The position numbers and the translations under genes are program-made. The notes under the pieces were generated by a model that had not been told where the DNA came from, searched no databases, and was given only the letters and a program-made list of their open reading frames with translations. A stretch of DNA of 64,000 nt from assembly GCF_031656915.1 (NCBI RefSeq), contig NZ_CP134227.1, positions 4,092,001-4,156,000 on the forward strand, read 5' to 3'. Below, piece by piece: positions 1 to 64,000 of this stretch (its first letter is position 1; every line of letters starts with the position of its first letter). The DNA is from Nocardioides marmorisolisilvae (lineage in GTDB: Bacteria > Actinomycetota > Actinomycetes > Propionibacteriales > Nocardioidaceae).

Positions 1-2
1 TG

Positions 3-149
3 CGCACGGTCTTCCAGGCGCTGCCTTCTGAGCACTTCCCCCTGCTCCGCTCGATGGCGGTGCCCCTGACGACCGGGTCGGCGGAGGAGCGGTTCGCGTT
101 CGGGGTCGACCTGCTCGTCGGTGGCCTCTCAGCGATGGCCCGGGCCTGA
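3..149 (+). CDS. TetR/AcrR-type regulator, C-terminal fragment (5' end outside window)
   Basis: The frame read from base 3 is open to a TGA at 147-149 and encodes 48 residues that end in a helix-like stretch (FGVDLLVGGLSAMARA). That hydrophobic closing helix is typical of the C-terminal ligand-binding and dimerisation domain of TetR-family repressors. The DNA-binding N-terminus lies upstream of the window, so the family call is tentative. Its last 21 bases overlap the 3' end of the convergent LysR gene. Confidence 0.55.
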   Translation, partial: RTVFQALPSEHFPLLRSMAVPLTTGSAEERFAFGVDLLVGGLSAMARA

Positions 150-1028
150 GCGCTGCGCCACGTCGACGAGGTCCGCGGCCAGTCCGCTGAGCCGGCGTGG
201 CCCGGTCCACACGGCCCGGAGCTGACGGGAGAGGTCGACTCCGCTGAGCGGCACCTCGAGCAGGGCGCCGGCGGCGAGCGCCTCGGTCACCGCCAGCCGG
301 CTGAGCACGGCGGGCGCGCCACCGGACTGGACGCCGACCCGGATCGCCGCGTTGCTGCTCAGCTCCTGCGCGGCGAGGACCGGCGTGCCGAGCGCCTCCT
401 CGAGGGCGACCCGGGTCCCGGAGCCGGGCTCGCGCGTGAGCAGTGGGGTGCCGGTGAGCTCCTCGGCGGTCACCCTCCTGCGGCGCCGTGACCACGGGTG
501 CTCGGGTGGCACCACGAGGACCAGTTCGTCGTTGTCGACGACGGTCGAGTGCACTCCGCGTGGTGGCCGCGGCCCCTCCACGAATCCGACCGCGCTCGTC
601 CCGGCGAGCACGTCGGCGACCACCTCCGCGCTGTTGGCGATCCGCACGGTCGCGGTGCAGTCGGGGTGGTGATGGCGCAGCACGGCCAGCCAGGTGGGCA
701 GCAGGTGCTCGCCGACAGTCTGGCTTGCCGAGACGGCGAGCCCGGCGCTTCCTGAGTGGGCGAGGGTGGCGGCACCGTCGGCGAGCCGGGTCGCGGTGTC
801 GAGCACCTGGCGGGCCCACTCGACGATCAGCAGGCCGGCGGGGGTCAAGGTGGAGCCTGCGGTGGACCGGAGGACGAGGCCCACGCCGAGGTGGCGCTCG
901 AGGCGGGACAGCGACCGGCTCGCGTTGGGCTGTGCCATGCCTACGGAGCGTGCGCCGGCGCTCAGGCTCCCATGGTCCGCCACGGCGACCAGCAGGTCGA
1001 GCGCGGCGAGATCGGGCCAACTCTTCAT
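129..1028 (-). CDS. LysR-family transcriptional regulator, divergent from a YeiH-type exporter
   Basis: The 299-aa protein has a LysR winged helix-turn-helix at about residues 5-62 (ALDLLVAVADHGSLSAGAR, then a SRSLSRLERHLG recognition region) and a periplasmic-binding-protein-like effector domain from about 90 to the end. The start is ATG 1028, giving the usual LysR opening MKSWPDLAALDLL. It is supported by a -10 (TATCCT, minus strand) ending exactly 6 nt upstream, so the mRNA is probably leaderless. Divergent pairing with yeiH mirrors the E. coli yeiE-yeiH arrangement, so it probably controls that exporter. The effector is unknown. Confidence 0.88.
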   Translation of the reverse strand: MKSWPDLAALDLLVAVADHGSLSAGARSVGMAQPNASRSLSRLERHLGVGLVLRSTAGSTLTPAGLLIVEWARQVLDTATRLADGAATLAHSGSAGLAVSASQTVGEHLLPTWLAVLRHHHPDCTATVRIANSAEVVADVLAGTSAVGFVEGPRPPRGVHSTVVDNDELVLVVPPEHPWSRRRRRVTAEELTGTPLLTREPGSGTRVALEEALGTPVLAAQELSSNAAIRVGVQSGGAPAVLSRLAVTEALAAGALLEVPLSGVDLSRQLRAVWTGPRRLSGLAADLVDVAQRSGPGHR

Positions 1029-1041
1029 ATCCAGAGGATAT
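1027..1041. promoter_or_regulatory. Inverted repeat over the LysR -10 and start codon
   Basis: ATATCC-AGA-GGATAT is a perfect 6-bp inverted repeat with a 3-bp spacer. It covers the minus-strand -10 hexamer TATCCT (1035-1040) and touches the LysR start codon, so a bound protein would block the LysR promoter. Autorepression is inferred. Confidence 0.45.
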
Positions 1042-1046
1042 AGGCT
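1041..1046 (+). promoter_or_regulatory. -10 element of the yeiH promoter (TAGGCT)
   Basis: TAGGCT matches the TANNNT -10 seen before many genes in this window. It points towards yeiH and predicts initiation near 1053, at the left edge of the larger inverted repeat. Confidence 0.4.
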
Positions 1047-1053
1047 CATGCGT

Positions 1054-1078
1054 AGGTCATGTCTTCCGTGCATGACCT
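1054..1078. promoter_or_regulatory. Large inverted repeat in the LysR-yeiH intergenic region (candidate operator)
   Basis: AGGTCATG-N9-CATGACCT is a perfect 8-bp inverted repeat with a 9-bp spacer. It lies just downstream of the predicted yeiH transcription start, between the divergent genes, where LysR proteins usually bind. Confidence 0.5.
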
Positions 1079-1098
1079 CGGTCCGCGACGCTGGCTGC

Positions 1099-2121
1099 AT
1101 GACGATCGCCATCGCACCGTCGACCGCACGGGTTCGAGGCTCGAACGGGCGGCTGCTGCCCGGCGTCGGCCTCTCCCTGCTCGGCGCGGGCGTCGCAATC
1201 GGGGTCAACCTCGCGCTGCCGCAGGTGAGCACCCTGCTGGTCGCGATCCTGCTGGGCGCCGGGCTGGCCAACCTGCGTCCACTGCCTGAGGCGATGGCGC
1301 CCGGCCTGGGGTGGTCGGGCCGCCGGCTGCTGCGCGCGGGCGTCGTACTCCTCGGTCTCCAGCTGTCGTTGCGCGAGATCGTCGGGCTCGGACCCGGCGT
1401 CCTGGTCCTCGTCGTCTGCGTCGTCGCGGGCGGCATCACCGGGACCCTGCTGATCGGACGGCTGCTGGGGATCGGGTGGAGCCAGCGACTGCTGATCGCG
1501 TGCGGGTTCTCGATCTGCGGCGCCGCCGCGGTCGCGGCCGCCGACGGTGCGATCGACTCCGACGAGGAGGAGGTGGCCACCGCGGTGGCGCTCGTCGTCG
1601 CGTTCGGTACGGCGATGATCGGGATCATTCCGCTGCTGGTCGCCCTCCTGGGGCTCGCCCCGCACGCCGGCGGGGTCTGGGCCGGCGCCTCGATCCACGA
1701 GGTCGCCCAGGTCGTCGCGGCGGGCGGCGTGATCGGCGGTGGCGCCCTGGGCGTCGCGGTGGTGATCAAGCTGGCCCGCGTGCTGATGCTCGCGCCGGTC
1801 CTTGCCTGGATCGGCTGGCGCCAACGGGTCCGGCTGGCCGACGCGTCGTACGACGGCAAGCTGCCGCCGCTGGTGCCCTTGTTCGTCGTCGGCTTCTGCG
1901 CACTCGTCGCCGTGCACACCTGGGTGCCGGTCCCGCCCTGGGCGCTGTCCGGCGGCAAGACCCTCGAGACCGGGCTGCTGGCCGCGGCGATGTTCGCCCT
2001 GGGATGTGGCGTCCGGGTGCAGTCTCTGCGCAGGGTCGGTCCGCGGCCCATCGTCCTGGCGGTGCTGGCCACCGTGCTGGTCTCGACCATCGGGCTGGTC
2101 GGCGCGCTGCTCGTGGGTTGA
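1099..2121 (+). CDS. YeiH-family putative sulfate/small-anion exporter (UPF0324)
   Basis: This 340-aa protein is almost wholly hydrophobic, with about ten predicted membrane segments. It contains the family hallmarks LAILLGAGLANL-like segment 2, FSICGAAAVAAADGAI near residue 140, and SIHEVAQVVAAGG near residue 200, typical of the YeiH/PSE family. The substrate is not proven for most members; sulfite or sulfate-related anions are the usual suggestion. ATG 1099 was preferred over in-frame ATG 1072, which lies inside the operator palindrome; neither has a clear Shine-Dalgarno sequence. It is probably regulated by the divergent LysR protein. Confidence 0.82.
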   Translation: MTIAIAPSTARVRGSNGRLLPGVGLSLLGAGVAIGVNLALPQVSTLLVAILLGAGLANLRPLPEAMAPGLGWSGRRLLRAGVVLLGLQLSLREIVGLGPGVLVLVVCVVAGGITGTLLIGRLLGIGWSQRLLIACGFSICGAAAVAAADGAIDSDEEEVATAVALVVAFGTAMIGIIPLLVALLGLAPHAGGVWAGASIHEVAQVVAAGGVIGGGALGVAVVIKLARVLMLAPVLAWIGWRQRVRLADASYDGKLPPLVPLFVVGFCALVAVHTWVPVPPWALSGGKTLETGLLAAAMFALGCGVRVQSLRRVGPRPIVLAVLATVLVSTIGLVGALLVG

Positions 2122-2197
2122 GCCGCGCCGCGCGGACCGTGCCCGGACACGCTCTCGCGGTACGTCGCGCCTGCCCGGGATCGAGCACGTGCGCGGG

Positions 2198-2240
2198 TAG
2201 GGTCGCAACTGCTTCCCCGCCCGGCATCTGAGAGGATGCC
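2198..2240 (+). promoter_or_regulatory. smc promoter -10 (TAGGGT) and leader hairpin
   Basis: TAGGGT at 2198-2203 is a good actinobacterial -10, giving a leader of about 90 nt before smc. The leader contains a 7-bp hairpin (CGGCATC at 2222-2228 pairing with GATGCCG at 2235-2241). Confidence 0.45.
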
Positions 2241-2297
2241 GCGTTCAGCCTTGCCGCCGATCGACCCGATGTGACCAGCCGGACCAGGGAGCAGACG

Positions 2298-5200
2298 TTG
2301 TACCTGAAGAGCCTCACGCTCAAGGGATTCAAGTCCTTCGCGTCCTCCACGACGCTCCAGCTCGAGCCGGGGATCACCTGCATCGTCGGACCCAACGGAT
2401 CCGGGAAGTCCAACGTCGTCGACGCGCTCGCCTGGGTGATGGGTGAGCAGGGCGCCAAGTCCCTGCGCGGCGGCAAGATGGAGGACGTCATCTTCGCGGG
2501 CACCTCGGGCCGTCCGCCCCTGGGTCGCGCCGAGGTGCAGCTGACCATCGACAACACCGACGGCGCGCTGCCGATCGAGTACGCCGAGGTCACGATCAGC
2601 CGGACGATGTTCCGCAACGGCGGGTCGGAGTACGCCATCAACGGCCAGACCTGCCGGCTGCTGGACGTCCAGGACCTGCTCTCCGACTCCGGCATCGGCC
2701 GCGAGATGCACGTGATCGTCGGGCAGGGCCAGCTCGACACGATCCTGCACGCGACGCCGGAGGATCGGCGCGGCTTCATCGAGGAGGCGGCCGGGGTCCT
2801 CAAGCACCGCAAGCGCAAGGAGAAGGCGCTGCGCAAGCTCGAGTCGACCGAGGGCAACCTCACCCGGCTCAACGACCTCCTCGTCGAGATCCGGCGTCAG
2901 CTCAAGCCGCTGGGGCGGCAGGCGGAGGTGGCTCGGCGTGCCGCGGTCGTCCAGGCCGACGTCCGGGACGCCCGGGCGCGGCTGCTCGCCGACGACCTCG
3001 CCCAGGCCCGCACCACCCTCGAGCGCGAGCTCGCCGACGAGTCCGTCCTGGTCGAGAGACGCGCGGCTGTCGAGGCGGACCTTGCTCGTGCCCGCGAGCA
3101 GGAGGCGGCTCTCGAGGCCGCCCTGCGCGAGGACCTGCCTGCCCTGTCCCGGGCCCAGGAGACCTGGTTCGGCCTGTCCGGCCTGCGCGAGCGGATCCGC
3201 GGGACCGCCGGACTGGCCGCCGAGCGGGTCCGCAACGCCCGGGCCAGCGCGGAGGAGCCGGTCCCGGCAGACCGCAACCCCGACGAGCTCGAGGCGGAGG
3301 CGGAGCGGGTTCGGGCCGAGGAGACCGGCATCGCCGCCGAGGTCGCCGCACAGAGGCAGGCGCTCGAGCGTGCCGTCGAGGCGCGCCAGGGCTTGGAGGA
3401 GGCGTTCGCAGCAGAGGAGCGCCGAGTCGCCGGACTGCAGCGCGCGGCGGCCGACCGACGCGAGGGGATCGCGCGGCTGCACGGCCAGCTGAACGGGCTG
3501 CGCAGCCGAGCGGCGGCCGCCGACGAGGAGATCGGCCGGCTCACCGAGGCGCGCGCGGAGGCACTCGCACGCGCCGAGCGCGCGCAGCGCAGCTTCACCG
3601 CCCTGGAGACCAAGGTCGCCGGCCTCGACGCTGGCGAGGAGGGTCTCGACGCCGAGCACGAGGCCGCCACGGCGGCGCTCGCCGACATCGAGGACCGGCT
3701 CGCCAAGACCTTGGCCGAGGTCCAGGCGGGCGAGCGTGAGCGCTCCGGCCTGGCGGCGCGCAAGGACGCGCTGGAGCTCGGCCTGAACCGCAAGGACGGC
3801 GCCGGCGCCCTGCTGGCCGCATCCGACTCGCTCAATGGCCTGCTCGGCTCGGTGGCGGCGCTGCTCACGGTCCGTAGCGGCCACGAGACCGCCGTCGCGG
3901 CCGCGCTGGGAAGCTCGGCGGATGCCGTCGTGGTGCGCGACGTCGATGCCGCCCTGGGCGCGATCGGGCACCTGAAGACCGACGACCTGGGCCGGGCCGG
4001 GCTGCTTCTCGGCGGCTCCGAGACCGATGGGTCCGGCGGGTCCGGACTGGCCCGACGAGCGGACTGGCCCGAGCTGCCTGCGGCGGCGACGTACGCCGTG
4101 GACGTGGTCGACGCCCCGGACGAGCTGCGGCCCGCACTGGACCGGCTGTTGTTCAAGACGGTCGTCGTCGAGGACCTCCCCGCCGCGCGCGCCCTGGTCG
4201 CCGGCACCCCGGACCTCACCGCGGTCACCCGCGACGGCGACGTCCTGGGCACCCACGTCGCGGCGGGCGGGTCCGCCAGCCAGCCCAGCCTGATCGAGGT
4301 GCAGGCGGCGGTCGACGAGGCCACCGAGCAGCTCGAGCGGGCCGGCCACGAGCTCGAGCGGCTGCGGTTCACCCAATCCACGCTCGAGCGTGAGCGTGAC
4401 GAGGCCCGCCGTCGGGTCGACGTGGCGCTCGCCAAACTGCACGAGTCCGACGCCACCCTGGCCGCGGTCGCCGAGGAGCTCGGTCAGTACGGCGCGCAGA
4501 GCCGTTCGGCCGCAGCGGAGGCCAAGCGGCTCGAGCAGGCGATCGAGACGGCCCGCGAGGCACGCGCGAAGGACCTCGGCGGCCTCGAGGACCTGGAGGC
4601 CCGGCTCGCCACGGCCGAGGACTCCAGCGACCCCTCGACCGGACTCAGGGCAGGCGAGGAGCCCGACACCGACGAGCGCGAGCGTCTGGCCGGCTCCGCC
4701 CGCGAGGCACGTGCCCAGGAGATGGAGGTGCGACTGGCGCTGCGCACCACTGAGGAGCGGGCGCGAGCGCTGCACGGCCGCGCCGATGCGCTGACGGCCT
4801 CCGCGCGGGCGGAGCGCGATGCCCGCGCCAAGGCGATCGCGCGTCGTGAGCAGGTGCTGCGCGAGGGCGAGGTGGCCCGCGCGGTCGCCGCCGCATCGAC
4901 CGTGGTGCTGCAACGCCTCGAGACCTCGATCGAGCTCGCTGCCGCTGCCCGGACCGAGATAGAGCAGGGACGGGTGGGTCGTGAGCAGGCGCTGCGCGCG
5001 GTGCGCGAGCAGTTGCGCGACCTGTCCCGGAGCCTGGACGAGCTGGTCAACTCCGTGCACCGCGACGAGATGGCCCGGACCCAGCAGCGGATGCGCATCG
5101 AGCAGCTCGAGGAGCGCGCGCTCGAGGAGCTCGGGCTGGACGGCGACAGCCTGGTCGCGGAGTACGGCCCGGACATGCTGGTCCCCTTCACCGGCGAGGT

Positions 5201-5903
5201 CGCCGAGGGGGAGGAGACCCCTGCCCCGGTGCCCTTCGAACGCGAGGCGCAGGCCAAGCGGCTGCGCTCGGCCGAGCGGGCGCTGGCCCAGCTCGGCCGC
5301 ATCAACCCGCTGGCGCTGGAGGAGTTCTCCGCGATGGAGGAGCGGCACAAGTTCCTCACCGAGCAGCTGGAGGACCTCAAGCGCACCCGCCGGGACCTGC
5401 TCGACATCGTCCGCGAGGTCGACGAGCGCGTGCAGCAGGTCTTCACCGAGGCCTACGCCGACGTCTCTGCGGCGTTCGACGCCACCTTCTCGCGGCTCTT
5501 CCCTGGAGGCGAGGGCCGGCTCGTGCTCACCGACCCCGACGACATGCTGGCCACCGGCGTCGAGGTCGAGGCGCGACCGCCGGGCAAGAAGGTCAAGAGG
5601 TTGTCGCTGCTCTCAGGAGGAGAGCGTTCTCTGGTCGCAGTCGCCTTCCTGGTGGCGCTGTTCAAGGCCCGCCCGTCGCCCTTCTACATCCTCGACGAGG
5701 TCGAGGCCGCGCTCGACGACACCAACCTCGGGCGGCTGCTGGAGATCTACGAGGAGCTCCGTGAGACCTCGCAGCTGCTGGTGATCACCCACCAGAAGCG
5801 CACGATGGAGGTCGGCGACGCCCTCTACGGCGTGACGATGCGCGGCGACGGGGTCTCGGCGGTGATCAGCCAGCGGCTCCGTGAGCAGGAGCGGTCCGCG
5901 TGA
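2298..5903 (+). CDS. smc: Chromosome segregation ATPase SMC
   Basis: The 1201-aa product has the full SMC layout: N-terminal Walker A (GPNGSGKSN, residues 31-39), long coiled coil, hinge at about 500-680 (LLGSVAALLTVRSGHE region), return coiled coil, then the ABC signature LSGGERSL and Walker B ILDEVEAALDD near the C-terminus. It forms the ring-shaped condensin that organises sister chromosomes. The start is TTG 2298 (MYLKSLTLKGFKSF), the canonical SMC opening; GGGAG sits 6-7 nt upstream. An in-frame GTG at 2271 would add nine atypical residues. The coil around residues 776-790 carries a proline-containing stretch that looks like an inserted short repeat. Confidence 0.97.
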   Translation: MYLKSLTLKGFKSFASSTTLQLEPGITCIVGPNGSGKSNVVDALAWVMGEQGAKSLRGGKMEDVIFAGTSGRPPLGRAEVQLTIDNTDGALPIEYAEVTISRTMFRNGGSEYAINGQTCRLLDVQDLLSDSGIGREMHVIVGQGQLDTILHATPEDRRGFIEEAAGVLKHRKRKEKALRKLESTEGNLTRLNDLLVEIRRQLKPLGRQAEVARRAAVVQADVRDARARLLADDLAQARTTLERELADESVLVERRAAVEADLARAREQEAALEAALREDLPALSRAQETWFGLSGLRERIRGTAGLAAERVRNARASAEEPVPADRNPDELEAEAERVRAEETGIAAEVAAQRQALERAVEARQGLEEAFAAEERRVAGLQRAAADRREGIARLHGQLNGLRSRAAAADEEIGRLTEARAEALARAERAQRSFTALETKVAGLDAGEEGLDAEHEAATAALADIEDRLAKTLAEVQAGERERSGLAARKDALELGLNRKDGAGALLAASDSLNGLLGSVAALLTVRSGHETAVAAALGSSADAVVVRDVDAALGAIGHLKTDDLGRAGLLLGGSETDGSGGSGLARRADWPELPAAATYAVDVVDAPDELRPALDRLLFKTVVVEDLPAARALVAGTPDLTAVTRDGDVLGTHVAAGGSASQPSLIEVQAAVDEATEQLERAGHELERLRFTQSTLERERDEARRRVDVALAKLHESDATLAAVAEELGQYGAQSRSAAAEAKRLEQAIETAREARAKDLGGLEDLEARLATAEDSSDPSTGLRAGEEPDTDERERLAGSAREARAQEMEVRLALRTTEERARALHGRADALTASARAERDARAKAIARREQVLREGEVARAVAAASTVVLQRLETSIELAAAARTEIEQGRVGREQALRAVREQLRDLSRSLDELVNSVHRDEMARTQQRMRIEQLEERALEELGLDGDSLVAEYGPDMLVPFTGEVAEGEETPAPVPFEREAQAKRLRSAERALAQLGRINPLALEEFSAMEERHKFLTEQLEDLKRTRRDLLDIVREVDERVQQVFTEAYADVSAAFDATFSRLFPGGEGRLVLTDPDDMLATGVEVEARPPGKKVKRLSLLSGGERSLVAVAFLVALFKARPSPFYILDEVEAALDDTNLGRLLEIYEELRETSQLLVITHQKRTMEVGDALYGVTMRGDGVSAVISQRLREQERSA
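4628..4660. repeat. Short dispersed repeat embedded in the smc coiled-coil sequence
   Basis: The stretch around CTCGACCGGACTCAGGG resembles the reverse complement of the repeat ending at 22764 (TTCGACACGCTCAGGG). It encodes SDPSTGLRAG, which breaks the heptad pattern of the coil. Similarity is by eye over about 16 bases with a few differences. Confidence 0.4.
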
Positions 5904-6376
5904 CGGTGGCCGATCCGTCGCCCTCGCGCAGGTCAGCACCGACGCGAGCTGATTTCGTCGCCTGGCGGCAGGCCAGCACCCGCTGGGCGGACATCGACGT
6001 CTACGGCCACATGAACAATGCGCGCTACTTCGAGCTGCTCGACACCGCAGTCAACGTTCACCTCGCCGAGGCGACCGGCGTCGACATCCGCGAGCTGCCC
6101 GCAGTGGGCGTCGTCGCCGAGGTCTCGTGCCGCTACTTCCGCGAGGTCGGCTACCCGGAGCCGGTGGACCTCGGGCTGGCGGTCGAGCGGCTGGGGTCCC
6201 GGTCGGTGACCTACCGGATCGGCGTCTTCCAGGGGGAGGGCGACGAGGCTGCCGCGGAGGGCCGGTTCGTGCACGTGTACGTCGACAACACCGACCCGGC
6301 CCGCCCGAGCACGCCAGTGCCGGCGCAGATCAGGTCCGCCCTCGAGCCGCTGCTGCGACCCGCGTCACAGGGTTGA
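5900..6376 (+). CDS. Acyl-CoA thioesterase, 4-hydroxybenzoyl-CoA thioesterase-like hotdog fold
   Basis: The 158-aa protein has the 4HBT motif RWADIDVYGHMNNARYFE at residues 28-45, with the catalytic aspartate in DIDVYGHMNN. Such enzymes hydrolyse acyl-CoA thioesters; the acyl chain preference cannot be read here. The GTG start overlaps the smc stop by 4 bases (GTGA), so it is cotranscribed and translationally coupled with smc. Length is normal for a single hotdog domain. Confidence 0.87.
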   Translation: MTVADPSPSRRSAPTRADFVAWRQASTRWADIDVYGHMNNARYFELLDTAVNVHLAEATGVDIRELPAVGVVAEVSCRYFREVGYPEPVDLGLAVERLGSRSVTYRIGVFQGEGDEAAAEGRFVHVYVDNTDPARPSTPVPAQIRSALEPLLRPASQG

Positions 6377-6393
6377 GCCCACCGGCCGTTGGG

Positions 6394-6406
6394 TACGTTG
6401 GCCGGC
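6394..6406 (+). promoter_or_regulatory. -10 (TACGTT) for leaderless 66-aa gene
   Basis: TACGTT at 6394-6399 ends 7 nt before ATG 6407, so the message probably begins at the start codon. Confidence 0.45.
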
Positions 6407-6607
6407 ATGTGGTGGTTGCTGCTGTTCCTGCTGTTCAGCCTGGCGATCGCCGGGCTGGTGGCGGTGTACGTCGCCTACCCGCACCGGGACGAGGAGGTTC
6501 CCCACGTCCCTTGGCTCGGCGACGCGATGAAGCGTGGCGTGGAGGCGCTCCCCACACTCGACAACCAGCCCGACGCCGTCGTACGGCGCGAGCCAACCCG
6601 CCGCTGA
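6407..6607 (+). CDS. Small membrane protein of unknown function (66 aa)
   Basis: The product opens with one hydrophobic helix (residues 1-26, MWWLLLFLLFSLAIAG onward) followed by a charged, soluble tail (YPHRDEEVPHVPWLGDAMKR). No Shine-Dalgarno sequence is visible, but a -10 lies 7 nt upstream, consistent with a leaderless mRNA. It sits between the thioesterase and ftsY, all on the same strand. I do not recognise a family. The topology (N-out or signal-anchor, tail most likely cytosolic or exposed) is unresolved. Confidence 0.7.
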   Translation: MWWLLLFLLFSLAIAGLVAVYVAYPHRDEEVPHVPWLGDAMKRGVEALPTLDNQPDAVVRREPTRR

Positions 6608-6671
6608 CTGCCGCGGACCGTGGCCGCCGGTCGACCGGGGCCCGCTCGGTCCGGCCTGATTGGATGACGCC

Positions 6672-7829
6672 ATGACGTTCTTCCTGCTCCTCATCATCAT
6701 CGTGGTCGGCGTCATCCTGCTGGTCGGCACCGGTGCGGTGCTGGTCAGCACGACCCGTCGCCGTCCGCGCCCGCCGGAGGTCGACAGCAGGACCAGCCGA
6801 CCGATACCGGAGCCGGGCGGTGTCGAAGCCCCTGCCGAGGTGTCCACCGAGGTCCCGAGCGCGATCTCGGAGGAGGCGGTCGCGCCGACCCCCACCCTCG
6901 AGCGCCCCGAGTCGACCGCGAGCCGTCTCGTCCGGCTGCGCCAGCGGCTGGCCGGCTCGCAGAGCGGCTTCGGTCGTGGCCTGCTGGCCCTGCTCTCCAG
7001 GGACCGTCTCGACGCCGACACCTGGGAGGAGCTCGAGGACGCACTGATCACCGCCGACGTTGGTGTCGGCCCGACCGGAGAGCTCGTCGAGCACCTGCGC
7101 ACCCGGTTGCGGGTCGAGGGTGATGCGGTCGGCGTCCGCGAGGCACTCCGCGAGGAGCTCCTCCGCCTGGTCGACCCGCAGATGGACCGATCGCTGAACA
7201 CGGCCCGCTCCGAGGGGAAGCCGGCGGTCGTGCTGGTCGTCGGGGTCAACGGTGCCGGCAAGACCACGTCCGTCGGCAAGATCGCACGGGTCCTGGTCTC
7301 CCAGGACAAGTCGGTGGTGATGGGCGCCGCAGACACGTTCCGGGCCGCCGCCACCGAGCAGCTGACCACGTGGGGGGAACGCGTGGGCGTGGGGGTGGTC
7401 TCCGGCCCCGAGGGCAGCGACCCGGCGAGTGTCGCGTTCGAGTCCGTGCGCGAGGGCACCGCGCGTGAGGCGGACGTCGTGCTGGTGGACACCGCGGGGC
7501 GGCTGCAGAACAAGCAGGGGCTCATGGACGAGCTCGGCAAGGTGAAACGGGTGATCGAGAAGCAGGCCGCGGTCTCCGAGGTCCTGCTGGTGCTCGACGC
7601 GACGACGGGCCAGAACGGTCTGGTTCAGGCTCGGGTGTTCAGCCAGGCGGTCGCGGTCACCGGGATCGTGCTCACCAAGCTCGACGGCTCGGCCAAGGGC
7701 GGCATCGTGGTCGCGGTCCAGCGCGAGCTCGGCGTACCCGTCAAGCTGGTGGGCCTGGGGGAGGGCCCCGACGACCTGGCGCCCTTCGACCCGGAGATGT
7801 TCGTCGACGCGATCCTCGGCGCGGACTGA
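6672..7829 (+). CDS. ftsY: Signal recognition particle receptor FtsY
   Basis: The 385-aa protein has an N-terminal membrane helix (residues 1-28), a short acidic/proline linker, then the SRP GTPase NG domain: GVNGAGKTTSVGK (G1, near residue 190), DTAGRLQNK (G3) and TKLDGSAKGG (G4 region). FtsY docks the ribosome-SRP complex at the membrane by reciprocal GTP hydrolysis with Ffh, encoded at 14046-15623. ATG 6672 is chosen because the hydrophobic helix starts there; an in-frame TTG 4 codons earlier is less likely. Confidence 0.96.
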   Translation: MTFFLLLIIIVVGVILLVGTGAVLVSTTRRRPRPPEVDSRTSRPIPEPGGVEAPAEVSTEVPSAISEEAVAPTPTLERPESTASRLVRLRQRLAGSQSGFGRGLLALLSRDRLDADTWEELEDALITADVGVGPTGELVEHLRTRLRVEGDAVGVREALREELLRLVDPQMDRSLNTARSEGKPAVVLVVGVNGAGKTTSVGKIARVLVSQDKSVVMGAADTFRAAATEQLTTWGERVGVGVVSGPEGSDPASVAFESVREGTAREADVVLVDTAGRLQNKQGLMDELGKVKRVIEKQAAVSEVLLVLDATTGQNGLVQARVFSQAVAVTGIVLTKLDGSAKGGIVVAVQRELGVPVKLVGLGEGPDDLAPFDPEMFVDAILGAD

Positions 7830-7840
7830 CCGCCCTGAGC

Positions 7841-8476
7841 TCAGTTCCCTGCGCGGACGCCCTCGAGCATCATCCGGACCAGCAGGGGTGCCTCGTCCTC
7901 CCGCGGCAGCGGTCGGTTCGTGATCACCGAGACCGAGAGCAGGCCGGTCAGCCACTGCACCGCCCAGCGCGTGTCGATGTCGGGGCGGAGCTCACCGCGG
8001 GTGATCGCCCGTTCGAACATCGCCATCGCCTGGGCCTCGACCCGCTCGCTGGCATTGCGGTAGAGCGCGGAGATCCGGGGGTCGCGCACGGACTCGGCGA
8101 TGGTGGTGCGCAGGTAGGCCGCGCCCATCGGTGAGTTGGCGAAGGCGAGGACGCTCGCATACGCCTGCTCGAGGTCGGTGCGGATGCTGCCTGTGTCGGG
8201 CAGCGGCATCTCGGTGTTGTACAGCCTCTCCATCGCCGCGACCGCGAGGTCCTCCTTGCGGGCCCATCGCCGGTAGACGGTGGCCTTGCCAACCCGGGCG
8301 CTCGCGGCGACCGCGTCGACGGTCATCGCGTCGAAGCCGTGAGCGAGGATCAGGTCCGCCGCAGCGTTGAGGATGCGTACGTCGGCCTCGGGGTCGCGCG
8401 GTCGGCCGCGGCGCCGAGTGACGGGCAGGACGTTCTCGAGAGGGTCCCCGGCGGCCGCCGTCATCGTCTGTTCCAC
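7841..8476 (-). CDS. TetR/AcrR-family transcriptional regulator
   Basis: The 211-aa protein has a TetR helix-turn-helix at about residues 24-70 (ADLILAHGFDAMTVDAVAA, then VGKATVYRRWARKEDL) and a C-terminal helical domain with no recognised ligand. The start is taken as GTG 8476 because TATCCT (minus strand, 8483-8488) ends exactly 6 nt upstream, predicting a leaderless transcript; ATG 8464 four codons inside is the alternative. It is convergent with ftsY and divergent from the ammonium-channel genes, but the intervening region carries GlnR-type sites, so a role in nitrogen control is unproven. Confidence 0.9.
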   Translation of the reverse strand: MEQTMTAAAGDPLENVLPVTRRRGRPRDPEADVRILNAAADLILAHGFDAMTVDAVAASARVGKATVYRRWARKEDLAVAAMERLYNTEMPLPDTGSIRTDLEQAYASVLAFANSPMGAAYLRTTIAESVRDPRISALYRNASERVEAQAMAMFERAITRGELRPDIDTRWAVQWLTGLLSVSVITNRPLPREDEAPLLVRMMLEGVRAGN

Positions 8477-8482
8477 GCGCGA

Positions 8483-8511
8483 AGGATATGGCGCCACCCA
8501 CCCCGGTGCCA
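8483..8511 (-). promoter_or_regulatory. TetR-gene -10 and adjoining imperfect inverted repeat
   Basis: The minus-strand -10 TATCCT (8483-8488) abuts TGGCGCC-N9-GGTGCCA (8489-8511), arms matching at 6 of 7 positions. This is a plausible autoregulatory operator. Confidence 0.35.
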
Positions 8512-8567
8512 CGGTTTCGGCCAACTCGCCGGGGTGTTCACAGCCACGTAACAGCCGGCATCGATCT

Positions 8568-8605
8568 GTGACGCAGCCGAAACGCAGGGAGTCCTCGGCA
8601 GAAAC
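8568..8605 (+). promoter_or_regulatory. GlnR-type box upstream of the first ammonium channel
   Basis: GTGAC (8568) - 6 nt - GAAAC (8579) - 17 nt - GAAAC (8601) fits the actinobacterial GlnR pattern a1-n6-b1-n6-a2-n6-b2 with 11-bp register. The a2 half-site near 8590 is poor. It lies 87 bp before the amt start. Confidence 0.6.
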
Positions 8606-8691
8606 GTGTCACGGCCACGCTTCGACGCACCGGTCAGCCGCCCCAGGGGGAGCGTGCTGACCCGGACCGAACCGAACGACGGAGGGGCCCG

Positions 8692-10029
8692 ATGGACGGC
8701 TACTACGCCTGGATGCTTGTCGCGACCGCGCTGGTGCTGATGATGACGACGCCCGCCCTCGCGCTGTTCTACGGCGGCATGACGCGCTCGAAGTCCGTGC
8801 TGAACATGATGATGATGTCGTACGTCGCGATGGCCGTCGTAGGCATCGTCTACGTGCTCTGGGGCTGGTCGGAGTCGTTCGGACCCGACGACGTGGCGGG
8901 ACTGTTCGCCAACCCCTTCAGTCTGTGGGGACTGCACGGCGTCGGCTGGTCGTCGTACATCGGGGTCTGCTTCCAGATGACCTTCGCGGTCATCACCGCT
9001 GCCCTGATCTCCGGAGCGGTCGCGGACAGGGTGAAGCTATCGGCCTGGATCACGTTCCTGCCGGTCTGGGTGACGCTGTGCTACTTCCCACTGGCGCACA
9101 TGGTGTGGGGTGGCGGCTTCATCTCCCAGCACCTGGCCGCGCAGGACTATGCCGGAGGAACAGTGGTGCACATCAACGCCGGCGTGGCCGGCGGCGTGCT
9201 CGCGCTGGTAATCGGCCCGAGGGTCGGCTTCGGCAGGGAGCCGATGCGGCCGCACAACCTCACCCTGACCATGATCGGCGCCGGGCTGCTCTGGTTCGGC
9301 TGGTACGGCTTCAACGTGGGCTCGCTGGTGTTCAGCACCGGCGACGGCGGCCCGCGCGACACGACCCAGTTCATGACCGAGACCGGGGTGACGTTCCTCA
9401 ACACCACGATCGCGACGATGGCGGCGATGCTGGCCTGGCTCCTCGTGGAGCGGGTCCTGCACGGCAAGGCGACGTCGCTGGGCGCCGCCTCGGGCATCGT
9501 CGCCGGCCTGGTCGCCATCACGCCCGCGTGTGGTGCGGTCAGCCTGGTCGGCGCGATCGTGGTGGGCGCGGTCGCGGGCGCGGCCTGCGCGGTCGCGGTG
9601 GGGATGAAGTATCGCTTCGACCTCGACGACTCGATGGACGTCGTGGGGGTCCACCTGGTGGGGGGCGTGGTCGGCACCGTCCTGATCGGGCTGGTCTCGA
9701 CCTCGACGGCGCCGGGCGGCATCGACGGGCTGTTCTACGGCGGCGGGCTCACCTCGCTGGGTCACCAGCTGGCGGCTGCGGGCATCTCGATCGTGTGGAC
9801 CGGGGTGCTCACCACGCTGATCGCCCTGGCGATCCGGCACACGATCGGCTGGCGGGTTGACCCTGAGGACGAGGTCGAGGGAATCGACTTCGCGCAGCAC
9901 GGCGAGACGGCGTACGACCTCACGTCCACCGCGATGACCGGCTCGCGGCGTGGTGATCTCGCTCACCAGCGACGTAACGCGGCCGAAACACGCCCGGTCG
10001 CGACCGGAAACCTTCAGCCGCGACAGTGA
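8692..10029 (+). CDS. amt: Ammonium transporter (Amt/MEP/Rh channel), canonical twin-histidine
   Basis: This 445-aa, 11-helix channel has the Amt motifs ALFYGGMTRSKSVLNMMMMS (about residues 24-43), GGTVVHINAG with pore His160, and DVVGVHLVGG with the second pore His321. Trp139 at the periplasmic recruitment site is present. It conducts ammonium across the cytoplasmic membrane and is gated by PII, whose gene follows two genes downstream. ATG 8692 has a good ribosome-binding site (GGAGGGG). The C-terminal tail contains the HGETAYDL PII-contact region; its last codons overlap the next gene's GlnR-type box. Confidence 0.95.
   Translation: MDGYYAWMLVATALVLMMTTPALALFYGGMTRSKSVLNMMMMSYVAMAVVGIVYVLWGWSESFGPDDVAGLFANPFSLWGLHGVGWSSYIGVCFQMTFAVITAALISGAVADRVKLSAWITFLPVWVTLCYFPLAHMVWGGGFISQHLAAQDYAGGTVVHINAGVAGGVLALVIGPRVGFGREPMRPHNLTLTMIGAGLLWFGWYGFNVGSLVFSTGDGGPRDTTQFMTETGVTFLNTTIATMAAMLAWLLVERVLHGKATSLGAASGIVAGLVAITPACGAVSLVGAIVVGAVAGAACAVAVGMKYRFDLDDSMDVVGVHLVGGVVGTVLIGLVSTSTAPGGIDGLFYGGGLTSLGHQLAAAGISIVWTGVLTTLIALAIRHTIGWRVDPEDEVEGIDFAQHGETAYDLTSTAMTGSRRGDLAHQRRNAAETRPVATGNLQPRQ
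9974..10011 (+). promoter_or_regulatory. GlnR-type box inside the end of amt, upstream of the second channel
   Basis: GTAAC (9974) - 6 nt - GAAAC (9985) and a further GAAAC at 10007 keep the exact 11-bp register of a GlnR box; the a2 site near 9996 is degenerate. It ends 24 bp before ATG 10036, so the second channel probably has its own nitrogen-controlled promoter. Confidence 0.6.
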
Positions 10030-10035
10030 CTGGCC

Positions 10036-11714
<1,679 letters not shown>

Positions 11715-11721
11715 CGTCGGC

Positions 11722-13962
11722 GTGACCGCCGCGGAGCGCGCCACGCGCACTCGGGAGGCGGACGCCCTGTGCGCCCGGGCGTTCGACGACGCCGGCTGCC
11801 CGGACTCCGGTGTGGCGCTGGTGGCGGTCGGCGGGTACGGCCGGCAGGAGTTGTCGCCGTACAGCGACCTCGATGTGGTGCTGGTGCTCGACGACGGGGT
11901 CGAGCCGGGGGCGTGGGCCGCCGGGCTGTGGTACCCGCTGTGGGACTCCGGCGTCGAGATCGACCACGCGGTGCGGACCCTGGCCGAGGTGCTCGAGCGG
12001 TCCGGGGCGGACCTGCGGGTCGCCCTCGGGATGCTCGACGCGCGACATCTGGCCGGCGACCCCAACCTCACCCTGCGGCTGCGCACCGCGGTGCTCGCGG
12101 CGTGGCGGCGCGACGCCCGACTCAGGCTGCCCGAGCTGCGCCGGCTCGGGGAGGCCCGGGCCGGACGGCTCGGCGAGCTGGCCGATGCCGCGGTCCCCGA
12201 CCTCAAGGAGTCCGTCGGTGGCCTGCGCGACGGCACCGTCCTCAAGGCGCTGGTCGCGAGCTGGCTGGTCGACGTTCCGCACGCCGATCTCGAGCGGTGT
12301 CGTCAGGGGTTGCTCGACGTGCGTGACGTGGTGCACTCCGTCGCGGGCCGGTCCACGGACCGGGTCACGCCGGAGTACTGGCCCGAGGTAGCAGACCTGC
12401 TGGGCCTCGCCGACGCGACCGCCGCCCAGCGGCACACCCGAGCCCTGGCCCGCCGCCTGACCCACATCTCCCGGCTCACCTGGCGGCGGACCGACGCGGT
12501 GCTCCGCCGTCCGCGCACGAGTGGTGCCCGGCGGCCGCAGCTCCAGCCGGTGGCGCCCGGCGTCGCGGTGGCCCACGAGGAGGTGGTGCTGGACCGCGGC
12601 ACGGCTCCGAGCTCCGACCCGCTGCTGCTGTTGCGCGCCGCCGCGGAGGCGGCCGAGCGGGACCTGGTGCTTGCCCCGGCCACCGCGGCGCGACTGGCGC
12701 GCGAGACCCCGCCCCTTCCCGACCCGTGGCCGGCCGGAGCCCGGGAGATCTTCGTCCGGTTGCTCGCCTCGGGGCCCGGGCTGTTGCCGGTGTGGGAGAC
12801 GCTGGAGGAGACCGGGGCGGTGGACGCCGTGCTCCCGGAGTGGTCCCGGGTACGCCTGCTTCCGCACGCCTCCGTGGTGCATCGGTTCACCGTCGACCGG
12901 CACCTGGTCGAGACCTGCATCGAGGCCGCCGCTCTGATCCGTCGGGTCGCCCGGCCCGACGTGCTGGTGGTGGCGGCGCTGCTGCACGACATCGGCAAGG
13001 GCGGGCGCACCGAGCACAGTGCCGCCGGTGAGCCGATCGCCCGGCTGGTCGCGCGACGGATCGGGTTCGATGACCGCGAGGTCGACCTGGTCGCAGGGCT
13101 GGTACGCCGGCACCTGCTGCTCCCGGAGGTCGCCACCACCCGAGACCCCGACGACCCGGCGACGCTCGCGCTGGTCACCACGCAGGTCCGCGACCGTGAG
13201 GAGCTCGACCTGCTGGCGGCGCTCACCGAGGCCGACGCGCGGGCCACCTCCGAGAAGGCCTGGTCGCCGTGGCGCGCCGAGCTGGTCACCGGCCTGGTAC
13301 GGCGCTGCGGGGCCGCGCTGCAGGAGCTCCCGCCGCCCGATCCCGCTCCTGCCTCCGTCGTCGTGCCGGACACCGTGCGGTCCGGTGCCGAGCATCTGGT
13401 CGTCGAGGTGGAGCCGAGACCGGCCGGATCGCTGGTCCGGGTCTTCGGCCGTGACCGCGTCGGCCTTCTCGCCGATGCGGCAGCGACCCTCGCCCTGCAG
13501 CGGGTCTCGGTGCGCGCTGCCCGCGCCTGGACCCAGGAGGTGGGCGGACGTGACGTCGGCGTCTCGGAGTGGACGGTCGAGGACGCCGACCTCGACGCCG
13601 CCGTACTCCGGCAGCGGCTCGAGGCGATCGCGGCCGGCCGGGTCGACCCTGCCGACCGGCTGCGCCGGCCCGGCCCGACGCGGCTGGAGCCGATCGTCGT
13701 CGTACGTCCCGAGGCGTCGGCACGAGCGACAGTGCTGGAGGTGCGCGCCGCCGACCGACCGGGCCTGATCCACACGGTCTGTCGCGCGCTGGCCGGGCTC
13801 GGCATCTCGGTCCGCTCGGCGCACGTGAGCACCCTGGGCCCGCAGGCGGTCGACGTGTTCTACGTCCAGGAGCACGCCGCCGGAGCGCTCACCGATCGGC
13901 GCGCCGCCGCTGCCGCGCACGCTGTGCGCGGCGCGCTGGCGGAGAGCGTGGCACCTCGGTGA
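11722..13962 (+). CDS. glnD: PII-modifying nucleotidyltransferase GlnD (uridylyl/adenylyltransferase)
   Basis: The 746-aa protein has an N-terminal nucleotidyltransferase motif (GGYGRQELSPYSDLD, residues 37-51), a central HD hydrolase domain (ALLHDIGKGG near 420), and two C-terminal ACT domains (from about 565 and 665) that sense glutamine in the family. It modifies and demodifies PII. The start is GTG 11722, 7 bp after the glnK stop; an upstream in-frame extension would only run through the glnK gene. In related actinobacteria the activity is adenylylation rather than uridylylation. Confidence 0.93.
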   Translation: MTAAERATRTREADALCARAFDDAGCPDSGVALVAVGGYGRQELSPYSDLDVVLVLDDGVEPGAWAAGLWYPLWDSGVEIDHAVRTLAEVLERSGADLRVALGMLDARHLAGDPNLTLRLRTAVLAAWRRDARLRLPELRRLGEARAGRLGELADAAVPDLKESVGGLRDGTVLKALVASWLVDVPHADLERCRQGLLDVRDVVHSVAGRSTDRVTPEYWPEVADLLGLADATAAQRHTRALARRLTHISRLTWRRTDAVLRRPRTSGARRPQLQPVAPGVAVAHEEVVLDRGTAPSSDPLLLLRAAAEAAERDLVLAPATAARLARETPPLPDPWPAGAREIFVRLLASGPGLLPVWETLEETGAVDAVLPEWSRVRLLPHASVVHRFTVDRHLVETCIEAAALIRRVARPDVLVVAALLHDIGKGGRTEHSAAGEPIARLVARRIGFDDREVDLVAGLVRRHLLLPEVATTRDPDDPATLALVTTQVRDREELDLLAALTEADARATSEKAWSPWRAELVTGLVRRCGAALQELPPPDPAPASVVVPDTVRSGAEHLVVEVEPRPAGSLVRVFGRDRVGLLADAAATLALQRVSVRAARAWTQEVGGRDVGVSEWTVEDADLDAAVLRQRLEAIAAGRVDPADRLRRPGPTRLEPIVVVRPEASARATVLEVRAADRPGLIHTVCRALAGLGISVRSAHVSTLGPQAVDVFYVQEHAAGALTDRRAAAAAHAVRGALAESVAPR

Positions 13963-13997
13963 CCTGCTGCGGGCGCGGGTGGTCGCGTCCCGCCGGA

Positions 13998-14003
13998 TAG
14001 GCT
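13998..14003 (+). promoter_or_regulatory. ffh promoter -10 (TAGGCT)
   Basis: TAGGCT precedes ffh by 42 nt, giving a short leader with GAGGA near 14033-14037 as ribosome-binding site. Confidence 0.45.
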
Positions 14004-14045
14004 GGGCAGTCGCAACGACCCTTCTGCCCCTCGAGGACCCACCAC

Positions 14046-15623
14046 GTGTTCGCCACCCTCTCCGACCGCCTTGCCGACACCTTCAAGAGCCTTCGTGGCA
14101 AGGGCCGGCTCTCCGAGGCCGACATCGACGCCACGGCACGTGAGATCAGGCTCGCCCTGCTCGAGGCCGACGTCGCCCTCCCCGTCGTCAAGGACTTCGT
14201 CGGCCGGGTCAAGGAGCGGGCGCGCGGTGCGGAGGTCAGCCAGGCGCTGAACCCCGCGCAACAGGTCATCAAGATCGTCAACGAGGAGCTCGTCACCATC
14301 CTCGGCGGCGAGACCAGGCGACTGCGATTCGCGAAGAACCCCCCGACGGTGATCATGCTGGCCGGTCTCCAGGGCGCCGGAAAGACGACACTGGCCGCCA
14401 AGCTTGCGCTCTGGCTCAAGGACCAGGGCAAGAGCCCGATGCTGGTGGCTGCCGACCTGCAGCGGCCCAACGCGGTGAACCAGCTCCAGGTCAACGGCGA
14501 GCGGGCCGGTGTCACCGTCTTCGCCCCCGAGCCCGGCAACGCCCAGGGCGTCGAGCACGGCGGCGACCCGGTCGACGTGGCCCGACGGGCGATCGACGAG
14601 GCCCGGCGGACGCTGCACGACGTGGTCATCGTCGACACCGCCGGCCGGCTGGGCATCGACGAGGAGCTGATGCGCCAGGCTGCCGACATCCGGGACGCCG
14701 TGACGCCCGACGAGGTGCTCTTCGTCGTCGACGCGATGATCGGCCAGGACGCGGTCAACACCGCACAGGCCTTCCTGGACGGGGTCGGGTACGACGCCGT
14801 CGTACTCACCAAGCTCGACGGTGACGCCCGCGGTGGTGCCGCGCTGTCGATCGCCCAGATGACCGGCAAGCCGGTGATGTTCGCGTCCGCCGGCGAGAAG
14901 CTCACCGACTTCGACCTGTTCCACCCCGACCGGATGGCCTCGCGCATCCTCGACATGGGCGACCTGCTCACGTTGATCGAACAGGCCGAGCGGACCTTCG
15001 ACGCCGACCAGGCCGCCCGCGCCGCGGCGAAGCTGCAGGACGGTGAGTTCACCCTCCACGACTTCCTCGAGCAGATGCAGCAGCTGCGCAAGATGGGGTC
15101 GATGACCAAGATGCTCGGGATGCTCCCGGGCATGGGCCAGTTCCGCGAGCAGCTGGAGAACTTCGACGAGCGCGAGATCGACCGGATCCAGGCGATCATC
15201 CAGTCGATGACCCCGGCCGAGCGGGAGAACCCGCGGATGATCGACGGCTCGCGCCGGTCCCGGATCGCCAAGGGCTCCGGTCGCAGCGTCTCCGACGTCA
15301 ATGGGCTCATCGAGCGCTTCGGCGAGGCCAAGAAGATGATGGAGCAGATGGCGCGGGGAGGCGGGATGCCCGGCATGCCGGGGATGCCCGGCATGGGTGG
15401 CGGCAAGCGCGCCAAGGCGCGCCAGGCGGCCAAGCCGAAGAAGAGCAAGGGCAAGCGGGTCTCCGGCAACCCCGCCAAGCGCGCGCAGCAGGAGGCCGCC
15501 CAGGCCGAGGAGGCCGCGAACCAGCCGGCCAACCCGTTCGGGATCAAGGACGCCGACGTCCCCGCGGACTTCGACCCGTCGAGCTTCGAGCTGCCCGCGG
15601 GCTTCGACAAGTACCTCAAGTAG
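14046..15623 (+). CDS. ffh: Signal recognition particle protein Ffh
   Basis: The 525-aa product has the N domain, the G domain (GLQGAGKTTLAAK near residue 107, DTAGRLGIDEE, TKLDGDARGG) and the Met-rich M domain (about 300-440, with MTKMLGMLPGM and GMPGMPGMPGMGGG). It binds 4.5S RNA and signal sequences and pairs with FtsY. The C-terminus has a basic, Lys/Ala-rich extension (residues 455-490) beyond the E. coli length. Start is GTG 14046 (MFATLSDRLADTFK). Confidence 0.97.
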   Translation: MFATLSDRLADTFKSLRGKGRLSEADIDATAREIRLALLEADVALPVVKDFVGRVKERARGAEVSQALNPAQQVIKIVNEELVTILGGETRRLRFAKNPPTVIMLAGLQGAGKTTLAAKLALWLKDQGKSPMLVAADLQRPNAVNQLQVNGERAGVTVFAPEPGNAQGVEHGGDPVDVARRAIDEARRTLHDVVIVDTAGRLGIDEELMRQAADIRDAVTPDEVLFVVDAMIGQDAVNTAQAFLDGVGYDAVVLTKLDGDARGGAALSIAQMTGKPVMFASAGEKLTDFDLFHPDRMASRILDMGDLLTLIEQAERTFDADQAARAAAKLQDGEFTLHDFLEQMQQLRKMGSMTKMLGMLPGMGQFREQLENFDEREIDRIQAIIQSMTPAERENPRMIDGSRRSRIAKGSGRSVSDVNGLIERFGEAKKMMEQMARGGGMPGMPGMPGMGGGKRAKARQAAKPKKSKGKRVSGNPAKRAQQEAAQAEEAANQPANPFGIKDADVPADFDPSSFELPAGFDKYLK

Positions 15624-15662
15624 CCCGTCCCCACCCCGTGGCCCCCGCCCGCGGCCCCGCGA

Positions 15663-15675
15663 TAGCGTCCGGGAC
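15663..15675 (+). promoter_or_regulatory. -10 (TAGCGT) for leaderless amidohydrolase gene
   Basis: TAGCGT at 15663-15668 ends 7 nt before ATG 15676. Confidence 0.45.
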
Positions 15676-16755
15676 ATGGGAGCGATGCGGTTCAGGGGTC
15701 CGGTGCTGCCCGACGGTGAGAGCCGTGACCTGTACGTCGTCGATGGGCAGGTCACCTACGAGGCCCAGCCTGGCGCGGACACCGTGGCCGAGGGCTGGAT
15801 CGTGCCCGGTCTGGTCGATGCGCACTGCCACGTCGGCCTGGACAACCACGGCGGGGTCCCGGACGACGAGTGCGAGCGGCAGGCCATCGCCGACCGCGAC
15901 GCGGGCGCGCTGTTGCTGCGCGACTGCGGATCGGCGGTCGACACCAGCTGGATCCACGAGCGCGACGACCTGCCCCGGCTGATCCGGGCCGGCCGGCACA
16001 TCGCCCGGACCAAGCGCTACATCCGCAACTTCGCCCACGAGATCGAGCCCGCGGAGCTGCCGGTGTACGTCGCGCAGGAGGCTCGGCGCGGGGATGGCTG
16101 GGTCAAGCTCGTCGGCGACTGGATCTCGCGTGAGGAGGGTGACCTGGCGCCGTCCTTCCCTGCCCAGGCGTTCGCCGAGGCGATCCGGGTCGCGCACGAG
16201 CACGGCGCCAAGGTGACCGCGCACTGCTTCGGCGAGGACGTCCTACCCGGCCTGCTCGAGGCCGGAATCGACTGCATCGAGCACGGCACCGGGCTCAGCG
16301 TCGAGCTCATCGACACGATGGTCGCCCAGGGCACCGCGCTGGTGCCGACGGTGATGCAGTTGGACAACTTCCCGACGTACGCCGAGCAGGCCGGCCCCAA
16401 GTTCCCGGCGTACGCCGGCCACATGCTCGACCTGCACGCTCGCCGGCGGGAGACGCTGATGTCCGCCTACGAGGCTGGTGTCGCGCTCTACGCCGGCACC
16501 GACGCCGGGGGCGTGATGGCGCACGGCCGGATCGCCGGCGAGGTGCGCGCGATGGCCGAGCTGGGCATGCCTGCGGACTACGCGCTCGGCGCCGCGTCGT
16601 GGCGTGCTCGGGCCTGGCTGGGCTGGAACGCGACCCTCGACGAGGGCGCTCCGGCCGACTTCGTGGTGCTGCCGCGCGACCCGCTGGCCGACCTGTCCGT
16701 GCTCGACGAGCCCACCCTGGTCGTGCTCCGCGGGAACGTCGTCACACGTCGATGA
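15676..16755 (+). CDS. Amidohydrolase-superfamily metal-dependent hydrolase
   Basis: The 359-aa protein is a TIM-barrel amidohydrolase with metal-binding HCH (VDAHCHVG, residues 48-55), further histidines in VTAHCFGED and CIEHGTG, and the closing aspartate in YAGTDAGG. It resembles the imidazolonepropionase/prolidase-like branch; the natural substrate cannot be inferred. The start at ATG 15676 is supported by the -10 spacing. Its last 14 bases overlap the 3' end of the convergent VanW gene. Confidence 0.88.
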   Translation: MGAMRFRGPVLPDGESRDLYVVDGQVTYEAQPGADTVAEGWIVPGLVDAHCHVGLDNHGGVPDDECERQAIADRDAGALLLRDCGSAVDTSWIHERDDLPRLIRAGRHIARTKRYIRNFAHEIEPAELPVYVAQEARRGDGWVKLVGDWISREEGDLAPSFPAQAFAEAIRVAHEHGAKVTAHCFGEDVLPGLLEAGIDCIEHGTGLSVELIDTMVAQGTALVPTVMQLDNFPTYAEQAGPKFPAYAGHMLDLHARRRETLMSAYEAGVALYAGTDAGGVMAHGRIAGEVRAMAELGMPADYALGAASWRARAWLGWNATLDEGAPADFVVLPRDPLADLSVLDEPTLVVLRGNVVTRR

Positions 16756-17596
16756 CCTCGACGCCGGTCGGCTCGTAGACCACCAGCGCGCAGTTCTCCA
16801 TCATCAGCTCCTCGTCGACGCGGTTGCCGGTCCGCCGGTCGATCACGTCGCGCCAGATCTGGTTGCGCCGGAAGACCCGGCCCTCGTGCCGCAGGAACTC
16901 CTCGTTGCGCGCGTGCACCGAGAAGGAGCGCGCCGGCTCGCGGTCGCTGCGGAGCTCGCCCTCGAGGTAGCGCTCGCCGACGGCCACCGAGAGCGTGAAC
17001 GTCGCGTCGGTGTCATTGCGGACCACCAGGTCGACGTAGTTGTAGGCGATCGAGCAGCCGACGCCCCACGGCAGCACCCGACCGTTGTCGGGGAACGGGT
17101 CGAAGCTGTGCTCGGAGCGTTCCACGATCGTCAGGTCGGAGTGCATGAACATCCAGGCCAGCAGGTTGGCCAGCTGGCAGAGGCCACCACCGATCCCCGG
17201 GCGGGCAGCGCCGTTCGAGAGCCGCATGCCCGGCACGAAGCCCCGCCGCCGGGTGCAGTTGCCCACCACCCGGTTGAAGGAGAACGTCTCGCCCGGCCGG
17301 ATGGCGACTCCGTCGACGCAGGCCGACGCCAGCCGCAGGTTCGTCACCTTGTTCTGCTGCAGCCACATCTCGCTCGCGCCGAGCTGGCGCATCAGCAGGG
17401 ACCCATGCTGCTTGATCCGGTACGGCGCCGGCGTATCGGGTCGGCGGACCGCCCAGCGGGCGTCGGAGGTCAGCCACGCCCACCGACGCCGCATCCGGTA
17501 GGCCCGCACCGCCACTGGGTGCAGCCAGGGATGCCGCTGGGTCAGGCGCGGTGGCGCCGTGAGCTGGGCTGGTAGGACGAGGTCGGTCGTGGTCAT
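16742..17596 (-). CDS. VanW-family protein
   Basis: The 284-aa protein contains the VanW core: NLRLASACVDGVAIRPGETFSFN and GFVPGMRLSNG, then GGGLCQLANLLAWM, followed by a strand-rich half. The family is named for a gene in some vancomycin-resistance clusters, but its biochemical role is unknown and there is no resistance cluster here. ATG 17596 has a strong upstream GGGGGA. No signal peptide is evident from this start. It diverges from rpsP. Confidence 0.87.
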   Translation of the reverse strand: MTTTDLVLPAQLTAPPRLTQRHPWLHPVAVRAYRMRRRWAWLTSDARWAVRRPDTPAPYRIKQHGSLLMRQLGASEMWLQQNKVTNLRLASACVDGVAIRPGETFSFNRVVGNCTRRRGFVPGMRLSNGAARPGIGGGLCQLANLLAWMFMHSDLTIVERSEHSFDPFPDNGRVLPWGVGCSIAYNYVDLVVRNDTDATFTLSVAVGERYLEGELRSDREPARSFSVHARNEEFLRHEGRVFRRNQIWRDVIDRRTGNRVDEELMMENCALVVYEPTGVEVIDV

Positions 17597-17682
17597 CGGG
17601 TCCCCCGAGTGAATCGATGCGTGCGCTGACGTCTCCTTCACGCAGGAGAGGGCGATGAGGTTGCAACCGCGGCCGCGGTCGC

Positions 17683-17718
17683 GCCCGATTCGGCGTACGC
17701 CGCCCCGTCTGGCAGAAT
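17683..17718 (+). promoter_or_regulatory. rpsP promoter (GCCCGATT and extended -10 TGGCAGAAT)
   Basis: GCCCGATT at 17683-17690 and -10 CAGAAT at 17713-17718 (within TCTGGCAGAAT) closely match the rplS promoter region at 20403-20439. The leader to GTG 17851 is about 125 nt. The rest of the 254-bp gap shows only a 10-bp palindrome (GGTTGCAACC, 17659-17668). Confidence 0.5.
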
Positions 17719-17850
17719 CACCTTCTGAGTCCTGAGCGCTTCGCGACCCTCTATCCCGGCGTGCCCAGGCCAACCGAGACGTCCGACCCGGTTCCCCACC
17801 AGGGCGCGGACGCTCACCCACTCACAAGATTTCAAGGAGACACCACAGAC

Positions 17851-18405
17851 GTGGCCGTCAAGATTCGTCTCAAGCGCATGGGCAAGATCCGCCAGCCGTT
17901 CTATCGTGTCGTCGTCGTCGACGCGCGCAAGAAGCGCGACGGCAGGGTGATCGAGGAGATCGGCAAGTACCACCCCAAGGCCGAGCCCTCGTTCATCGAG
18001 GTCAAGTCCGAGCGCGCGCAGTACTGGCTGGGCGTCGGTGCGCAGCCCTCCGAGGCCGTCGAGGCCATCCTCAAGGTGACCGGCGACTGGCAGCGGTTCA
18101 AGGGCCTCCCCGGTGCCGAGGGCACGCTGAGGGTCGCCGAGCCCAAGCGCGACAAGACCGAGATCTTCAACGAGGCGCTCAAGGACTCCGCGAAGGAGCC
18201 CAAGGCCGAGGCGGTCACGAAGAAGGCCGCCTCCAAGAAGGCCGCGCAGGCGCCGGCCGCTGAGGCTGCCGAGCCCGCTGAGGCGCCGGCTGCTGACGCG
18301 CCGGCCGCTGAGGCTGCCGAGCCCGCCGAGGCGCCTGCTGCTGAGGCTGCCGAGGTCGAGGCACCTGCTGCCGAGGCTTCGACCGACGACAAGACCGAGG
18401 CCTGA
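17851..18405 (+). CDS. rpsP: 30S ribosomal protein S16 with long Ala/Pro/Glu tail
   Basis: The first 80 residues are a clear S16 ([20 protein letters not shown], then [13 protein letters not shown]). Residues 110 to 184 form a low-complexity tail of Lys/Ala followed by repeated [11 protein letters not shown] units, giving 184 aa against about 80-90 usual. The start is GTG 17851 with AAGGAGA 10 nt upstream; the frame is open further 5' but lacks homology. S16 is an early assembly protein of the small subunit. It starts the rpsP-khpA-rimM-trmD operon. Confidence 0.96.
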
Positions 18406-18407
18406 TC

Positions 18408-18650
18408 TTGCTCGCCGACGCGCTCGAGCACCTGGTCCGGGGCATCGTGGAGCACCCCGACGACGTCAGCGTGCGGGACAAGAAGCTGCGCCGCGGCTCG
18501 ATCCTCGAGGTGCGCGTGCATCCGTCCGACCTGGGCAAGGTGATCGGACGACGCGGCCGCACCGCGACCGCGTTCCGCACCGTGATCAGCGCCCTCGCCG
18601 GCCGCGAGGAAGCGCGGATCGACTTCGTGGACGTGGACAGGAGCCGCTGA
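18408..18650 (+). CDS. khpA: KH-domain RNA-binding protein KhpA
   Basis: This 80-aa single type-II KH domain protein has the RNA-contact loop VIGRRGR in DLGKVIGRRGRTATAFRTV (residues 42-60). It starts at TTG 18408, two bases after the rpsP stop. KhpA-like proteins bind many RNAs and are nearly always encoded between rpsP and rimM in Gram-positives. Confidence 0.93.
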   Translation: MLADALEHLVRGIVEHPDDVSVRDKKLRRGSILEVRVHPSDLGKVIGRRGRTATAFRTVISALAGREEARIDFVDVDRSR

Positions 18651-18671
18651 GCCACTGCGGCTCACGGGGTC

Positions 18672-19220
18672 GTGGACCGTTCGCAGGAGACCGTCGTGGT
18701 CGGCCGCATCGGCCGGCCCCACGGTGTGAAGGGTGAGGTGTCGGTCGAACCCCGCACCGACGAGCCCGAACGACGTTTCGCCGTCGGGAGTGTGCTGTCA
18801 GGGCGCACTCCCGACGGCGTTGTGCGTCCCGAGGCCTTCCGGGTCGTGGCGACCCGATGGCACCAGGGTCGGCTGCTGGTCCGCTTCGAGGGCCTGGCGG
18901 ACCGCACCGCGGCCGAGGCCGCCCGCGGCACCATGCTGGAGATCGCCCTCGACCCGGAGGAGTCGCCCGCGGATCCCGAGGAGTTCTACGATCACCAGCT
19001 CGTCGGCCTCGCCGTCGAGGGAGTGGACGGCCGATCCGTCGGCACCGTGACCTCTGTCGAGCACAACGCTGCCCAGGACCTGTTGCACCTCTCGCTCGTT
19101 GGCGGGCGCGACGTGCTGTTCCCGTTCGTCACCGCGCTGGTGCCCGTCGTGGACGTCGCGGGCGGCCGGATCGTGGTCGACGACGTGCCCGGTCTGCTGG
19201 ATCCGGACGGGACCGACTGA
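18672..19220 (+). CDS. rimM: Ribosome maturation factor RimM
   Basis: The 182-aa protein opens with the RimM signature [20 protein letters not shown] and ends in a PRC-barrel domain ([12 protein letters not shown] onward, about 105-178). It assists maturation of the 30S head with S19. Start is GTG 18672; the stop is 2 bases before trmD, indicating an operon. Confidence 0.96.
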
Positions 19221-19222
19221 GC

Positions 19223-20380
19223 ATGCGGATCGACGTCGTCTCGATCTTCCCGGACTACTTCGCGCCGCTCGGGTTGTCCCTTCCCGGCAAGGCCATCTCC
19301 TCCGGGTTGCTCGACCTGCAGGTGCACGACCTGCGTGGCTGGACCCATGACCGACACCGCACGGTCGACGACACCCCGACCGGCGGCGGCGCCGGCATGG
19401 TGATGAAACCCGAGCCCTGGGGTGAGGCACTCGACCAGCTGGCCACCGCTGAGACCGTATTGGTGGTGCCGACCCCCGCGGGGGAGCGCTTCACCCAGGC
19501 CGTGGCCGGCGAGCTCGCCGGATACGACCACCTGCTGTTCGTGTGCGGCCGCTACGAGGGCATCGACCAGCGGGTCGTGGAGGAGGCGAGCGGCCGGATG
19601 AGCGTGCGTGAGCTGTCGCTCGGCGACTACGTCCTCAACGGCGGCGAGGTGGCCGCGCTCGCGATGATCGAAGCCGTGGTGCGGCTGTTGCCAGGCTTCA
19701 TGGGCAACGCGGAGTCGCTGGCCGAGGAGTCGCACAGTGAGTCCGGGCTGCTGGAGTACCCCGTCTACACCAGGCCGGCCAGTTGGCGCGGCCGCGACGT
19801 ACCGGAGGTGCTGCTGTCGGGCGACCATGCCCGGATCGCGGCCTGGCGGCACGACCAGGCCCTGCGTCGTACGGCGCAGCGCCGCCCCGACCTGCTGCAC
19901 GGCAGCCAGATGGGGGAGTGGGAGGTCGCCTCGGCCGTGCCCGCCGATGCGGGCGAGCTGCTCACCTTGCAGTTGGCCTGCTGGGTGGCCGAGCAGCAGG
20001 CCAACCCCGACGTCACCGTGCCGGCGCTGCACGAGTCGCTGGCCGACGTGCGGGCCTGGCTGGGCACGCACACCGTGCTGGTCGTCCGGGCGGCCGGGCG
20101 CCTGGTCGGCGGCGTGCGGGGGATGCTGACCGGCGAGACCTGGGAAGTGGGTCGGCTGATGGTCGCGCCCGACCTGCGCGGCCGCGGACTGGGCCGTGAG
20201 CTGCTGGCGCGGATCGAAGCGCTGGCGCCCGCGGAGGCGACCAGGTTCGTGCTGTTCACCGGAGCCGGCAGCAGCCGGAACCTGCGGATGTACCAGCGCG
20301 CCGGGTACAGACCGCGGGGCCAGGTCGAGCCCGGCGTGCTGCGGCTGAGCAAGCCCCGTCGCGAGTCTCCGCCCGGGTAG
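19223..20380 (+). CDS. trmD: tRNA (guanine37-N1)-methyltransferase TrmD fused to a GNAT acetyltransferase domain
   Basis: Residues 1-225 are a complete Trm[26 protein letters not shown] (54-65), [10 protein letters not shown] (108-117) and the trefoil-knot SAM site [12 protein letters not shown] (131-142). Residues 235-380 are a GNAT domain, with the acetyl-CoA loop [15 protein letters not shown] (314-328) and [10 protein letters not shown] (353-362). The reading frame is continuous with no stop or internal start consensus between them, so this is one 385-aa polypeptide. TrmD makes m1G37 in tRNA; the target of the GNAT half is unknown. Confidence 0.94.
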
Positions 20381-20402
20381 CCCTCCGCAGCCATCCGGCA
20401 GA

Positions 20403-20439
20403 GCCCGATTTCGTGGTACGGCGCCTCCTCTGGCAGACT
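20403..20439 (+). promoter_or_regulatory. rplS promoter (GCCCGATT and extended -10 TGGCAGACT)
   Basis: GCCCGATT at 20403-20410 and CAGACT at 20434-20439 mirror the rpsP promoter with one extra base of spacing. The leader to ATG 20570 is about 125 nt. rplS is therefore likely to be transcribed separately from trmD. Confidence 0.5.
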
Positions 20440-20569
20440 TGACCCTCGGCTCGGCATGCCCGCGGCTCTCCTGCCACAGGGGGATCGCTGCGACACGGAC
20501 CACCGGCCCCCAGTTACGCATCACCGACATCCGCGGCTGACCTGTGGCACTCGCGAGGAGTGATCTGTC

Positions 20570-20920
20570 ATGACCAACGCCATCGACGCCCTGAACGGCG
20601 ACCTCAAGCGCACCGACATCCCGGCCTTCCGTGCCGGTGACACCGTCAAGGTGCACGTGAAGGTGATCGAGGGCACCCGCTCCCGCATCCAGGTCTTCCA
20701 GGGCGTGGTCATCCGCGTGCAGGGGTCCGGCATCGGCCGCACCTTCACCGTCCGCAAGGTCTCGTTCGGCGTCGGGGTCGAGCGCACCTTCCCGCTGCAC
20801 TCGCCGATCTTCGAGAGCATCGAGATCGTCACCCGCGGTGACGTCCGTCGCGCGAAGCTCTACTACCTGCGCAACCTGCGTGGGAAGGCTGCAAAGATCA
20901 AGGAGCGGCGCGAGGCCTGA
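20570..20920 (+). CDS. rplS: 50S ribosomal protein L19
   Basis: The 116-aa protein is a standard-length L19, with [41 protein letters not shown] and the terminal [20 protein letters not shown]19 sits at the 30S-50S interface. ATG 20570 has GAGGAG 12-15 nt upstream. Confidence 0.98.
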
Positions 20921-20925
20921 GCCTT

Positions 20926-20955
20926 GTTGCCCCAGGCAACGGTTAGGCTCACGCC
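20926..20955 (+). promoter_or_regulatory. Hairpin and -10 (TAGGCT) upstream of leaderless lepB
   Basis: GTTGCC-CCA-GGCAAC (20926-20940) follows rplS and could end it; TAGGCT at 20944-20949 lies exactly 6 nt before GTG 20956. Confidence 0.5.
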
Positions 20956-21669
20956 GTGAGTCACCCTGACGCGCCCTTCCCCACCAGGCCCGCCAGGGAG
21001 AAGAAGCAGAAGAAGCCTCTCCCGTTGTGGATGGAGACCATCCTGCTGCTGGTGATCGCGCTGGTGCTCGCGGTCGTGATCAAGTCGTTCTTCGTCCAGG
21101 CGTTCTACATCCCGTCGCCGTCGATGGAGCCGCAGTTCATCAAGAACGACCGGATCCTGGTGGAGAAGCCGTCGTACTGGGGGAGCGGGACGCCTCAGCG
21201 TGGCGACATCGTGGTCTTCAAGGATCCCGGCCATTGGCTCACCGACGAGGAGTCCGCGAACCCGAAGAACGCCCTCACCAAGGCGCTGACCGACATCGGC
21301 CTCTACCCCAGTGGTGGGCACCTGGTGAAGCGGGTGATCGGCATCGGCGGCGACCGGGTGCGGTGCTGCGACGCCCAGGGCCGGATCACGGTGAACGGCA
21401 AGGCGCTCAACGAGGGGTCCTACCTGCCGAAGGGCACCAAGCCGTCGCTCACCCGGTTCAACGTCCGGGTCCCGCTGGGTCACCTCTGGGTGATGGGCGA
21501 CAACCGGGGCAACTCCTGGGACTCGCGCGGCCACATGGGCGATCCGGGCGGCGGGTTCGTGCCCGACGACCTGGTCGTCGGCAAGGTCTTCGCGCTGGTG
21601 TGGCCGCTCGGCCGAGCCGAGATCATCCACCGACCGGCTACCTTCGAGGACATCCCCAGCCACCCCTGA
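20956..21669 (+). CDS. lepB: Signal peptidase I
   Basis: The 237-aa protein has a basic cytoplasmic start, one membrane helix (residues 24-43) and the Ser/Lys dyad: Ser56 in YIPSPSMEP and Lys125 in HLVKRVIG. The MGDNRGNSWDSR box confirms the S26 family. It cleaves signal peptides from exported proteins. GTG 20956 follows a -10 by 6 nt, implying a leaderless message. Confidence 0.96.
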   Translation: MSHPDAPFPTRPAREKKQKKPLPLWMETILLLVIALVLAVVIKSFFVQAFYIPSPSMEPQFIKNDRILVEKPSYWGSGTPQRGDIVVFKDPGHWLTDEESANPKNALTKALTDIGLYPSGGHLVKRVIGIGGDRVRCCDAQGRITVNGKALNEGSYLPKGTKPSLTRFNVRVPLGHLWVMGDNRGNSWDSRGHMGDPGGGFVPDDLVVGKVFALVWPLGRAEIIHRPATFEDIPSHP

Positions 21670-21681
21670 CGAGCCGTGACC

Positions 21682-22395
21682 ATGACGCATCTTCCTCGCG
21701 GTACGACGATCCGGCGTGACGCCGGCCTCTACGGCTATGAGCGCGCGCTGCGCCGGGCCGGGCTCGCGCCCATCGCCGGCGTCGACGAGGCAGGACGAGG
21801 AGCCTGTGCCGGGCCGCTGGTCGCCGCGGCCGCGATCCTGCCGGAGGGCCGGATGGGGATCGTCCCGGGGCTGGCCGACTCCAAGCTCCTCACCCCTGCC
21901 GCGCGGGAGCGCTGTTACGCCCACGTGGTGAAGCGGGCGCTGGCCTGGTCGGTGGTGGTCGTCCCGTCGACCGACTGCGACCGGCTCGGCATGCACGTGG
22001 CCAATGTCGAGGCGCTCAGGAGGGCGCTGGCACGCCTGGACCTGCGGCCGTCGTACGTGCTGACCGACGGGTTCCCTGTCGACGGCCTGGAGGTGCCCGG
22101 CCTCGCCATGTGGAAGGGCGACCGGGTGGCTGCCTGCATCTCGGCCGCCTCGGTGATCGCGAAGGTGACGCGTGACCGGATCATGGTGCAGCTGCACGAG
22201 CAGTGGCCGGACTACGATTTCGCCACGCACAAGGGCTACATCACCGAGGAGCACACCGCGGCGCTGCTCGAGCACGGTCCGTGCCCGGAGCACCGGATGA
22301 GGTTCGTGAACGTACGACGCGCCGCCGGGATCCCCGACGACGTACCGCTTAGCCTTGAGCACCAGCTCGAACTCGACATGGAAGGCCTGCGATGA
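21682..22395 (+). CDS. rnhB: Ribonuclease HII
   Basis: The protein has the RNase HII metal site GVDEAGRGACAGPLVAAA near the N-terminus and further motifs SVIAKVTRDRIM and GYITEEHTAAL. It cuts the RNA strand of RNA-DNA hybrids, including single ribonucleotides. ATG 21682 is used; GTG 21676 is an in-frame alternative two codons earlier. The stop overlaps the next gene's start (ATGA). Confidence 0.95.
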   Translation: MTHLPRGTTIRRDAGLYGYERALRRAGLAPIAGVDEAGRGACAGPLVAAAAILPEGRMGIVPGLADSKLLTPAARERCYAHVVKRALAWSVVVVPSTDCDRLGMHVANVEALRRALARLDLRPSYVLTDGFPVDGLEVPGLAMWKGDRVAACISAASVIAKVTRDRIMVQLHEQWPDYDFATHKGYITEEHTAALLEHGPCPEHRMRFVNVRRAAGIPDDVPLSLEHQLELDMEGLR

Positions 22396-22700
22396 GCGCC
22401 GAGGATCTCGAGAAGTACGAGACCGAGATGGAGCTGACGCTCTATCGCGAGTACCGCGACGTCGTCGGCATCTTCAAGTACGTCGTAGAGACCGATCGAC
22501 GGTTCTACCTGTGCAACTCCGTCGACGTGAAGGCCCGCACCGAGGCCGGTGACGTCTTCTTCGAGGTGACGATGACCGATGCCTGGGTGTGGGACATGTA
22601 CCGCCCCGCGCGGTTCGCCAAGAACGTCAAGGTGCTGACCTTCAAGGACGTCAACGTCGAGGAGCTCGCGGAGTCGGACTTCGAGCCGCCGAAGGCCTGA
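22392..22700 (+). CDS. DUF2469 family protein
   Basis: This 102-aa acidic protein (MSAEDLEKYETEMELTLYREYRDVV, ending in FKDVNVEELAESDFEPP) belongs to a small family restricted to Actinobacteria and commonly encoded next to rnhB, as here. It starts inside the rnhB stop codon, so translation is coupled. No catalytic motif is visible and the function is unknown. Confidence 0.93.
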   Translation: MSAEDLEKYETEMELTLYREYRDVVGIFKYVVETDRRFYLCNSVDVKARTEAGDVFFEVTMTDAWVWDMYRPARFAKNVKVLTFKDVNVEELAESDFEPPKA

Positions 22701-22764
22701 GCCCGCCGACCCCTGAGCCCGCCGGTCCCTGAGCCCATCCGGTCCCTGAGCGTGTCGAAAGGCC
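22697..22764. repeat. Short tandem repeat block (CTGAGC units) at the end of DUF2469
   Basis: CTGAGC recurs at 22697, 22713, 22729 and 22746, with period 16-17 bp, in the form CTGAGCCCGCCGGTCC. The last unit continues as CTGAGCGTGTCGAAAGG, a form seen as a dispersed repeat in high-GC genomes. The first unit overlaps the DUF2469 stop codon. Confidence 0.6.
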
Positions 22765-22780
22765 GGGCGCACCGATTCCG

Positions 22781-22824
22781 GCATTCCGCTCACAACACAG
22801 TCGGAATGCGCCTAGCCTTTCGCC
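22781..22824 (+). promoter_or_regulatory. Operator-like palindrome and -10 upstream of the Tad-like genes
   Basis: GCATTCCG-N13-CGGAATGC (22781-22809) is a perfect 8-bp inverted repeat spanning the expected -35 position. TAGCCT at 22813-22818 follows, ending exactly 6 nt before GTG 22825. Confidence 0.55.
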
Positions 22825-23310
22825 GTGGTCACCGGGGAGGGAGGCGCCATGTCGGTACGTCGTACCCTGCGCGCACGCCTGGGCGGGCGCGAGCGCGGCG
22901 CGGCGGCGGTCGAGGCCGCCCTGGTGATCTGCTTCATCGTGGTCCCACTGACCTTCGCCGTCATCTCCTACGGCTACATGCTGAGCTTCCGGCAGTCGTT
23001 GAGCCAAGCCGCGACCGAGGGGGCTCGAGCGGCGGCAGTGGCTCCCTCTGGTGCGACGGATGCGGACACCGTCGCCACGGCGGCAGTCAACGACTCTGTC
23101 CAGTCGTTCGGCAAGCAGTGCGCCGCCACGGGCCCGATGACGTGCTCCTTCGTCCAGGGCGCCTGCCCGAACGACGACACGCTCCAGTGCGAGACCGTCA
23201 CCGTGAGCTATGACCTCAAGAACCATCCGCTGCTTCCCCTCCCGCTGGTCGGCTTCGTGATGCCGGACACGCTGACCTACTCGGCGACGGCCCAGGTGAG
23301 CAGCCCGTGA
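22825..23310 (+). CDS. TadE-like pseudopilin/secreted protein
   Basis: The 161-aa protein has a basic N-terminus and the TadE-type helix RGAAAVEAALVICFIVVPLTF, with the conserved glutamate after the processing-like site. The remainder is a small extracellular domain with four to five cysteines. TadE-family proteins are minor pilins of Flp/Tad systems. GTG 22825 fits a leaderless mRNA; ATG 22849 with a good GGGAGG is an alternative eight codons in. The stop overlaps the next start (GTGA). Confidence 0.8.
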   Translation: MVTGEGGAMSVRRTLRARLGGRERGAAAVEAALVICFIVVPLTFAVISYGYMLSFRQSLSQAATEGARAAAVAPSGATDADTVATAAVNDSVQSFGKQCAATGPMTCSFVQGACPNDDTLQCETVTVSYDLKNHPLLPLPLVGFVMPDTLTYSATAQVSSP

Positions 23311-25103
23311 AGAGGCACCGCCGGGAGGCCGGCGCGGTCGCCATCATGATGGCGCTGATCATCTGCTTCGTGTTGGTCCCGGTTGCGGCCTTCACCGTGG
23401 ACATCGGGATGCAGCGTGTCGCCCGGGGCGACATGCAGTCCCTCGCCGACGTGGTGGCGCTCGACCTCTCCCGGCACCTCGACGGGACCACGGGCGCCGA
23501 CGCCCTGCTGAGCGAGTTCAACGGGCCTGGTGGCCTTGCGGAGAAGAGTGCCGCCAACAACCTGGACACGGTCGGAGACAACGCCGTGCGCGGTGTCGTC
23601 GCGCAGGTCGGCACCGTCGATCCGGCCAAGTACGGAACCTCGGGCTACTTCACGCCGATCACCGGCAGCACGGTGCCGTCCGCTGTGCGTGTCACCGCAT
23701 CCACCACGGTCGGCTTCGGCTTGGCGAAGGCGCTGCCCGGCGGTGGAATCGGCAGCGGCGGCGTCTCCCGGAGCGCGATCGCCACCGCGAGCACCAGTGC
23801 CTGCTTCAGGCTGGGCTCGTTCGCGGCTCGCATCAACTCCGCAGACTCGACGCTTCTCGCGCCCCTCAACGAGATCTTCGGCGTCAACCTGGGATTGGTC
23901 GACTACAAGGGGCTGGCGACTGAAACGGTGACCCTGGCCGACCTCGGCAGCGACAGTCATATCGGGTCGGTGGACCAGCTGCTGACCGGTGGGGTGACCT
24001 ACAACGACCTTGCCCTGGCCGCCCTTGACGTGGTGAGCCGCAACGACCCTTCGAACACCGTAGCGATCTCGGCCCTCAACAAGCTGGTCCAGCAGAGTGC
24101 CTCGGTGGGCGGCACCGTGAAGCTTGGCGACACGGTGATCAGCGCAAGCCCCTCCGATCCCGCGGCGCTCGCAACCGAGCTCAACCTGCTCGACATCCTG
24201 ACCGGAACTGTCCTTGCCGCCGACGGCACTTATGGACTCACCGCCAGCGACCTTCAGGTCCAGGTCCCCGGCCTGGGCAATGTGGCGAGTTCCTCGCTGA
24301 AGGTCACTCAAGCAGCCCAGCAGGCCTGTGGGGCGCCGGGGAAGGCGACCGCTACCGCGTCGCAGCTCAGCGGCACCGTGGTCATTCCCGCGATCAGCTC
24401 GAGCTCGGTCAACCTGCCGGGGCCGGGGCCGACGTTGAAGACCCAGACCGCCTCGGCGACGCTGTCGGTCAACCTCGGCAATGCGGAGGGAGTGCTGGCC
24501 GATCCGATCGTCTGCGGTTCCGGCACAGCCGCCGATCCGGACAAGATTCCCGTGGACGTCACCGCCGCCGCCGGCACGGTCGCACTGAGCGCCCAGATCC
24601 CTGCGACCCTGGACAGCTCGCTGACCGTGCTGCTCAGCCTGTACTCGATCCACTTCGACTATCGGTTCAACGTGAACGCCGCCACCACGGTGGGGGCATC
24701 GTCGACGTCGCCGACCTTGACGATCCCGCCCAACGACGTCACGCCGGTCACCACCGGCTCTGCGTTCCAGCTGCCCACCTCCTACACCGTGAACGCGGAT
24801 CCGACCGCGACGATCGTGACCGTCAAGCTGTTGGGTGTAACGGTCTACTCCGGACCGCTGAGCGGCGTCACCAGTGCCGTCGGTCTCACCTCGGTAACGG
24901 GACTGGTGAGCTCGATCGTTAACACCACGACATCGGCCGCTACGACGCTCACATCGACGATCGCCTCCACGGTCAGTGGGTTGATCGGCAACCTCAACAC
25001 CCTGTTGGCGCCATGGTCTGCGGCGCTGGGGGTGAGGGTCGGCGGGGCCGACGTCTACGCGGTGAAGTCACCATCGTGTGACACGCCACAGATGGTCGGC
25101 TGA
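23307..25103 (+). CDS. TadG-like membrane-anchored surface protein
   Basis: The 598-aa protein begins with a TadG-type anchor (REAGAVAIMMALIICFVLVPV, then DIGMQRVARGDMQSLADVVAL), followed by about 550 residues that are rich in Thr, Ser, Val and Ala with few charges, typical of an exported, strand-rich surface domain. It overlaps the TadE-like gene by 4 bases. Neither the TadA ATPase nor TadB/C platform genes are nearby, so assembly must rely on genes elsewhere. Confidence 0.75.
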   Translation: MKRHRREAGAVAIMMALIICFVLVPVAAFTVDIGMQRVARGDMQSLADVVALDLSRHLDGTTGADALLSEFNGPGGLAEKSAANNLDTVGDNAVRGVVAQVGTVDPAKYGTSGYFTPITGSTVPSAVRVTASTTVGFGLAKALPGGGIGSGGVSRSAIATASTSACFRLGSFAARINSADSTLLAPLNEIFGVNLGLVDYKGLATETVTLADLGSDSHIGSVDQLLTGGVTYNDLALAALDVVSRNDPSNTVAISALNKLVQQSASVGGTVKLGDTVISASPSDPAALATELNLLDILTGTVLAADGTYGLTASDLQVQVPGLGNVASSSLKVTQAAQQACGAPGKATATASQLSGTVVIPAISSSSVNLPGPGPTLKTQTASATLSVNLGNAEGVLADPIVCGSGTAADPDKIPVDVTAAAGTVALSAQIPATLDSSLTVLLSLYSIHFDYRFNVNAATTVGASSTSPTLTIPPNDVTPVTTGSAFQLPTSYTVNADPTATIVTVKLLGVTVYSGPLSGVTSAVGLTSVTGLVSSIVNTTTSAATTLTSTIASTVSGLIGNLNTLLAPWSAALGVRVGGADVYAVKSPSCDTPQMVG

Positions 25104-25144
25104 GTCTCGGTCGCATTTACGAGACGCGATCCACCTGCTCGACA

Positions 25145-25175
25145 TAGCCTTTCCCCAGCAATGCCTGGGGAGGGA
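25145..25175 (+). promoter_or_regulatory. -10 (TAGCCT) and hairpin overlapping the ribosome-binding site of the second TadE gene
   Basis: TAGCCT at 25145-25150 precedes CCCCAG-N6-CTGGGG (25153-25170). The 3' arm shares bases with the Shine-Dalgarno GGGGAGGG (25167-25174) of TTG 25181. A separate inverted repeat GTCTCG-N10-CGAGAC (25104-25125) follows the previous stop and may be a terminator. Confidence 0.45.
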
Positions 25176-25180
25176 ACACA

Positions 25181-25684
25181 TTGCACTCGGTGGCACGTGC
25201 GCGCAGGCAGCGCGACGGACGCGCCTCGGCGACGGTCGAGTTCGCGCTGATCATGCCTGTCCTCTTCGCGATCCTCTTCGGAGTCATCGACTACGGGCTG
25301 CTGTTCGACAACTCGCTCAACGCGCGCCAGGGCATCCGCGAGGCCGCCCGCGAGGCCGTGGTGCAGACCGCCCCGACCGGCGCCTGCGCGACCCAGACGG
25401 GCTTCCTGGCTCAGGCCGCGTGCACGGCGCGGGCCGACATCGGCCCTCTCGCGGGTACGGCGTACGTCAAGGCCTTCTACTCGTCATGGACGACCGGCCA
25501 GACCCTGACGGTCTGCACCCTGGTGCAGACCAAGGGCCTCACCGGCATGGTGCCGTTCCCGGCCGGTGGCTTCACTCGGGCCCGCACCGACATGGCGATC
25601 GAGGTCGCGAGTCCGGTGCCCGCGGGAGCGACGAGCTATGCCGACGCACTCCCTGCCGGCCAGGACTGGTCGTGGTGCAGCTGA
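25181..25684 (+). CDS. TadE-like pseudopilin
   Basis: The 167-aa protein has a classic TadE opening: RASATVEFALIMPVLFAILFG (residues 14-34) with the conserved Glu20, then an extracellular domain containing RQGIREAAREAV. The start is an uncommon TTG at 25181, supported by GGGGAGGG 7 nt upstream. It overlaps the following gene by 10-13 bases. Confidence 0.85.
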   Translation: MHSVARARRQRDGRASATVEFALIMPVLFAILFGVIDYGLLFDNSLNARQGIREAAREAVVQTAPTGACATQTGFLAQAACTARADIGPLAGTAYVKAFYSSWTTGQTLTVCTLVQTKGLTGMVPFPAGGFTRARTDMAIEVASPVPAGATSYADALPAGQDWSWCS

Positions 25685-26961
25685 CCGCGCTCCGGGGCCG
25701 ACGCGACGAGCGTGGGGTGGTCGCGGTGATCGCCGCGCTGAGCGCGACCGCGCTGCTGCTCCTCGCCGGACTCGTGGCCGATCTGGGCCAGGCCCGCGAC
25801 GTACGGCTCCAGGCGCAGAACGCCGCCGACGCCGCTGCCCTGGCTGCCTCCAACGCCCTCTACGCCTCCGGCGCCGTCGACCTGGCTGCGGGCACTGCTG
25901 CCGCCAAGGCCTTCGCGGCCCAGAACGACGGGGTCACCGACGCGCAGTGGGCGAGCTGCGCGGATCCTGCGCCACTGCCCGTCGCGTCGGGCACTCCCTG
26001 CATCTCGTACGACGACGCGAGCCACCCGACCCGAGTCAGGGTGGTGATCCCGGTCCGGAAGGTGGCCACCCCGATCGGCGGCTTGGCCGGGATCAGCAAC
26101 GTCCCGGTCTCGGCGACGGCAGAGGCCACGGTGAAGCCCGGCGGCCGGGCGGACTGCGGCCTCTGCGTCATCGGCTCGGGCATCCACGACATCCAGAACG
26201 GCAACATCTCGATCGGCGGCGCGAGCGCCTTCTTCAACGGCAGCGTGACCGCGAACCCGAACGGCTCGGTGACCGTGACCGGGCCCGGGAGCTCCATCTC
26301 CATCGAGGGGACCGTCTCGAGCGTGGGCACCTTCACCCCGCCGCCGTCCACCGGCCAGCAGCCCGTGCCCGATCCCCTCGCCTTCCTGACCCTGCCGCCC
26401 AGCACAGCTGGCCTGCAGGCCAAGACGGGCGACGCGTGCACTGGTGGCCCGGGCATCTACTACGGCACGTTCGGCCTGCACACCTGCACGCTCCAACCGG
26501 GCCTCTACGTCCTGGCCGGCAGCACGGTCGAGCAGGAGTCCGGGCTGATGGACGTGAAGGCGCCGGGCGTGACGATGTACTTCACCTGTGCCGCCACGGA
26601 CCACACCCCGCGACCGTGTGCGGCAGGGGAGTCCGGCGCCGGGATCCTGCTCACCGGGCAGGCCGCGCTCACGATCACCGCGCCGACGTCCGGCCCCACC
26701 AAGGGCCTGTCGATCGTGGCGGACCGGAACAACACGGCCACCTTCGGCTTCCGAGGCAACGGGACGGACCCGTCCAGCGGCACGATCTACGCCGTCAGCG
26801 GCAGGTTCGACTACCGCGGCAACGGCAGCGGTGCCGCGTTGGACTCCTTGATCGTCGTCGGTGATCTGACCTTCAGCGGCAACAACGCGACGCTCGCCTC
26901 GACGTACACACAGGAGAAGAACCTCGGGCTGCCGCCGGCCGCGCCGTACCTCTCGAAGTAG
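25672..26961 (+). CDS. TadG-like protein with beta-rich C-terminal domain
   Basis: The 429-aa protein starts DERGVVAVIAALSATALLLLAG, then QNAADAAALAASNALY, the usual Tad/PilX-type anchor. From about residue 160 it has many short Gly/Asn/Ser-rich strand repeats (SIGGASAFFNGSVT, SIEGTVSSVGTF) that suggest a beta-solenoid or adhesin-like outer part, with paired cysteines. GTG 25672 or 25675 both fit. It pairs with the TadE-like gene upstream. Confidence 0.75.
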   Translation: MVQLTALRGRRDERGVVAVIAALSATALLLLAGLVADLGQARDVRLQAQNAADAAALAASNALYASGAVDLAAGTAAAKAFAAQNDGVTDAQWASCADPAPLPVASGTPCISYDDASHPTRVRVVIPVRKVATPIGGLAGISNVPVSATAEATVKPGGRADCGLCVIGSGIHDIQNGNISIGGASAFFNGSVTANPNGSVTVTGPGSSISIEGTVSSVGTFTPPPSTGQQPVPDPLAFLTLPPSTAGLQAKTGDACTGGPGIYYGTFGLHTCTLQPGLYVLAGSTVEQESGLMDVKAPGVTMYFTCAATDHTPRPCAAGESGAGILLTGQAALTITAPTSGPTKGLSIVADRNNTATFGFRGNGTDPSSGTIYAVSGRFDYRGNGSGAALDSLIVVGDLTFSGNNATLASTYTQEKNLGLPPAAPYLSK

Positions 26962-27010
26962 TCCCACCACGACTGACCGTTGCCGATGCACAGGCGACGC
27001 CTGCCCGTGG

Positions 27011-27019
27011 TTGTCCACA
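27011..27019 (+). promoter_or_regulatory. Isolated DnaA-box match (TTGTCCACA)
   Basis: This is an exact match to the actinobacterial DnaA box, in the 111-bp gap before yraN. No second box is close, so it may be chance. A small inverted repeat (GAAGCG-A-CGCTTC, 27055-27067) lies just before the yraN start. Confidence 0.25.
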
Positions 27020-27072
27020 GCCGCGGTGTCCATGCTGTGCCGGCGTCCGTGTCGGAAGCGACGCTTCGGCAC

Positions 27073-27438
27073 ATGAGCACAGCAGCGCAGAACAGCTCCC
27101 TGGGTGCGTACGGCGAGCGGGTCGCCGCGCGCCTCCTCACCGAGCAGGGGATGGTGGTGATCGACCGCAACTGGCGGTGTCCGGAGGGTGAGGTCGACCT
27201 CGTTCTGCGCGATGGGACGACGCTCGTCGTCTGTGAGGTCAAGACGCGCAGCAGCGCGGACTACGGACATCCGCTGGAGGCGGTGACTCCCGAGAAGGCG
27301 AACCGGCTCCGGCGGCTCGCGCTGCGCTGGCTCGAACATCACGACGTGCGACCTTCGGGGTTGCGGATCGACCTGGTCGGGGTGCTTCGCAACGGTCGCG
27401 GTGCGGCCGACGTCCAGCACGTGCGGGGGATCGGCTGA
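27073..27438 (+). CDS. YraN/UPF0102 endonuclease-fold protein
   Basis: This 121-aa protein has the PD-(D/E)xK nuclease pattern GEVDLVLRDGTTLVVCEVKTRS (Asp, Glu and Lys in order) after an LGAYGERVAARLL helix. The family is tied to DNA repair or natural transformation, but the substrate is unknown. It overlaps comM by one base (TGATG), forming a yraN-comM-dprA operon. Confidence 0.92.
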   Translation: MSTAAQNSSLGAYGERVAARLLTEQGMVVIDRNWRCPEGEVDLVLRDGTTLVVCEVKTRSSADYGHPLEAVTPEKANRLRRLALRWLEHHDVRPSGLRIDLVGVLRNGRGAADVQHVRGIG

Positions 27439-29030
27439 TGTGGGCCACCACGCGCAGCGTCACGCTGGTCGGAGCCATCGGCCACGTCGTCGACGTCCAG
27501 GCCGACCTCAGCATGGGCCAGATCCGCACCGCGGTGGTCGGTCGCCCGGACGCCGCGGTCAACGAGGCCATCGATCGCTGCCGGGCGGCCGTGGACAACT
27601 CCGGCTTCCACTGGCCCACCAGCAAGCGGATCACCATCCTTCTGTCCCCGGCCGACGTGCCGAAGCGGGGCACCCACCTCGACCTCGCCATCGCCGTGGC
27701 CGTGGTGGTCGCGGCCGACCCTCAGGCCGACCAGGCGGCGTTGCGCGACGTAGTGCTGGTCGGCGAGCTCTGCCTCGACGGGCGGCTGCGCTGCGTGCCC
27801 GGCGTGCTGCCGATGCTGCTCGCGGCGCGGACGCGTGGAGTGCGCCGCGTGGTGGTCCCCGAGCCTCAGGTGGCCGAGGCCATGCTCGTCGACGGACTGG
27901 AGGTCGTCGGCGCACGGTCACTGGCCCAGGTGGTGGCGTTGCTGGCCGGGGAGCCGATCCCCGACGCGCCGCCGGTCGCCGGCCCGACGTCGCACCCGTT
28001 GCTCAGCTGGCGCGGTGAGGAGCGGATGGAGGACCTCGACCTGAGTGAGGTGCGGGGGATGCCCGAGGAGCGCTACGCGATCGAGGTGGCCGCCGTCGGG
28101 GGACACCATCTGATGCTGACCGGCCCCAAGGGGGCCGGCAAGACCACCATCGCCGAGCGGATCCCGACGATCCTCCCCGATCTGGACAGGGAGGAGTCGC
28201 TGGAGCTGACCGCCGTGCACTCGCTGGTCGGCTCGCTGCCCTCGGACGCGCCGGTGCTGACCCGGCCACCGTTCCGGGCGCCACACCACACGGCCTCCCG
28301 GGCCGGCATCCTCGGGGGCGGCACCGGCAGGGTGCGGCCGGGCGAGGTGAGCAAGGCACATCTGGGCGTGCTCTTCCTGGACGAGTTCGCGCTCCTGCCC
28401 AGCGACGTGATCGAGGCTCTCCGGCAGCCGTTGGAGAGCGGTGAGATCACCATCTCCCGAGGGGACGAGGAGGCAACCTTCCCGGCCCGGGGGATGCTGG
28501 TCCTCGCCGCCAACCCGTGCCCGTGCGGTGAGTACCACCCGCACCGCCGGGACAGCCCCTGCAAGTGCAGCGAGGTCAAGCGCCGCGAGTACCGCCGCAA
28601 GCTCTCGGGCCCGATCGCCGACCGCATCGACATCCACCGCTTCGTGGAGCCGCCGGAGGAGTGGCAGGCCAATGACCCGATTCTGCTGCCGGAGCCCTCC
28701 GAGGTGGTCCGCGCGCGCATCGAGCAGGCCAGGGCGCGGCAGCGCTCGCGGTACGCCGGCTGCGGCTGGCGGCTCAACGGACACGCGCCCGGCCCGGCGC
28801 TGCGCCGGGAGTGGCCGTTGGATCAGCCGGCGACCGCGCTCCTCGACCGGGCGGTCTACGGCGGTCACCTGACCCGCCGCGGCGCGACTCGGGTGCACCG
28901 GGTCGCCTGGTCGGTGGCAGACCTGCGTGGGGTGGACCGACCGGGCGTGCCCGAACTCGAGGTGGCACTGCGGCTGCGCAGCAGCCAGCCGCTCGACGTG
29001 GCGACCCTGCGCCTCGGTGGTGCCGCGTGA
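27438..29030 (+). CDS. comM: ComM/YifB-type Mg-chelatase-like AAA+ ATPase
   Basis: The 530-aa protein has an N-terminal Lon-protease-like fold (VDVQADLSMGQIRTAVVGRPDAAVNEA), Walker A GPKGAGKTT near residue 230, Walker B LFLDEFALL and the C-terminal Mg-chelatase region with a CPCGEYHPHRRDSPCKCS zinc-like loop. ComM helicases extend branch migration during integration of transforming DNA. Its stop overlaps the dprA start (GTGA). Confidence 0.94.
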   Translation: MWATTRSVTLVGAIGHVVDVQADLSMGQIRTAVVGRPDAAVNEAIDRCRAAVDNSGFHWPTSKRITILLSPADVPKRGTHLDLAIAVAVVVAADPQADQAALRDVVLVGELCLDGRLRCVPGVLPMLLAARTRGVRRVVVPEPQVAEAMLVDGLEVVGARSLAQVVALLAGEPIPDAPPVAGPTSHPLLSWRGEERMEDLDLSEVRGMPEERYAIEVAAVGGHHLMLTGPKGAGKTTIAERIPTILPDLDREESLELTAVHSLVGSLPSDAPVLTRPPFRAPHHTASRAGILGGGTGRVRPGEVSKAHLGVLFLDEFALLPSDVIEALRQPLESGEITISRGDEEATFPARGMLVLAANPCPCGEYHPHRRDSPCKCSEVKRREYRRKLSGPIADRIDIHRFVEPPEEWQANDPILLPEPSEVVRARIEQARARQRSRYAGCGWRLNGHAPGPALRREWPLDQPATALLDRAVYGGHLTRRGATRVHRVAWSVADLRGVDRPGVPELEVALRLRSSQPLDVATLRLGGAA

Positions 29031-30184
29031 CGGCCGGGCCGGCGAGCTCGGTGGTCACCGAGGAGGAACGACTCGCCCGGGTGACGCTCAACCGTGTGGT
29101 CGAGCCGGGGCACCCGGGCCTGTTGCATCGGGTGGCGACCCGTGGAGCGGTGACCGTGTTGCGTGAGCTCAGCGCCGGTGCGCGGATCCCCGAAGCGGCC
29201 GACCTCGCCCAGCGGCTCGCCGAGGCGGACCCGACCCGTGACCTCGAGGAGGGCGAGCGGCACGGGCTGCGCTTCATCGTCCCGGGGGATCGGGAGTGGC
29301 CACCGGGGCTCGACGGACTGACGAGCTGTCCGGAGCTGCATCGCCGCGGCGGAGTGCCGATCGGGCTGTGGTTGCGCGGCTGCGTGTCCCTCGCCGCGAC
29401 GGTGACACGGGCCGGCGCAGTGGTCGGCGCGCGCTCGGCGACCAGCTACGGCGAGAACGTGGCCGGGCAGATCGGCCACGGCTTGGCCAGTGCGGGGTGG
29501 ACCGTGGTCTCCGGCGCGGCGTACGGCATCGACCAGGGCGCGCACCGCGGTGCGCTCGCCGCCGGTGGGCCCACCGTGGCGGTGCTCGCCTGCGGGGCCG
29601 ACAAGGCCTATCCCAAGGCGCACGAGCGCCTCCTGGACTTCATCGCCGAGAGCGGAGTGATCGTCTCCGAGGCGCCGCTCGGCGGTGCGCCGACCCGGAT
29701 CCGGTTCCTGGCGCGCAACCGGCTGATCGCCGCGCTCGCCGCGGGAACGGTCGTGGTCGAGGCCGCAGTGCGCAGCGGTGCGTTGAATACCGCAAGCTGG
29801 ACCGCGGGGCTGGGTCGGGTGCTGATGGGCGTCCCCGGGCCGGTCACCAGTGAGCCGTCGTCGGGCGTGCACCAGCTGATCCGCGAGCGCGGCGCGATCC
29901 TGGTGACCAGGCCGGAGGAGGTCCTCGAGGCGTTGGCCCCGGTCGGCGAGGAGACGCTGTTCCCGCTGCGCGCAGAGACCACTGCGCGCGACCGGCTCAC
30001 CGACCTCGAACGGCAGGTCCTGGACGCGGTGCCGGTCCACTCCGCGGCGGGTGAGGAGAACATCGGACGAGTGGCAGGGGTCAGCCCGTCCACGGTGGGC
30101 CGCGCTCTCAAGCAGCTGGAGCGTGTCGAGCTGATCGAGCGGCTCGGGGGCCGGTGGCGGCTGCGCAGGCAGGCCGACGACTGA
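29027..30184 (+). CDS. dprA: DNA-processing protein DprA
   Basis: The 385-aa protein has the Rossmann-like DprA core (VVGARSATSYGENVAGQIGHGLA, then VVSGAAYGIDQGAHRGAL and RFLARNRLIAALA) and a C-terminal winged helix (residues 325-383). DprA loads RecA on single-stranded DNA in transformation. GTG 29027 overlaps comM by 4 bases. Confidence 0.95.
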   Translation: MTAGPASSVVTEEERLARVTLNRVVEPGHPGLLHRVATRGAVTVLRELSAGARIPEAADLAQRLAEADPTRDLEEGERHGLRFIVPGDREWPPGLDGLTSCPELHRRGGVPIGLWLRGCVSLAATVTRAGAVVGARSATSYGENVAGQIGHGLASAGWTVVSGAAYGIDQGAHRGALAAGGPTVAVLACGADKAYPKAHERLLDFIAESGVIVSEAPLGGAPTRIRFLARNRLIAALAAGTVVVEAAVRSGALNTASWTAGLGRVLMGVPGPVTSEPSSGVHQLIRERGAILVTRPEEVLEALAPVGEETLFPLRAETTARDRLTDLERQVLDAVPVHSAAGEENIGRVAGVSPSTVGRALKQLERVELIERLGGRWRLRRQADD

Positions 30185-30273
30185 CCGGAGCGCACGCTCG
30201 GAGAGCCGGAGGCGCATCACCATGCCCGATTGCGGCCCGATCGCGCCTCCCGTCCTGCGGGCGGCCGGGTGCC

Positions 30274-30286
30274 TAGGCTGGGCCAC
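30274..30286 (+). promoter_or_regulatory. -10 (TAGGCT) for leaderless xerC
   Basis: TAGGCT at 30274-30279 ends 7 nt before ATG 30287, giving xerC its own promoter behind dprA. Confidence 0.5.
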
Positions 30287-31225
30287 ATGGAGGACCGGGC
30301 CGACGAGCGCGTGCTGCCCGAGCCGATGACGCAGGCTCTGGCCGCCTATGAACGACACCTGATCTCCGAGCGGGATCTCAGTCCGAACACCGTCCGCGCC
30401 TATCTCACCGATCTGTCGGGCATGCTCGAGCACGCCGCGGCGCTCGGTCACACGGACCTCGCCAGTCTCGACATCCGCACCCTGCGCAGCTGGCTGGCCA
30501 AGCAGCAGACCCTCGGCAAGGCGCGCGCCACGATGGCTCGCAGGGCCACCTCGGTGCGAGTGTTCACGGCGTGGGCCCATCGCGTGGGGCTGGCCCCCGC
30601 CGACCCCGGTGCCCTGCTGGGCAGCCCGAAGGGGCACCGGTCCCTGCCTCCGGTCGTCGACGAGTCGACCACCCGCGCCCTGCTCGACGACGCCGGGGTG
30701 CTGGCCGACGACAGCAGCCCGGTCGGCCTGCGGGACGCCGCGATCCTCGAGATGCTCTACGCGACCGGCATCCGGGTGGGCGAGCTGTGTGGACTCGACG
30801 TCGACGACGTCGACCGTGACCGCCGGGTGGTGCGGGTCCTCGGCAAGGGCCGCAAGGAGCGCACCGTGCCGTACGGCGTCCCGGCCGAGCGAGCCCTGTC
30901 CCGGTGGCTCCGGGTGGGCCGGCCGGCGCTCTTCCGCGCCGGCGCGGGCGGGGCACTGTTCCTCGGCGCGCGGGGTGCCCGGATCGACCAGCGAGCCGTG
31001 CGCACGATGGTGCACCGCCGGCTCGGGGCCGTGCCTGGTGCTCCCGACATCGGTCCGCACGGTCTCCGTCACACCGCGGCGACCCACCTGCTCGAGGGTG
31101 GCGCAGACCTGCGCACCGTCCAGGAGATGCTCGGCCACGCGTCGCTTGCGACCACGCAGATCTACACGCACGTGACCACCGAGCGACTCCGGGCGGCGTA
31201 CCGACTCGCGCACCCGCGGGCCTGA
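30287..31225 (+). CDS. xerC: Tyrosine recombinase XerC
   Basis: The 312-aa protein has the SAM-like N-terminal DNA-binding domain and all catalytic residues: Arg163 (ATGIRVGEL), Lys187 (GKGRKER), His258-x-x-Arg261 ([16 protein letters not shown]), His284 ([14 protein letters not shown]) and nucleophile Tyr293. With XerD it resolves chromosome dimers at dif. The context is a core operon, not a mobile element. An upstream in-frame ATG at 30230 is not preferred. Confidence 0.94.
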
Positions 31226-31254
31226 CCGGCGCCGGAGCCGTTCCGGCAGCGTGT

Positions 31255-31824
31255 TCACGACGGACCGGCCCGGCCGGTCTCCATCGGCAACAGCCGGACC
31301 GGTCCAGCACCGACCAGGGTGAGCGGGTCGAGGTAGCTGTCGCCTCGGAGCAGTCCCCAGTGCAGGCAGGCCCGGGGGAAGCAGTGGCTGCCGACCAGCT
31401 GGAGCGTGCCGATGACGGCACCCTCCGCGACCGGGTCGCCGACGCCGACCGACGCGGCCACCGGTTCGTAGGTGGTCCGCTCGGCCCCGTGGTCCACCAC
31501 GACCACGCCGCGGCCCGCGAGTTGGCCGGCGAAGGTGATGGTGCCGGCCAGGGCGGCATGGACCGGCTCGCCCGGCTGACCGAGCAGGTCGACGCCGCGA
31601 TGCCCCGGGCCCCACGGGTCGGCCGGCGGGTCGAAACCGCGGACGACCTGGTGGGCCGGGATCAGCGGCCACGTCCCGTGGCTCGGCGCGGGCTGCCTCG
31701 GCATCGCGTGCAGCGCGACGTCCGGTGTCGGCGACGTGGCTGCGGCGGGGGCGAGGACCCCTGTGCCTCCGCCCAGGAGAGCGACGAGCATGGTGGCGAC
31801 GAGGGAGGACATGTCCGTCAGCAT
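31255..31824 (-). CDS. Secreted M23-family (LytM-like) peptidase
   Basis: The 189-aa protein has a signal peptide (residues 1-30, ending LAPAAATS) and a LytM domain with HRGVD (zinc-binding His-x3-Asp) and, near the end, CLHWGL in place of the usual HxH. The first histidine of that pair is cysteine, so it may be catalytically weak or an activator. ATG 31824 gives the signal peptide; GTG 31890 extends it with basic residues. It is convergent with xerC. Confidence 0.82.
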   Translation of the reverse strand: MLTDMSSLVATMLVALLGGGTGVLAPAAATSPTPDVALHAMPRQPAPSHGTWPLIPAHQVVRGFDPPADPWGPGHRGVDLLGQPGEPVHAALAGTITFAGQLAGRGVVVVDHGAERTTYEPVAASVGVGDPVAEGAVIGTLQLVGSHCFPRACLHWGLLRGDSYLDPLTLVGAGPVRLLPMETGRAGPS

Positions 31825-31950
31825 CCGGCGGGTCCCGGACCGTGGACGAGGGCGGCGGCCCGGCCTGTGGACGGCGGCCGTGTCCGACACCCTGTGGATC
31901 CTGGTCGGTCGTTCGCCGACACCGTTTCGACAACCTCACCGACACGCGGA

Positions 31951-32150
31951 TATGCTGTGACCCAGCAGCTCCTCGGAGCTGACTTCGCACGCCCGTACCC
32001 CGGACCTGGTCCGGGGCGTCGGCTCTCAGTCCCGGTCGTCAGGCCGGGTTGGGCCGCGTGCCGGGCGTCAGGGCACCGGGCACCCGTCCGGGGCAACAAC
32101 TGAGAACTGGTGCGCGCGTGCGCGCACCGCAGAGGTAAAGGAAGACCGGC
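31951..32150 (+). promoter_or_regulatory. rpsB promoter -10 (TATGCT) and 190-nt structured leader
   Basis: This occupies most of the 326-bp gap between the M23 gene and rpsB. TATGCT at 31951-31956 is a consensus -10. The leader can form CAGCTCC-TC-GGAGCTG, CCCCGGAC-CTG-GTCCGGGG (31998-32016) and GGTGCGCGC-GT-GCGCGCACC (32109-32128); the last ends 8 nt before the AAAGGAAG ribosome-binding site. Autoregulation by S2 is plausible but inferred. Confidence 0.5.
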
Positions 32151-33323
32151 ATGGCCGTCGTCACCATGCGCCAGCTCCTCGAGAGCGGCGTCCACTTCGG
32201 GCACCAGACCCGACGCTGGAACCCGAAGATGAAGCGCTTCATCATGACCGAGCGCAACGGGATCTACATCATCGACCTGCAGCAGTCGCTGTCCTACATC
32301 GACACCAGCTACGCGTTCATCAAGGACACCGTGGCCAAGGGCGGCACGATCATGTTCGTCGGCACCAAGAAGCAGGCCCAGGAGGCCATCGCCGAGCAGG
32401 CGACGAGGGTCGGCATGCCCTTCGTCAACCAGCGGTGGCTCGGTGGCATGCTCACCAACTTCCAGACGGTCCACCAGCGGATCAACCGCCTCAAGGAGCT
32501 CGACGAGGTCGACTTCGAGGACGTGGCGGGTAGCAGCCGCACCAAGAAGGAGCTGCTGCAGATGCGCCGCGAGCGCGACAAGCTCAACAAGTCGCTCGGC
32601 GGCATCCGCGAGATGACCCGGACGCCCTCCGCGGTCTGGATCGTCGACACGAACAAGGAGCACCTCGCCGTCGAGGAGGCCCGCAAGCTGCGGATCCCGA
32701 TCATCGCGATCCTCGACTCCAACTGCGACCCCGACCTCGTCGACTACCCGATCCCGGGCAACGACGACGCGATCCGCGCCGTCAGCCTGCTGACCCGTGT
32801 CATCGCCGACGCCGTCGCCGACGGGCTGATCGCCCGCTCGGGCGCCAAGTCCGGCGAGGGCGACGCGGCCGCGACCATCGGCTCCGACGAGCCGCTGGCC
32901 GACTGGGAGCGGGACCTGCTCGAGGGTGATGCCAACAAGGCTGCCGTCGAGGCGACCGGTGGCGATGCGGCCAGCCAGGACATCCCCGCTGCCGAGGCGA
33001 CCGGCGCGACCTCCGAGGCCGTCGAGGTGGCGCCCGCGGTGGAGGCCGCCGAGGCTCCTGCGTCTGACGAGGCAGCCGCTGACGAGGCGGCGCCTGTCGA
33101 GGCACCCGCCGCCGAAGCCGCTCCGGCCCAGGCCGACTCTGCGCCGGCCACCGGGGACGGCTCGGCCCCCGAGGGCTTCACCATCAAGGGCAACAAGGAC
33201 TCGATGAAGTTCCACGCACCCACCAGCCCGTGGTACGACCGCACGGTTGCCGAGGTCTGGTTCAGGACCGCTGAGGCCGCTGAGGCCGCGGGCTTCGTCA
33301 ACGCTGAGAAGAAGGAAGACTGA
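32151..33323 (+). CDS. rpsB: 30S ribosomal protein S2 with C-terminal sunset-like module
   Basis: Residues 1-245 are canonical S2 ([45 protein letters not shown]). Residues 245-340 are an Ala/Glu/Pro-rich linker. Residues 341-390 form a compact motif ([15 protein letters not shown], then [22 protein letters not shown]) resembling the actinobacterial 'sunset' domain, giving 390 aa against about 250-300 usual. S2 is needed for S1 binding and translation initiation. ATG 32151 has AAAGGAAG upstream. tsf follows after 6 bp. Confidence 0.95.
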
Positions 33324-33329
33324 GCACCC

Positions 33330-34142
33330 ATGGCGATTTCCGCCGCAGACGTCAAGCGACTCCGCGACCTCACGGCCGCGGGCATGATGGACTCCAAGAA
33401 GGCTCTGGAGGAGGCCGACGGTGACTTCGAGAAGGCCGTCGAGATCCTCCGCGTGAAGGGCGCGGCCAAGGCACAGAAGCGCGGGGCCGAGCGGGAGGCG
33501 ACCGCCGGCCTGGTGGCCAACTCCGGTGGCGCGCTGATCGAGCTGAAGAGCGAGACCGACTTCGTCGCCAAGAACGACGACTTCATCGCCGCTGCCCAGA
33601 AGATCGCGGACGCCGCCGCAGCCGCCCGGGCGGCGGACACCGAGGCGCTGAAGGCCGCGGACGTCGACGGCAAGACGGTCGGCGACCTGGTCGAGCACCT
33701 CGCCATCACCATCGGCGAGAAGATCGAGCTCGGCGACGCCGCGTACTTCGACGGCCAGACGGTGGCCTACATGCACAAGCGTGCCGCCGACCTGCCGCCG
33801 ACGGTCGGCGTCTTGGTGGAGTACGACGGCAGCAACGCCGATGCCGCTCGTGGCGTCGCGATGCAGATCGCCGCAATGCGCCCGCAGTACCTCTCCCGCG
33901 ACGACGTCCCCGCCGACGTGGTGGCCAAGGAGCGTGAGATCGCCGAGGCGACTGCACGCGAGGAGGGCAAGCCCGAGCAGGCGATCGCAAAGATCACCGA
34001 GGGCCGCCTCAACGGCTTCTACAAGGACGTCGCGCTGCTCGACCAGCCGTCGGTGACCGACTCGAAGAAGTCGGTGAAGGCTGTGCTCGACGAGGCGCAG
34101 ATCACCGTCACGCGCTTCGCTCGCTTCGAGGTAGGCGCCTGA
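33330..34142 (+). CDS. tsf: Elongation factor Ts
   Basis: The 270-aa protein has the UBA-like N-terminus ([29 protein letters not shown]) with the EF-Tu-contacting [10 protein letters not shown] (residues 72-81), and the dimerisation and C-terminal modules. It regenerates EF-Tu-GTP. It is in an operon with rpsB; an imperfect stem-loop follows it. Confidence 0.97.
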
Positions 34143-34147
34143 TCCGT

Positions 34148-34217
34148 TAGGTTCGTCGCCAGACGTCAAACGAGGAGGCCGGTCCGATGCATCGAACGAG
34201 GATGATCGGGCCGGCCT
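34148..34217 (+). promoter_or_regulatory. pyrH promoter -10 (TAGGTT) and 13-bp stem-loop
   Basis: TAGGTT at 34148-34153 predicts a start near 34160, placing the hairpin AGGCCGGTCCGAT (34176-34188) / ATCGGGCCGGCCT (34205-34217; one G-U pair) in the pyrH leader. It could equally be a terminator for rpsB-tsf. There is no T-run after it. Confidence 0.5.
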
Positions 34218-34242
34218 TCCGTCGTACTACCGGGAGGTCGCT

Positions 34243-34959
34243 GTGACCGCGTACAAGCGGGTCCTGCTCAAGCTGTCCGGCGAGGTGTTCGGCGGTGGCA
34301 AGGTCGGGGTCGACCCGGACGTCGTGCAGAAGATCGCCCGCGAGATCGCGACCGTCCAGCGGACCGGTGTGCAGGTCGCCGTGGTCACCGGCGGCGGCAA
34401 CTTCTTCCGCGGAGCCGAGCTGCAGCAGCGCGGCATGGACCGCGCGCGGGCGGACTACATGGGGATGCTCGGCATCGTGATGAACTGCCTCGCACTGCAG
34501 GACTTCCTCGAGAAGGAGGGCATCGAGACGCGGGTGCAGACCGCGATCGCGATGGGCCAGGTCGCCGAGCCCTACATCCCGCGTCGGGCGATCCGCCACC
34601 TCGAGAAGGGGCGCGTCGTGATCTTCGGCGCCGGAATGGGTCTGCCCTACTTCTCCACCGACACTGTCGCGGCCCAGCGTGCGCTGGAGAGCAAGTGCGA
34701 CGTCGTGCTCGTCGCCAAGAACGGCGTCGACGGGGTCTACACCTCCGACCCGCGCACCGACCCGGGTGCGGTGAAGCTCGACCACGTCACCTATGTCGAC
34801 GCGATCGCCCGCGGGCTGCGCATCATGGACCAGACGGCGTTCGCGCTGTGCGGTGAGAACAAGCTCCCGATGGTGGTCTTCGGCATGGAGCCGGAGGGAA
34901 ACATCCTGCGCGTCGTGCAGGGTGAGAAGATCGGGACGCTGGTGAGCGCCGGCAACTGA
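34243..34959 (+). CDS. pyrH: Uridylate kinase
   Basis: The 238-aa protein has the amino-acid-kinase fold with [25 protein letters not shown] and [11 protein letters not shown]. It phosphorylates UMP to UDP and is usually regulated by GTP and UTP. GTG 34243 has GGGAGG 6 nt upstream. frr follows at 38 bp. Confidence 0.96.
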
Positions 34960-34997
34960 CCGGCCCCGGGCCCTTCCAGACGACGAGGAGCAGATCC

Positions 34998-35555
34998 GTG
35001 ATCAACGACACCCTGAGCGATGCCGACACCAAGATGACCAAGGCCGTCGAGGTGACCCGCGAGGAGTTCGCCGCGATCCGGGCCGGTCGGGCGCACCCGA
35101 GCATGTTCGCGAAGCTGACCGCGGAGTACTACGGCACCCCGACACCGGTCCAGCAGCTGGCCTCGTTCACGTCCCAGGACGCACGGACGATCCTGGTGGC
35201 GCCGTACGACCTGGGTGCGATGAGTGCGATCGAGAAGGCGATCCGTGACTCCGACCTCGGGGTGAACCCGGCCAACGACGGCAAGGTGCTGCGCTGCGCG
35301 TTCCCGGAGCTCACCGAGGAGCGTCGCAAGGAGTACGTCAAGGTCGCGAGGACCAAGGCCGAGGAGGGGCGGGTCGCGGTGCGCAACATCCGTCGCAACG
35401 CCAAGCAGGCCCTGGAGAAGCTCGAGAAGGACGGGGACGTCGGCAAGGACGACGTCACGGGTGCCGAGAAGCGCCTGGACGCGGCCACCAAGAAGCACAC
35501 CGACCAGATCGACGACCTGCTCAAGCACAAGGAAGCCGAGCTGCTCGAAGTCTGA
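34998..35555 (+). CDS. frr: Ribosome recycling factor
   Basis: The 185-aa protein has standard length and motifs (MTKAVEVTREEFAAIRAGRA; YYGTPTPVQQLA; RVAVRNIRRNAKQALEKL). It splits post-termination ribosomes with EF-G. GTG 34998 follows GAGGAG. Confidence 0.97.
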   Translation: MINDTLSDADTKMTKAVEVTREEFAAIRAGRAHPSMFAKLTAEYYGTPTPVQQLASFTSQDARTILVAPYDLGAMSAIEKAIRDSDLGVNPANDGKVLRCAFPELTEERRKEYVKVARTKAEEGRVAVRNIRRNAKQALEKLEKDGDVGKDDVTGAEKRLDAATKKHTDQIDDLLKHKEAELLEV

Positions 35556-35575
35556 CGACCTCGAGGACCCCTGCG

Positions 35576-36454
35576 ATGAGCGACACCTCCGCGCCCGTCC
35601 CTGCACCCCCCAAGGACCACGGCCGCGCTGGCCGCAACCTCCCTGCCGCGATCGGCTCGGCCGTGGTGCTGTTGGTCGCCGTGGTGGCCTCGCTGTACTT
35701 CTGGAAGACCGCGTTCATGCTGATCGTGGCGGTCGCCGTGGTCGTCGCCGTCTGGGAGCTTCACCGCGGCCTCTCCGCCAAGGCCATCGACATCCCCGAG
35801 CAGCCGCTGATGGTCGGCGGCGTCGTGATGGTCGTGGTCGCCTACTTCTGGGGCGCGCCGGCGCTGGTGACGGCCACGGCAGTCGCCGGGCTCGTCAGCA
35901 TGCTGTGGCTGCTGCGGCGGGGTGTGACGGGGTTCGTCCAGAATGCGACGGCGGCGGTGTTCACGCTCGTCTACGTGCCGTTCCTGGGCTCGTTCGTGGC
36001 CCTGATGCTGGCCGAGGGCGGCGACTGGAACTCCGCGCACCACTTCGCCGACGACGGCGTCCGTGGGGTGATCGCCTTCATCCTCCTCACGATCGCCTCC
36101 GATATCGGCGGCTACGTGGCCGGCGTGCTCTTCGGCAAGCACCCGATGGCGCCGGTGATCTCCCCGAAGAAGTCCTGGGAGGGGTTCGCCGGCTCGGCGA
36201 TCTTCTGCGTCGGGGCCGGCGTCGGGCTGATGGCCTGGCTGGACGCCGCCTGGTGGATCGGGGTGCTGCTCGGGGTGATCGCCGTGGTGATGGCCACGCT
36301 CGGCGACCTGGTCGAGTCGGTGATGAAGCGTGACCTCGGGATCAAGGACATGAGTCAGATCGTCCCCGGGCACGGTGGGCTGATGGACCGGCTGGACTCG
36401 CTGCTGGCGACGATCGCCCCGATCTGGTTGGTCCTCCACTATCTGGTGTTCTGA
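35576..36454 (+). CDS. cdsA: Phosphatidate cytidylyltransferase CdsA
   Basis: This 292-aa protein has about eight membrane helices and the CDP-diglyceride synthase signature SVMKRDLGIKDMSQIVPGHGG, then LMDRLDS (residues 248-274). It makes CDP-diacylglycerol for phospholipids. The N-terminus carries a proline-rich soluble stretch. Its stop overlaps the next gene (TGATG). Confidence 0.95.
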   Translation: MSDTSAPVPAPPKDHGRAGRNLPAAIGSAVVLLVAVVASLYFWKTAFMLIVAVAVVVAVWELHRGLSAKAIDIPEQPLMVGGVVMVVVAYFWGAPALVTATAVAGLVSMLWLLRRGVTGFVQNATAAVFTLVYVPFLGSFVALMLAEGGDWNSAHHFADDGVRGVIAFILLTIASDIGGYVAGVLFGKHPMAPVISPKKSWEGFAGSAIFCVGAGVGLMAWLDAAWWIGVLLGVIAVVMATLGDLVESVMKRDLGIKDMSQIVPGHGGLMDRLDSLLATIAPIWLVLHYLVF

Positions 36455-37269
36455 TGGCGGCCGGGTCGCGGACCGGGCGCGCGCATGCCCACGTCCGGCA
36501 CATCCACCTGGTCCGGCACGGCCGGCCCCTCGTGCGTCCGGACCAGCCCGCCGCGAGCTGGCACCTGGACCCCGCCGCGCACGCCGACGTCGTACGCCTG
36601 CGTGAGTCCGGTCGACTGCCGACCCGCGCCCGCTGGTTCACCTCGCCGGAGCCGAAGGCACGGGAGACCGCGGCCCTGCTCACCGACGCGCCGGTCGAGG
36701 TGGTCGACGACCTCGCCGAGCAGGTCCGGATGCACGCGGCCTGGATCCCGGACCTGGACACGGTCCGCCGACGGGCGTTCGCGCACCCGGCCGAGCCGGC
36801 GTACGACGGCTGGGAGCCGCTCGCCGACACCGCACGACGTGTCGGTACGGCGGCCCGGGCGTTGCTCGACGCCCATCCTGACGACGACCTGGTGATCGTC
36901 GGTCATGCGACCGCCTTCGCGGTGCTGGCCGCCGCCCTCACCGGGCGCGCTCCCGACCCCGACCTGCCGGGGGCGTTGGGCTTCCCCGACGTGGTCGTGA
37001 TCGAGATGCGTCGTCGTCGGGAGGTCCGACCGGCGACCTTCCGGGACGTGTTGGTCGGAGCCGGGCTGGTCGGCGTCGGTGAGCTGGTCAGCTGGCGGGT
37101 CGGGGGCCGGCTCGGGCTGATCGCGGCCGCCGTACTCGTGCTGGGCACGCTGGCGCTGGTCACCCGTCGGAGCCGGCACTGGGGCTGGACGCTCGTCGGC
37201 GCCGCGCTGCTCGGCATCGTCCTGGCGATCGGCCTCGTCGTGGCCGTCTGGCCGCGGACCGGCGGCTGA
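36454..37269 (+). CDS. Histidine phosphatase domain with C-terminal membrane segments
   Basis: Residues 14-185 are a histidine phosphatase (phosphoglycerate-mutase-like) domain with LVRHGRP (catalytic His22) and a second His151 (IVGHATAF). Residues 219-236 and 246-266 are two hydrophobic helices, so the enzyme domain is likely membrane-tethered. It is translationally coupled to cdsA, hinting at a lipid-phosphate or CDP-related substrate, but this is inference from context only. Confidence 0.78.
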   Translation: MAAGSRTGRAHAHVRHIHLVRHGRPLVRPDQPAASWHLDPAAHADVVRLRESGRLPTRARWFTSPEPKARETAALLTDAPVEVVDDLAEQVRMHAAWIPDLDTVRRRAFAHPAEPAYDGWEPLADTARRVGTAARALLDAHPDDDLVIVGHATAFAVLAAALTGRAPDPDLPGALGFPDVVVIEMRRRREVRPATFRDVLVGAGLVGVGELVSWRVGGRLGLIAAAVLVLGTLALVTRRSRHWGWTLVGAALLGIVLAIGLVVAVWPRTGG

Positions 37270-37275
37270 GGGTCG

Positions 37276-37920
37276 CTATCCCCGCAGTCGCAGCACGGGG
37301 CGGCCGGAAGCGGTGCGCACCTCGAGGCTGGCGATCTGGTCGGGGGACAGGTCCACCGACCCGACGACGCGGGTGGTCCCGTCCGGTCCGACCCGCCACT
37401 GCGCCACCCGGTGCAGGGTCCCGTCGCGCCCGGTGACGACCAGGTCGTAGGCAGGCAGGTCGCCGTAGGACCCGCCTGCGTAGCGGCAGGTCATGTCGAT
37501 CCGGGTGCCGCCGTGGTCGGCGCGCAGGGTGGCGGTGGCGCTGATCGGAGCGGACACCAGCGCGACGAACGGCTGTCCGTTGCTGTCCGGGGTCCCGGGT
37601 CGGAGCGCCAGCCCGGCGCCGACTCCCACCAGGATCGCGGCCACCGCAGCCGCAGCCAGCAGGGTGAGCCGTCGACGACGGTTCCGACGGCGGACCTCCC
37701 TGAGCAGCCGTGGCAGGAGCGTCCCGGGTGGTTCGGGTGACGCGGCAAGCTCGTCGGGGTCGACTCGAGCCAGCAGGCCGGGCAGTCCGGCGACCTCGGC
37801 GACGTCCCGCCGACACTCGGCACAGCCGGCCAGGTGCGACTCGAACGCGTCGCGCTCGGACGGCGAGAGCGCGCCCACGACGTAGGCACCGGCCGATCCG
37901 CACTGCGCCTGCTCGTTCAT
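37276..37920 (-). CDS. Zinc-containing anti-sigma factor (ZAS type)
   Basis: The 214-aa protein has the ZAS motif His29-x3-Cys33-x2-Cys36 (SHLAGCAECRRD), a basic linker, one membrane helix at about 85-106, and a C-terminal extracytoplasmic domain with a lone cysteine (DMTCRY). It should hold the adjacent ECF sigma factor at the membrane. ATG 37920 overlaps the sigma stop (ATGA). Confidence 0.9.
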   Translation of the reverse strand: MNEQAQCGSAGAYVVGALSPSERDAFESHLAGCAECRRDVAEVAGLPGLLARVDPDELAASPEPPGTLLPRLLREVRRRNRRRRLTLLAAAAVAAILVGVGAGLALRPGTPDSNGQPFVALVSAPISATATLRADHGGTRIDMTCRYAGGSYGDLPAYDLVVTGRDGTLHRVAQWRVGPDGTTRVVGSVDLSPDQIASLEVRTASGRPVLRLRG

Positions 37921-38435
37921 TTGGTGACCCCCCTCTCCTCCAGCGCCAGCCGCAGCGCCCGCATCCCGTAGTGCAGCCGCGACTTGACCGTCCCAGCGGG
38001 CACGCCCAGGCGTACGGCGGCCTCCGCCGCCGTCCGGCCACGGTAGTAGCACTCGACGATGGCCGAGCGGTGGTCCTCGGACAGGGCGCGCAGCGCGTCG
38101 AGGACCAGCCACGTCTGCACCATCTCGTCGACGTCGTCACTGGACGGGGCGTCCACGGTGCCGGGTTCGGTGACCACCTCGAGCCGGTTCCGGGCGCTGC
38201 GCCACCCGTCGATCGCCTGGTTGCGTGCGACTCGGAACAGCCAGGCCCGGACTGCCTCGCGATCGCGCCCGAGCACGTCCGGGTTCTTCCATGCCCGGAG
38301 CAGGGTCTCCTGGGCGAGGTCCTCCGCTCGGGGGCCATCCCCGCCGGTCAGGTGCAGGCAGAAGCCCCACAGCGCGCGTCCGTGCTCGTCGTACGCGCTG
38401 CGCATCAGCTGCTGGTGCAGATCGGACGTCGTCAT
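37917..38435 (-). CDS. ECF-type RNA polymerase sigma factor
   Basis: The 172-aa protein has sigma region 2 (YDEHGRALWGFCLHLTGG; RAEDLAQETLLRAWKN) and region 4 (LSEDHRSAIVECYYRG; VPAGTVKSRLHYGMRAL). ATG 38435 is used; GTG 38438 precedes it by one codon. It forms a coupled pair with the anti-sigma gene. The regulon and inducing signal cannot be deduced. Confidence 0.93.
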   Translation of the reverse strand: MTTSDLHQQLMRSAYDEHGRALWGFCLHLTGGDGPRAEDLAQETLLRAWKNPDVLGRDREAVRAWLFRVARNQAIDGWRSARNRLEVVTEPGTVDAPSSDDVDEMVQTWLVLDALRALSEDHRSAIVECYYRGRTAAEAAVRLGVPAGTVKSRLHYGMRALRLALEERGVTK

Positions 38436-38472
38436 CACCCCTTGAACGGATCAACGAGGCGAGGGCCCGTAC

Positions 38473-38492
38473 GGTTCATCGCATTGTGAACC
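38473..38492. promoter_or_regulatory. Inverted repeat upstream of the sigma gene
   Basis: GGTTCA-N8-TGAACC is a perfect 6-bp inverted repeat about 40 bp before the sigma start, at promoter distance. The rest of the 248-bp gap to the DUF3105 gene shows no gene. Confidence 0.4.
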
Positions 38493-38674
38493 GAGCCGAA
38501 CCCCGGAGCCAGCTCTTCGTGGAATCCACAGGAGCCGACACCGAGGCGGAGCCGTGGATCGCGCCAGGCGGCGGGGAGGTCCGGCAGCAGTTCGGGCAAC
38601 CAGGGCCGCGGCCATAGTCCCGGCGCGCCGTCCGTCGTACGCGTCGTTGGCACCCGTCGTTGCATCGGAGTCTC

Positions 38675-38686
38675 TAGGATCACGCC
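38675..38686 (+). promoter_or_regulatory. -10 (TAGGAT) for leaderless DUF3105 gene
   Basis: TAGGAT at 38675-38680 ends 6 nt before GTG 38687. Confidence 0.5.
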
Positions 38687-39532
38687 GTGGCCACATCCAA
38701 GAGCGACAAGTCCAAGCAGCGGCGAGAGCGGGTCGAGGAGCTGCGTCGTGAGCAAAAGGCCAAGGAACGCCGTCGCGCGGTGCTCGGCACCATCGGGCTG
38801 GTGGTGATCCTGGTCGCGCTCGTGGTGGGCGTCTACCTCGGCACTCGGGGGAGCCATCACAAGCAGGTCACCGGTCAACAGATCGTTCCGACCACGCCCA
38901 CGGGGCAGGTCACCGTGCAGAAGAAGCCGGCCACCGTGCCCAACACCACCGGGATCCCGGGGGTCGTGGCCTACGACACGTCGGGCTACCCCGCACCGGG
39001 AACCCCCGACGCAGGGACGCTGGCGCACGATCACGTGACCGGCCCGGTGAAGTACGCCGTCATCCCGCCCGTCGGTGGGCCGCACAACGGTGTCTGGATG
39101 AACTCCGGCGTCTACGACAAGCCGATCCCGAACGAGCGGGCGGTGCACAATCTCGAGCACGGCGCGATCTGGATCACCTATCGACCCGACCTGCCGGCCA
39201 AGGAGGTCCAGCAGCTGGTGGACTTCGTCAGCAAGCAGTCGATGATCGACGAGGGCAACAACTCCAACCGCTACATGGACCTGAGCCCCTGGGCGGACGA
39301 CTCGTTGCCGTCACCGATCGTGCTGAGCTCGTGGGGCTACCAGCTCAAGGTGACCAGTCCCACCGACCCGCGGATGCAGAAGTTCGTCGACACCTTCCGG
39401 CACAGCCAGAAGTACACCCCGGAGTACGGCGCAGCCGTGGACGGCATTCCTGTCCAGACCGGCGGTCGCCCGGTCACCGACGGCAGCAAGTTCGCCAACC
39501 CGTCAGGAAGTGTCAACGGCCAGGGAATGTGA
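38687..39532 (+). CDS. DUF3105 membrane-anchored protein
   Basis: The 281-aa protein has a charged cytoplasmic N-terminus (coil-like KQRRERVEELRREQKAKERRR), one membrane helix (31-51) and an outer DUF3105 domain with the conserved PPVGGPHNGVWMNSGVY and VHNLEHGAIWITY blocks. The conserved histidines could bind metal, but the function is unknown. Confidence 0.9.
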   Translation: MATSKSDKSKQRRERVEELRREQKAKERRRAVLGTIGLVVILVALVVGVYLGTRGSHHKQVTGQQIVPTTPTGQVTVQKKPATVPNTTGIPGVVAYDTSGYPAPGTPDAGTLAHDHVTGPVKYAVIPPVGGPHNGVWMNSGVYDKPIPNERAVHNLEHGAIWITYRPDLPAKEVQQLVDFVSKQSMIDEGNNSNRYMDLSPWADDSLPSPIVLSSWGYQLKVTSPTDPRMQKFVDTFRHSQKYTPEYGAAVDGIPVQTGGRPVTDGSKFANPSGSVNGQGM

Positions 39533-39575
39533 TCGGGGCCGCCGCCGGGGATTCGTCGGCACGGCGCGGCGATGG

Positions 39576-39589
39576 GACACTAGAGCTCC
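39576..39589 (+). promoter_or_regulatory. Possible -10 (GACACT) before rlmN
   Basis: GACACT at 39576-39581 lies 8 nt before ATG 39590; no Shine-Dalgarno sequence is visible, so a near-leaderless message is likely. Confidence 0.3.
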
Positions 39590-40738
39590 ATGAGTGAACC
39601 GATCAAGACGCTGCCCCTGGTCTTCGAGGAGCCCAAGGGCCGCGGCAAGCCGCCCCGGCACCTCGCTGACCTCAACGCGGCCGAGCGAAAGCAGCTCGTC
39701 GCGGACCTCGGCCTGCCCGGCTTCCGCGCCCGCCAGCTCTCGACCCACTACTTCGGGCGGCTGGTCGACGATCCGGGGGAGATGACCGACCTCCCCGCCG
39801 GACAGCGCGAAACGCTGGTGGCCGGGCTGCTGCCCTCGCTGATGACGCCGCTGCGCACCCTCGAGGCCGACGCGGGCACGACGCGCAAGACCCTGTGGAG
39901 GCTCTTCGACGGCGCACTGGTCGAGTCCGTGCTGATGCGCTATCCGGGTCGGGTGACCATGTGCGTGTCCAGCCAGGCCGGGTGCGGGATGGCCTGTCCG
40001 TTCTGCGCGACGGGCCAGGGCGGACTGCAGCGCAACATGTCCACCGCCGAGATCGTCGAGCAGGTGGTCGCCGGGGCCCGAGCGCTGGCGCGCGGCACTG
40101 TTCCCGGTGGGCCGGGCCGGGTGTCCAACGTGGTCTTCATGGGCATGGGTGAGCCGATGGCCAACTACCGAGCCGTGATCGGCGCCGTACGCCGGCTCAC
40201 CGATCCGACTCCCGACGGCCTGGGGATGTCGGCCCGGGGCATCACCGTGAGCACCGTGGGGCTGGTCCCTCGGATCAACCAACTCGCCACCGAGGGGATC
40301 CCGGTCACCCTGGCGCTGAGCCTGCATGCGCCCGACGACGAGCTGCGCGACGATCTGGTGCCCATCAACACCCGGTGGAAGGTGCACGAGGCCGTCGAGG
40401 CCGCGGCCAACTACGCGCACACCACCGGCCGTCGCGTCTCCATCGAGTACGCCATGATGCGCGGCATCAACGACCAGGCGTGGCGAGCCGACCTGCTCGC
40501 CGACGTGCTGCACGAGTACGACGCACCCGCCGATGGCCGGCGTGCGCCATGGGGTTGGGTGCACGTCAACCTGATCCCGCTGAATCCGACGCCGGGGTCG
40601 AAGTGGACGGCCTCCGATCCCGCCGACGAGCACGAGTTCGTCCGCCGGCTCGAGGCGAGGGGCATCCCGACCACCGTCCGCGACACGCGTGGATCCGACA
40701 TCGACGGGGCCTGCGGGCAGCTCGCCGCGGTGGAGTGA
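39590..40738 (+). CDS. rlmN: 23S rRNA (adenine2503-C2)/tRNA methyltransferase RlmN
   Basis: The 382-aa radical-SAM enzyme has the cluster motif C-x3-C-x2-C in [23 protein letters not shown], and the second catalytic cysteine near the C-terminus ([10 protein letters not shown]). It makes m2A2503 in 23S rRNA and m2A37 in some tRNAs. Confidence 0.95.
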
Positions 40739-40867
40739 CAGGCAGGTCGGTGCTGCAGCCCGGATCTGGTTGTCGTTGACGGCCGCCGTACGCCGGTCCG
40801 GAGCCGGTCACGGCGGGAGATCTCCATGCTCGCGAAAGACGTAGGGGCGATCTTGGTCACGCCGACA

Positions 40868-40892
40868 CCGCTGTCGCGATGGTAGACAGCGG
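40868..40892. promoter_or_regulatory. Inverted repeat in the rlmN-cNMP-protein gap
   Basis: CCGCTGTC-N9-GACAGCGG is a perfect 8-bp inverted repeat with 9-bp spacer, 61 bp before GTG 40953. It has operator-like geometry but is not a TGTGA-type CRP site; a terminator is the alternative. Nothing else is visible in this 214-bp gap. Confidence 0.4.
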
Positions 40893-40952
40893 CCGATGGT
40901 GGGGGGAGGATGCGCATCAACGATGCGACCGACTTCCGAAGGAGTGTCCGCC

Positions 40953-41363
40953 GTGACCCAACCCCAGCCTGAGAGCCTCGGGCACATCAACCGCCTGGAG
41001 ACCCTTTCCAACGCCGAGCTGCAGAAGGTGATCAACGCCGGTCGGCATTTCACCCTGCCGGCGGACTGGTCGCTGATCTGGGAGGGAACCGCGGCCGACA
41101 AGGCCTACCTGATCGTCAACGGTGAGGTGTCGGTGCGCAAGGGTGGCGCGGAGATCGCGAAGCTCGGCCCCGGTGACGTCATCGGGGAGATGGGCATCGT
41201 CGAGCACAAGCTGCGCTCGGCGAGCGTGGTCAGCCTGACCCCCTTGGAGGTCATCCACTTCACTCGCGAGTCGCTCGAGCAGCTGATCGACGACGTGCCG
41301 GCGTTCGGCACGGCCGTCCGCGGGACCAGCGAGGACCGCCGCGCAGCCGGACGCGAGAGCTGA
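40953..41363 (+). CDS. Stand-alone cyclic-nucleotide-binding domain protein
   Basis: This 136-aa protein is a single CRP-type cNMP-binding fold with a phosphate-binding cassette IGEMGIVEHKLRSAS (Glu79 and Arg88 conserved for cAMP ribose and phosphate). It has no helix-turn-helix, so it cannot bind DNA in the CRP manner. GTG 40953 follows AAGGAG. The adenylate cyclase starts 21 bp downstream, suggesting a dedicated sensor/effector pair. Confidence 0.88.
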   Translation: MTQPQPESLGHINRLETLSNAELQKVINAGRHFTLPADWSLIWEGTAADKAYLIVNGEVSVRKGGAEIAKLGPGDVIGEMGIVEHKLRSASVVSLTPLEVIHFTRESLEQLIDDVPAFGTAVRGTSEDRRAAGRES

Positions 41364-41384
41364 CACTGGAGGAGACTGCGGGCC

Positions 41385-42503
41385 GTGCCTGACCTCGACG
41401 GACCCGATCCGCACGAGCTCCTCGAGCTGCTCGAGCGGATCCTGCTCGGCTCGCTGCCGTCGTTGACCAGCGCCGAGGTGGCCGAGCGCACCGGGATCTC
41501 CCAGGAACGCGCCCGGGAACGCTGGCGCGCACTGGGCTTCACCGAGGTGCCCGAGGGGGTGCCCGCGTTCACCGAGGCCGATGTCCACGCGTTGCAGCTC
41601 ACCGAGCGGCTCCGAGAGCTCGGATTCGTCGGAGAGGAAGCGGAGGCGTCGCTGATCCGCACGGTCGGACGCGGCCTGTCCAGGCTCGCCGAGCTCCAAG
41701 TCGCGCTGCTCGCGCGCACGATGATGCTGGAGGAGATGGACCTCGACGCCCTCGAGGACCGGCTCGTCGAGGTGAGCCCCGTGCTTGAGGAGGTGATGGC
41801 CTACGTGCTGCGCAGGCACTCCCTGAGTGCCGCGAGCCGGATGTTGCTCTCCTCATCGTCTGGCGACGACGGCCAGCAGATGGCGGTCGGGTTCGCCGAC
41901 ATCGTCGGCTACACCCGACAGACCCGGTCGCTGCGCCAGAGCGAACTGGCCGAGCTGGTGGAGGAGTTCGAGTCGCGGTCACAGGCGGTCGTGACTGCGC
42001 ACCAAGGCCGGGTCATCAAGACGATCGGCGACGAGATCCTGTTCGTCACCGACACCCCGGAGGATGCGGCGCGCATCGGGCTGGAGCTCACCGAGCTCGA
42101 GGTGCAGGAGGAGAAGTTCCCCGAGCTCCGGGTGGGCCTCGCCTACGGCTCGGTCCTCTCCCGGCTCGGTGACGTCTACGGTCCCGTGGTCAACCTCGCG
42201 GCGCGGCTGACCTCGACGGCACGCCCCGGGAAGGTCCTCGCCGATCGTGGCATGGCGGACGCCCTCAAGGGGGACGAGTCCTTCCGGCTCCGCCGGATGC
42301 GGCGTACGGCGGTCCGCGGCTACCGCCGGCTCGAGCCCTGGTCCCTACGCAGGCCTCTGGGCGAGGCGCCGCAGTTCGACAGCGAGAACCTACCCGGCCC
42401 GGCGTCCCAGTTCCTCGCCGAGCGCGGCGCGGACCTCGTCCGTGCTGTCGACGAGCGCAAGCCTCGAGGCGAGCGGTCCTCCAGCCGCAAGGGCGGACAG
42501 TAG
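41385..42503 (+). CDS. Class III adenylate cyclase with N-terminal regulatory domain (Rv1264-like)
   Basis: Residues 1-155 are a helical regulatory region that opens with a helix-turn-helix-like segment (SAEVAERTGISQERARERW), similar in layout to the pH-sensing Rv1264 module. Residues 165-330 are the catalytic domain with metal Asp172 (FADIVGYT) and Asp216, adenine-specifying Lys212 and Asp263, and transition-state Asn270 and Arg274 (VVNLAARLTS). All residues needed for adenylate specificity are present. Its last 114 bases overlap the convergent LOG gene. Confidence 0.9.
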   Translation: MPDLDGPDPHELLELLERILLGSLPSLTSAEVAERTGISQERARERWRALGFTEVPEGVPAFTEADVHALQLTERLRELGFVGEEAEASLIRTVGRGLSRLAELQVALLARTMMLEEMDLDALEDRLVEVSPVLEEVMAYVLRRHSLSAASRMLLSSSSGDDGQQMAVGFADIVGYTRQTRSLRQSELAELVEEFESRSQAVVTAHQGRVIKTIGDEILFVTDTPEDAARIGLELTELEVQEEKFPELRVGLAYGSVLSRLGDVYGPVVNLAARLTSTARPGKVLADRGMADALKGDESFRLRRMRRTAVRGYRRLEPWSLRRPLGEAPQFDSENLPGPASQFLAERGADLVRAVDERKPRGERSSSRKGGQ

Positions 42504-43493
42504 CGGCCACGCCTGCAGGCGCTCGGACCAGAACTCCTTGCCGACCAGCACCATCGGGGCGATCTCACCCTCCACCGCGTGGTAGTTCCCGCACGCTGCC
42601 TGGAAGATCTCCTGGACGGTGCCGGCCGCGCCGGGAAGGAAGACGAGCCCGGCTCGGCAGACGTGCAGCAGGATGTCCTCGCGGATGGCATTGCGGAAGT
42701 ACTTCGCCACCGCGCCACAGAACGGGTTCGGCGGCTCGTGACCGTAGAACCAGGTCGGCACGCCGAGCGACATCCCGGACCGGGCCCCGACCGCGACCAG
42801 TCCCGCCCGGGCCCAGTCGGTCACCGACGGGCGGTAGGACGGCACCGTGGCCACCCGGGCCAGGGCCTCGTCGAGGTCGGCCACCCCCGCGACCGCGGCG
42901 CCGAGGTTCGCGGCCTCCATCGCTCCCGGCCCGCCACCGGTGGCGACGGTGTACCCGGCACCGGCGAGCTCGGCGCCGAGTCGGGCGGCGTCGTCGTACG
43001 CCGGCTCGCCGCGCTCGAGCGCGTGCCCGCCCATCACGCCGACGATCCGCCGTCCGCGGACGTACTCGCTCAGGGCGTCGTCGACCGCGTTGTCGTGCAG
43101 CGCCATCGCCAGGCTGTCGTGCACGGTGGTGCCGCCTGGGCGGTGTCGGTTCGCCGCCACCGACCACGCGTAGATGCGGGCGTCAGGGGTGGCGTCGTAC
43201 CCGCGGTCGATGCCGTCGTACAACTCCTCGGGCGTGTAGAGGGTGGCGCGGTAGGCGTCGAAGGGCACGTCGGGAACGGCCGGGAACACCAGGGCGCCAC
43301 CGGTACGGAGCCGGTCCTCGAGGTTGTCGGGGATCCGGCAGCCGAGGAACAGCGCGCCGGCGGGGTCCAGCCGGCCGAGCACGGCAGTGCGTCCGGTCAG
43401 GTCGAGGTCCTGTACCTGCCAACCCCGCATCGACCGGCTCCGGGCGGCGCACCGGTCGAAGTCCTCGATCGTGTCGATCTCGATGCTGCGCAC
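42390..43493 (-). CDS. LOG-family (lysine-decarboxylase-like) Rossmann protein
   Basis: The 367-aa protein has the LOG nucleotide-binding motif GGGPGAMEAAN and PGAAGTVQEIF (a variant of PGGxGTxxE). LOG enzymes hydrolyse nucleoside 5'-monophosphates such as cytokinin nucleotides; this long form resembles the PpnN branch. GTG 43493 is chosen because TATCTT (minus strand, 43500-43505) ends 6 nt upstream. The 3' end overlaps the cyclase gene by 114 bp. Confidence 0.85.
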   Translation of the reverse strand: MRSIEIDTIEDFDRCAARSRSMRGWQVQDLDLTGRTAVLGRLDPAGALFLGCRIPDNLEDRLRTGGALVFPAVPDVPFDAYRATLYTPEELYDGIDRGYDATPDARIYAWSVAANRHRPGGTTVHDSLAMALHDNAVDDALSEYVRGRRIVGVMGGHALERGEPAYDDAARLGAELAGAGYTVATGGGPGAMEAANLGAAVAGVADLDEALARVATVPSYRPSVTDWARAGLVAVGARSGMSLGVPTWFYGHEPPNPFCGAVAKYFRNAIREDILLHVCRAGLVFLPGAAGTVQEIFQAACGNYHAVEGEIAPMVLVGKEFWSERLQAWPLLSALAAGGPLASRLALVDSTDEVRAALGEELGRRAG

Positions 43494-43499
43494 GCCTCG

Positions 43500-43505
43500 A
43501 AGATA
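43500..43505 (-). promoter_or_regulatory. -10 (TATCTT) for leaderless LOG gene
   Basis: It ends exactly 6 nt before GTG 43493, and fixes a start 16 codons inside the longest open frame. Confidence 0.5.
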
Positions 43506-43543
43506 GCGGGCGGCCATGGAGCGCAGGCCCCGGTCGGTCACGG

Positions 43544-43566
43544 GCCGCCGTCGTGATCACGGCGGC
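43544..43566 (-). terminator. Candidate terminator hairpin after the RIO-kinase gene
   Basis: GCCGCCGT-N7-ACGGCGGC is a perfect 8-bp stem 18 bp beyond the RIO stop, between two minus-strand genes. No T-run follows, as is common in high-GC genomes. Confidence 0.4.
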
Positions 43567-43584
43567 GTCGATCAAGGGGTGGTG

Positions 43585-44439
43585 TCAACCGAAGGCCTGC
43601 ACCACCAGGTCGGCGAAGAGTGCCTCCTCGTCCGCGGCGACGCCGCGGCGCGCGAACCACTGGCACACGTTGTGAACGTCGCGCTGCAGGAAGTCGGTCC
43701 CCGCCGGGTTGGCGGCGAGGTCGACCACCTGGGGCAGGTCGATGATGACGAGCCGATCGCCGGCGACGAGGACGTTGTACGGCGATAGATCGCCGTGTGC
43801 GACGCCCAACCGGGCGAGTCCGGCCATCGCATCGCGCAGCTGGTCGAACCATGCTGCCGCGGTCGCCCGGTCGGGGCGGGCGTCCACGAGACGGGGCGCG
43901 GGCGACCCGTCATGGGTCACGAGCTCCATCAGGATCTCGGTGCCGTCGATCTGCGTCGGGTAGGGCACTGGTATCCCGGCGGCGTGACAACGCTGCAGCC
44001 ACTCCCATTCGGTCGCCGCCCAGCCTGCGGCGGCGACCTCGCGGCCGTGTGCGGTGGCCTTCTTCATCGCCCGGGCGTCGCGGCTGCGTCGTACGCCGCG
44101 GCCCTCGGTGTAGACGACGCTGCGCTGGAAGAGGCGGTGCTCGGCACTGCGGTAGCGCTTCGCGACCAGGGTGCAGCCGGGACCGCCGGGCACCGCGCGC
44201 TCGACCAGCACGGCCTCGGCCTCCTTGCCGCTCTTGAGGACGCCGAGATCGGTGTCGATGGCGGCACGGTCGGTGACCAGCCAGGCGGGGACCGGCTCGG
44301 GCCCGCGGCACAGCGGCTCGACGTCCCAGTAGGTCATCATCCGCGAGCCGTCCGCGAGGTCGTAGTCCGGTCCGTCGAGGGCGACGTAGTCGAAGCAGAA
44401 CGCCGGATCAGCGTCCGGGTGGAGGGGGTGGTGCTCCAT
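43585..44439 (-). CDS. RIO1-like serine/threonine kinase
   Basis: The 284-aa protein has the RIO kinase features: phosphate-anchor lysine in TLVAKRYRS, catalytic AHGDLSPYNVLV (His-Gly-Asp with Asn) and metal Asp in VIIDLPQVVD. Bacterial RIO-like kinases are rare and their targets unknown. ATG 44439 has GGGAG upstream; the frame is open to 44529. A 30-codon ORF with a perfect Shine-Dalgarno sequence overlaps its start. Confidence 0.87.
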   Translation of the reverse strand: MEHHPLHPDADPAFCFDYVALDGPDYDLADGSRMMTYWDVEPLCRGPEPVPAWLVTDRAAIDTDLGVLKSGKEAEAVLVERAVPGGPGCTLVAKRYRSAEHRLFQRSVVYTEGRGVRRSRDARAMKKATAHGREVAAAGWAATEWEWLQRCHAAGIPVPYPTQIDGTEILMELVTHDGSPAPRLVDARPDRATAAAWFDQLRDAMAGLARLGVAHGDLSPYNVLVAGDRLVIIDLPQVVDLAANPAGTDFLQRDVHNVCQWFARRGVAADEEALFADLVVQAFG

Positions 44440-44500
44440 GGAGAGTGCTCCCGTGGTGAGTGAGGTGGTCGGCGGGCAGGCCGAGGACAGCGATCTGCAT
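44408..44500 (-). CDS. Possible 30-aa upstream peptide overlapping the RIO-kinase start
   Basis: ATG 44500 is preceded by GAAGGAGG with ideal 6-nt spacing, the best ribosome-binding site in the area. It encodes MQIAVLGLPADHLTHHGSTL followed by a proline run and stops 32 bp inside the RIO gene in another frame. It could be a real small protein or a leader peptide tuning RIO-kinase translation. Confidence 0.4.
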   Translation of the reverse strand: MQIAVLGLPADHLTHHGSTLHGAPPPPPGR

Positions 44501-44617
44501 GTCATGCCTCCTTCGCTCACGTGGAACACGGACGAGCGCCATCGTGGTCCGGTGCGACGCCGTACCGCAACGGGTTTTGCCGGAGCCGGCGCCCGTCCGA
44601 GGGTCGGCGTGGGTCAC

Positions 44618-44629
44618 TACGGTGGTGCC
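44618..44629 (+). promoter_or_regulatory. -10 (TACGGT) for leaderless patatin gene
   Basis: TACGGT at 44618-44623 ends 6 nt before ATG 44630. Confidence 0.5.
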
Positions 44630-45682
44630 ATGGCTGACATCCCGGGAGCGACCTCACTGGCGGGCACCGTCCACCCGCCGGTCACCGACGTGATCCTCGA
44701 GGGCGGCGGGGTCAAGGGCATCGCCCTGGTCGGTGCCCTCCAGCCGCTGGCTGAGGCGGGCTACAGCTTCGCCCGGGTGGCGGGCACCTCGGCGGGCGCG
44801 ATGGTCGGCGCGGTGCTCGCGGCGATGCAGCAGCGCGGCGAGCCCGTGGATCGCCTCGAGGACATCGCGCGCAGCCTCGACTACTCCCGGTTCCGCGACC
44901 GCGGCGGTGTGGCGAGGTGGCTCGGCCACGTGCCCGGTCCCTTCGGCTACCTCGCGGACGCGATCTCGGTGATCTTCGAGTCCGGCGCCTACGAGGGTGA
45001 CTACCTGCGCGACTGGGTTCGCGGCGTGCTCGCGGAGTTCGACGTGCACACCTTCGGCGACCTGCTCCTCGACGATCCGGCCGGTGACGGCGAGATGCAC
45101 CACCGTTATCGACTGGTCGTGGTGACCAGCGACGTGAGCCGCAAGCGGCTGGTCCGATTTCCCTGGGACTACCAGGACTACGGGCTCGACCCCGACGAGC
45201 AGCTGGTCTGCGACGCGGTGCGGGCCTCGGCGTCGATCCCCTACTTCTTCGAGCCGGTCGAGCTGCGGGGCAGCCGCGGCATCTCGACCCTGGTCGACGG
45301 TGGCCTGCTGTCGAACTTCCCGATCGACATCTTCGATCGGGCGGACCACCGGACGCCGCGCTGGCCCACCATCGGGATCCGCCTGGACGCGCTGCACCTG
45401 GATCCGGCCCGACACGTCGAGCCGGTCCGTGACCCGGCCCACCTCGGGGTGGCGCTGGTGGAGACCGCGATCGAGGCCGAGCAGGCTGCCCAGGCGCTGG
45501 CCCCGTGCAACCTCGCCCGCAGCGTCCAGGTGGACACGACCACGGTGAGCAGCTTCGACTTCGACCTGAGCAGCGCTGACGAGCAGACTCTCCTCGCAGC
45601 AGGTCGGTCAGCGACCGAGACGTTCCTCGCGGGATGGGACTTCGACCAGTGGCTGCAGGAGTGCAGGGGAGTGACCGCATGA
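44630..45682 (+). CDS. Patatin-like phospholipase
   Basis: The 350-aa protein has the patatin oxyanion GGGVKG (25-30), the nucleophile Ser54 in GTSAG, and the partner Asp in LVDGGLLSNFP. Such enzymes hydrolyse lipid acyl esters. No signal peptide or membrane helix is seen. It overlaps the aminotransferase start (ATGA). Confidence 0.92.
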   Translation: MADIPGATSLAGTVHPPVTDVILEGGGVKGIALVGALQPLAEAGYSFARVAGTSAGAMVGAVLAAMQQRGEPVDRLEDIARSLDYSRFRDRGGVARWLGHVPGPFGYLADAISVIFESGAYEGDYLRDWVRGVLAEFDVHTFGDLLLDDPAGDGEMHHRYRLVVVTSDVSRKRLVRFPWDYQDYGLDPDEQLVCDAVRASASIPYFFEPVELRGSRGISTLVDGGLLSNFPIDIFDRADHRTPRWPTIGIRLDALHLDPARHVEPVRDPAHLGVALVETAIEAEQAAQALAPCNLARSVQVDTTTVSSFDFDLSSADEQTLLAAGRSATETFLAGWDFDQWLQECRGVTA

Positions 45683-46857
45683 CCGCGGATCCGATCCTCG
45701 GTGAGTCCCTCGACCGCGTCCGGTCCACCCGGAGCAGCGTCAAGTGGCGTCGCTACGACCCTGACGTGCTGCCGATGTGGGTCGCTGAGATGGATGCCCG
45801 GCCCTGCCCGGTCGTCGTCGACGCGGTCACGGCGGCCGTCGCACGCGGCGACACGGGCTACGGCTGGGCGCCGCCGTACGCCGAGGCGATGGCCGGCTTC
45901 GCGCGGCGGCGCTGGGACTGGGAGATCGATCCGTCCACCACGTTCACGGTCGTCGACGTGATGGTCGGCGTCGCCGAGCTGCTCCGGCTGGCCACCGAGC
46001 CCGGTGGCCCCGTCGTGGTCAGCACGCCCTGCTACAACGCGTTCTTCGGCTTCCTCGACCACCTCGGCCGCACTCCCGTGGCGGCACCGCTCACCACCGC
46101 CGGCCGCCTCGACCTGGACGAGCTCGACCGAGCCTTCAGCGCGGTTGCCGGCTCGCGGGCTGCCTACCTGCTCTGCAACCCGCACAACCCGACCGGGACG
46201 GTCCCGACCAGGGAGGAGCTGACCGTCGTCGCCGAGCTGGCGCGGCGGCACCAGGTCACGGTGATCTCCGACGAGATCCACGCGCCGCTGGTGCACCCGG
46301 GCGGCGTGTTCACGCCGTACCTCACCGTGCCGGGCAGCGAGACGGCGGTCACGGTGCTCTCGGCGTCGAAGGCCTGGAACGTCGCGGCTCTCAAGTGCGC
46401 GCTGGTGGCGCCCGGCGAGGCAGCCCGTCCCCTCGTCTCCGGCCTGCATGAGGTGCTCACCCACGCGGTCAGCCACCTGGGCCTGATCGGCCAGGCGGCC
46501 GCGCTGACCGAGGGCGAGCCGTGGCTCGACCAGCTCGTCGGCGAGCTCGCGAGCAACGCTGTCACCCTCCGCAGCCTGCTCGCAGAGGCACTACCAGAGG
46601 TCTCGTTCGCGGCTCCCGAGGCGACGTTCTTCGCGTGGCTGGACTGCCGCCGGCTCGGAGAGGACCCGGCCGGGGTGTTCCTCGAGCGCGGCAGGGTCGC
46701 CCTGACCCCCGGCGAGGAGTACGCCGGCGACCCCGGCTTCGCCCGGCTCAACTTCGCGACCTCCCCACGGGTGCTCGCCGAGGGAGTGCGCCGGATGGCA
46801 GCGGCCGTCGCGGGCGGCGGCCCCGGCGACCTCGACCCTGTGACAATGAAGGGGTGA
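45679..46857 (+). CDS. MalY/PatB-type PLP aminotransferase (cystathionine beta-lyase-like)
   Basis: This 392-aa fold-type-I PLP enzyme has MPMWVAEMD-like [27 protein letters not shown] and the Schiff-base lysine in [12 protein letters not shown]. Relatives cleave cystathionine or act as aminotransferases; the pairing with patatin gives no substrate clue. Its last bases overlap dxr. Confidence 0.9.
46842..46853 (+). promoter_or_regulatory. -10 (GACAAT) for leaderless dxr
   Basis: GACAAT at 46842-46847 ends 6 nt before GTG 46854; the promoter lies inside the aminotransferase gene. Confidence 0.45.
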
Positions 46858-47960
46858 GCACCATCGAACGCCGCGATGTCGTCATCCTCGGGTCGACCGG
46901 ATCGATCGGCACCCAAGCGCTCGAGGTGGTGCGCGCCAACCCGGAGCGCTTCCGGGTGGTCGGTCTGACCGCCGGGGGGTCGAACCGGGAACTCTTCGAG
47001 AAGCAGGTCGCCGAGTTCTCGCCGATCGTGTCCGGGCTGGGCGAGAATGCCTCGGTCGACGCGGCCGCGCACGCCTGCGACGTGGTGCTCAACGGGATCA
47101 CCGGCGCGGTCGGGCTGCGTCCGACGCTCGCTGCGCTCGACGCTGGCAACACACTCGCGCTGGCCAACAAGGAGTCGCTGATCATCGGTGGTCCCGTGGT
47201 CACCAGGCGCGCCCGACCCGGCCAGATCGTGCCGGTGGACTCCGAGCACAGTGCGCTCGCCCAGTGCTTGCGCGGCGGCCGGGCGAGCGAGGTCCGGCGC
47301 CTGGTGCTGACCGCCTCCGGAGGGCCGTTCCGAGGCAGGACCCGGGCCGACCTCGAGGGCGTCACCGTGGAGCAGGCGCTGGCCCACCCGACGTGGGACA
47401 TGGGGCCCGTCGTCACGATCAACTCGGCGACGCTGGTCAACAAGGGCCTGGAGGTCATCGAGGCGCACCTGCTCTTCGACATCCCGTTCGACCGGATCGA
47501 GGTCGTGGTCCAGCCGACCAGCGTCGTGCACTCGATGGTCGAGTTCGAGGACGGGTCCACGATCGCCCAGGCCGGTCCGCCGACGATGCTGATCCCGATC
47601 GCGCTGGCGATGGCCTGGCCCGAACGGGTGCCCGACACCGCGCCCCCCGTCGACTGGAGCGTCCCGCAGACCTGGGAGTTCTTCCCGCTCGACGATGAGG
47701 CGTTCCCGGCGGTGGGGCTGGCGCGCGAGGCGGGACGGCGCGGCGGCACCGCGCCCGCGGTGTACAACGCGGCAAACGAGGTGTGCGTGCACGCCTTCCG
47801 CGAGGGCAGGCTCGCGTTCGTCGACATCGTCGAGACCGTCGCGTGTGTCGTGCAGGCCCACGACGTACCCTCTGATCCGCACGAGCTGACCGTCGAGGAC
47901 GTGCTGGCCGCCGACGTGTGGGCCCGCTCGGAGACGACCCGCCTCCTGGAGACCCGTTGA
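46854..47960 (+). CDS. dxr: 1-deoxy-D-xylulose 5-phosphate reductoisomerase
   Basis: The 368-aa enzyme has the NADPH motif [20 protein letters not shown], the metal/substrate segment VPVDSEHSA and [16 protein letters not shown]. It catalyses the second step of the MEP isoprenoid pathway, whose later enzyme IspG is encoded at 49347. GTG 46854 overlaps the aminotransferase stop (GTGA). Confidence 0.96.
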
Positions 47961-47976
47961 ACCCGATGAAGGCCCG

Positions 47977-49287
47977 ATGACCACCGCCCTGCTCTACCTC
48001 GCCGGCGTGGTCATCTTCGCCGTGGGGGTGGCCGTCTCGATCGCCCTGCACGAGCTCGGCCACCTCATCCCCGGCAAGCTCTACGACGTCAAGATCACCC
48101 AGTACTTCATCGGGTTCGGCCGGACCATCTGGTCGCGTCGCCGCGGTGAGACCGAGTACGGACTCAAGGCCGTCCCGCTGGGCGGCTACGTGAAGCTGGT
48201 CGGCATGCTCCCGCCGGGACCGGACCAGGACCCGGGCCAGATGCCCAGCCGGAACACCGGGATGTTCGCCCAGCTGGTCAGCGACGCCCGCTCCCAGGAG
48301 TACGAAGCCGTCGACGAGGCCGATCACGACCGGCTGTTCTACGTGCAGCCGTGGTGGAAGCGCGTGGTGATCATGGGCTCCGGGGTGGCCGTGAACCTGG
48401 TGCTGGCGTTCCTGCTCTTCGCCGTCGTCTTCATGGGGTACGGCGCCCTGGCTCCGACCACCACGGTCGCCACGGTGTCGCAGTGCGTGAAGGTCGTGCA
48501 CATCGACGAGAAGCCGGGCCCGTGCACCTCCGCCGACCCCCTGGCCCCGGCGCGAAAGGCCGGCCTGCGCCCCGGAGACCACCTGGTGTCCTTCAACGGC
48601 ACCACGATCGACTCCTACGACCAGCTTCAGGGTCTGATCCGCGCCAACGAGGCGGGGGCGGCGACGATCGTGGTCGACCGGAACGGGCACCGCCGCACGC
48701 TGCAGACCAACACGGCCATCAACGTGCTCCCCAGCCGCAGTGACGTGCAGCGCAGCGTGCGGGCCGGCTTCCTCGGAATCACCCCTACGGTCACGCTCCA
48801 GCGGCAGGACGTGGGCTACGTCGTGACCACGATGGCCAGCGGGACCTGGGACACCCTGAAGACCATCGGCACCCTGCCGCAGAAGCTCTACCACGTGGGC
48901 CGGGCGGCGCTCGGACTGGAGAAGCGCAGCACGGACAGCCCGATGAGCGTCGTCGGCGCCGGCCGGGTCGCCGGGCAGCTCGCCTCCGACCACCACAACT
49001 CGATCGCCGACCGGTTCTTCTCGCTGTTGCTGCTCCTTGCTGGACTCAACCTGTTCCTCGGGTTGATCAACCTGGTGCCCCTGCCGCCCTTCGACGGAGG
49101 CGGCATCGCCACCACGCTCTACGAGGCGGTACGCCGTGGTGTGGCCAGGCTGCTCGGTCGCCCCGACCCTGGCGTCGTCGATGCGGCGAAGCTGCTGCCG
49201 GTCACCTATGCGATGGCCGTGGTGATCCTGGTCGTCAGCGTGGTGCTGATCTATGCCGACATCGTCGCGCCGGTCTCGTTGACCTGA
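47977..49287 (+). CDS. rseP: Site-2-type intramembrane metalloprotease RseP (M50)
   Basis: The 436-aa membrane protein has the zinc motif HELGH at residues 25-29, the early GGYVKLVGM segment, a PDZ domain ([21 protein letters not shown]) and the second active-site motif [12 protein letters not shown]. It cleaves membrane-bound anti-sigma factors and similar substrates; the ZAS anti-sigma at 37276 is a possible target by analogy only. Confidence 0.94.
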
Positions 49288-49334
49288 GCCGTACTCGGCA
49301 GGGTCGGCGGTCGGCGGCCATCGTGGTGGCCGAT

Positions 49335-49346
49335 TACAGTGGAGGC
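49335..49346 (+). promoter_or_regulatory. -10 (TACAGT) before ispG
   Basis: TACAGT at 49335-49340 ends 6 nt before ATG 49347; the intervening GGAGGC could also serve as Shine-Dalgarno, but is too close. Confidence 0.45.
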
Positions 49347-50498
49347 ATGACCCAGGTTTCCCTCGGCATGCCGGAGGCCCCGGCTCCCGTGCTCGCCCCC
49401 CGCCGCAAGACCCGCCAGATCAAGGTCGGCAAGGTCGGTGTCGGCAGCGAGTCGCCGATCTCCGTGCAGTCGATGTGCACCACCCTCACCGCCGACGTGA
49501 ACACCACCCTGCAGCAGATCGCCGAGCTCACCGCGGCCGGCTGCGACATCGTCCGGGTGGCCTGCCCCTCGGCGGACGACGCCGAGGCGCTGCCGGAGAT
49601 CGCCCGGCACTCCCAGATCCCGGTGATCGCCGACATCCACTTCCAGCCGAAGTACGTCTTCGCGGCGATCGAGGCCGGCTGCGCTGCGGTCCGGGTCAAC
49701 CCCGGCAACATCAAGAAGTTCGACGACCAGGTCAAGGAGATCGCCCAGGCCGCCAAGGACCACGGCACCTCGATCCGGATCGGCGTCAACGCCGGCTCGC
49801 TGGACATGCGGATCATGGACAAGTACGGCAAGGCCACGCCGGAGGCGCTCGTCGAGTCGGCCGTCTGGGAGGCCAGCCTCTTCGAGGAGCACGACTTCCA
49901 CGACTTCAAGATCTCGGTCAAGCACCACGACCCCGTGGTGATGGTGCGTGCCTACGAGCTGCTCGCCGAGCAGGGTGACTGGCCGCTGCACCTCGGCGTG
50001 ACCGAGGCCGGCCCGGCGTTCCAGGGCACCATCAAGTCCGCCACCGCCTTCGGCGCGCTGCTGAGCAAGGGCATCGGCGACACCATCCGGGTTTCGCTGT
50101 CCGCGCCGCCGGTCGAGGAGGTCAAGGTCGGGATCCAGATCCTCCAGTCGCTCAACCTTCGCCCGCGCAAGCTCGAGATCGTGTCATGCCCTTCGTGCGG
50201 TCGGGCACAGGTCGACGTCTACACCCTCGCCGAGCGGGTCACCGCGGGGCTCGAGGGCCTCGAGGTCCCGCTGCGAGTGGCCGTGATGGGCTGCGTGGTG
50301 AACGGCCCCGGCGAGGCCAGGGAGGCCGACCTCGGGGTCGCCTCGGGCAACGGCAAGGGGCAGATCTTCGTCCGGGGCGAGGTCATCAAGACGGTGCCCG
50401 AGGCACAGATCGTCGAGACCCTGATCGAGGAGGCGATGCGGATCGCCGAGGGGATGGAGCCGGTCGAGGGCGGCGGCGCAGAGGTCAGCGTCGGCTGA
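49347..50498 (+). CDS. ispG: 4-hydroxy-3-methylbut-2-en-1-yl diphosphate synthase IspG
   Basis: The 383-aa enzyme has the N-terminal barrel ([29 protein letters not shown]) and the C-terminal iron-sulfur ligands in CPSCGR and GCVVNGPGE. It carries out the penultimate MEP-pathway step. dxr-rseP-ispG is a conserved actinobacterial order. Confidence 0.97.
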
Positions 50499-50502
50499 TC
50501 GG

Positions 50503-51198
50503 TCAACGGGCTCCGGCGGCCGTCTGCAGCCGTCGCAGTACGCGCAGCGCGGCGAGGCAGGACTGGAAGGGTGCGCTGTCGCCGGCCAGGAAGCTCAGGT
50601 CCGAGACGACCTTGTCGACCGCGGCGGGGTCGGTGAGGTCGACGGTGCTCGCCTCGGTCCAGCCGTCGTGCATGTCCGACACCGATGCGGCGGCCTGGGT
50701 CTGCAGCGTCGCCAGTGCCCGACGGACCTGGCTCTTCGTGGGCGGCTGGTGCTTGCCGTGCCGCCCGTGCTGGGGCGTCGGGGCGAGCAGGTAGTCAGTG
50801 GCGATCGGCGCGACGTCGGACATCTGGTAGCTGATGTCGAACGGCCGTAGCCGCGCGGACAGCTGCTGGATGCGATCGTCCGCGGTGCGCTGATCGGCCA
50901 GTGGCCCGGGGCAGTCTCCGGCGGTGGCGCTCGTCGTGTAGTAGTCGACCGTCGCCAGCGCGGAGGCCCAGCGCTGGGCCAGGTCGGAGGGGTCCGGTTG
51001 CTGGTCGCGGCCTCGCAGGGAGTCGCCGAGGGCCTTCCACTGGTCGCGGCACTGCTGCGCCGCGGCGCTGGGCTGGGTGAGCGGGGACTCGGGGGAGGAC
51101 CCGCAGCCGCCAGCGCTCAGGGCCAGCGCGAGGAGCAGCACGACGACGCTGTACGGCGCGGAGCCGGCACCGGCCACCCGATGCGCGCTGGCATGCAT
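50503..51198 (-). CDS. Putative lipoprotein of unknown function
   Basis: The 231-aa protein has a signal sequence (VVVLLLALALSAGGC) ending in a lipobox cysteine, then a helical, mostly polar domain with two further cysteines (QQCRDQW; GDCPGP) and a late QSCLAAL. A leaderless start at ATG 51198 is supported by TACGGT 6 nt upstream. I do not recognise a family. It is convergent with ispG. Confidence 0.8.
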   Translation of the reverse strand: MHASAHRVAGAGSAPYSVVVLLLALALSAGGCGSSPESPLTQPSAAAQQCRDQWKALGDSLRGRDQQPDPSDLAQRWASALATVDYYTTSATAGDCPGPLADQRTADDRIQQLSARLRPFDISYQMSDVAPIATDYLLAPTPQHGRHGKHQPPTKSQVRRALATLQTQAAASVSDMHDGWTEASTVDLTDPAAVDKVVSDLSFLAGDSAPFQSCLAALRVLRRLQTAAGAR

Positions 51199-51204
51199 GG
51201 GGTC

Positions 51205-51210
51205 ACCGTA
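51205..51210 (-). promoter_or_regulatory. -10 (TACGGT) for leaderless lipoprotein gene
   Basis: It ends 6 nt before ATG 51198 on the minus strand. Confidence 0.5.
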
Positions 51211-51251
51211 ATGGTCCGGGCGCGGAGGTGTTGCGGCGCGACACGGCGCAC

Positions 51252-51263
51252 TAGGCTCCCTGC
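51252..51263 (+). promoter_or_regulatory. -10 (TAGGCT) for leaderless acetyltransferase gene
   Basis: TAGGCT at 51252-51257 ends 6 nt before GTG 51264. Confidence 0.5.
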
Positions 51264-52109
51264 GTGCAGGTCACCGCGCAGGAGGTCCGGGTCCTCGGCC
51301 CCGCCGACGTACCCTTGGCCCTGCATTGCCTGGAGACCGAACCGGTCACCAACGTCTTCGTCGACTATCGGACCCGGCTCACCCAGCTCGACCGGCGCTG
51401 GTTGGGCGGTGAGATGTGGGGCTACTTCACGGGCGGTGAGTTGGTCTCCATGTGCCACGTTGGCGCCAACCTGGTGCCGGTCAACGCCACCGAGGCGGCG
51501 TGCACGGCCTTCGCCCGGCGGATGATGCAGACCCGCCCGCCCTCGTCCACGGTGGTCGGACCGCGTGACGCGGTGGAGGCGATGTGGACGCTGCTGCAGC
51601 GCACCTGGGACCGGCCCCGCGAGTTCCGCTGGGACCAGCCGCACCTGGTGATCACCGGCGCACCGCAGGTCGAGCCGGACCCGTTGGTACGGCGTACCCC
51701 GCCGGTGGCGCTGGAGACCCTCTACCCGGCCTGTGTGGCGATGTACACCGAGGAGGTCGGCATCTCCCCCGAGCAGGACGGCGGCCGGGACCTCTACCAC
51801 GCCCGCGTCGCGCAATTGGTCAACCGCGGGTGGTCCTTCTCGCGGATCGAGGACGGCAAGGTCGTCTTCAAGGCGGAGATCGCCTGCGCCTCACCGTGCG
51901 CCGCCCAGATCCAGGGCGTCTACGTCGCGCCGGAGCGACGCGGCGAGGGGCTGGCCGCCCGGGGGATGGCGACGGTGGTCGACATCGCTCTGCGTGAGGT
52001 GGCGCCGGCGGTGTCGCTCTACGTCAATGCGCACAACCTGCCGGCCCGGCGCGCCTACCAGCGGGTCGGGTTCGAGCAGACGGCGACCTTCTCCACGATC
52101 ATGTTCTGA
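51264..52109 (+). CDS. DUF4081 domain-containing GNAT acetyltransferase
   Basis: The 281-aa protein has an N-terminal DUF4081-type domain (residues 1-135) and a C-terminal GNAT domain with the acetyl-CoA loop YVAPERRGEGLAARGMA and NLPARRAYQRVGFEQ. It is a two-lobed acetyltransferase common downstream of ispG in actinobacteria; the acceptor is unknown. Confidence 0.88.
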   Translation: MQVTAQEVRVLGPADVPLALHCLETEPVTNVFVDYRTRLTQLDRRWLGGEMWGYFTGGELVSMCHVGANLVPVNATEAACTAFARRMMQTRPPSSTVVGPRDAVEAMWTLLQRTWDRPREFRWDQPHLVITGAPQVEPDPLVRRTPPVALETLYPACVAMYTEEVGISPEQDGGRDLYHARVAQLVNRGWSFSRIEDGKVVFKAEIACASPCAAQIQGVYVAPERRGEGLAARGMATVVDIALREVAPAVSLYVNAHNLPARRAYQRVGFEQTATFSTIMF

Positions 52110-52142
52110 CCCGAAGAAGGCCGCCGCGCGCTGGTGCGGTGG

Positions 52143-53849
52143 CTACAGAGCCACCGGCGGCTCGACCGGGACATCGTCCTCGGACTCGTTGAGGATCTGC
52201 TCGACCCGCTCGCCGGGCAGCTGGCAGTGCCAGGCGAGCGCGAGCACGATCACCGTCAGAATGATGTTCGCGATCACGCCGCCGTTGAACTTGTAGACGT
52301 TGGCCTGCCCCGCGTCCACGGTGCTGGCACCGGAGTAGCTGCCCAGGTAGCTCACCAGGGTGATGCCCGCGAACCAGACCAGCACCCACCAGCCGTGCTT
52401 GAAGTCGAGTTGCGGTGCACGCCGGTTCACACCACGGTCGAAGTACTCGAAGATCGCGAGCAGCACGTAGCCGATCAGGACCGCACACATCATCTTCCAC
52501 ACCTGGTCCCATCCGGCCCAGTACATCATCAGGTTCGTCGACAGCAGTGCCAGCGGCCCGATCACCCAGGCAGCCTTCAGCCGGTAGGGACGCTCCTGGT
52601 CCGGCAGCTGCTTGCGGAAGGTGAGCAGCGCGATCGCGCCGCTGCCGAAGGAGAGCACCGTGAGCGAGGTGACGATGGAGACCAGCGCCTGCCAGCTCGG
52701 GAACGGCAGGAAGAAGATGCACCCCACGACCCAGGCGAGGATCAGGCTCGGCCACGGGACGCCACGCTCGTTCACGTGGGCCAGCACCCTCGGCGCGTTG
52801 CGGTTGCGGCCCATCGCGTACGACATCCGGGCGGTGACGCTGGTGTAGATGAGGCCGGTGTCCGACGGCGAGATGATCGCGTCGGCGTACAGCAGGGCCG
52901 CGAGCCAGCCCAGCCCGAGCACGGTGGCCAGCACCGCCAGCGGGCTGAAGTTCGCCGAGGCCCCACCTGAGGCCTGCAACAGGGTCTGCGGGGTGTTCAG
53001 GCTTGCCCAGTCGCCGCCACCGAGGTCCTTGGTCGGCACCGACCCGATGAAGGCGACCTGCAGCAGGAAGTAGAGGACGCCACAGATCAGCACCGAGCCG
53101 ATCAGGGTGAGCGGCACGTTGCGTCGCGGATTGTCGGTCTCACCAGCCAGCTCGATGCCCTGCCGGAACCCCAGGAACGAGAAGGCGATACCGGCTGCCG
53201 GGATCGCCTCGAAGGCACCCTTGATGCCGTACGGCGCGAATCCGCCCTTGAGCCCGTGGAAGTTCACCGAGTGGAAGGCGGTCACCAGCAGGGCCACGAT
53301 CACCAGGACGATCATCGCCAGCTTCCACCAGACCAGCACGTTGTTGATCCGGGCGAACCAGCGGACACCGAAGTAGTTGATCAGCACGAAGAGGGCCATG
53401 ATCGCGATCGCGATCAGGATGCCGACCCCGGTCAGCGTGCCGTTGTCGTGCTCGAGCCAGTGCAGGTAGGACTCCGCATAGGTGAGCACCGCGGAGACCT
53501 CCACCGCTGCCACGGAGGCGCAGGCGAGCCAGGTCACCCAGCCCATCGAGTAGCTCGCGAACGATCCCCACGCGTAGTGCGGATAGCGCGCGACACCACC
53601 GCTGCGCGGGAACATCACACCGAGCTCGCTGTAGCTCAGACCGATCAGCAGGAACATGATCGTGGCGACGATCCAGGAGATCAGTGCCGCCGGGCCCGCC
53701 TGGCTGGACGCCTTCAAGGAGCTGAACAGCCAGCCCGATCCGATGATCGACCCGATCGCCGCGAACAGCAGTCCGATCGTCCCGAAGTCCTTCTTGAGGC
53801 GAACGTCGTCGCCGCTCGCTCTCGCCGTCTGTTCCACGTCTGTGCTCAT
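52143..53849 (-). CDS. APC-family amino acid permease (aspartate:proton symporter-like)
   Basis: The 568-aa protein has about 12-13 membrane helices and the APC opening [40 protein letters not shown] and the conserved [18 protein letters not shown] helix. This closely resembles the acidic amino acid symporter branch, but substrate remains to be tested. ATG 53849 or 53876 (AGGAGA upstream) both fit. It diverges from proS. Confidence 0.88.
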
Positions 53850-53938
53850 CAGGGCACCATCCCTTCTCCTCAGCACGAGGCAGTGCCGCGGTGGCCCTCA
53901 GGGGCCGAAGCAGGTGACGCACAGCCGAATGCGAAATC

Positions 53939-53969
53939 ACGCTAGTCCCGCTGGTCACATGGGCGTCAA
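53939..53969 (-). promoter_or_regulatory. Permease promoter (TTGACG / TAGCGT)
   Basis: On the minus strand, -35 TTGACG (53964-53969) and -10 TAGCGT (53939-53944) are 19 bp apart, with a leader of about 80 nt. The rest of the 250-bp gap to proS shows no gene. Confidence 0.45.
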
Positions 53970-54086
53970 GCACTACTCGCCGGAAACATGTCGTGTCGCG
54001 AGGTGTTCGCGGCGACCCCTCGCCCCCGAGGGCGTGCCGGTGGACCGTCGCGGGAAACCGGATCGCAGCGCGTCGGGCCGCGCCAG

Positions 54087-54099
54087 TAGCCTTCGCCCC
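54087..54099 (+). promoter_or_regulatory. -10 (TAGCCT) for leaderless proS
   Basis: TAGCCT at 54087-54092 ends 7 nt before ATG 54100. Confidence 0.5.
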
Positions 54100-55905
54100 A
54101 TGACTGCCGCCCGCGTGCTCAGGATGTCGTCCCTGTTCGTCCGCACCCTGCGCGACGACCCGGCGGACGCCGAGGTGCCGAGCCACCGGTTGCTGGTCCG
54201 CGCCGGCTACGTACGCCGCGCCGCGCCGGGCATCTACTCCTGGCTGCCGCTGGGCCTGCGGGTCCTGCGCAACGTCGAGGGTGTGATCCGCGAGGAGATG
54301 GACGCGATCGGCGCCCAGGAGCTGCAGTTCCCAGCGCTCCTGCCCCGGGAGCCCTACGAGGCGAGCGGCCGTTGGACGGAGTACGGCGACGGCATCTTCC
54401 GGCTCAAGGACCGCAAGGGCGGCGACTACCTGCTCGGGCCCACCCACGAGGAGATGTTCACGCTCGCGGTCAAGGACCTCTACTCGTCCTACAAGGACCT
54501 ACCGGTCTGGCTCTACCAGATCCAGACCAAGTACCGCGACGAGGCCCGGCCGCGCGCGGGCATCCTGCGCGGACGCGAGTTCGTGATGAAGGACTCCTAC
54601 TCCTTCGACACCACCGACGAGGGTCTCGACGCCTCCTATGCGGCACACCGCGACGCCTACGTGCGGACCTTCGACCGGCTCGGGTTCGACTACGTGATCG
54701 TCAAGGCCACCTCGGGCGCGATGGGCGGCTCGAAGTCGGAGGAGTTCCTGGCCCGTGCGGAGGTGGGCGAGGACACCTACGTGCGCTGCACGAACTGCGA
54801 CTACGCCGCCAACGTCGAGGCGGTGTCCGTGCGTCCGCCCACTGTGCTGGGCGGTGGATCCGATGGATGGGGCGACGCACCCGCTGCGCACGCCGAGCAG
54901 ACGCCCGAGACCCCCACGATCGCCACCCTCGTCGACCACCTCAACCAGGCCTTCCCCCGCGAGGATCGTCCGTGGCAGGCGTCCGACACGCTCAAGAACG
55001 TGCTCGTCGTGCTCAAGCACCCCGACGGGACCCGCGAACCCCTCGCGATCGGCCTGCCCGGCGACCGCGAGGTCGACCAGAGGCGTCTCGAGGGCCAGCT
55101 CGAACCGATCGAGGTCGAGCCGATGGACGAGACGGAGATGCGCCGGCACCCCACGCTGGTCAAGGGCTACATCGGCCCGGCGGCGCTCGGTGAGAAGAGT
55201 CCGTCCGGCATCCGGTACGTCGTCGATCCGCGCGTGGTGGACGGCACCCGCTGGGTGACGGGCGCGGACATCTCCGGCAGCCACGTCCTCGACCTCGTGG
55301 TCGGCCGCGACTTCACCCCCGACGGCACGATCGAGGCCGCCGAGGTCCGGGACGGAGACCCCTGCCCGCAGTGTGCCGACGGCACGCTCGAGACGGCTCG
55401 CGGAATCGAGATGGGCCATATCTTCCAGCTGGGCCGCAAGTACGCCGACGCCCTCGACCTGCGTGTCCTCGACGAGAACGGCAAGCTGGTGACCGTGACG
55501 ATGGGGTCCTACGGCATCGGCGTGTCACGGGCCGTCGCGGCGATCGCGGAGTACAACCACGACGAGCTGGGCCTGTGCTGGCCGCGCGAGATCAGCCCTG
55601 CCGACGTGCACGTGGTGGCGACCGGCAAGGACCCCGCGGTGTTCGAGGCCGCGGACCGGCTGGCGACCGATCTCGCGGCGGCCGGACTCGTGGTGCTCTA
55701 CGACGACCGGCCCAAGGTCAGCCCCGGCGTGAAGTTCAAGGATGCCGAGCTGCTCGGCGTGCCCACGATCGTGACCGTCGGTCGGGGACTGGCCGACGGC
55801 AACGTCGAGCTGAAGGACCGTGCCGGCGGTGATCGCCGCGAGGTGCCCGTCGGCCGCGCGGTCGAGGAGCTGCTCGCCGAGACGGGGCGGGGCCGGGAGA
55901 GCTGA
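54100..55905 (+). CDS. proS: Prolyl-tRNA synthetase, bacterial type with editing domain
   Basis: The 601-aa class II synthetase has motif 1, motif 2 ([19 protein letters not shown]), an inserted editing domain at about 230-395 ([15 protein letters not shown]) and the C-terminal anticodon-binding domain. It charges tRNA-Pro and clears mischarged alanine. A short Gly-rich loop ([10 protein letters not shown]) precedes the insert. ATG 54100 is fixed by the -10. Confidence 0.97.
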
Positions 55906-55915
55906 CCGGACCGCG

Positions 55916-56878
55916 TCAGAGCTCGGCGAGCTCGGCCAGGTCCTCGCTGGAGGGCTCCCAGCGGAGTGCGGCGACGTTCCGGCGCAGCTGGTCCGCGGAG
56001 GTGACGCCGGAGATCACCGAGGCGACCGCAGGCTGGGCGGCCAGGCCCGCGATCGCGACGTCGAGGATCGACAGGTCGCGCGCGGCGGCGTACGCCGTGA
56101 GGCCCTCGACCCGCTCCCAGTCGGCCTCCGCGAGCCAACTCGAGCGGTCCGGCTCCGCGGCGGCCCGCGAGCCGGTGGGCGGCTCGGCGCCACGGGCGTA
56201 CTTGCCCGTGAGCAGGCCGCGCTCCAGGGGGAAGAACGGCAGCAGGCCCAGCCCGAACTCCTCGGCGGCCGGGACGACCTCCGCCTCCACGCTGCGGTCG
56301 AGCAGCGAGTAGCGGTTCTGCACGGACACGAACGGGGTGAGCCCGGCCGCGCGCGCCGTCCACGCGGCGTGGACGATCTGCCAGGCGGCGAAGTTCGAGC
56401 AGCCGACGTAGCGCACCTTGCCCTCGTGCACGAGGTCGTCGAGCACGCTGAGCGTCTCCTCGATCGGGGTGACCGGGTCCGGTGCGTGCAGTTGGTAGAG
56501 GTCGATGTGGTCGGTCCGCAGCCGGGAGAGCGAGCCCTCGACGGCCCGCCGTACGTATCGCCGGGACCCGCGGACGCCATGGTCATCGCCGTAGGCCCCG
56601 CGCATGTCCATGCCGAACTTCGTGGCCACCACGAAGTCGTCGCGGCGCCCGGCCAGGGCCTCGCCGAGGAGAGCCTCGCTGCCGCCGGGCTCGGCCCCGT
56701 AGGTGTCCGCGGTGTCCAGCAGCGTGACACCGAGCTCGCCCGCCGCGTCCAGGATCGACGCCACGCCGGCGGCGTCGACGCGGCGGCTGAACGCGTTGCA
56801 CCCGATGCCGACCGTGCTCACCATCAGGCCGGAGGCACCGAGGGGTCGCTGGGCCACGACAGTCGCAGAGTCGGTCAC
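55916..56878 (-). CDS. Aldo/keto reductase
   Basis: The 320-aa TIM-barrel reductase has the catalytic tetrad Asp and Tyr in LLDTADTYGAEP, Lys in VVATKFGMD and His in LYQLHAPDP, plus the NADPH region VISGVTSADQL. Physiological substrate unknown. GTG 56878 is supported by TACCGT (minus strand) exactly 6 nt upstream. It is convergent with proS. Confidence 0.92.
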   Translation of the reverse strand: MTDSATVVAQRPLGASGLMVSTVGIGCNAFSRRVDAAGVASILDAAGELGVTLLDTADTYGAEPGGSEALLGEALAGRRDDFVVATKFGMDMRGAYGDDHGVRGSRRYVRRAVEGSLSRLRTDHIDLYQLHAPDPVTPIEETLSVLDDLVHEGKVRYVGCSNFAAWQIVHAAWTARAAGLTPFVSVQNRYSLLDRSVEAEVVPAAEEFGLGLLPFFPLERGLLTGKYARGAEPPTGSRAAAEPDRSSWLAEADWERVEGLTAYAAARDLSILDVAIAGLAAQPAVASVISGVTSADQLRRNVAALRWEPSSEDLAELAEL

Positions 56879-56884
56879 GGCGCT

Positions 56885-56890
56885 ACGGTA
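56885..56890 (-). promoter_or_regulatory. -10 (TACCGT) for leaderless aldo/keto reductase gene
   Basis: It ends 6 nt before GTG 56878 on the minus strand. Confidence 0.5.
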
Positions 56891-56920
56891 GCCCGCGCCG
56901 CCCATCCCGTCGTCGGCCTG

Positions 56921-56932
56921 CAGAATGGCTCC
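56921..56932 (+). promoter_or_regulatory. -10 (CAGAAT) for leaderless 36-aa ORF
   Basis: CAGAAT at 56921-56926, the same hexamer as the rpsP -10, ends 6 nt before ATG 56933. Confidence 0.45.
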
Positions 56933-57043
56933 ATGACAACGATGGAGCCGGCAGGTGGGCGCACTGTCGTCGTGGGACGCGGTCCGGCCCCGACCGACCC
57001 CACCGACGGGGGCGCCCCCGAGCGCGTGCAGGCGCTGCGATGA
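56933..57043 (+). CDS. Candidate 36-aa protein coupled to the HAD hydrolase
   Basis: ATG 56933 opens a 36-codon ORF (MTTMEPAGGRTVVVGRGPAP and a Pro/Asp-rich tail) whose TGA overlaps the HAD start as ATGA. A -10 hexamer sits 6 nt upstream, as for the leaderless genes here. The composition is soluble with no membrane helix. I recognise no family; it could be a true small protein or a translated leader that delivers ribosomes to the HAD gene. Confidence 0.5.
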   Translation: MTTMEPAGGRTVVVGRGPAPTDPTDGGAPERVQALR

Positions 57044-57738
57044 CGGTGCAGGCGGTGATCTTCGACTGGGGCGGCACCCTGACCGCCTGGCACGACATCG
57101 ACTTCCACGCCGAGGCGCTCGCCCTCGCGGCCGCCTGCCGCGCGCACCCGGAGAGCGACCGGGCCAGTGCCGACCTGCTGCACGCGGCCAACCAGGCGGT
57201 CTGGGGTCGCTCCCGGGACCACCAGCAGAGCGCCACGATCACCGACCTGTTCGACGAGGCCGGTCTCGAGCACGATCCCGCGCTGCTCTCCGCCTACCGC
57301 GACTTCTGGGAGCCGCACACCCTCACCGACCCCGAGGTCCGGCCGCTATGGGAGGCCTTGCGCTCCCGGGGGATCCGGGTGGGCGTGCTGTCCAACACCA
57401 TCTGGCCGCGCGCGTGGCACCGTGACTTCTTTCGTCGCGACGGCGTGGAGCACCTGATCGACGGCGACGTCTACACCAGCGAGATCCCGTGGACGAAGCC
57501 GTCGGAGCGGGCCTTCCGGGCGGCCATGGAGGCGGTCGGGGTCAACGACGCGTCGCGCTGCGTCTACGTCGGGGACCGGCTCTTCGATGACGTCTGGGGC
57601 GCCCGCAATGCCGGGATGCGCGCGGTCCACGTGCCCCACTCCACGATCCCGAGCAGCCAGCTCGGACACACCGAGGGGCAGCCCGACGCAGTGGTGCAGC
57701 GGCTCTCGGAGATCGCCGCCCTGGTCGATCTGCTGTAG
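57040..57738 (+). CDS. HAD-superfamily hydrolase with DxGGT variant
   Basis: The 232-aa protein has the HAD Rossmann core: nucleophile Asp9 in VIFDWGGTLTAW, Ser/Thr motif II in GVLSNTIWP, Lys motif III in WTKPSERAF and motif IV GDRLFDDVWGARNAG. The usual general acid Asp at nucleophile +2 is Gly11, as in some non-phosphatase members. The cap is small and helical. It is coupled to the 36-aa ORF. Confidence 0.85.
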   Translation: MTVQAVIFDWGGTLTAWHDIDFHAEALALAAACRAHPESDRASADLLHAANQAVWGRSRDHQQSATITDLFDEAGLEHDPALLSAYRDFWEPHTLTDPEVRPLWEALRSRGIRVGVLSNTIWPRAWHRDFFRRDGVEHLIDGDVYTSEIPWTKPSERAFRAAMEAVGVNDASRCVYVGDRLFDDVWGARNAGMRAVHVPHSTIPSSQLGHTEGQPDAVVQRLSEIAALVDLL

Positions 57739-58173
57739 TCAGCCCTGGATCGGTCCCTGCATCCCGGGGAAGTGCGACGGGGTGGCGCCGTACCCGAGCT
57801 GCTCCACCGCCGCAGCCTCGAGTGCGCTGATGGCCCACGCGCGCGTGGCTCCGGTGCTGTTGGCGACCAGCTGGCCGTAGAGCACGACGCAGCGTGCCTC
57901 GACCTGGCGCGCCGCGGTGCGTACGTCGGCGGGCGTGGCGAGGTCGTTCGGCAGCCGGTAGGCCGCGGCCGACGCGACCGGTACGCCGCCCGCGTTGCTC
58001 ACCAATACCGTGAGTCGGTCGCGCCGGGTCCGATGCGTGTCGTAGCTGTGTGCGACCAGATCGGCGAGACCCGGCTGCTGGGACCGGGACACCTGCCCCC
58101 CCATCACCCCGTAGAGGTAGACCGCGGCGTGCTCGCCCGCGAGGGTCGCCTGGAGCGCTTCGCGCGGCGTCAT
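57739..58173 (-). CDS. DUF4439 ferritin-like domain protein
   Basis: The 144-aa all-helical protein (LQATLAGEHAAVYLYGVMGG, then HSYDTHRTRRDRL, and ISALEAAAVEQLGYG) matches the ferritin-like DUF4439 pattern, with Glu14/His15 and later Glu/His residues. Metal binding is not shown. Its start overlaps the lipoprotein stop (ATGA). Confidence 0.82.
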   Translation of the reverse strand: MTPREALQATLAGEHAAVYLYGVMGGQVSRSQQPGLADLVAHSYDTHRTRRDRLTVLVSNAGGVPVASAAAYRLPNDLATPADVRTAARQVEARCVVLYGQLVANSTGATRAWAISALEAAAVEQLGYGATPSHFPGMQGPIQG

Positions 58174-58694
58174 CGGGGAGCCCTCGTGGTCGTGCCCTGG
58201 TCGGAGGACGGCCGAGGCCAGTCGTCGACCTGCTGCGCGACCGCCGCTGCCATCGAGGCCAGCAGCCGCGCGAAGTCGCCGCTGCGGGCCCGCTGCGCCA
58301 GTCCGGCGAGCGTGGTCTGCGTCGGTCGCTCAGCCGTGCGCAGGGCGACCAGCGCGCGCGCCTCCGAGTGCGGCACCGCGGGACCTGTCCGCGGTGGCGG
58401 GGGCGACGAAGATCTGGGAACGGCGCGCTCGAGGGCGACGAGGTGGGCCCGGTGCATCGCCAGCAGGCCGGCCAGGGGACCGGCCAGCGCCGGGTGGTGT
58501 CGCGTCGTCACCCGGATCGCGTGGATCTGCGCCCGGATCACAGTGACCGCCTCGGTGGCGGTGGCGACGTCGGGGTCCGGCTCGGAGCTGCCCGGGAGCT
58601 CGACGTGCGGCGCACGGACGGCACATCCCGCCACCACGAGTGCGCCCGCTCCGGCGACCAGTGCGCGACGGCTGAGCACGATCGGATCCGGCAC
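58170..58694 (-). CDS. Twin-arginine-like lipoprotein partner of DUF4439
   Basis: The 174-aa protein opens with SRRALVAGAGALVVAGC, a Tat-like twin arginine followed by a lipobox. The remainder is helical with histidines (THHHP-like TTRHHPALAG). It is probably an exported lipoprotein acting with the ferritin-like protein. GTG 58694 is fixed by TAGCCT 6 nt upstream. Confidence 0.75.
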   Translation of the reverse strand: MPDPIVLSRRALVAGAGALVVAGCAVRAPHVELPGSSEPDPDVATATEAVTVIRAQIHAIRVTTRHHPALAGPLAGLLAMHRAHLVALERAVPRSSSPPPPRTGPAVPHSEARALVALRTAERPTQTTLAGLAQRARSGDFARLLASMAAAVAQQVDDWPRPSSDQGTTTRAPR

Positions 58695-58700
58695 GCGCGC

Positions 58701-58706
58701 AGGCTA
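58701..58706 (-). promoter_or_regulatory. -10 (TAGCCT) for leaderless lipoprotein gene
   Basis: It ends 6 nt before GTG 58694 on the minus strand. Confidence 0.5.
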
Positions 58707-58731
58707 CGCCATCGGGCCTTCGATGATTGGC

Positions 58732-58737
58732 TAGGGT
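58732..58737 (+). promoter_or_regulatory. rimP-operon -10 (TAGGGT)
   Basis: TAGGGT gives a leader of about 30 nt to GTG 58774, which has AGGAGG with 8-nt spacing. This promoter should drive rimP-nusA-ylxR-infB. Confidence 0.5.
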
Positions 58738-58773
58738 TGGAGCACCACAACAGCACAGCAGGAGGCGTGATCC

Positions 58774-59265
58774 GTGAACACTTCGGAGACCAGGGACCGC
58801 CTCGGCGTGCTGCTCACCGAGCCGATGGCCGCCTTGGGCCTCGACCTCGAGGCGGTCGAGCTCACCTCGGCCGGCAAGCGTCGGGTGCTGCGCGTCGCGG
58901 TCGACAAGGACGGCGGGGTCTCGATGGACGACGTCGCCGATGCCACCCGGGAGGTCTCGCGGGTGCTGGACGACACCGATGTGATGGGTAGCCAGCCGTA
59001 CACCCTCGAGGTCTCCTCGCCCGGCGTCGACCGGCCGCTGACCCTCCCACGGCACTGGCGTCGCAACACCGACCGACTGGTCAAGGTGACCCTCGCCGCG
59101 GGCGGGACCGTGACGGGGCGGGTCGCCGAGGCCGGCGAATCCGCGGTCCTGCTCGAGGTCGACGGTGGCACCCGAGAGGTGCCCTACGACCAGGTCGACA
59201 AGGCCAAGGTGCAGATCGAGTTGAAGCCCTTCGAGAGGGCGCCACGACCCCCGGAAGAGGGCTGA
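58774..59265 (+). CDS. rimP: Ribosome maturation factor RimP
   Basis: The 163-aa protein has the RimP core ([44 protein letters not shown]) and a C-terminal SH3-like barrel. It assists 30S assembly. nusA starts 2 bases after its stop. Confidence 0.95.
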
Positions 59266-59266
59266 G

Positions 59267-60247
59267 ATGGACATCGACATGAGCATCCTGCGGATGCTGG
59301 AGCGCGAGAAGGAGATCTCCTTCGACGTCCTCGTCGAGGCGATCGAGCAGGCGCTGCTGACGGCGTACCACAAGACGCCGGGGGCCCAGCAGGAGGCGCG
59401 GGTGCACCTCGACCGCAAGTCCGGGCACGTGACGGTCCTCGCCAAGGAGCTTGACGACGAGGGCAATCCGGTGGGGGAGTACGACGACACCCCGGAGGGA
59501 TTCGGTCGGATCGCCGCGACCACGGCGAAACAGATCATGCTGCAGCGACTGCGCGACGCCGAGGATGAGCGCAAGTACGGCGAGTTCGCCGGCTCGGAGG
59601 GTGACATCGTCTCCGGCGTCATCCAGCAGGGGCGCGACCCCCACGACGTCATGGTCGACCTCGGCAAGCTCGAGGCGCTCCTCCCCCTGGGCGAGCAGGT
59701 GCCGGGCGAGGACTACTCCCACGGCTCGCGGATCAAGTGCCTGGTCGTCAGTGTGCGCCGCGGGCTACGCGGGCCGCAGGTGATGCTCTCGCGCAGCCAC
59801 CCGGGCCTGGTCCGCAAGCTGTTCGCGCTCGAGGTCCCGGAGATCGCCGACGGCACCGTGGAGATCGCCGCGATCGCCCGTGAGGCCGGGCACCGCACCA
59901 AGATCGCGGTCACCTGCAGCACCCCGGGCGTGAACCCCAAGGGTGCGTGCATCGGGCCGATGGGGCAGCGGGTGCGCAACGTGATGAACGAGCTGCACGG
60001 CGAGAAGATCGACATCGTGGACTGGTCCGATGACCCGGCCACGTTCGTCGGCAACGCCCTCAGCCCGGCCCGGGTCAGCAGCGTCACGGTCGTCGACGCC
60101 GAGGCCAGGTCGGCGCGCGTCGTCGTACCCGACTATCAGCTGTCGCTGGCGATCGGCAAGGAGGGACAGAACGCCCGCCTCGCCGCTCGGCTCACCGGGT
60201 GGCGCATCGACATCCGCAGCGACGAAGCCGCTCCGGAGGGCTCGTGA
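59267..60247 (+). CDS. nusA: Transcription termination/antitermination factor NusA
   Basis: The 326-aa protein has the N-terminal RNAP-binding domain, an S1 domain (about 110-180, [11 protein letters not shown]), and two KH domains ([18 protein letters not shown] near 225; [18 protein letters not shown] near 295). It lacks the acidic repeats of E. coli NusA, normal for actinobacteria. Confidence 0.96.
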
Positions 60248-60297
60248 GCGTCCGAACAGCACGGGTGGTCCGGTTCGGCAATCGACCCGGCAAACGG

Positions 60298-60303
60298 TAG
60301 ACT
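60298..60303 (+). promoter_or_regulatory. -10 (TAGACT) before ylxR
   Basis: TAGACT ends 9 nt before GTG 60313, suggesting an internal promoter with a very short leader. Confidence 0.4.
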
Positions 60304-60312
60304 GCATTCTCG

Positions 60313-60636
60313 GTGGCCCCCCGAACTGTGCCGATGCGCACCTGTGTTGGATGCAGGAAGCGAGTCACCAAGCGTGAGTTGCTGCGAGTGACCCTCGGAG
60401 CGGACCCGACCGGCAGGCCCGCGGTCGTGCCCGACCCGTCGGGAACTGCGCCGGGCCGTGGAGCGCACCTGCACCCCACGACCGCGTGCCTGGAGCTCGC
60501 CGAGCGCCGCCGCGCACTACCCCGAGCCCTTCGCTGGTCCGGGAGCAGCGCGCTGGCCCTCGATGAGCTGTGGGAGCTGGTCACGCTCAACAGATCGAGC
60601 GGCGGGGACGCTCGATCACCAGGACAGATCCGATGA
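60313..60636 (+). CDS. ylxR: YlxR/DUF448 family RNA-binding protein
   Basis: The 107-aa protein has the YlxR motifs RTCVGCRKRVTKRELLRV and GRGAHLHP, with a Leu/Arg-rich end. The family lies between nusA and infB and is thought to bind RNA or RNase P. Its TGA overlaps the first of the four mini-ORFs. Confidence 0.93.
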   Translation: MAPRTVPMRTCVGCRKRVTKRELLRVTLGADPTGRPAVVPDPSGTAPGRGAHLHPTTACLELAERRRALPRALRWSGSSALALDELWELVTLNRSSGGDARSPGQIR

Positions 60637-60710
60637 GTACCACCAGGAATGGGAGCAGCAGCTCATGAGCACTCGATGAGTACTAACCGATGAGCTCGTA
60701 CATCAACTAG
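60633..60710 (+). other. Cascade of four overlapping ATGA mini-ORFs upstream of infB
   Basis: Four ORFs follow each other: MSTTRNGSSSS (60633-60668), MSTR (60665-60679), MSTNR (60676-60693) and MSSYIN (60690-60710). The first overlaps the ylxR stop, and each later one overlaps its predecessor's stop, always as ATGA. All begin Met-Ser; the DNA repeats CGATGAGTAC at 60631 and 60674. No internal Shine-Dalgarno sequences are present, so ribosomes would have to reinitiate. Confidence 0.6.
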
Positions 60711-60711
60711 C

Positions 60712-60743
60712 GGTCCGCAGCATGCACTGCTCGGACCAGGAGG
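60712..60743 (+). promoter_or_regulatory. Hairpin next to the infB Shine-Dalgarno sequence
   Basis: GGTCCG-C-AGCA pairs with TGCT-CGGACC (60712-60737; one bulged C, 5-nt loop), directly after the last mini-ORF stop and adjoining AGGAGG at 60738-60743. Confidence 0.5.
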
Positions 60744-60749
60744 AACCAC

Positions 60750-63560
60750 GTGGCCAAGGTCCGAGTAAGTGAACTCGCCAAGGAATATGGCGTCCCGAGC
60801 AAGGAAGTCCTGACCCTCCTGACCGACATGGGGGAGTTCGTCAAGTCGGCGTCCTCGGGCGTCGAGCCGCCGGTCGTCCAGCGGTTCAAGGACACCCACG
60901 GCGCCGCCCTGATCGCCAAGAAGGAAGCCGCCGAGGCCAAGAAGGCCGCGAAGAAGGCGCCCGCGAAGAAGGATGCCGCCCCCCCGGCGCCGGCCGAGGT
61001 CGATGAGATCGCTGCGGCCACCGAGGCTCCGGCGGAGCCGGTGTCGGAGGCTCCCGAGGAGGCAGCCGCGGCTCCCACCGCGCCTGCGCCGACGGAGCAG
61101 GCAGCACCCTCGACGCCCTCCGCACCCCGGCCGGGTCCGCGCGTGGTGCCCTCCGCGCCCGCCGACGAGGCGCCCGCTGCTGAGGCCGAGACGCCCAGCG
61201 CGCCACCCGCCGAGGAGCCACCGGCTGCCTCGGGCCCTCGTCCTGCTGCGCCGCGCCCGGCCCCGCGCCCGGGTGCCCCGCGTCCGGGCAACAACCCGTT
61301 CTCCTCGACCCAGGGCATGGGGCGTCGTCCGTCGACGCCGCCCACGGGTGACCGCGCGGCGCGTCCGCCGGCAGCCCGTGACGGCGCCCCGGGTCGTCCG
61401 GGCATGCCCCGTCCCAACCCTGCGATGATGCCGAAGTCACCGGCCGCCTTCGGTGGCGGACCGGGTGGGCGACCCGCTCCGGGTCGCGCAGGCGGCCCCG
61501 GTGGTCGCGGCGGGGCCCCTGCGCGCGGAGGCGCTCCGGGGCGTCCCGGGGCTCCGGCCCGTGGCGGTTTCGGTGGTCCTCCGGGCGGCGGTGGCGGCCC
61601 TGCGGGCCGAGGCCGTCCCGGCGGTCGTGGCTCGACCCAGGGCGCGTTCGGTCGTCCCGGCGGGCCGTCCCGGCGTGGCCGCAAGTCGCGGCGCGCCCGT
61701 CGCCAGGAGTTCGAGCAGATGGAGGCGCCGACGATCGGCGGCGTGCGCGTCCGCAAGGGCAATGGCGAGACCGTTCGCTTGACCCGGGGCGCCTCGCTGA
61801 CCGACTTCGCCGAGAAGATCAACGTCGATCCCGCCTCGCTGGTCCAGATGCTGTTCAGTCTCGGTGAGATGGTCACCGCGACCGAGTCCGTCAATGACGA
61901 GACCTTGGAGCTGCTCGGTGAGGAGCTCAACTACGTCGTCGAGGTGGTCTCGCCCGAGGACGAGGACCGCGAGCTGCTGGAGTCCTTCGACATCGAGTTC
62001 GGTGTCGACGAGGGCGCCGAGGCCGATCTCGCCGTACGGCCGCCGGTCGTCACGGTGATGGGTCACGTCGACCACGGCAAGACCAAGCTCCTCGACGCGC
62101 TGCGCAGCGCGAACGTGGTTGCGGGCGAGGCCGGCGGGATCACCCAGCACATCGGTGCCTACCAGGTGGCCACCGAGGTCGACGGTGCAGAGCGCAGGAT
62201 CACCTTCATCGACACCCCGGGTCACGAGGCGTTCACCGCCATGCGTGCCCGTGGCTCGCAGTCCTCGGACATCGCAGTGCTGGTGGTCGCCGCCGACGAC
62301 GGCGTGATGCCGCAGACGGTGGAGGCGCTCAACCACGCCCGCGCCGCCGGGGTCCCGATCGTGGTCGCGGTCAACAAGATCGACAAGCCCGACGCCGACC
62401 CGACGAAGGTGCGCGGTCAGCTGACCGAATACGGCCTGGTCCCCGAGGAGTACGGCGGCGACGCGATGTTCGTCGACGTCTCGGCGAAGTCCGAGCTCAA
62501 CCTCGACAAGCTGCTCGAGGCGATCGTGCTGACCGCCGACGCGTCCCTGGACCTGCGGGCCAACCCCGACCAGGACGCCCAGGGCCTCGTGGTCGAGGCG
62601 CACCTGGACCGTGGTCGCGGCCCGGTGGCGACGGTGCTCGTCCAGCGCGGCACGCTGCGGGTCGGGGACTCGATCGTCGCCGGTCCGGCGCACGGCCGGG
62701 TCCGCGCGATGCTCGACGAGTACGGCGAGAACATCGAGGAGGCGACCCCCTCGCGTCCGGCGATGGTGCTCGGTCTGTCCGGGGTCCCCGGCGCGGGTCA
62801 GAACTTCCTCGTCGTCGAGGACGACCGGATGGCGCGTCAGATCGCCGAGAAGCGGGAGGCCAGGGAGCGTGCAGCGCTGCAGGCCAAGCGCAGGGTCCGT
62901 CGTACCCTCGAGGACTTCATGGCGTCCATGGAGAAGGGCGAGAGCCAGGAGCTCAACCTGATCCTCAAGGGCGACGTGTCCGGTTCGGTCGAGGCACTGG
63001 AGGACTCGCTGGCCAAGATCGACGTGGGCGACGAGGTGTCGTTGCGCGTCATCGACCGTGGTGTCGGTGCGATCACCGAGACCAACGTCGACCTGGCCGC
63101 CGCGTCCGACGCGATCATCATCGGCTTCAACGTCCGCCCGCAGGGCAAGGCGACCGAGCGGGCGGACAAGGAAGGCGTCGAGATCCGCTACTACTCGGTC
63201 ATCTACCAGGCGATCGAGGAGATCGAGGCAGCCCTGAAGGGCATGCTGAAGCCCGAGTACGAAGAGGTCAGCCTCGGCCAGGCCGAGATCCGGGCCATCT
63301 TCCGCTCGTCGCGGATCGGCAACATCGCCGGCTGCATGGTGACCAGCGGCACGATCCGGCGCAACGCCCGGGTGCGGTTGATCCGGGACGGCGCCGTCGT
63401 CGTCGAGAGTGCCGAGCTGGCCTCGCTGCGGCGCGAGAAGGACGACGTGTCGGAGGCTCGCGAGGGCTTCGAGTGCGGCCTGGTGATCAAGGGCTTCAAC
63501 GACATCAAGGAAGGCGACATCGTCGAGGCGTTCGAGCTCCGCGAGATCCCGCGGAGCTGA
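60750..63560 (+). CDS. infB: Translation initiation factor IF-2
   Basis: The 936-aa protein has an IF2N domain ([19 protein letters not shown]), a long Ala/Pro/Gly/Arg-rich linker (about 60-320), then the GTPase core: [12 protein letters not shown] (G1), DTPGHEAF (G3), NKID (G4) and SAKS (G5), with domains II-IV ending [14 protein letters not shown]. It recruits fMet-tRNA to the 30S. GTG 60750 has AGGAGG 6 nt upstream. Confidence 0.97.
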
Positions 63561-63566
63561 GGCGGC

Positions 63567-63658
63567 GACTTCTCCCAGGTTAGGAACCCAAAGGGACTCT
63601 TCACACACCGGATCTCGTGTGTGAAGAGCACCTTTGACCTCTGAACCTGGGAAAAGTC
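63567..63658 (+). repeat. 92-nt imperfect inverted repeat between infB and rbfA
   Basis: Three nested arms pair: 63567-63581 with 63644-63658 (14 of 15), 63589-63594 with 63631-63636 (6 of 6), and 63597-63607 with 63618-63628 (11 of 11), with symmetric internal loops (7x7 and 2x2) and a 10-nt loop. Base composition is more AT-rich than its surroundings. It fills most of the 117-bp gap; function is unknown. Confidence 0.7.
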
Positions 63659-63677
63659 ACTCCGGAGAGGGGCAATC

Positions 63678-64000
63678 ATGAGTTCACCGCGCGTGCGCAA
63701 GATCGCGGACCGGATCAAGGTGATCGTGGCGGAGATGCTGGAGCGACGGATCAAGGACCCGCGGCTGGCCAACGACAACGGGCACCTGGTCACGGTGACC
63801 GATGTACGCGTCTCGGGCGACACCCAGCAGGCGACGGTCTTCTACACCGTGCTCGGCGGGGAGACCGACCTGGTCGCGACCGAGGCGGCGCTCGACTCGG
63901 CCCGTGGCCTGATCCGTTCGGAGGTCGGCAAGCAGCTCGGCATGCGGCACGTCCCGACGATCGACTTCGTGCGTGACGCACTGCCCGAGTCGGCTCGCCA
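63678..64000 (+). CDS. rbfA: Ribosome-binding factor A, N-terminal part (runs off window)
   Basis: The frame opens [20 protein letters not shown] and continues with RIKDPRLAN and [17 protein letters not shown] to the window end, the RbfA pattern for a 30S maturation factor. ATG 63678 has GAGAGGGG upstream. The C-terminus is outside the window. Confidence 0.93.

Follow-up and report, generated by a model that had tools for sequence, protein, structure and literature searches.

Leader attenuators of the ermC and trp type use the position of a ribosome in a short upstream open reading frame (ORF) to pick between mutually exclusive hairpins. In yeast GCN4 and mammalian ATF4, several upstream ORFs (uORFs) are present, and reinitiation is limited by the supply of initiation factors and initiator tRNA. 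IF2 is an essential initiation factor, and the class of actinobacteria considered here includes antibiotic producers and pathogens. Autoregulation of an initiation factor has been described for IF3, which acts through a non-canonical start codon of infC, ATT in E. coli and ATC in Streptomyces (accessible text of PMC5472188). In actinobacteria, a conserved short uORF in the Corynebacterium ilvB leader regulates the gene that follows it (PMC10272879, available portion).

Here we describe the gap between ylxR and infB, the gene for IF2, in a Nocardioides genome and across its class, and propose that it is a translational attenuator built on three start-stop mini-ORFs, a reading to which we give a probability of about 0.5. 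As in termination-reinitiation coupling at ATGA sites, 4-nt stop/start overlaps join consecutive frames, but in the infB leader these frames are mostly 4-6 codons long, stand three in a row and encode nothing recognisable, and their output seems to be an RNA switch. As in ermC- and trp-type attenuators, ribosome position would choose a hairpin; the infB leader, however, shows no stalling codon or arrest peptide, the choice would be made by reinitiation, repeated along the chain, and the coding region of the regulated gene contains one of the hairpin arms. It does have the conserved short ORF upstream of a gene that is expected of a translational attenuator. Multiple uORFs are common to GCN4, ATF4 and, judged from sequence alone, the infB leader, which differs in its bacterial ribosomes, overlapping uORFs and hairpin output and whose target would be an initiation factor itself. 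The proposal resembles IF3 autoregulation in that an initiation factor limits its own synthesis at translation (PMC5472188, accessible text), but infB in the window carries the canonical GTG rather than an IF3-type start codon, and the gauge would be reinitiation, not start-codon fidelity. Whereas the ilvB leader, in the available portion of its source, belongs to a biosynthetic operon in one genus, the infB chain has three uORFs before a translation factor and extends across a class. The parts are of known kinds: start-stop coupling, attenuator hairpins and multi-uORF gauges. In the literature searched, with most subscription papers and preprints outside its scope, we found no description of the infB leader or of this combination of parts, and no autoregulatory element for infB.

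The window, by which we mean the whole 64,000-nt stretch of DNA analysed, holds ylxR and infB with RimP and NusA as other neighbours by family models (Table 1). The ylxR product matches NCBIfam NF047356 (E 9.8e-15) with 54.4 bits, under the curated cut-off of 80. As the initial annotation had described, ylxR ends in ATGA and is followed by mini-ORFs of 11, 4, 5 and 6 codons, each joined to the next by ATGA (overlaps at 60633, 60665, 60676 and 60690), with a hairpin (60712-60737) and AGGAGG (60738-60743) directly after the chain. The folding energy of this region is not unusual (z 0.27). A promoter or terminator in the gap was rejected, as no promoter-like or terminator-like site was found in 60200-60800, and so was a known RNA family, with no Rfam match up to E 1 in 60200-60900. 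Close to its 3' end, ylxR carries a perfect 9-nt inverted repeat, GATCGAGCG/CGCTCGATC (60593-60601 / 60609-60617).

Table 1. Features of the ylxR-infB gap and its flanks, in window coordinates
Feature	Position	Strand	Remarks
ylxR (RnpM-like)	60313..60636	+	TGA overlaps ATG of 11-codon mini-ORF
mini-ORF, 11 codons, MSTTRNGSSSS	60633..60668	+	lineage-specific, not conserved
GGAG, SD-like	60652..60655	+	9 nt upstream of conserved mini-ORF 1
conserved mini-ORF 1, MSTR (4 codons)	60665..60679	+	
conserved mini-ORF 2, MSTNR (5 codons)	60676..60693	+	
conserved mini-ORF 3, MSSYIN (6 codons), stop TAG	60690..60710	+	
hairpin A 5' arm, GGTCCG	60712..60717	+	1 nt past mini-ORF 3 stop; pairs with CGGACC, 60732-60737
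shared arm CTCGGACC	60730..60737	+	CGGACC in hairpin A; all eight bases in hairpin B
infB Shine-Dalgarno AGGAGG	60738..60743	+	
infB, translation initiation factor IF-2	60750..63560	+	TIGR00487 E 4.5e-231; start GTG at 60750
hairpin B 3' arm, infB codons 3-6, GGTCCGAG	60758..60765	+	wobble base A60764 pairs with T60731

The chain had been judged hard to obtain by chance. We scanned both strands of 464 kb, made up of 20 stretches of 20 kb from the same genome (400 kb) and the window, for mini-ORFs of at most 15 codons with ATG or GTG starts joined by 4-nt overlaps. The only chain of four was the one between ylxR and infB; chains of three numbered nine, at seven places, and with ATG starts alone the ylxR-infB chain was the sole chain of three or more. 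That much bears out the earlier judgement, but a first-order Markov simulation with the composition of the window and ATG/GTG starts produced, over 2.56 Mb, 9 four-member and 71 three-member chains, and one such chain somewhere in a genome is not beyond chance by itself. Chance is excluded because the chain is conserved, not because it is rare. The Met-Ser starts singled out by the initial annotation are present and partly forced, as ATGA fixes A as the first base of codon 2 and as the final base of the last codon.

Conservation was assessed by searching with the IF2 N-terminus, which matched in 23 of 24 genomes searched in the genus, 178 of 197 in the family, 143 of 148 in the class and 94 of 119 in the phylum; the 160 nt upstream of infB were then inspected at the genus, family, class and phylum loci counted below. 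A chain of at least three mini-ORFs is present at all 71 genus and family loci (23 from the genus, 9 further loci from the family search and 39 chosen regions), at 68 of 70 further class loci from 31 other families (all 30 loci returned by the class search and 40 regions chosen for family coverage) and at 15 of 15 named loci, giving 154 of 156 loci in the class, with 149 distinct leaders. None of the 20 outgroup loci chosen from other classes of the phylum has one. The two exceptions, L096 and L133, have three mini-ORFs as well, with 2-nt spacing at one junction; L076 shows the same spacing and reaches three only via an extra upstream ORF. The leaders therefore have the stop/start overlap or few-nt spacing of termination-reinitiation coupling. 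In shuffled 160-nt leaders of relatives, chains of at least three appeared in 81 of 6240, with 1-nt overlaps counted too. The comparison suggested earlier thus finds the ATGA chain at the same place far beyond the genus, with frame and overlaps kept.

Two wider searches gave a similar distribution. A degenerate chain pattern scanned over an 84,980-species collection returned 16 matches, every one titled as actinobacteria; 15 lie directly upstream of infB with the chain, and for the sixteenth (L198) the infB side falls outside the stored DNA. Two of the matches, L185 and L189, are probably the same contigs as L142 and L107. A covariance model (R1) covering the chain, hairpin A and the first 24 nt of infB was run with scoring of the ten top candidates in each genome. 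It detected the leader, about 100 nt long, in 288 of the 296 class genomes sampled and in 105 of 105 genera at E <= 0.001, once in 287 genomes and twice in one (G274). The eight genomes without a match have assemblies of 150 to 1,200 contigs. Among 149 genomes sampled from the phylum, all 13 class members that were listed matched; outside the class, among the genomes listed, three reached E <= 0.001 (best 9.2e-5), namely G405 and G432, on contigs other than that of infB, and G592. The chain counts are the cleaner evidence, because R1 contains infB codons.

By comparison of these leaders, the conserved unit is the last three mini-ORFs (4, 5 and 6 codons in the window), joined by ATGA just before infB. 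None of the other 22 genus loci shows the 11-codon mini-ORF as a unit, so that the four-step chain originally taken as a unit is reduced to its last three steps. Mini-ORF 2 is 5 codons long in 129 of the 149 distinct leaders and otherwise 3, 4, 6 or 10, with the overlaps kept, and mini-ORF 3 is 6 codons long in 106. The 298 junctions among the last three mini-ORFs comprise 283 ATGA, 11 GTGA and four 1-nt overlaps, a count limited to loci selected for a chain of three and so a description of the junctions. Mini-ORF 2 starts with GTG in 10 of the 149 leaders; by family, the change from ATG to GTG occurs at 8/8 loci of f4, 2/7 of f15 and 1/2 of f29. Where the first ATG is lost (families f17, f19 and f2), an upstream in-frame GTG or ATG takes its place, and in four genus loci (L014, L019, L020 and L024) a 15-nt in-frame insertion extends mini-ORF 2 to 10 codons with the ATGA chain kept.

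These start swaps, in-frame replacements of lost starts and frame-keeping changes of length point to selection on start-stop chaining itself, and the leaders leave us nearly certain that the chain is selected. An RNA or DNA motif alone is disfavoured, as the letters change while such substitutions preserve the chain, and peptide products are disfavoured, as amino acids vary outside the positions forced or favoured by the ATGA context. Because the peptides vary, start and stop positions rather than products appear to be kept. Beyond the ATGA context, AGC or AGT is common as the second codon of the mini-ORFs, and CGA as the last. Neither a conserved arrest peptide nor a rare-codon run, as in a stalling leader peptide, was seen in the 149 distinct leaders.

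Entry into the chain and its distance to infB differ in how far they are fixed. An SD-like string precedes mini-ORF 1 at 107 of 156 loci, and 49 lack any string tried; among 102 leaders with a 4-codon first ORF, G stands at -13 in 83 and at -12 in 89. Over the 145 of 156 loci scored, the distance from the ylxR stop to the first junction varies between -14 and 207 nt, and entry from ylxR is therefore not constant across the leaders. From the third stop to the infB start, as placed by tblastn, the distance is 33-63 nt in 147 of 149 distinct leaders.

Two hairpins can be drawn downstream of the chain. In hairpin A, the segment after the third stop pairs with the segment before the SD; in hairpin B, this second segment, now two bases longer, pairs instead with infB codons 3-6 and encloses the start site. 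Since they share one arm, the two are mutually exclusive. A GGYC-like string starts 0-5 nt past the third stop in 125 of 149 distinct leaders. We aligned 63 of 77 chosen leaders, so that the percentages describe the typical form; the 14 rows left out (L129, L076, L096, L123, L133, L082, L090, L093, L091, L024, L065, L058, L033 and L066) are mostly those whose tails are long or divergent, and all four of the f4 loci chosen are among them. Hairpin A was the only RNAalifold consensus structure (4 pairs), with 92.3% of cells paired and 16 double-change cells versus 5.0 after shuffling. For hairpin B, 86.3% of cells were paired versus 81.7 and double-change cells numbered 32 versus 13.5 in shuffles, 26 of them at one pair; pairs with a double change (2 versus 2.4) and extra pair types (10 versus 9.7) showed no excess over shuffles in this alignment.

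Comparison of duplex energies between matched and permuted species in 54 representatives gave z -7.7 for hairpin A and -6.7 for hairpin B (each 0/1000), with -1.2 (112/1000) for a control pairing of the 5' arm with infB; over all 143 loci the values were -13.2, -11.2 and -3.0. Because relatedness inflates z, the -6.5 obtained in one run is to be weighed against the -3.4 to +3.0 of control windows (other infB, upstream, other classes) in the same run. Hairpin B is tested most sharply by the match between the third base of Arg codon 5, a synonymous position, and the base that precedes the shared arm. At the 114 scorable of 156 loci this pair is T-A in 33, C-G in 47, G-C in 13, T-G in 5, A-T in 1 and G-T in 1, with 14 non-pairing. 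When each family is represented by one locus (28 groups), the paired fraction averages 0.916 and the permutation p averages ~1e-4 (largest 0.0033). Both sides of the pair have changed in L134, L133 and members of genus g6. On this comparative evidence, hairpins A and B probably form alternatives.

Mutually exclusive structures of which one closes the start site are found in the typical form and not in every lineage. Hairpin B is missing or unscorable at 42 of 156 loci, 25 for want of a perfect 6-nt partner in the tested register, 16 for want of a CGN codon and 1 because it is too short. The 25 comprise all 8 loci of f4, 7 of g1, 3 of g6, f29, f30 and single others. In f4, the SD region is a possible partner for the freed arm, and when the 5' arm was masked in silico the ribosome-binding site (RBS) unpaired probability fell from 0.42 to 0.18 in one representative and the opening cost rose at 8/8 loci. 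In genus g1, hairpin B with infB codons is often absent, and six loci (L004, L007, L019, L020, L022 and L023) carry CCTCCTGG in the hairpin A loop, complementary to the SD CCAGGAGG, perhaps as a replacement anti-SD. The single locus L131 (f10) keeps the chain of three with a 17-nt tail to infB and without hairpin A, and is a natural case of the chain without the switch. The f4, g1 and f10 variants could be other ways of closing the site, or losses.

We modelled a ribosome on the third stop by blocking the 15 nt from that stop in silico in the 54 representatives. Mean hairpin A pairs fell from 5.6 to 0.3 and mean hairpin B pairs rose from 6.1 to 10.5. For the A state, each leader was fixed in its own minimum-energy fold. 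Opening the infB start site cost more when masked than in that state in 40 of 54, with a difference above 2 kcal/mol in 31; the means were 17.0 kcal/mol masked, 13.6 in the A state and 14.8 unconstrained, and in the Nocardioides leader itself the values were 21.6 masked and 15.8 in the A state. Mean RBS unpaired probability over the 54 did not fall with masking (0.56 to 0.64), because hairpin B leaves the SD in a loop. Geometry and modelled folds thus agree with a ribosome position selecting the structure in 40 of 54, and the sign they predict, repression by ribosomes on the third stop, is favoured but not secure.

These observations can be assembled into a mechanism. A ribosome would start at mini-ORF 1, via its own SD-like site or coming from ylxR, terminate after 4 codons on ATGA and restart within the overlap if fMet-tRNA and IF2 arrive before it departs; the same decision would recur into mini-ORF 3. 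With three successive initiation decisions, two of them reinitiations, occupancy of the third stop would depend steeply on reinitiation capacity (IF2 high, IF3 low). Since a terminating ribosome covers about 12 nt past the stop, one on the third stop would cover the adjoining 5' arm and block hairpin A. The freed 3' arm would then pair with infB codons 3-6 in hairpin B, or in family f4 apparently with the SD region itself, and shut the infB start site; this alternative hairpin offers a plausible output for the chain. The initial annotation had raised an autoregulatory sensing of initiation capacity by the chain, but had not included the pairing with infB codons 3-6. With IF2 low, few ribosomes would reach the third stop, hairpin A would form and infB would be open. 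Reinitiation through the whole chain would thereby lower infB translation, so that IF2 would limit its own synthesis.

The steps of this scheme carry different weight. Genome comparison speaks for the chain, the retention of frame and both hairpins, whereas we infer that the mini-ORFs are translated, that the hairpins switch, with what sign, and that IF2 is the signal. We lean toward a ribosome-driven switch. Negative feedback by IF2 is a tentative proposal, at somewhat less than even odds. In E. coli, overexpressed IF2 enhances and overexpressed IF3 decreases reinitiation (accessible text of PMC2268962), so sensing of IF2 is a reasonable inference. The fullest form of the proposal, in which the leader is a class-wide bacterial counterpart of GCN4 and gauges IF2 against IF3 to feed back on IF2 synthesis via the hairpins, is the most speculative and rather less likely to be right than wrong. 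The main text of an M. tuberculosis profiling paper does not name infB in its available portion (PMC9094748).

Several other explanations share parts of this anatomy. The chain may instead hand ribosomes from mini-ORF 3 to infB, with hairpin A shortening the distance, and more reinitiation would then mean more infB output. Such overlaps do couple translation (PMC6728339; review PMC12548453, accessible parts of both), and the review, in the portion available, mentions short uORFs that deliver ribosomes. The 33-63 nt between the third stop and infB fit this account, as would hairpin A, which if formed would bring the stop near the SD, and the opening cost is lower with the 5' arm masked in 14 of 54 representatives. 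But infB has its own, well-spaced SD, the distance without the hairpin is long for coupling, and the covariation of hairpin B is left unexplained. We consider this positive relay unlikely.

A second possibility keeps the A/B switch with a signal other than IF2, such as ribosome supply, the formylation of initiator tRNA, recycling, or the slowing of initiation or termination by antibiotics. The anatomy would be identical to that of the IF2 feedback, and IF2 is not the sole determinant of reinitiation, which also depends on formylation and initiator tRNA (PMC2268962, accessible text). In 15 of the 15 pattern matches that could be tested, the chain stands before infB itself, a position that speaks for an IF2 loop, and we hold a different signal to be improbable.

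We give still less credence to a bridge on which the chain keeps ribosomes on the ylxR-infB gap and prevents a Rho-dependent stop of transcription. The gap is short, ribosomes could step along it by overlaps, and it lacks a promoter-like or terminator-like site, but coverage is not continuous, given the variable distance from the ylxR stop, and neither the hairpins nor the class-wide layout would be needed. A pure relay or bridge leaves unexplained both the covariation of hairpin B and the closeness of the third stop to the 5' arm. Finally, a decayed tandem repeat or chance, to which two copies of CGATGAGTAC in the window and the simulated chains of four might point, can be dismissed, since the chain is not restricted to one or a few lineages or missing from relatives but occurs throughout the class with differing codons and lengths, far above its frequency in shuffled leaders.

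If the attenuator reading is true, the infB leader would be the IF2 counterpart of the known self-control of IF3, achieved by a different principle. Start-stop overlaps would then be usable as a counter, and ORFs of 4-6 codons would be kept for the positions of their starts and stops and not for their peptides.

Downstream of infB, the window also contains a long palindrome (63570-63655) between infB and rbfA. The region holding it (63560-63665) folds with -58.6 kcal/mol (z -8.1). The palindrome belongs to a dispersed repeat family with 45 matches at E <= 0.001 in its own genome, often with both strands matched at one place, and is probably a REP/MITE-like element.
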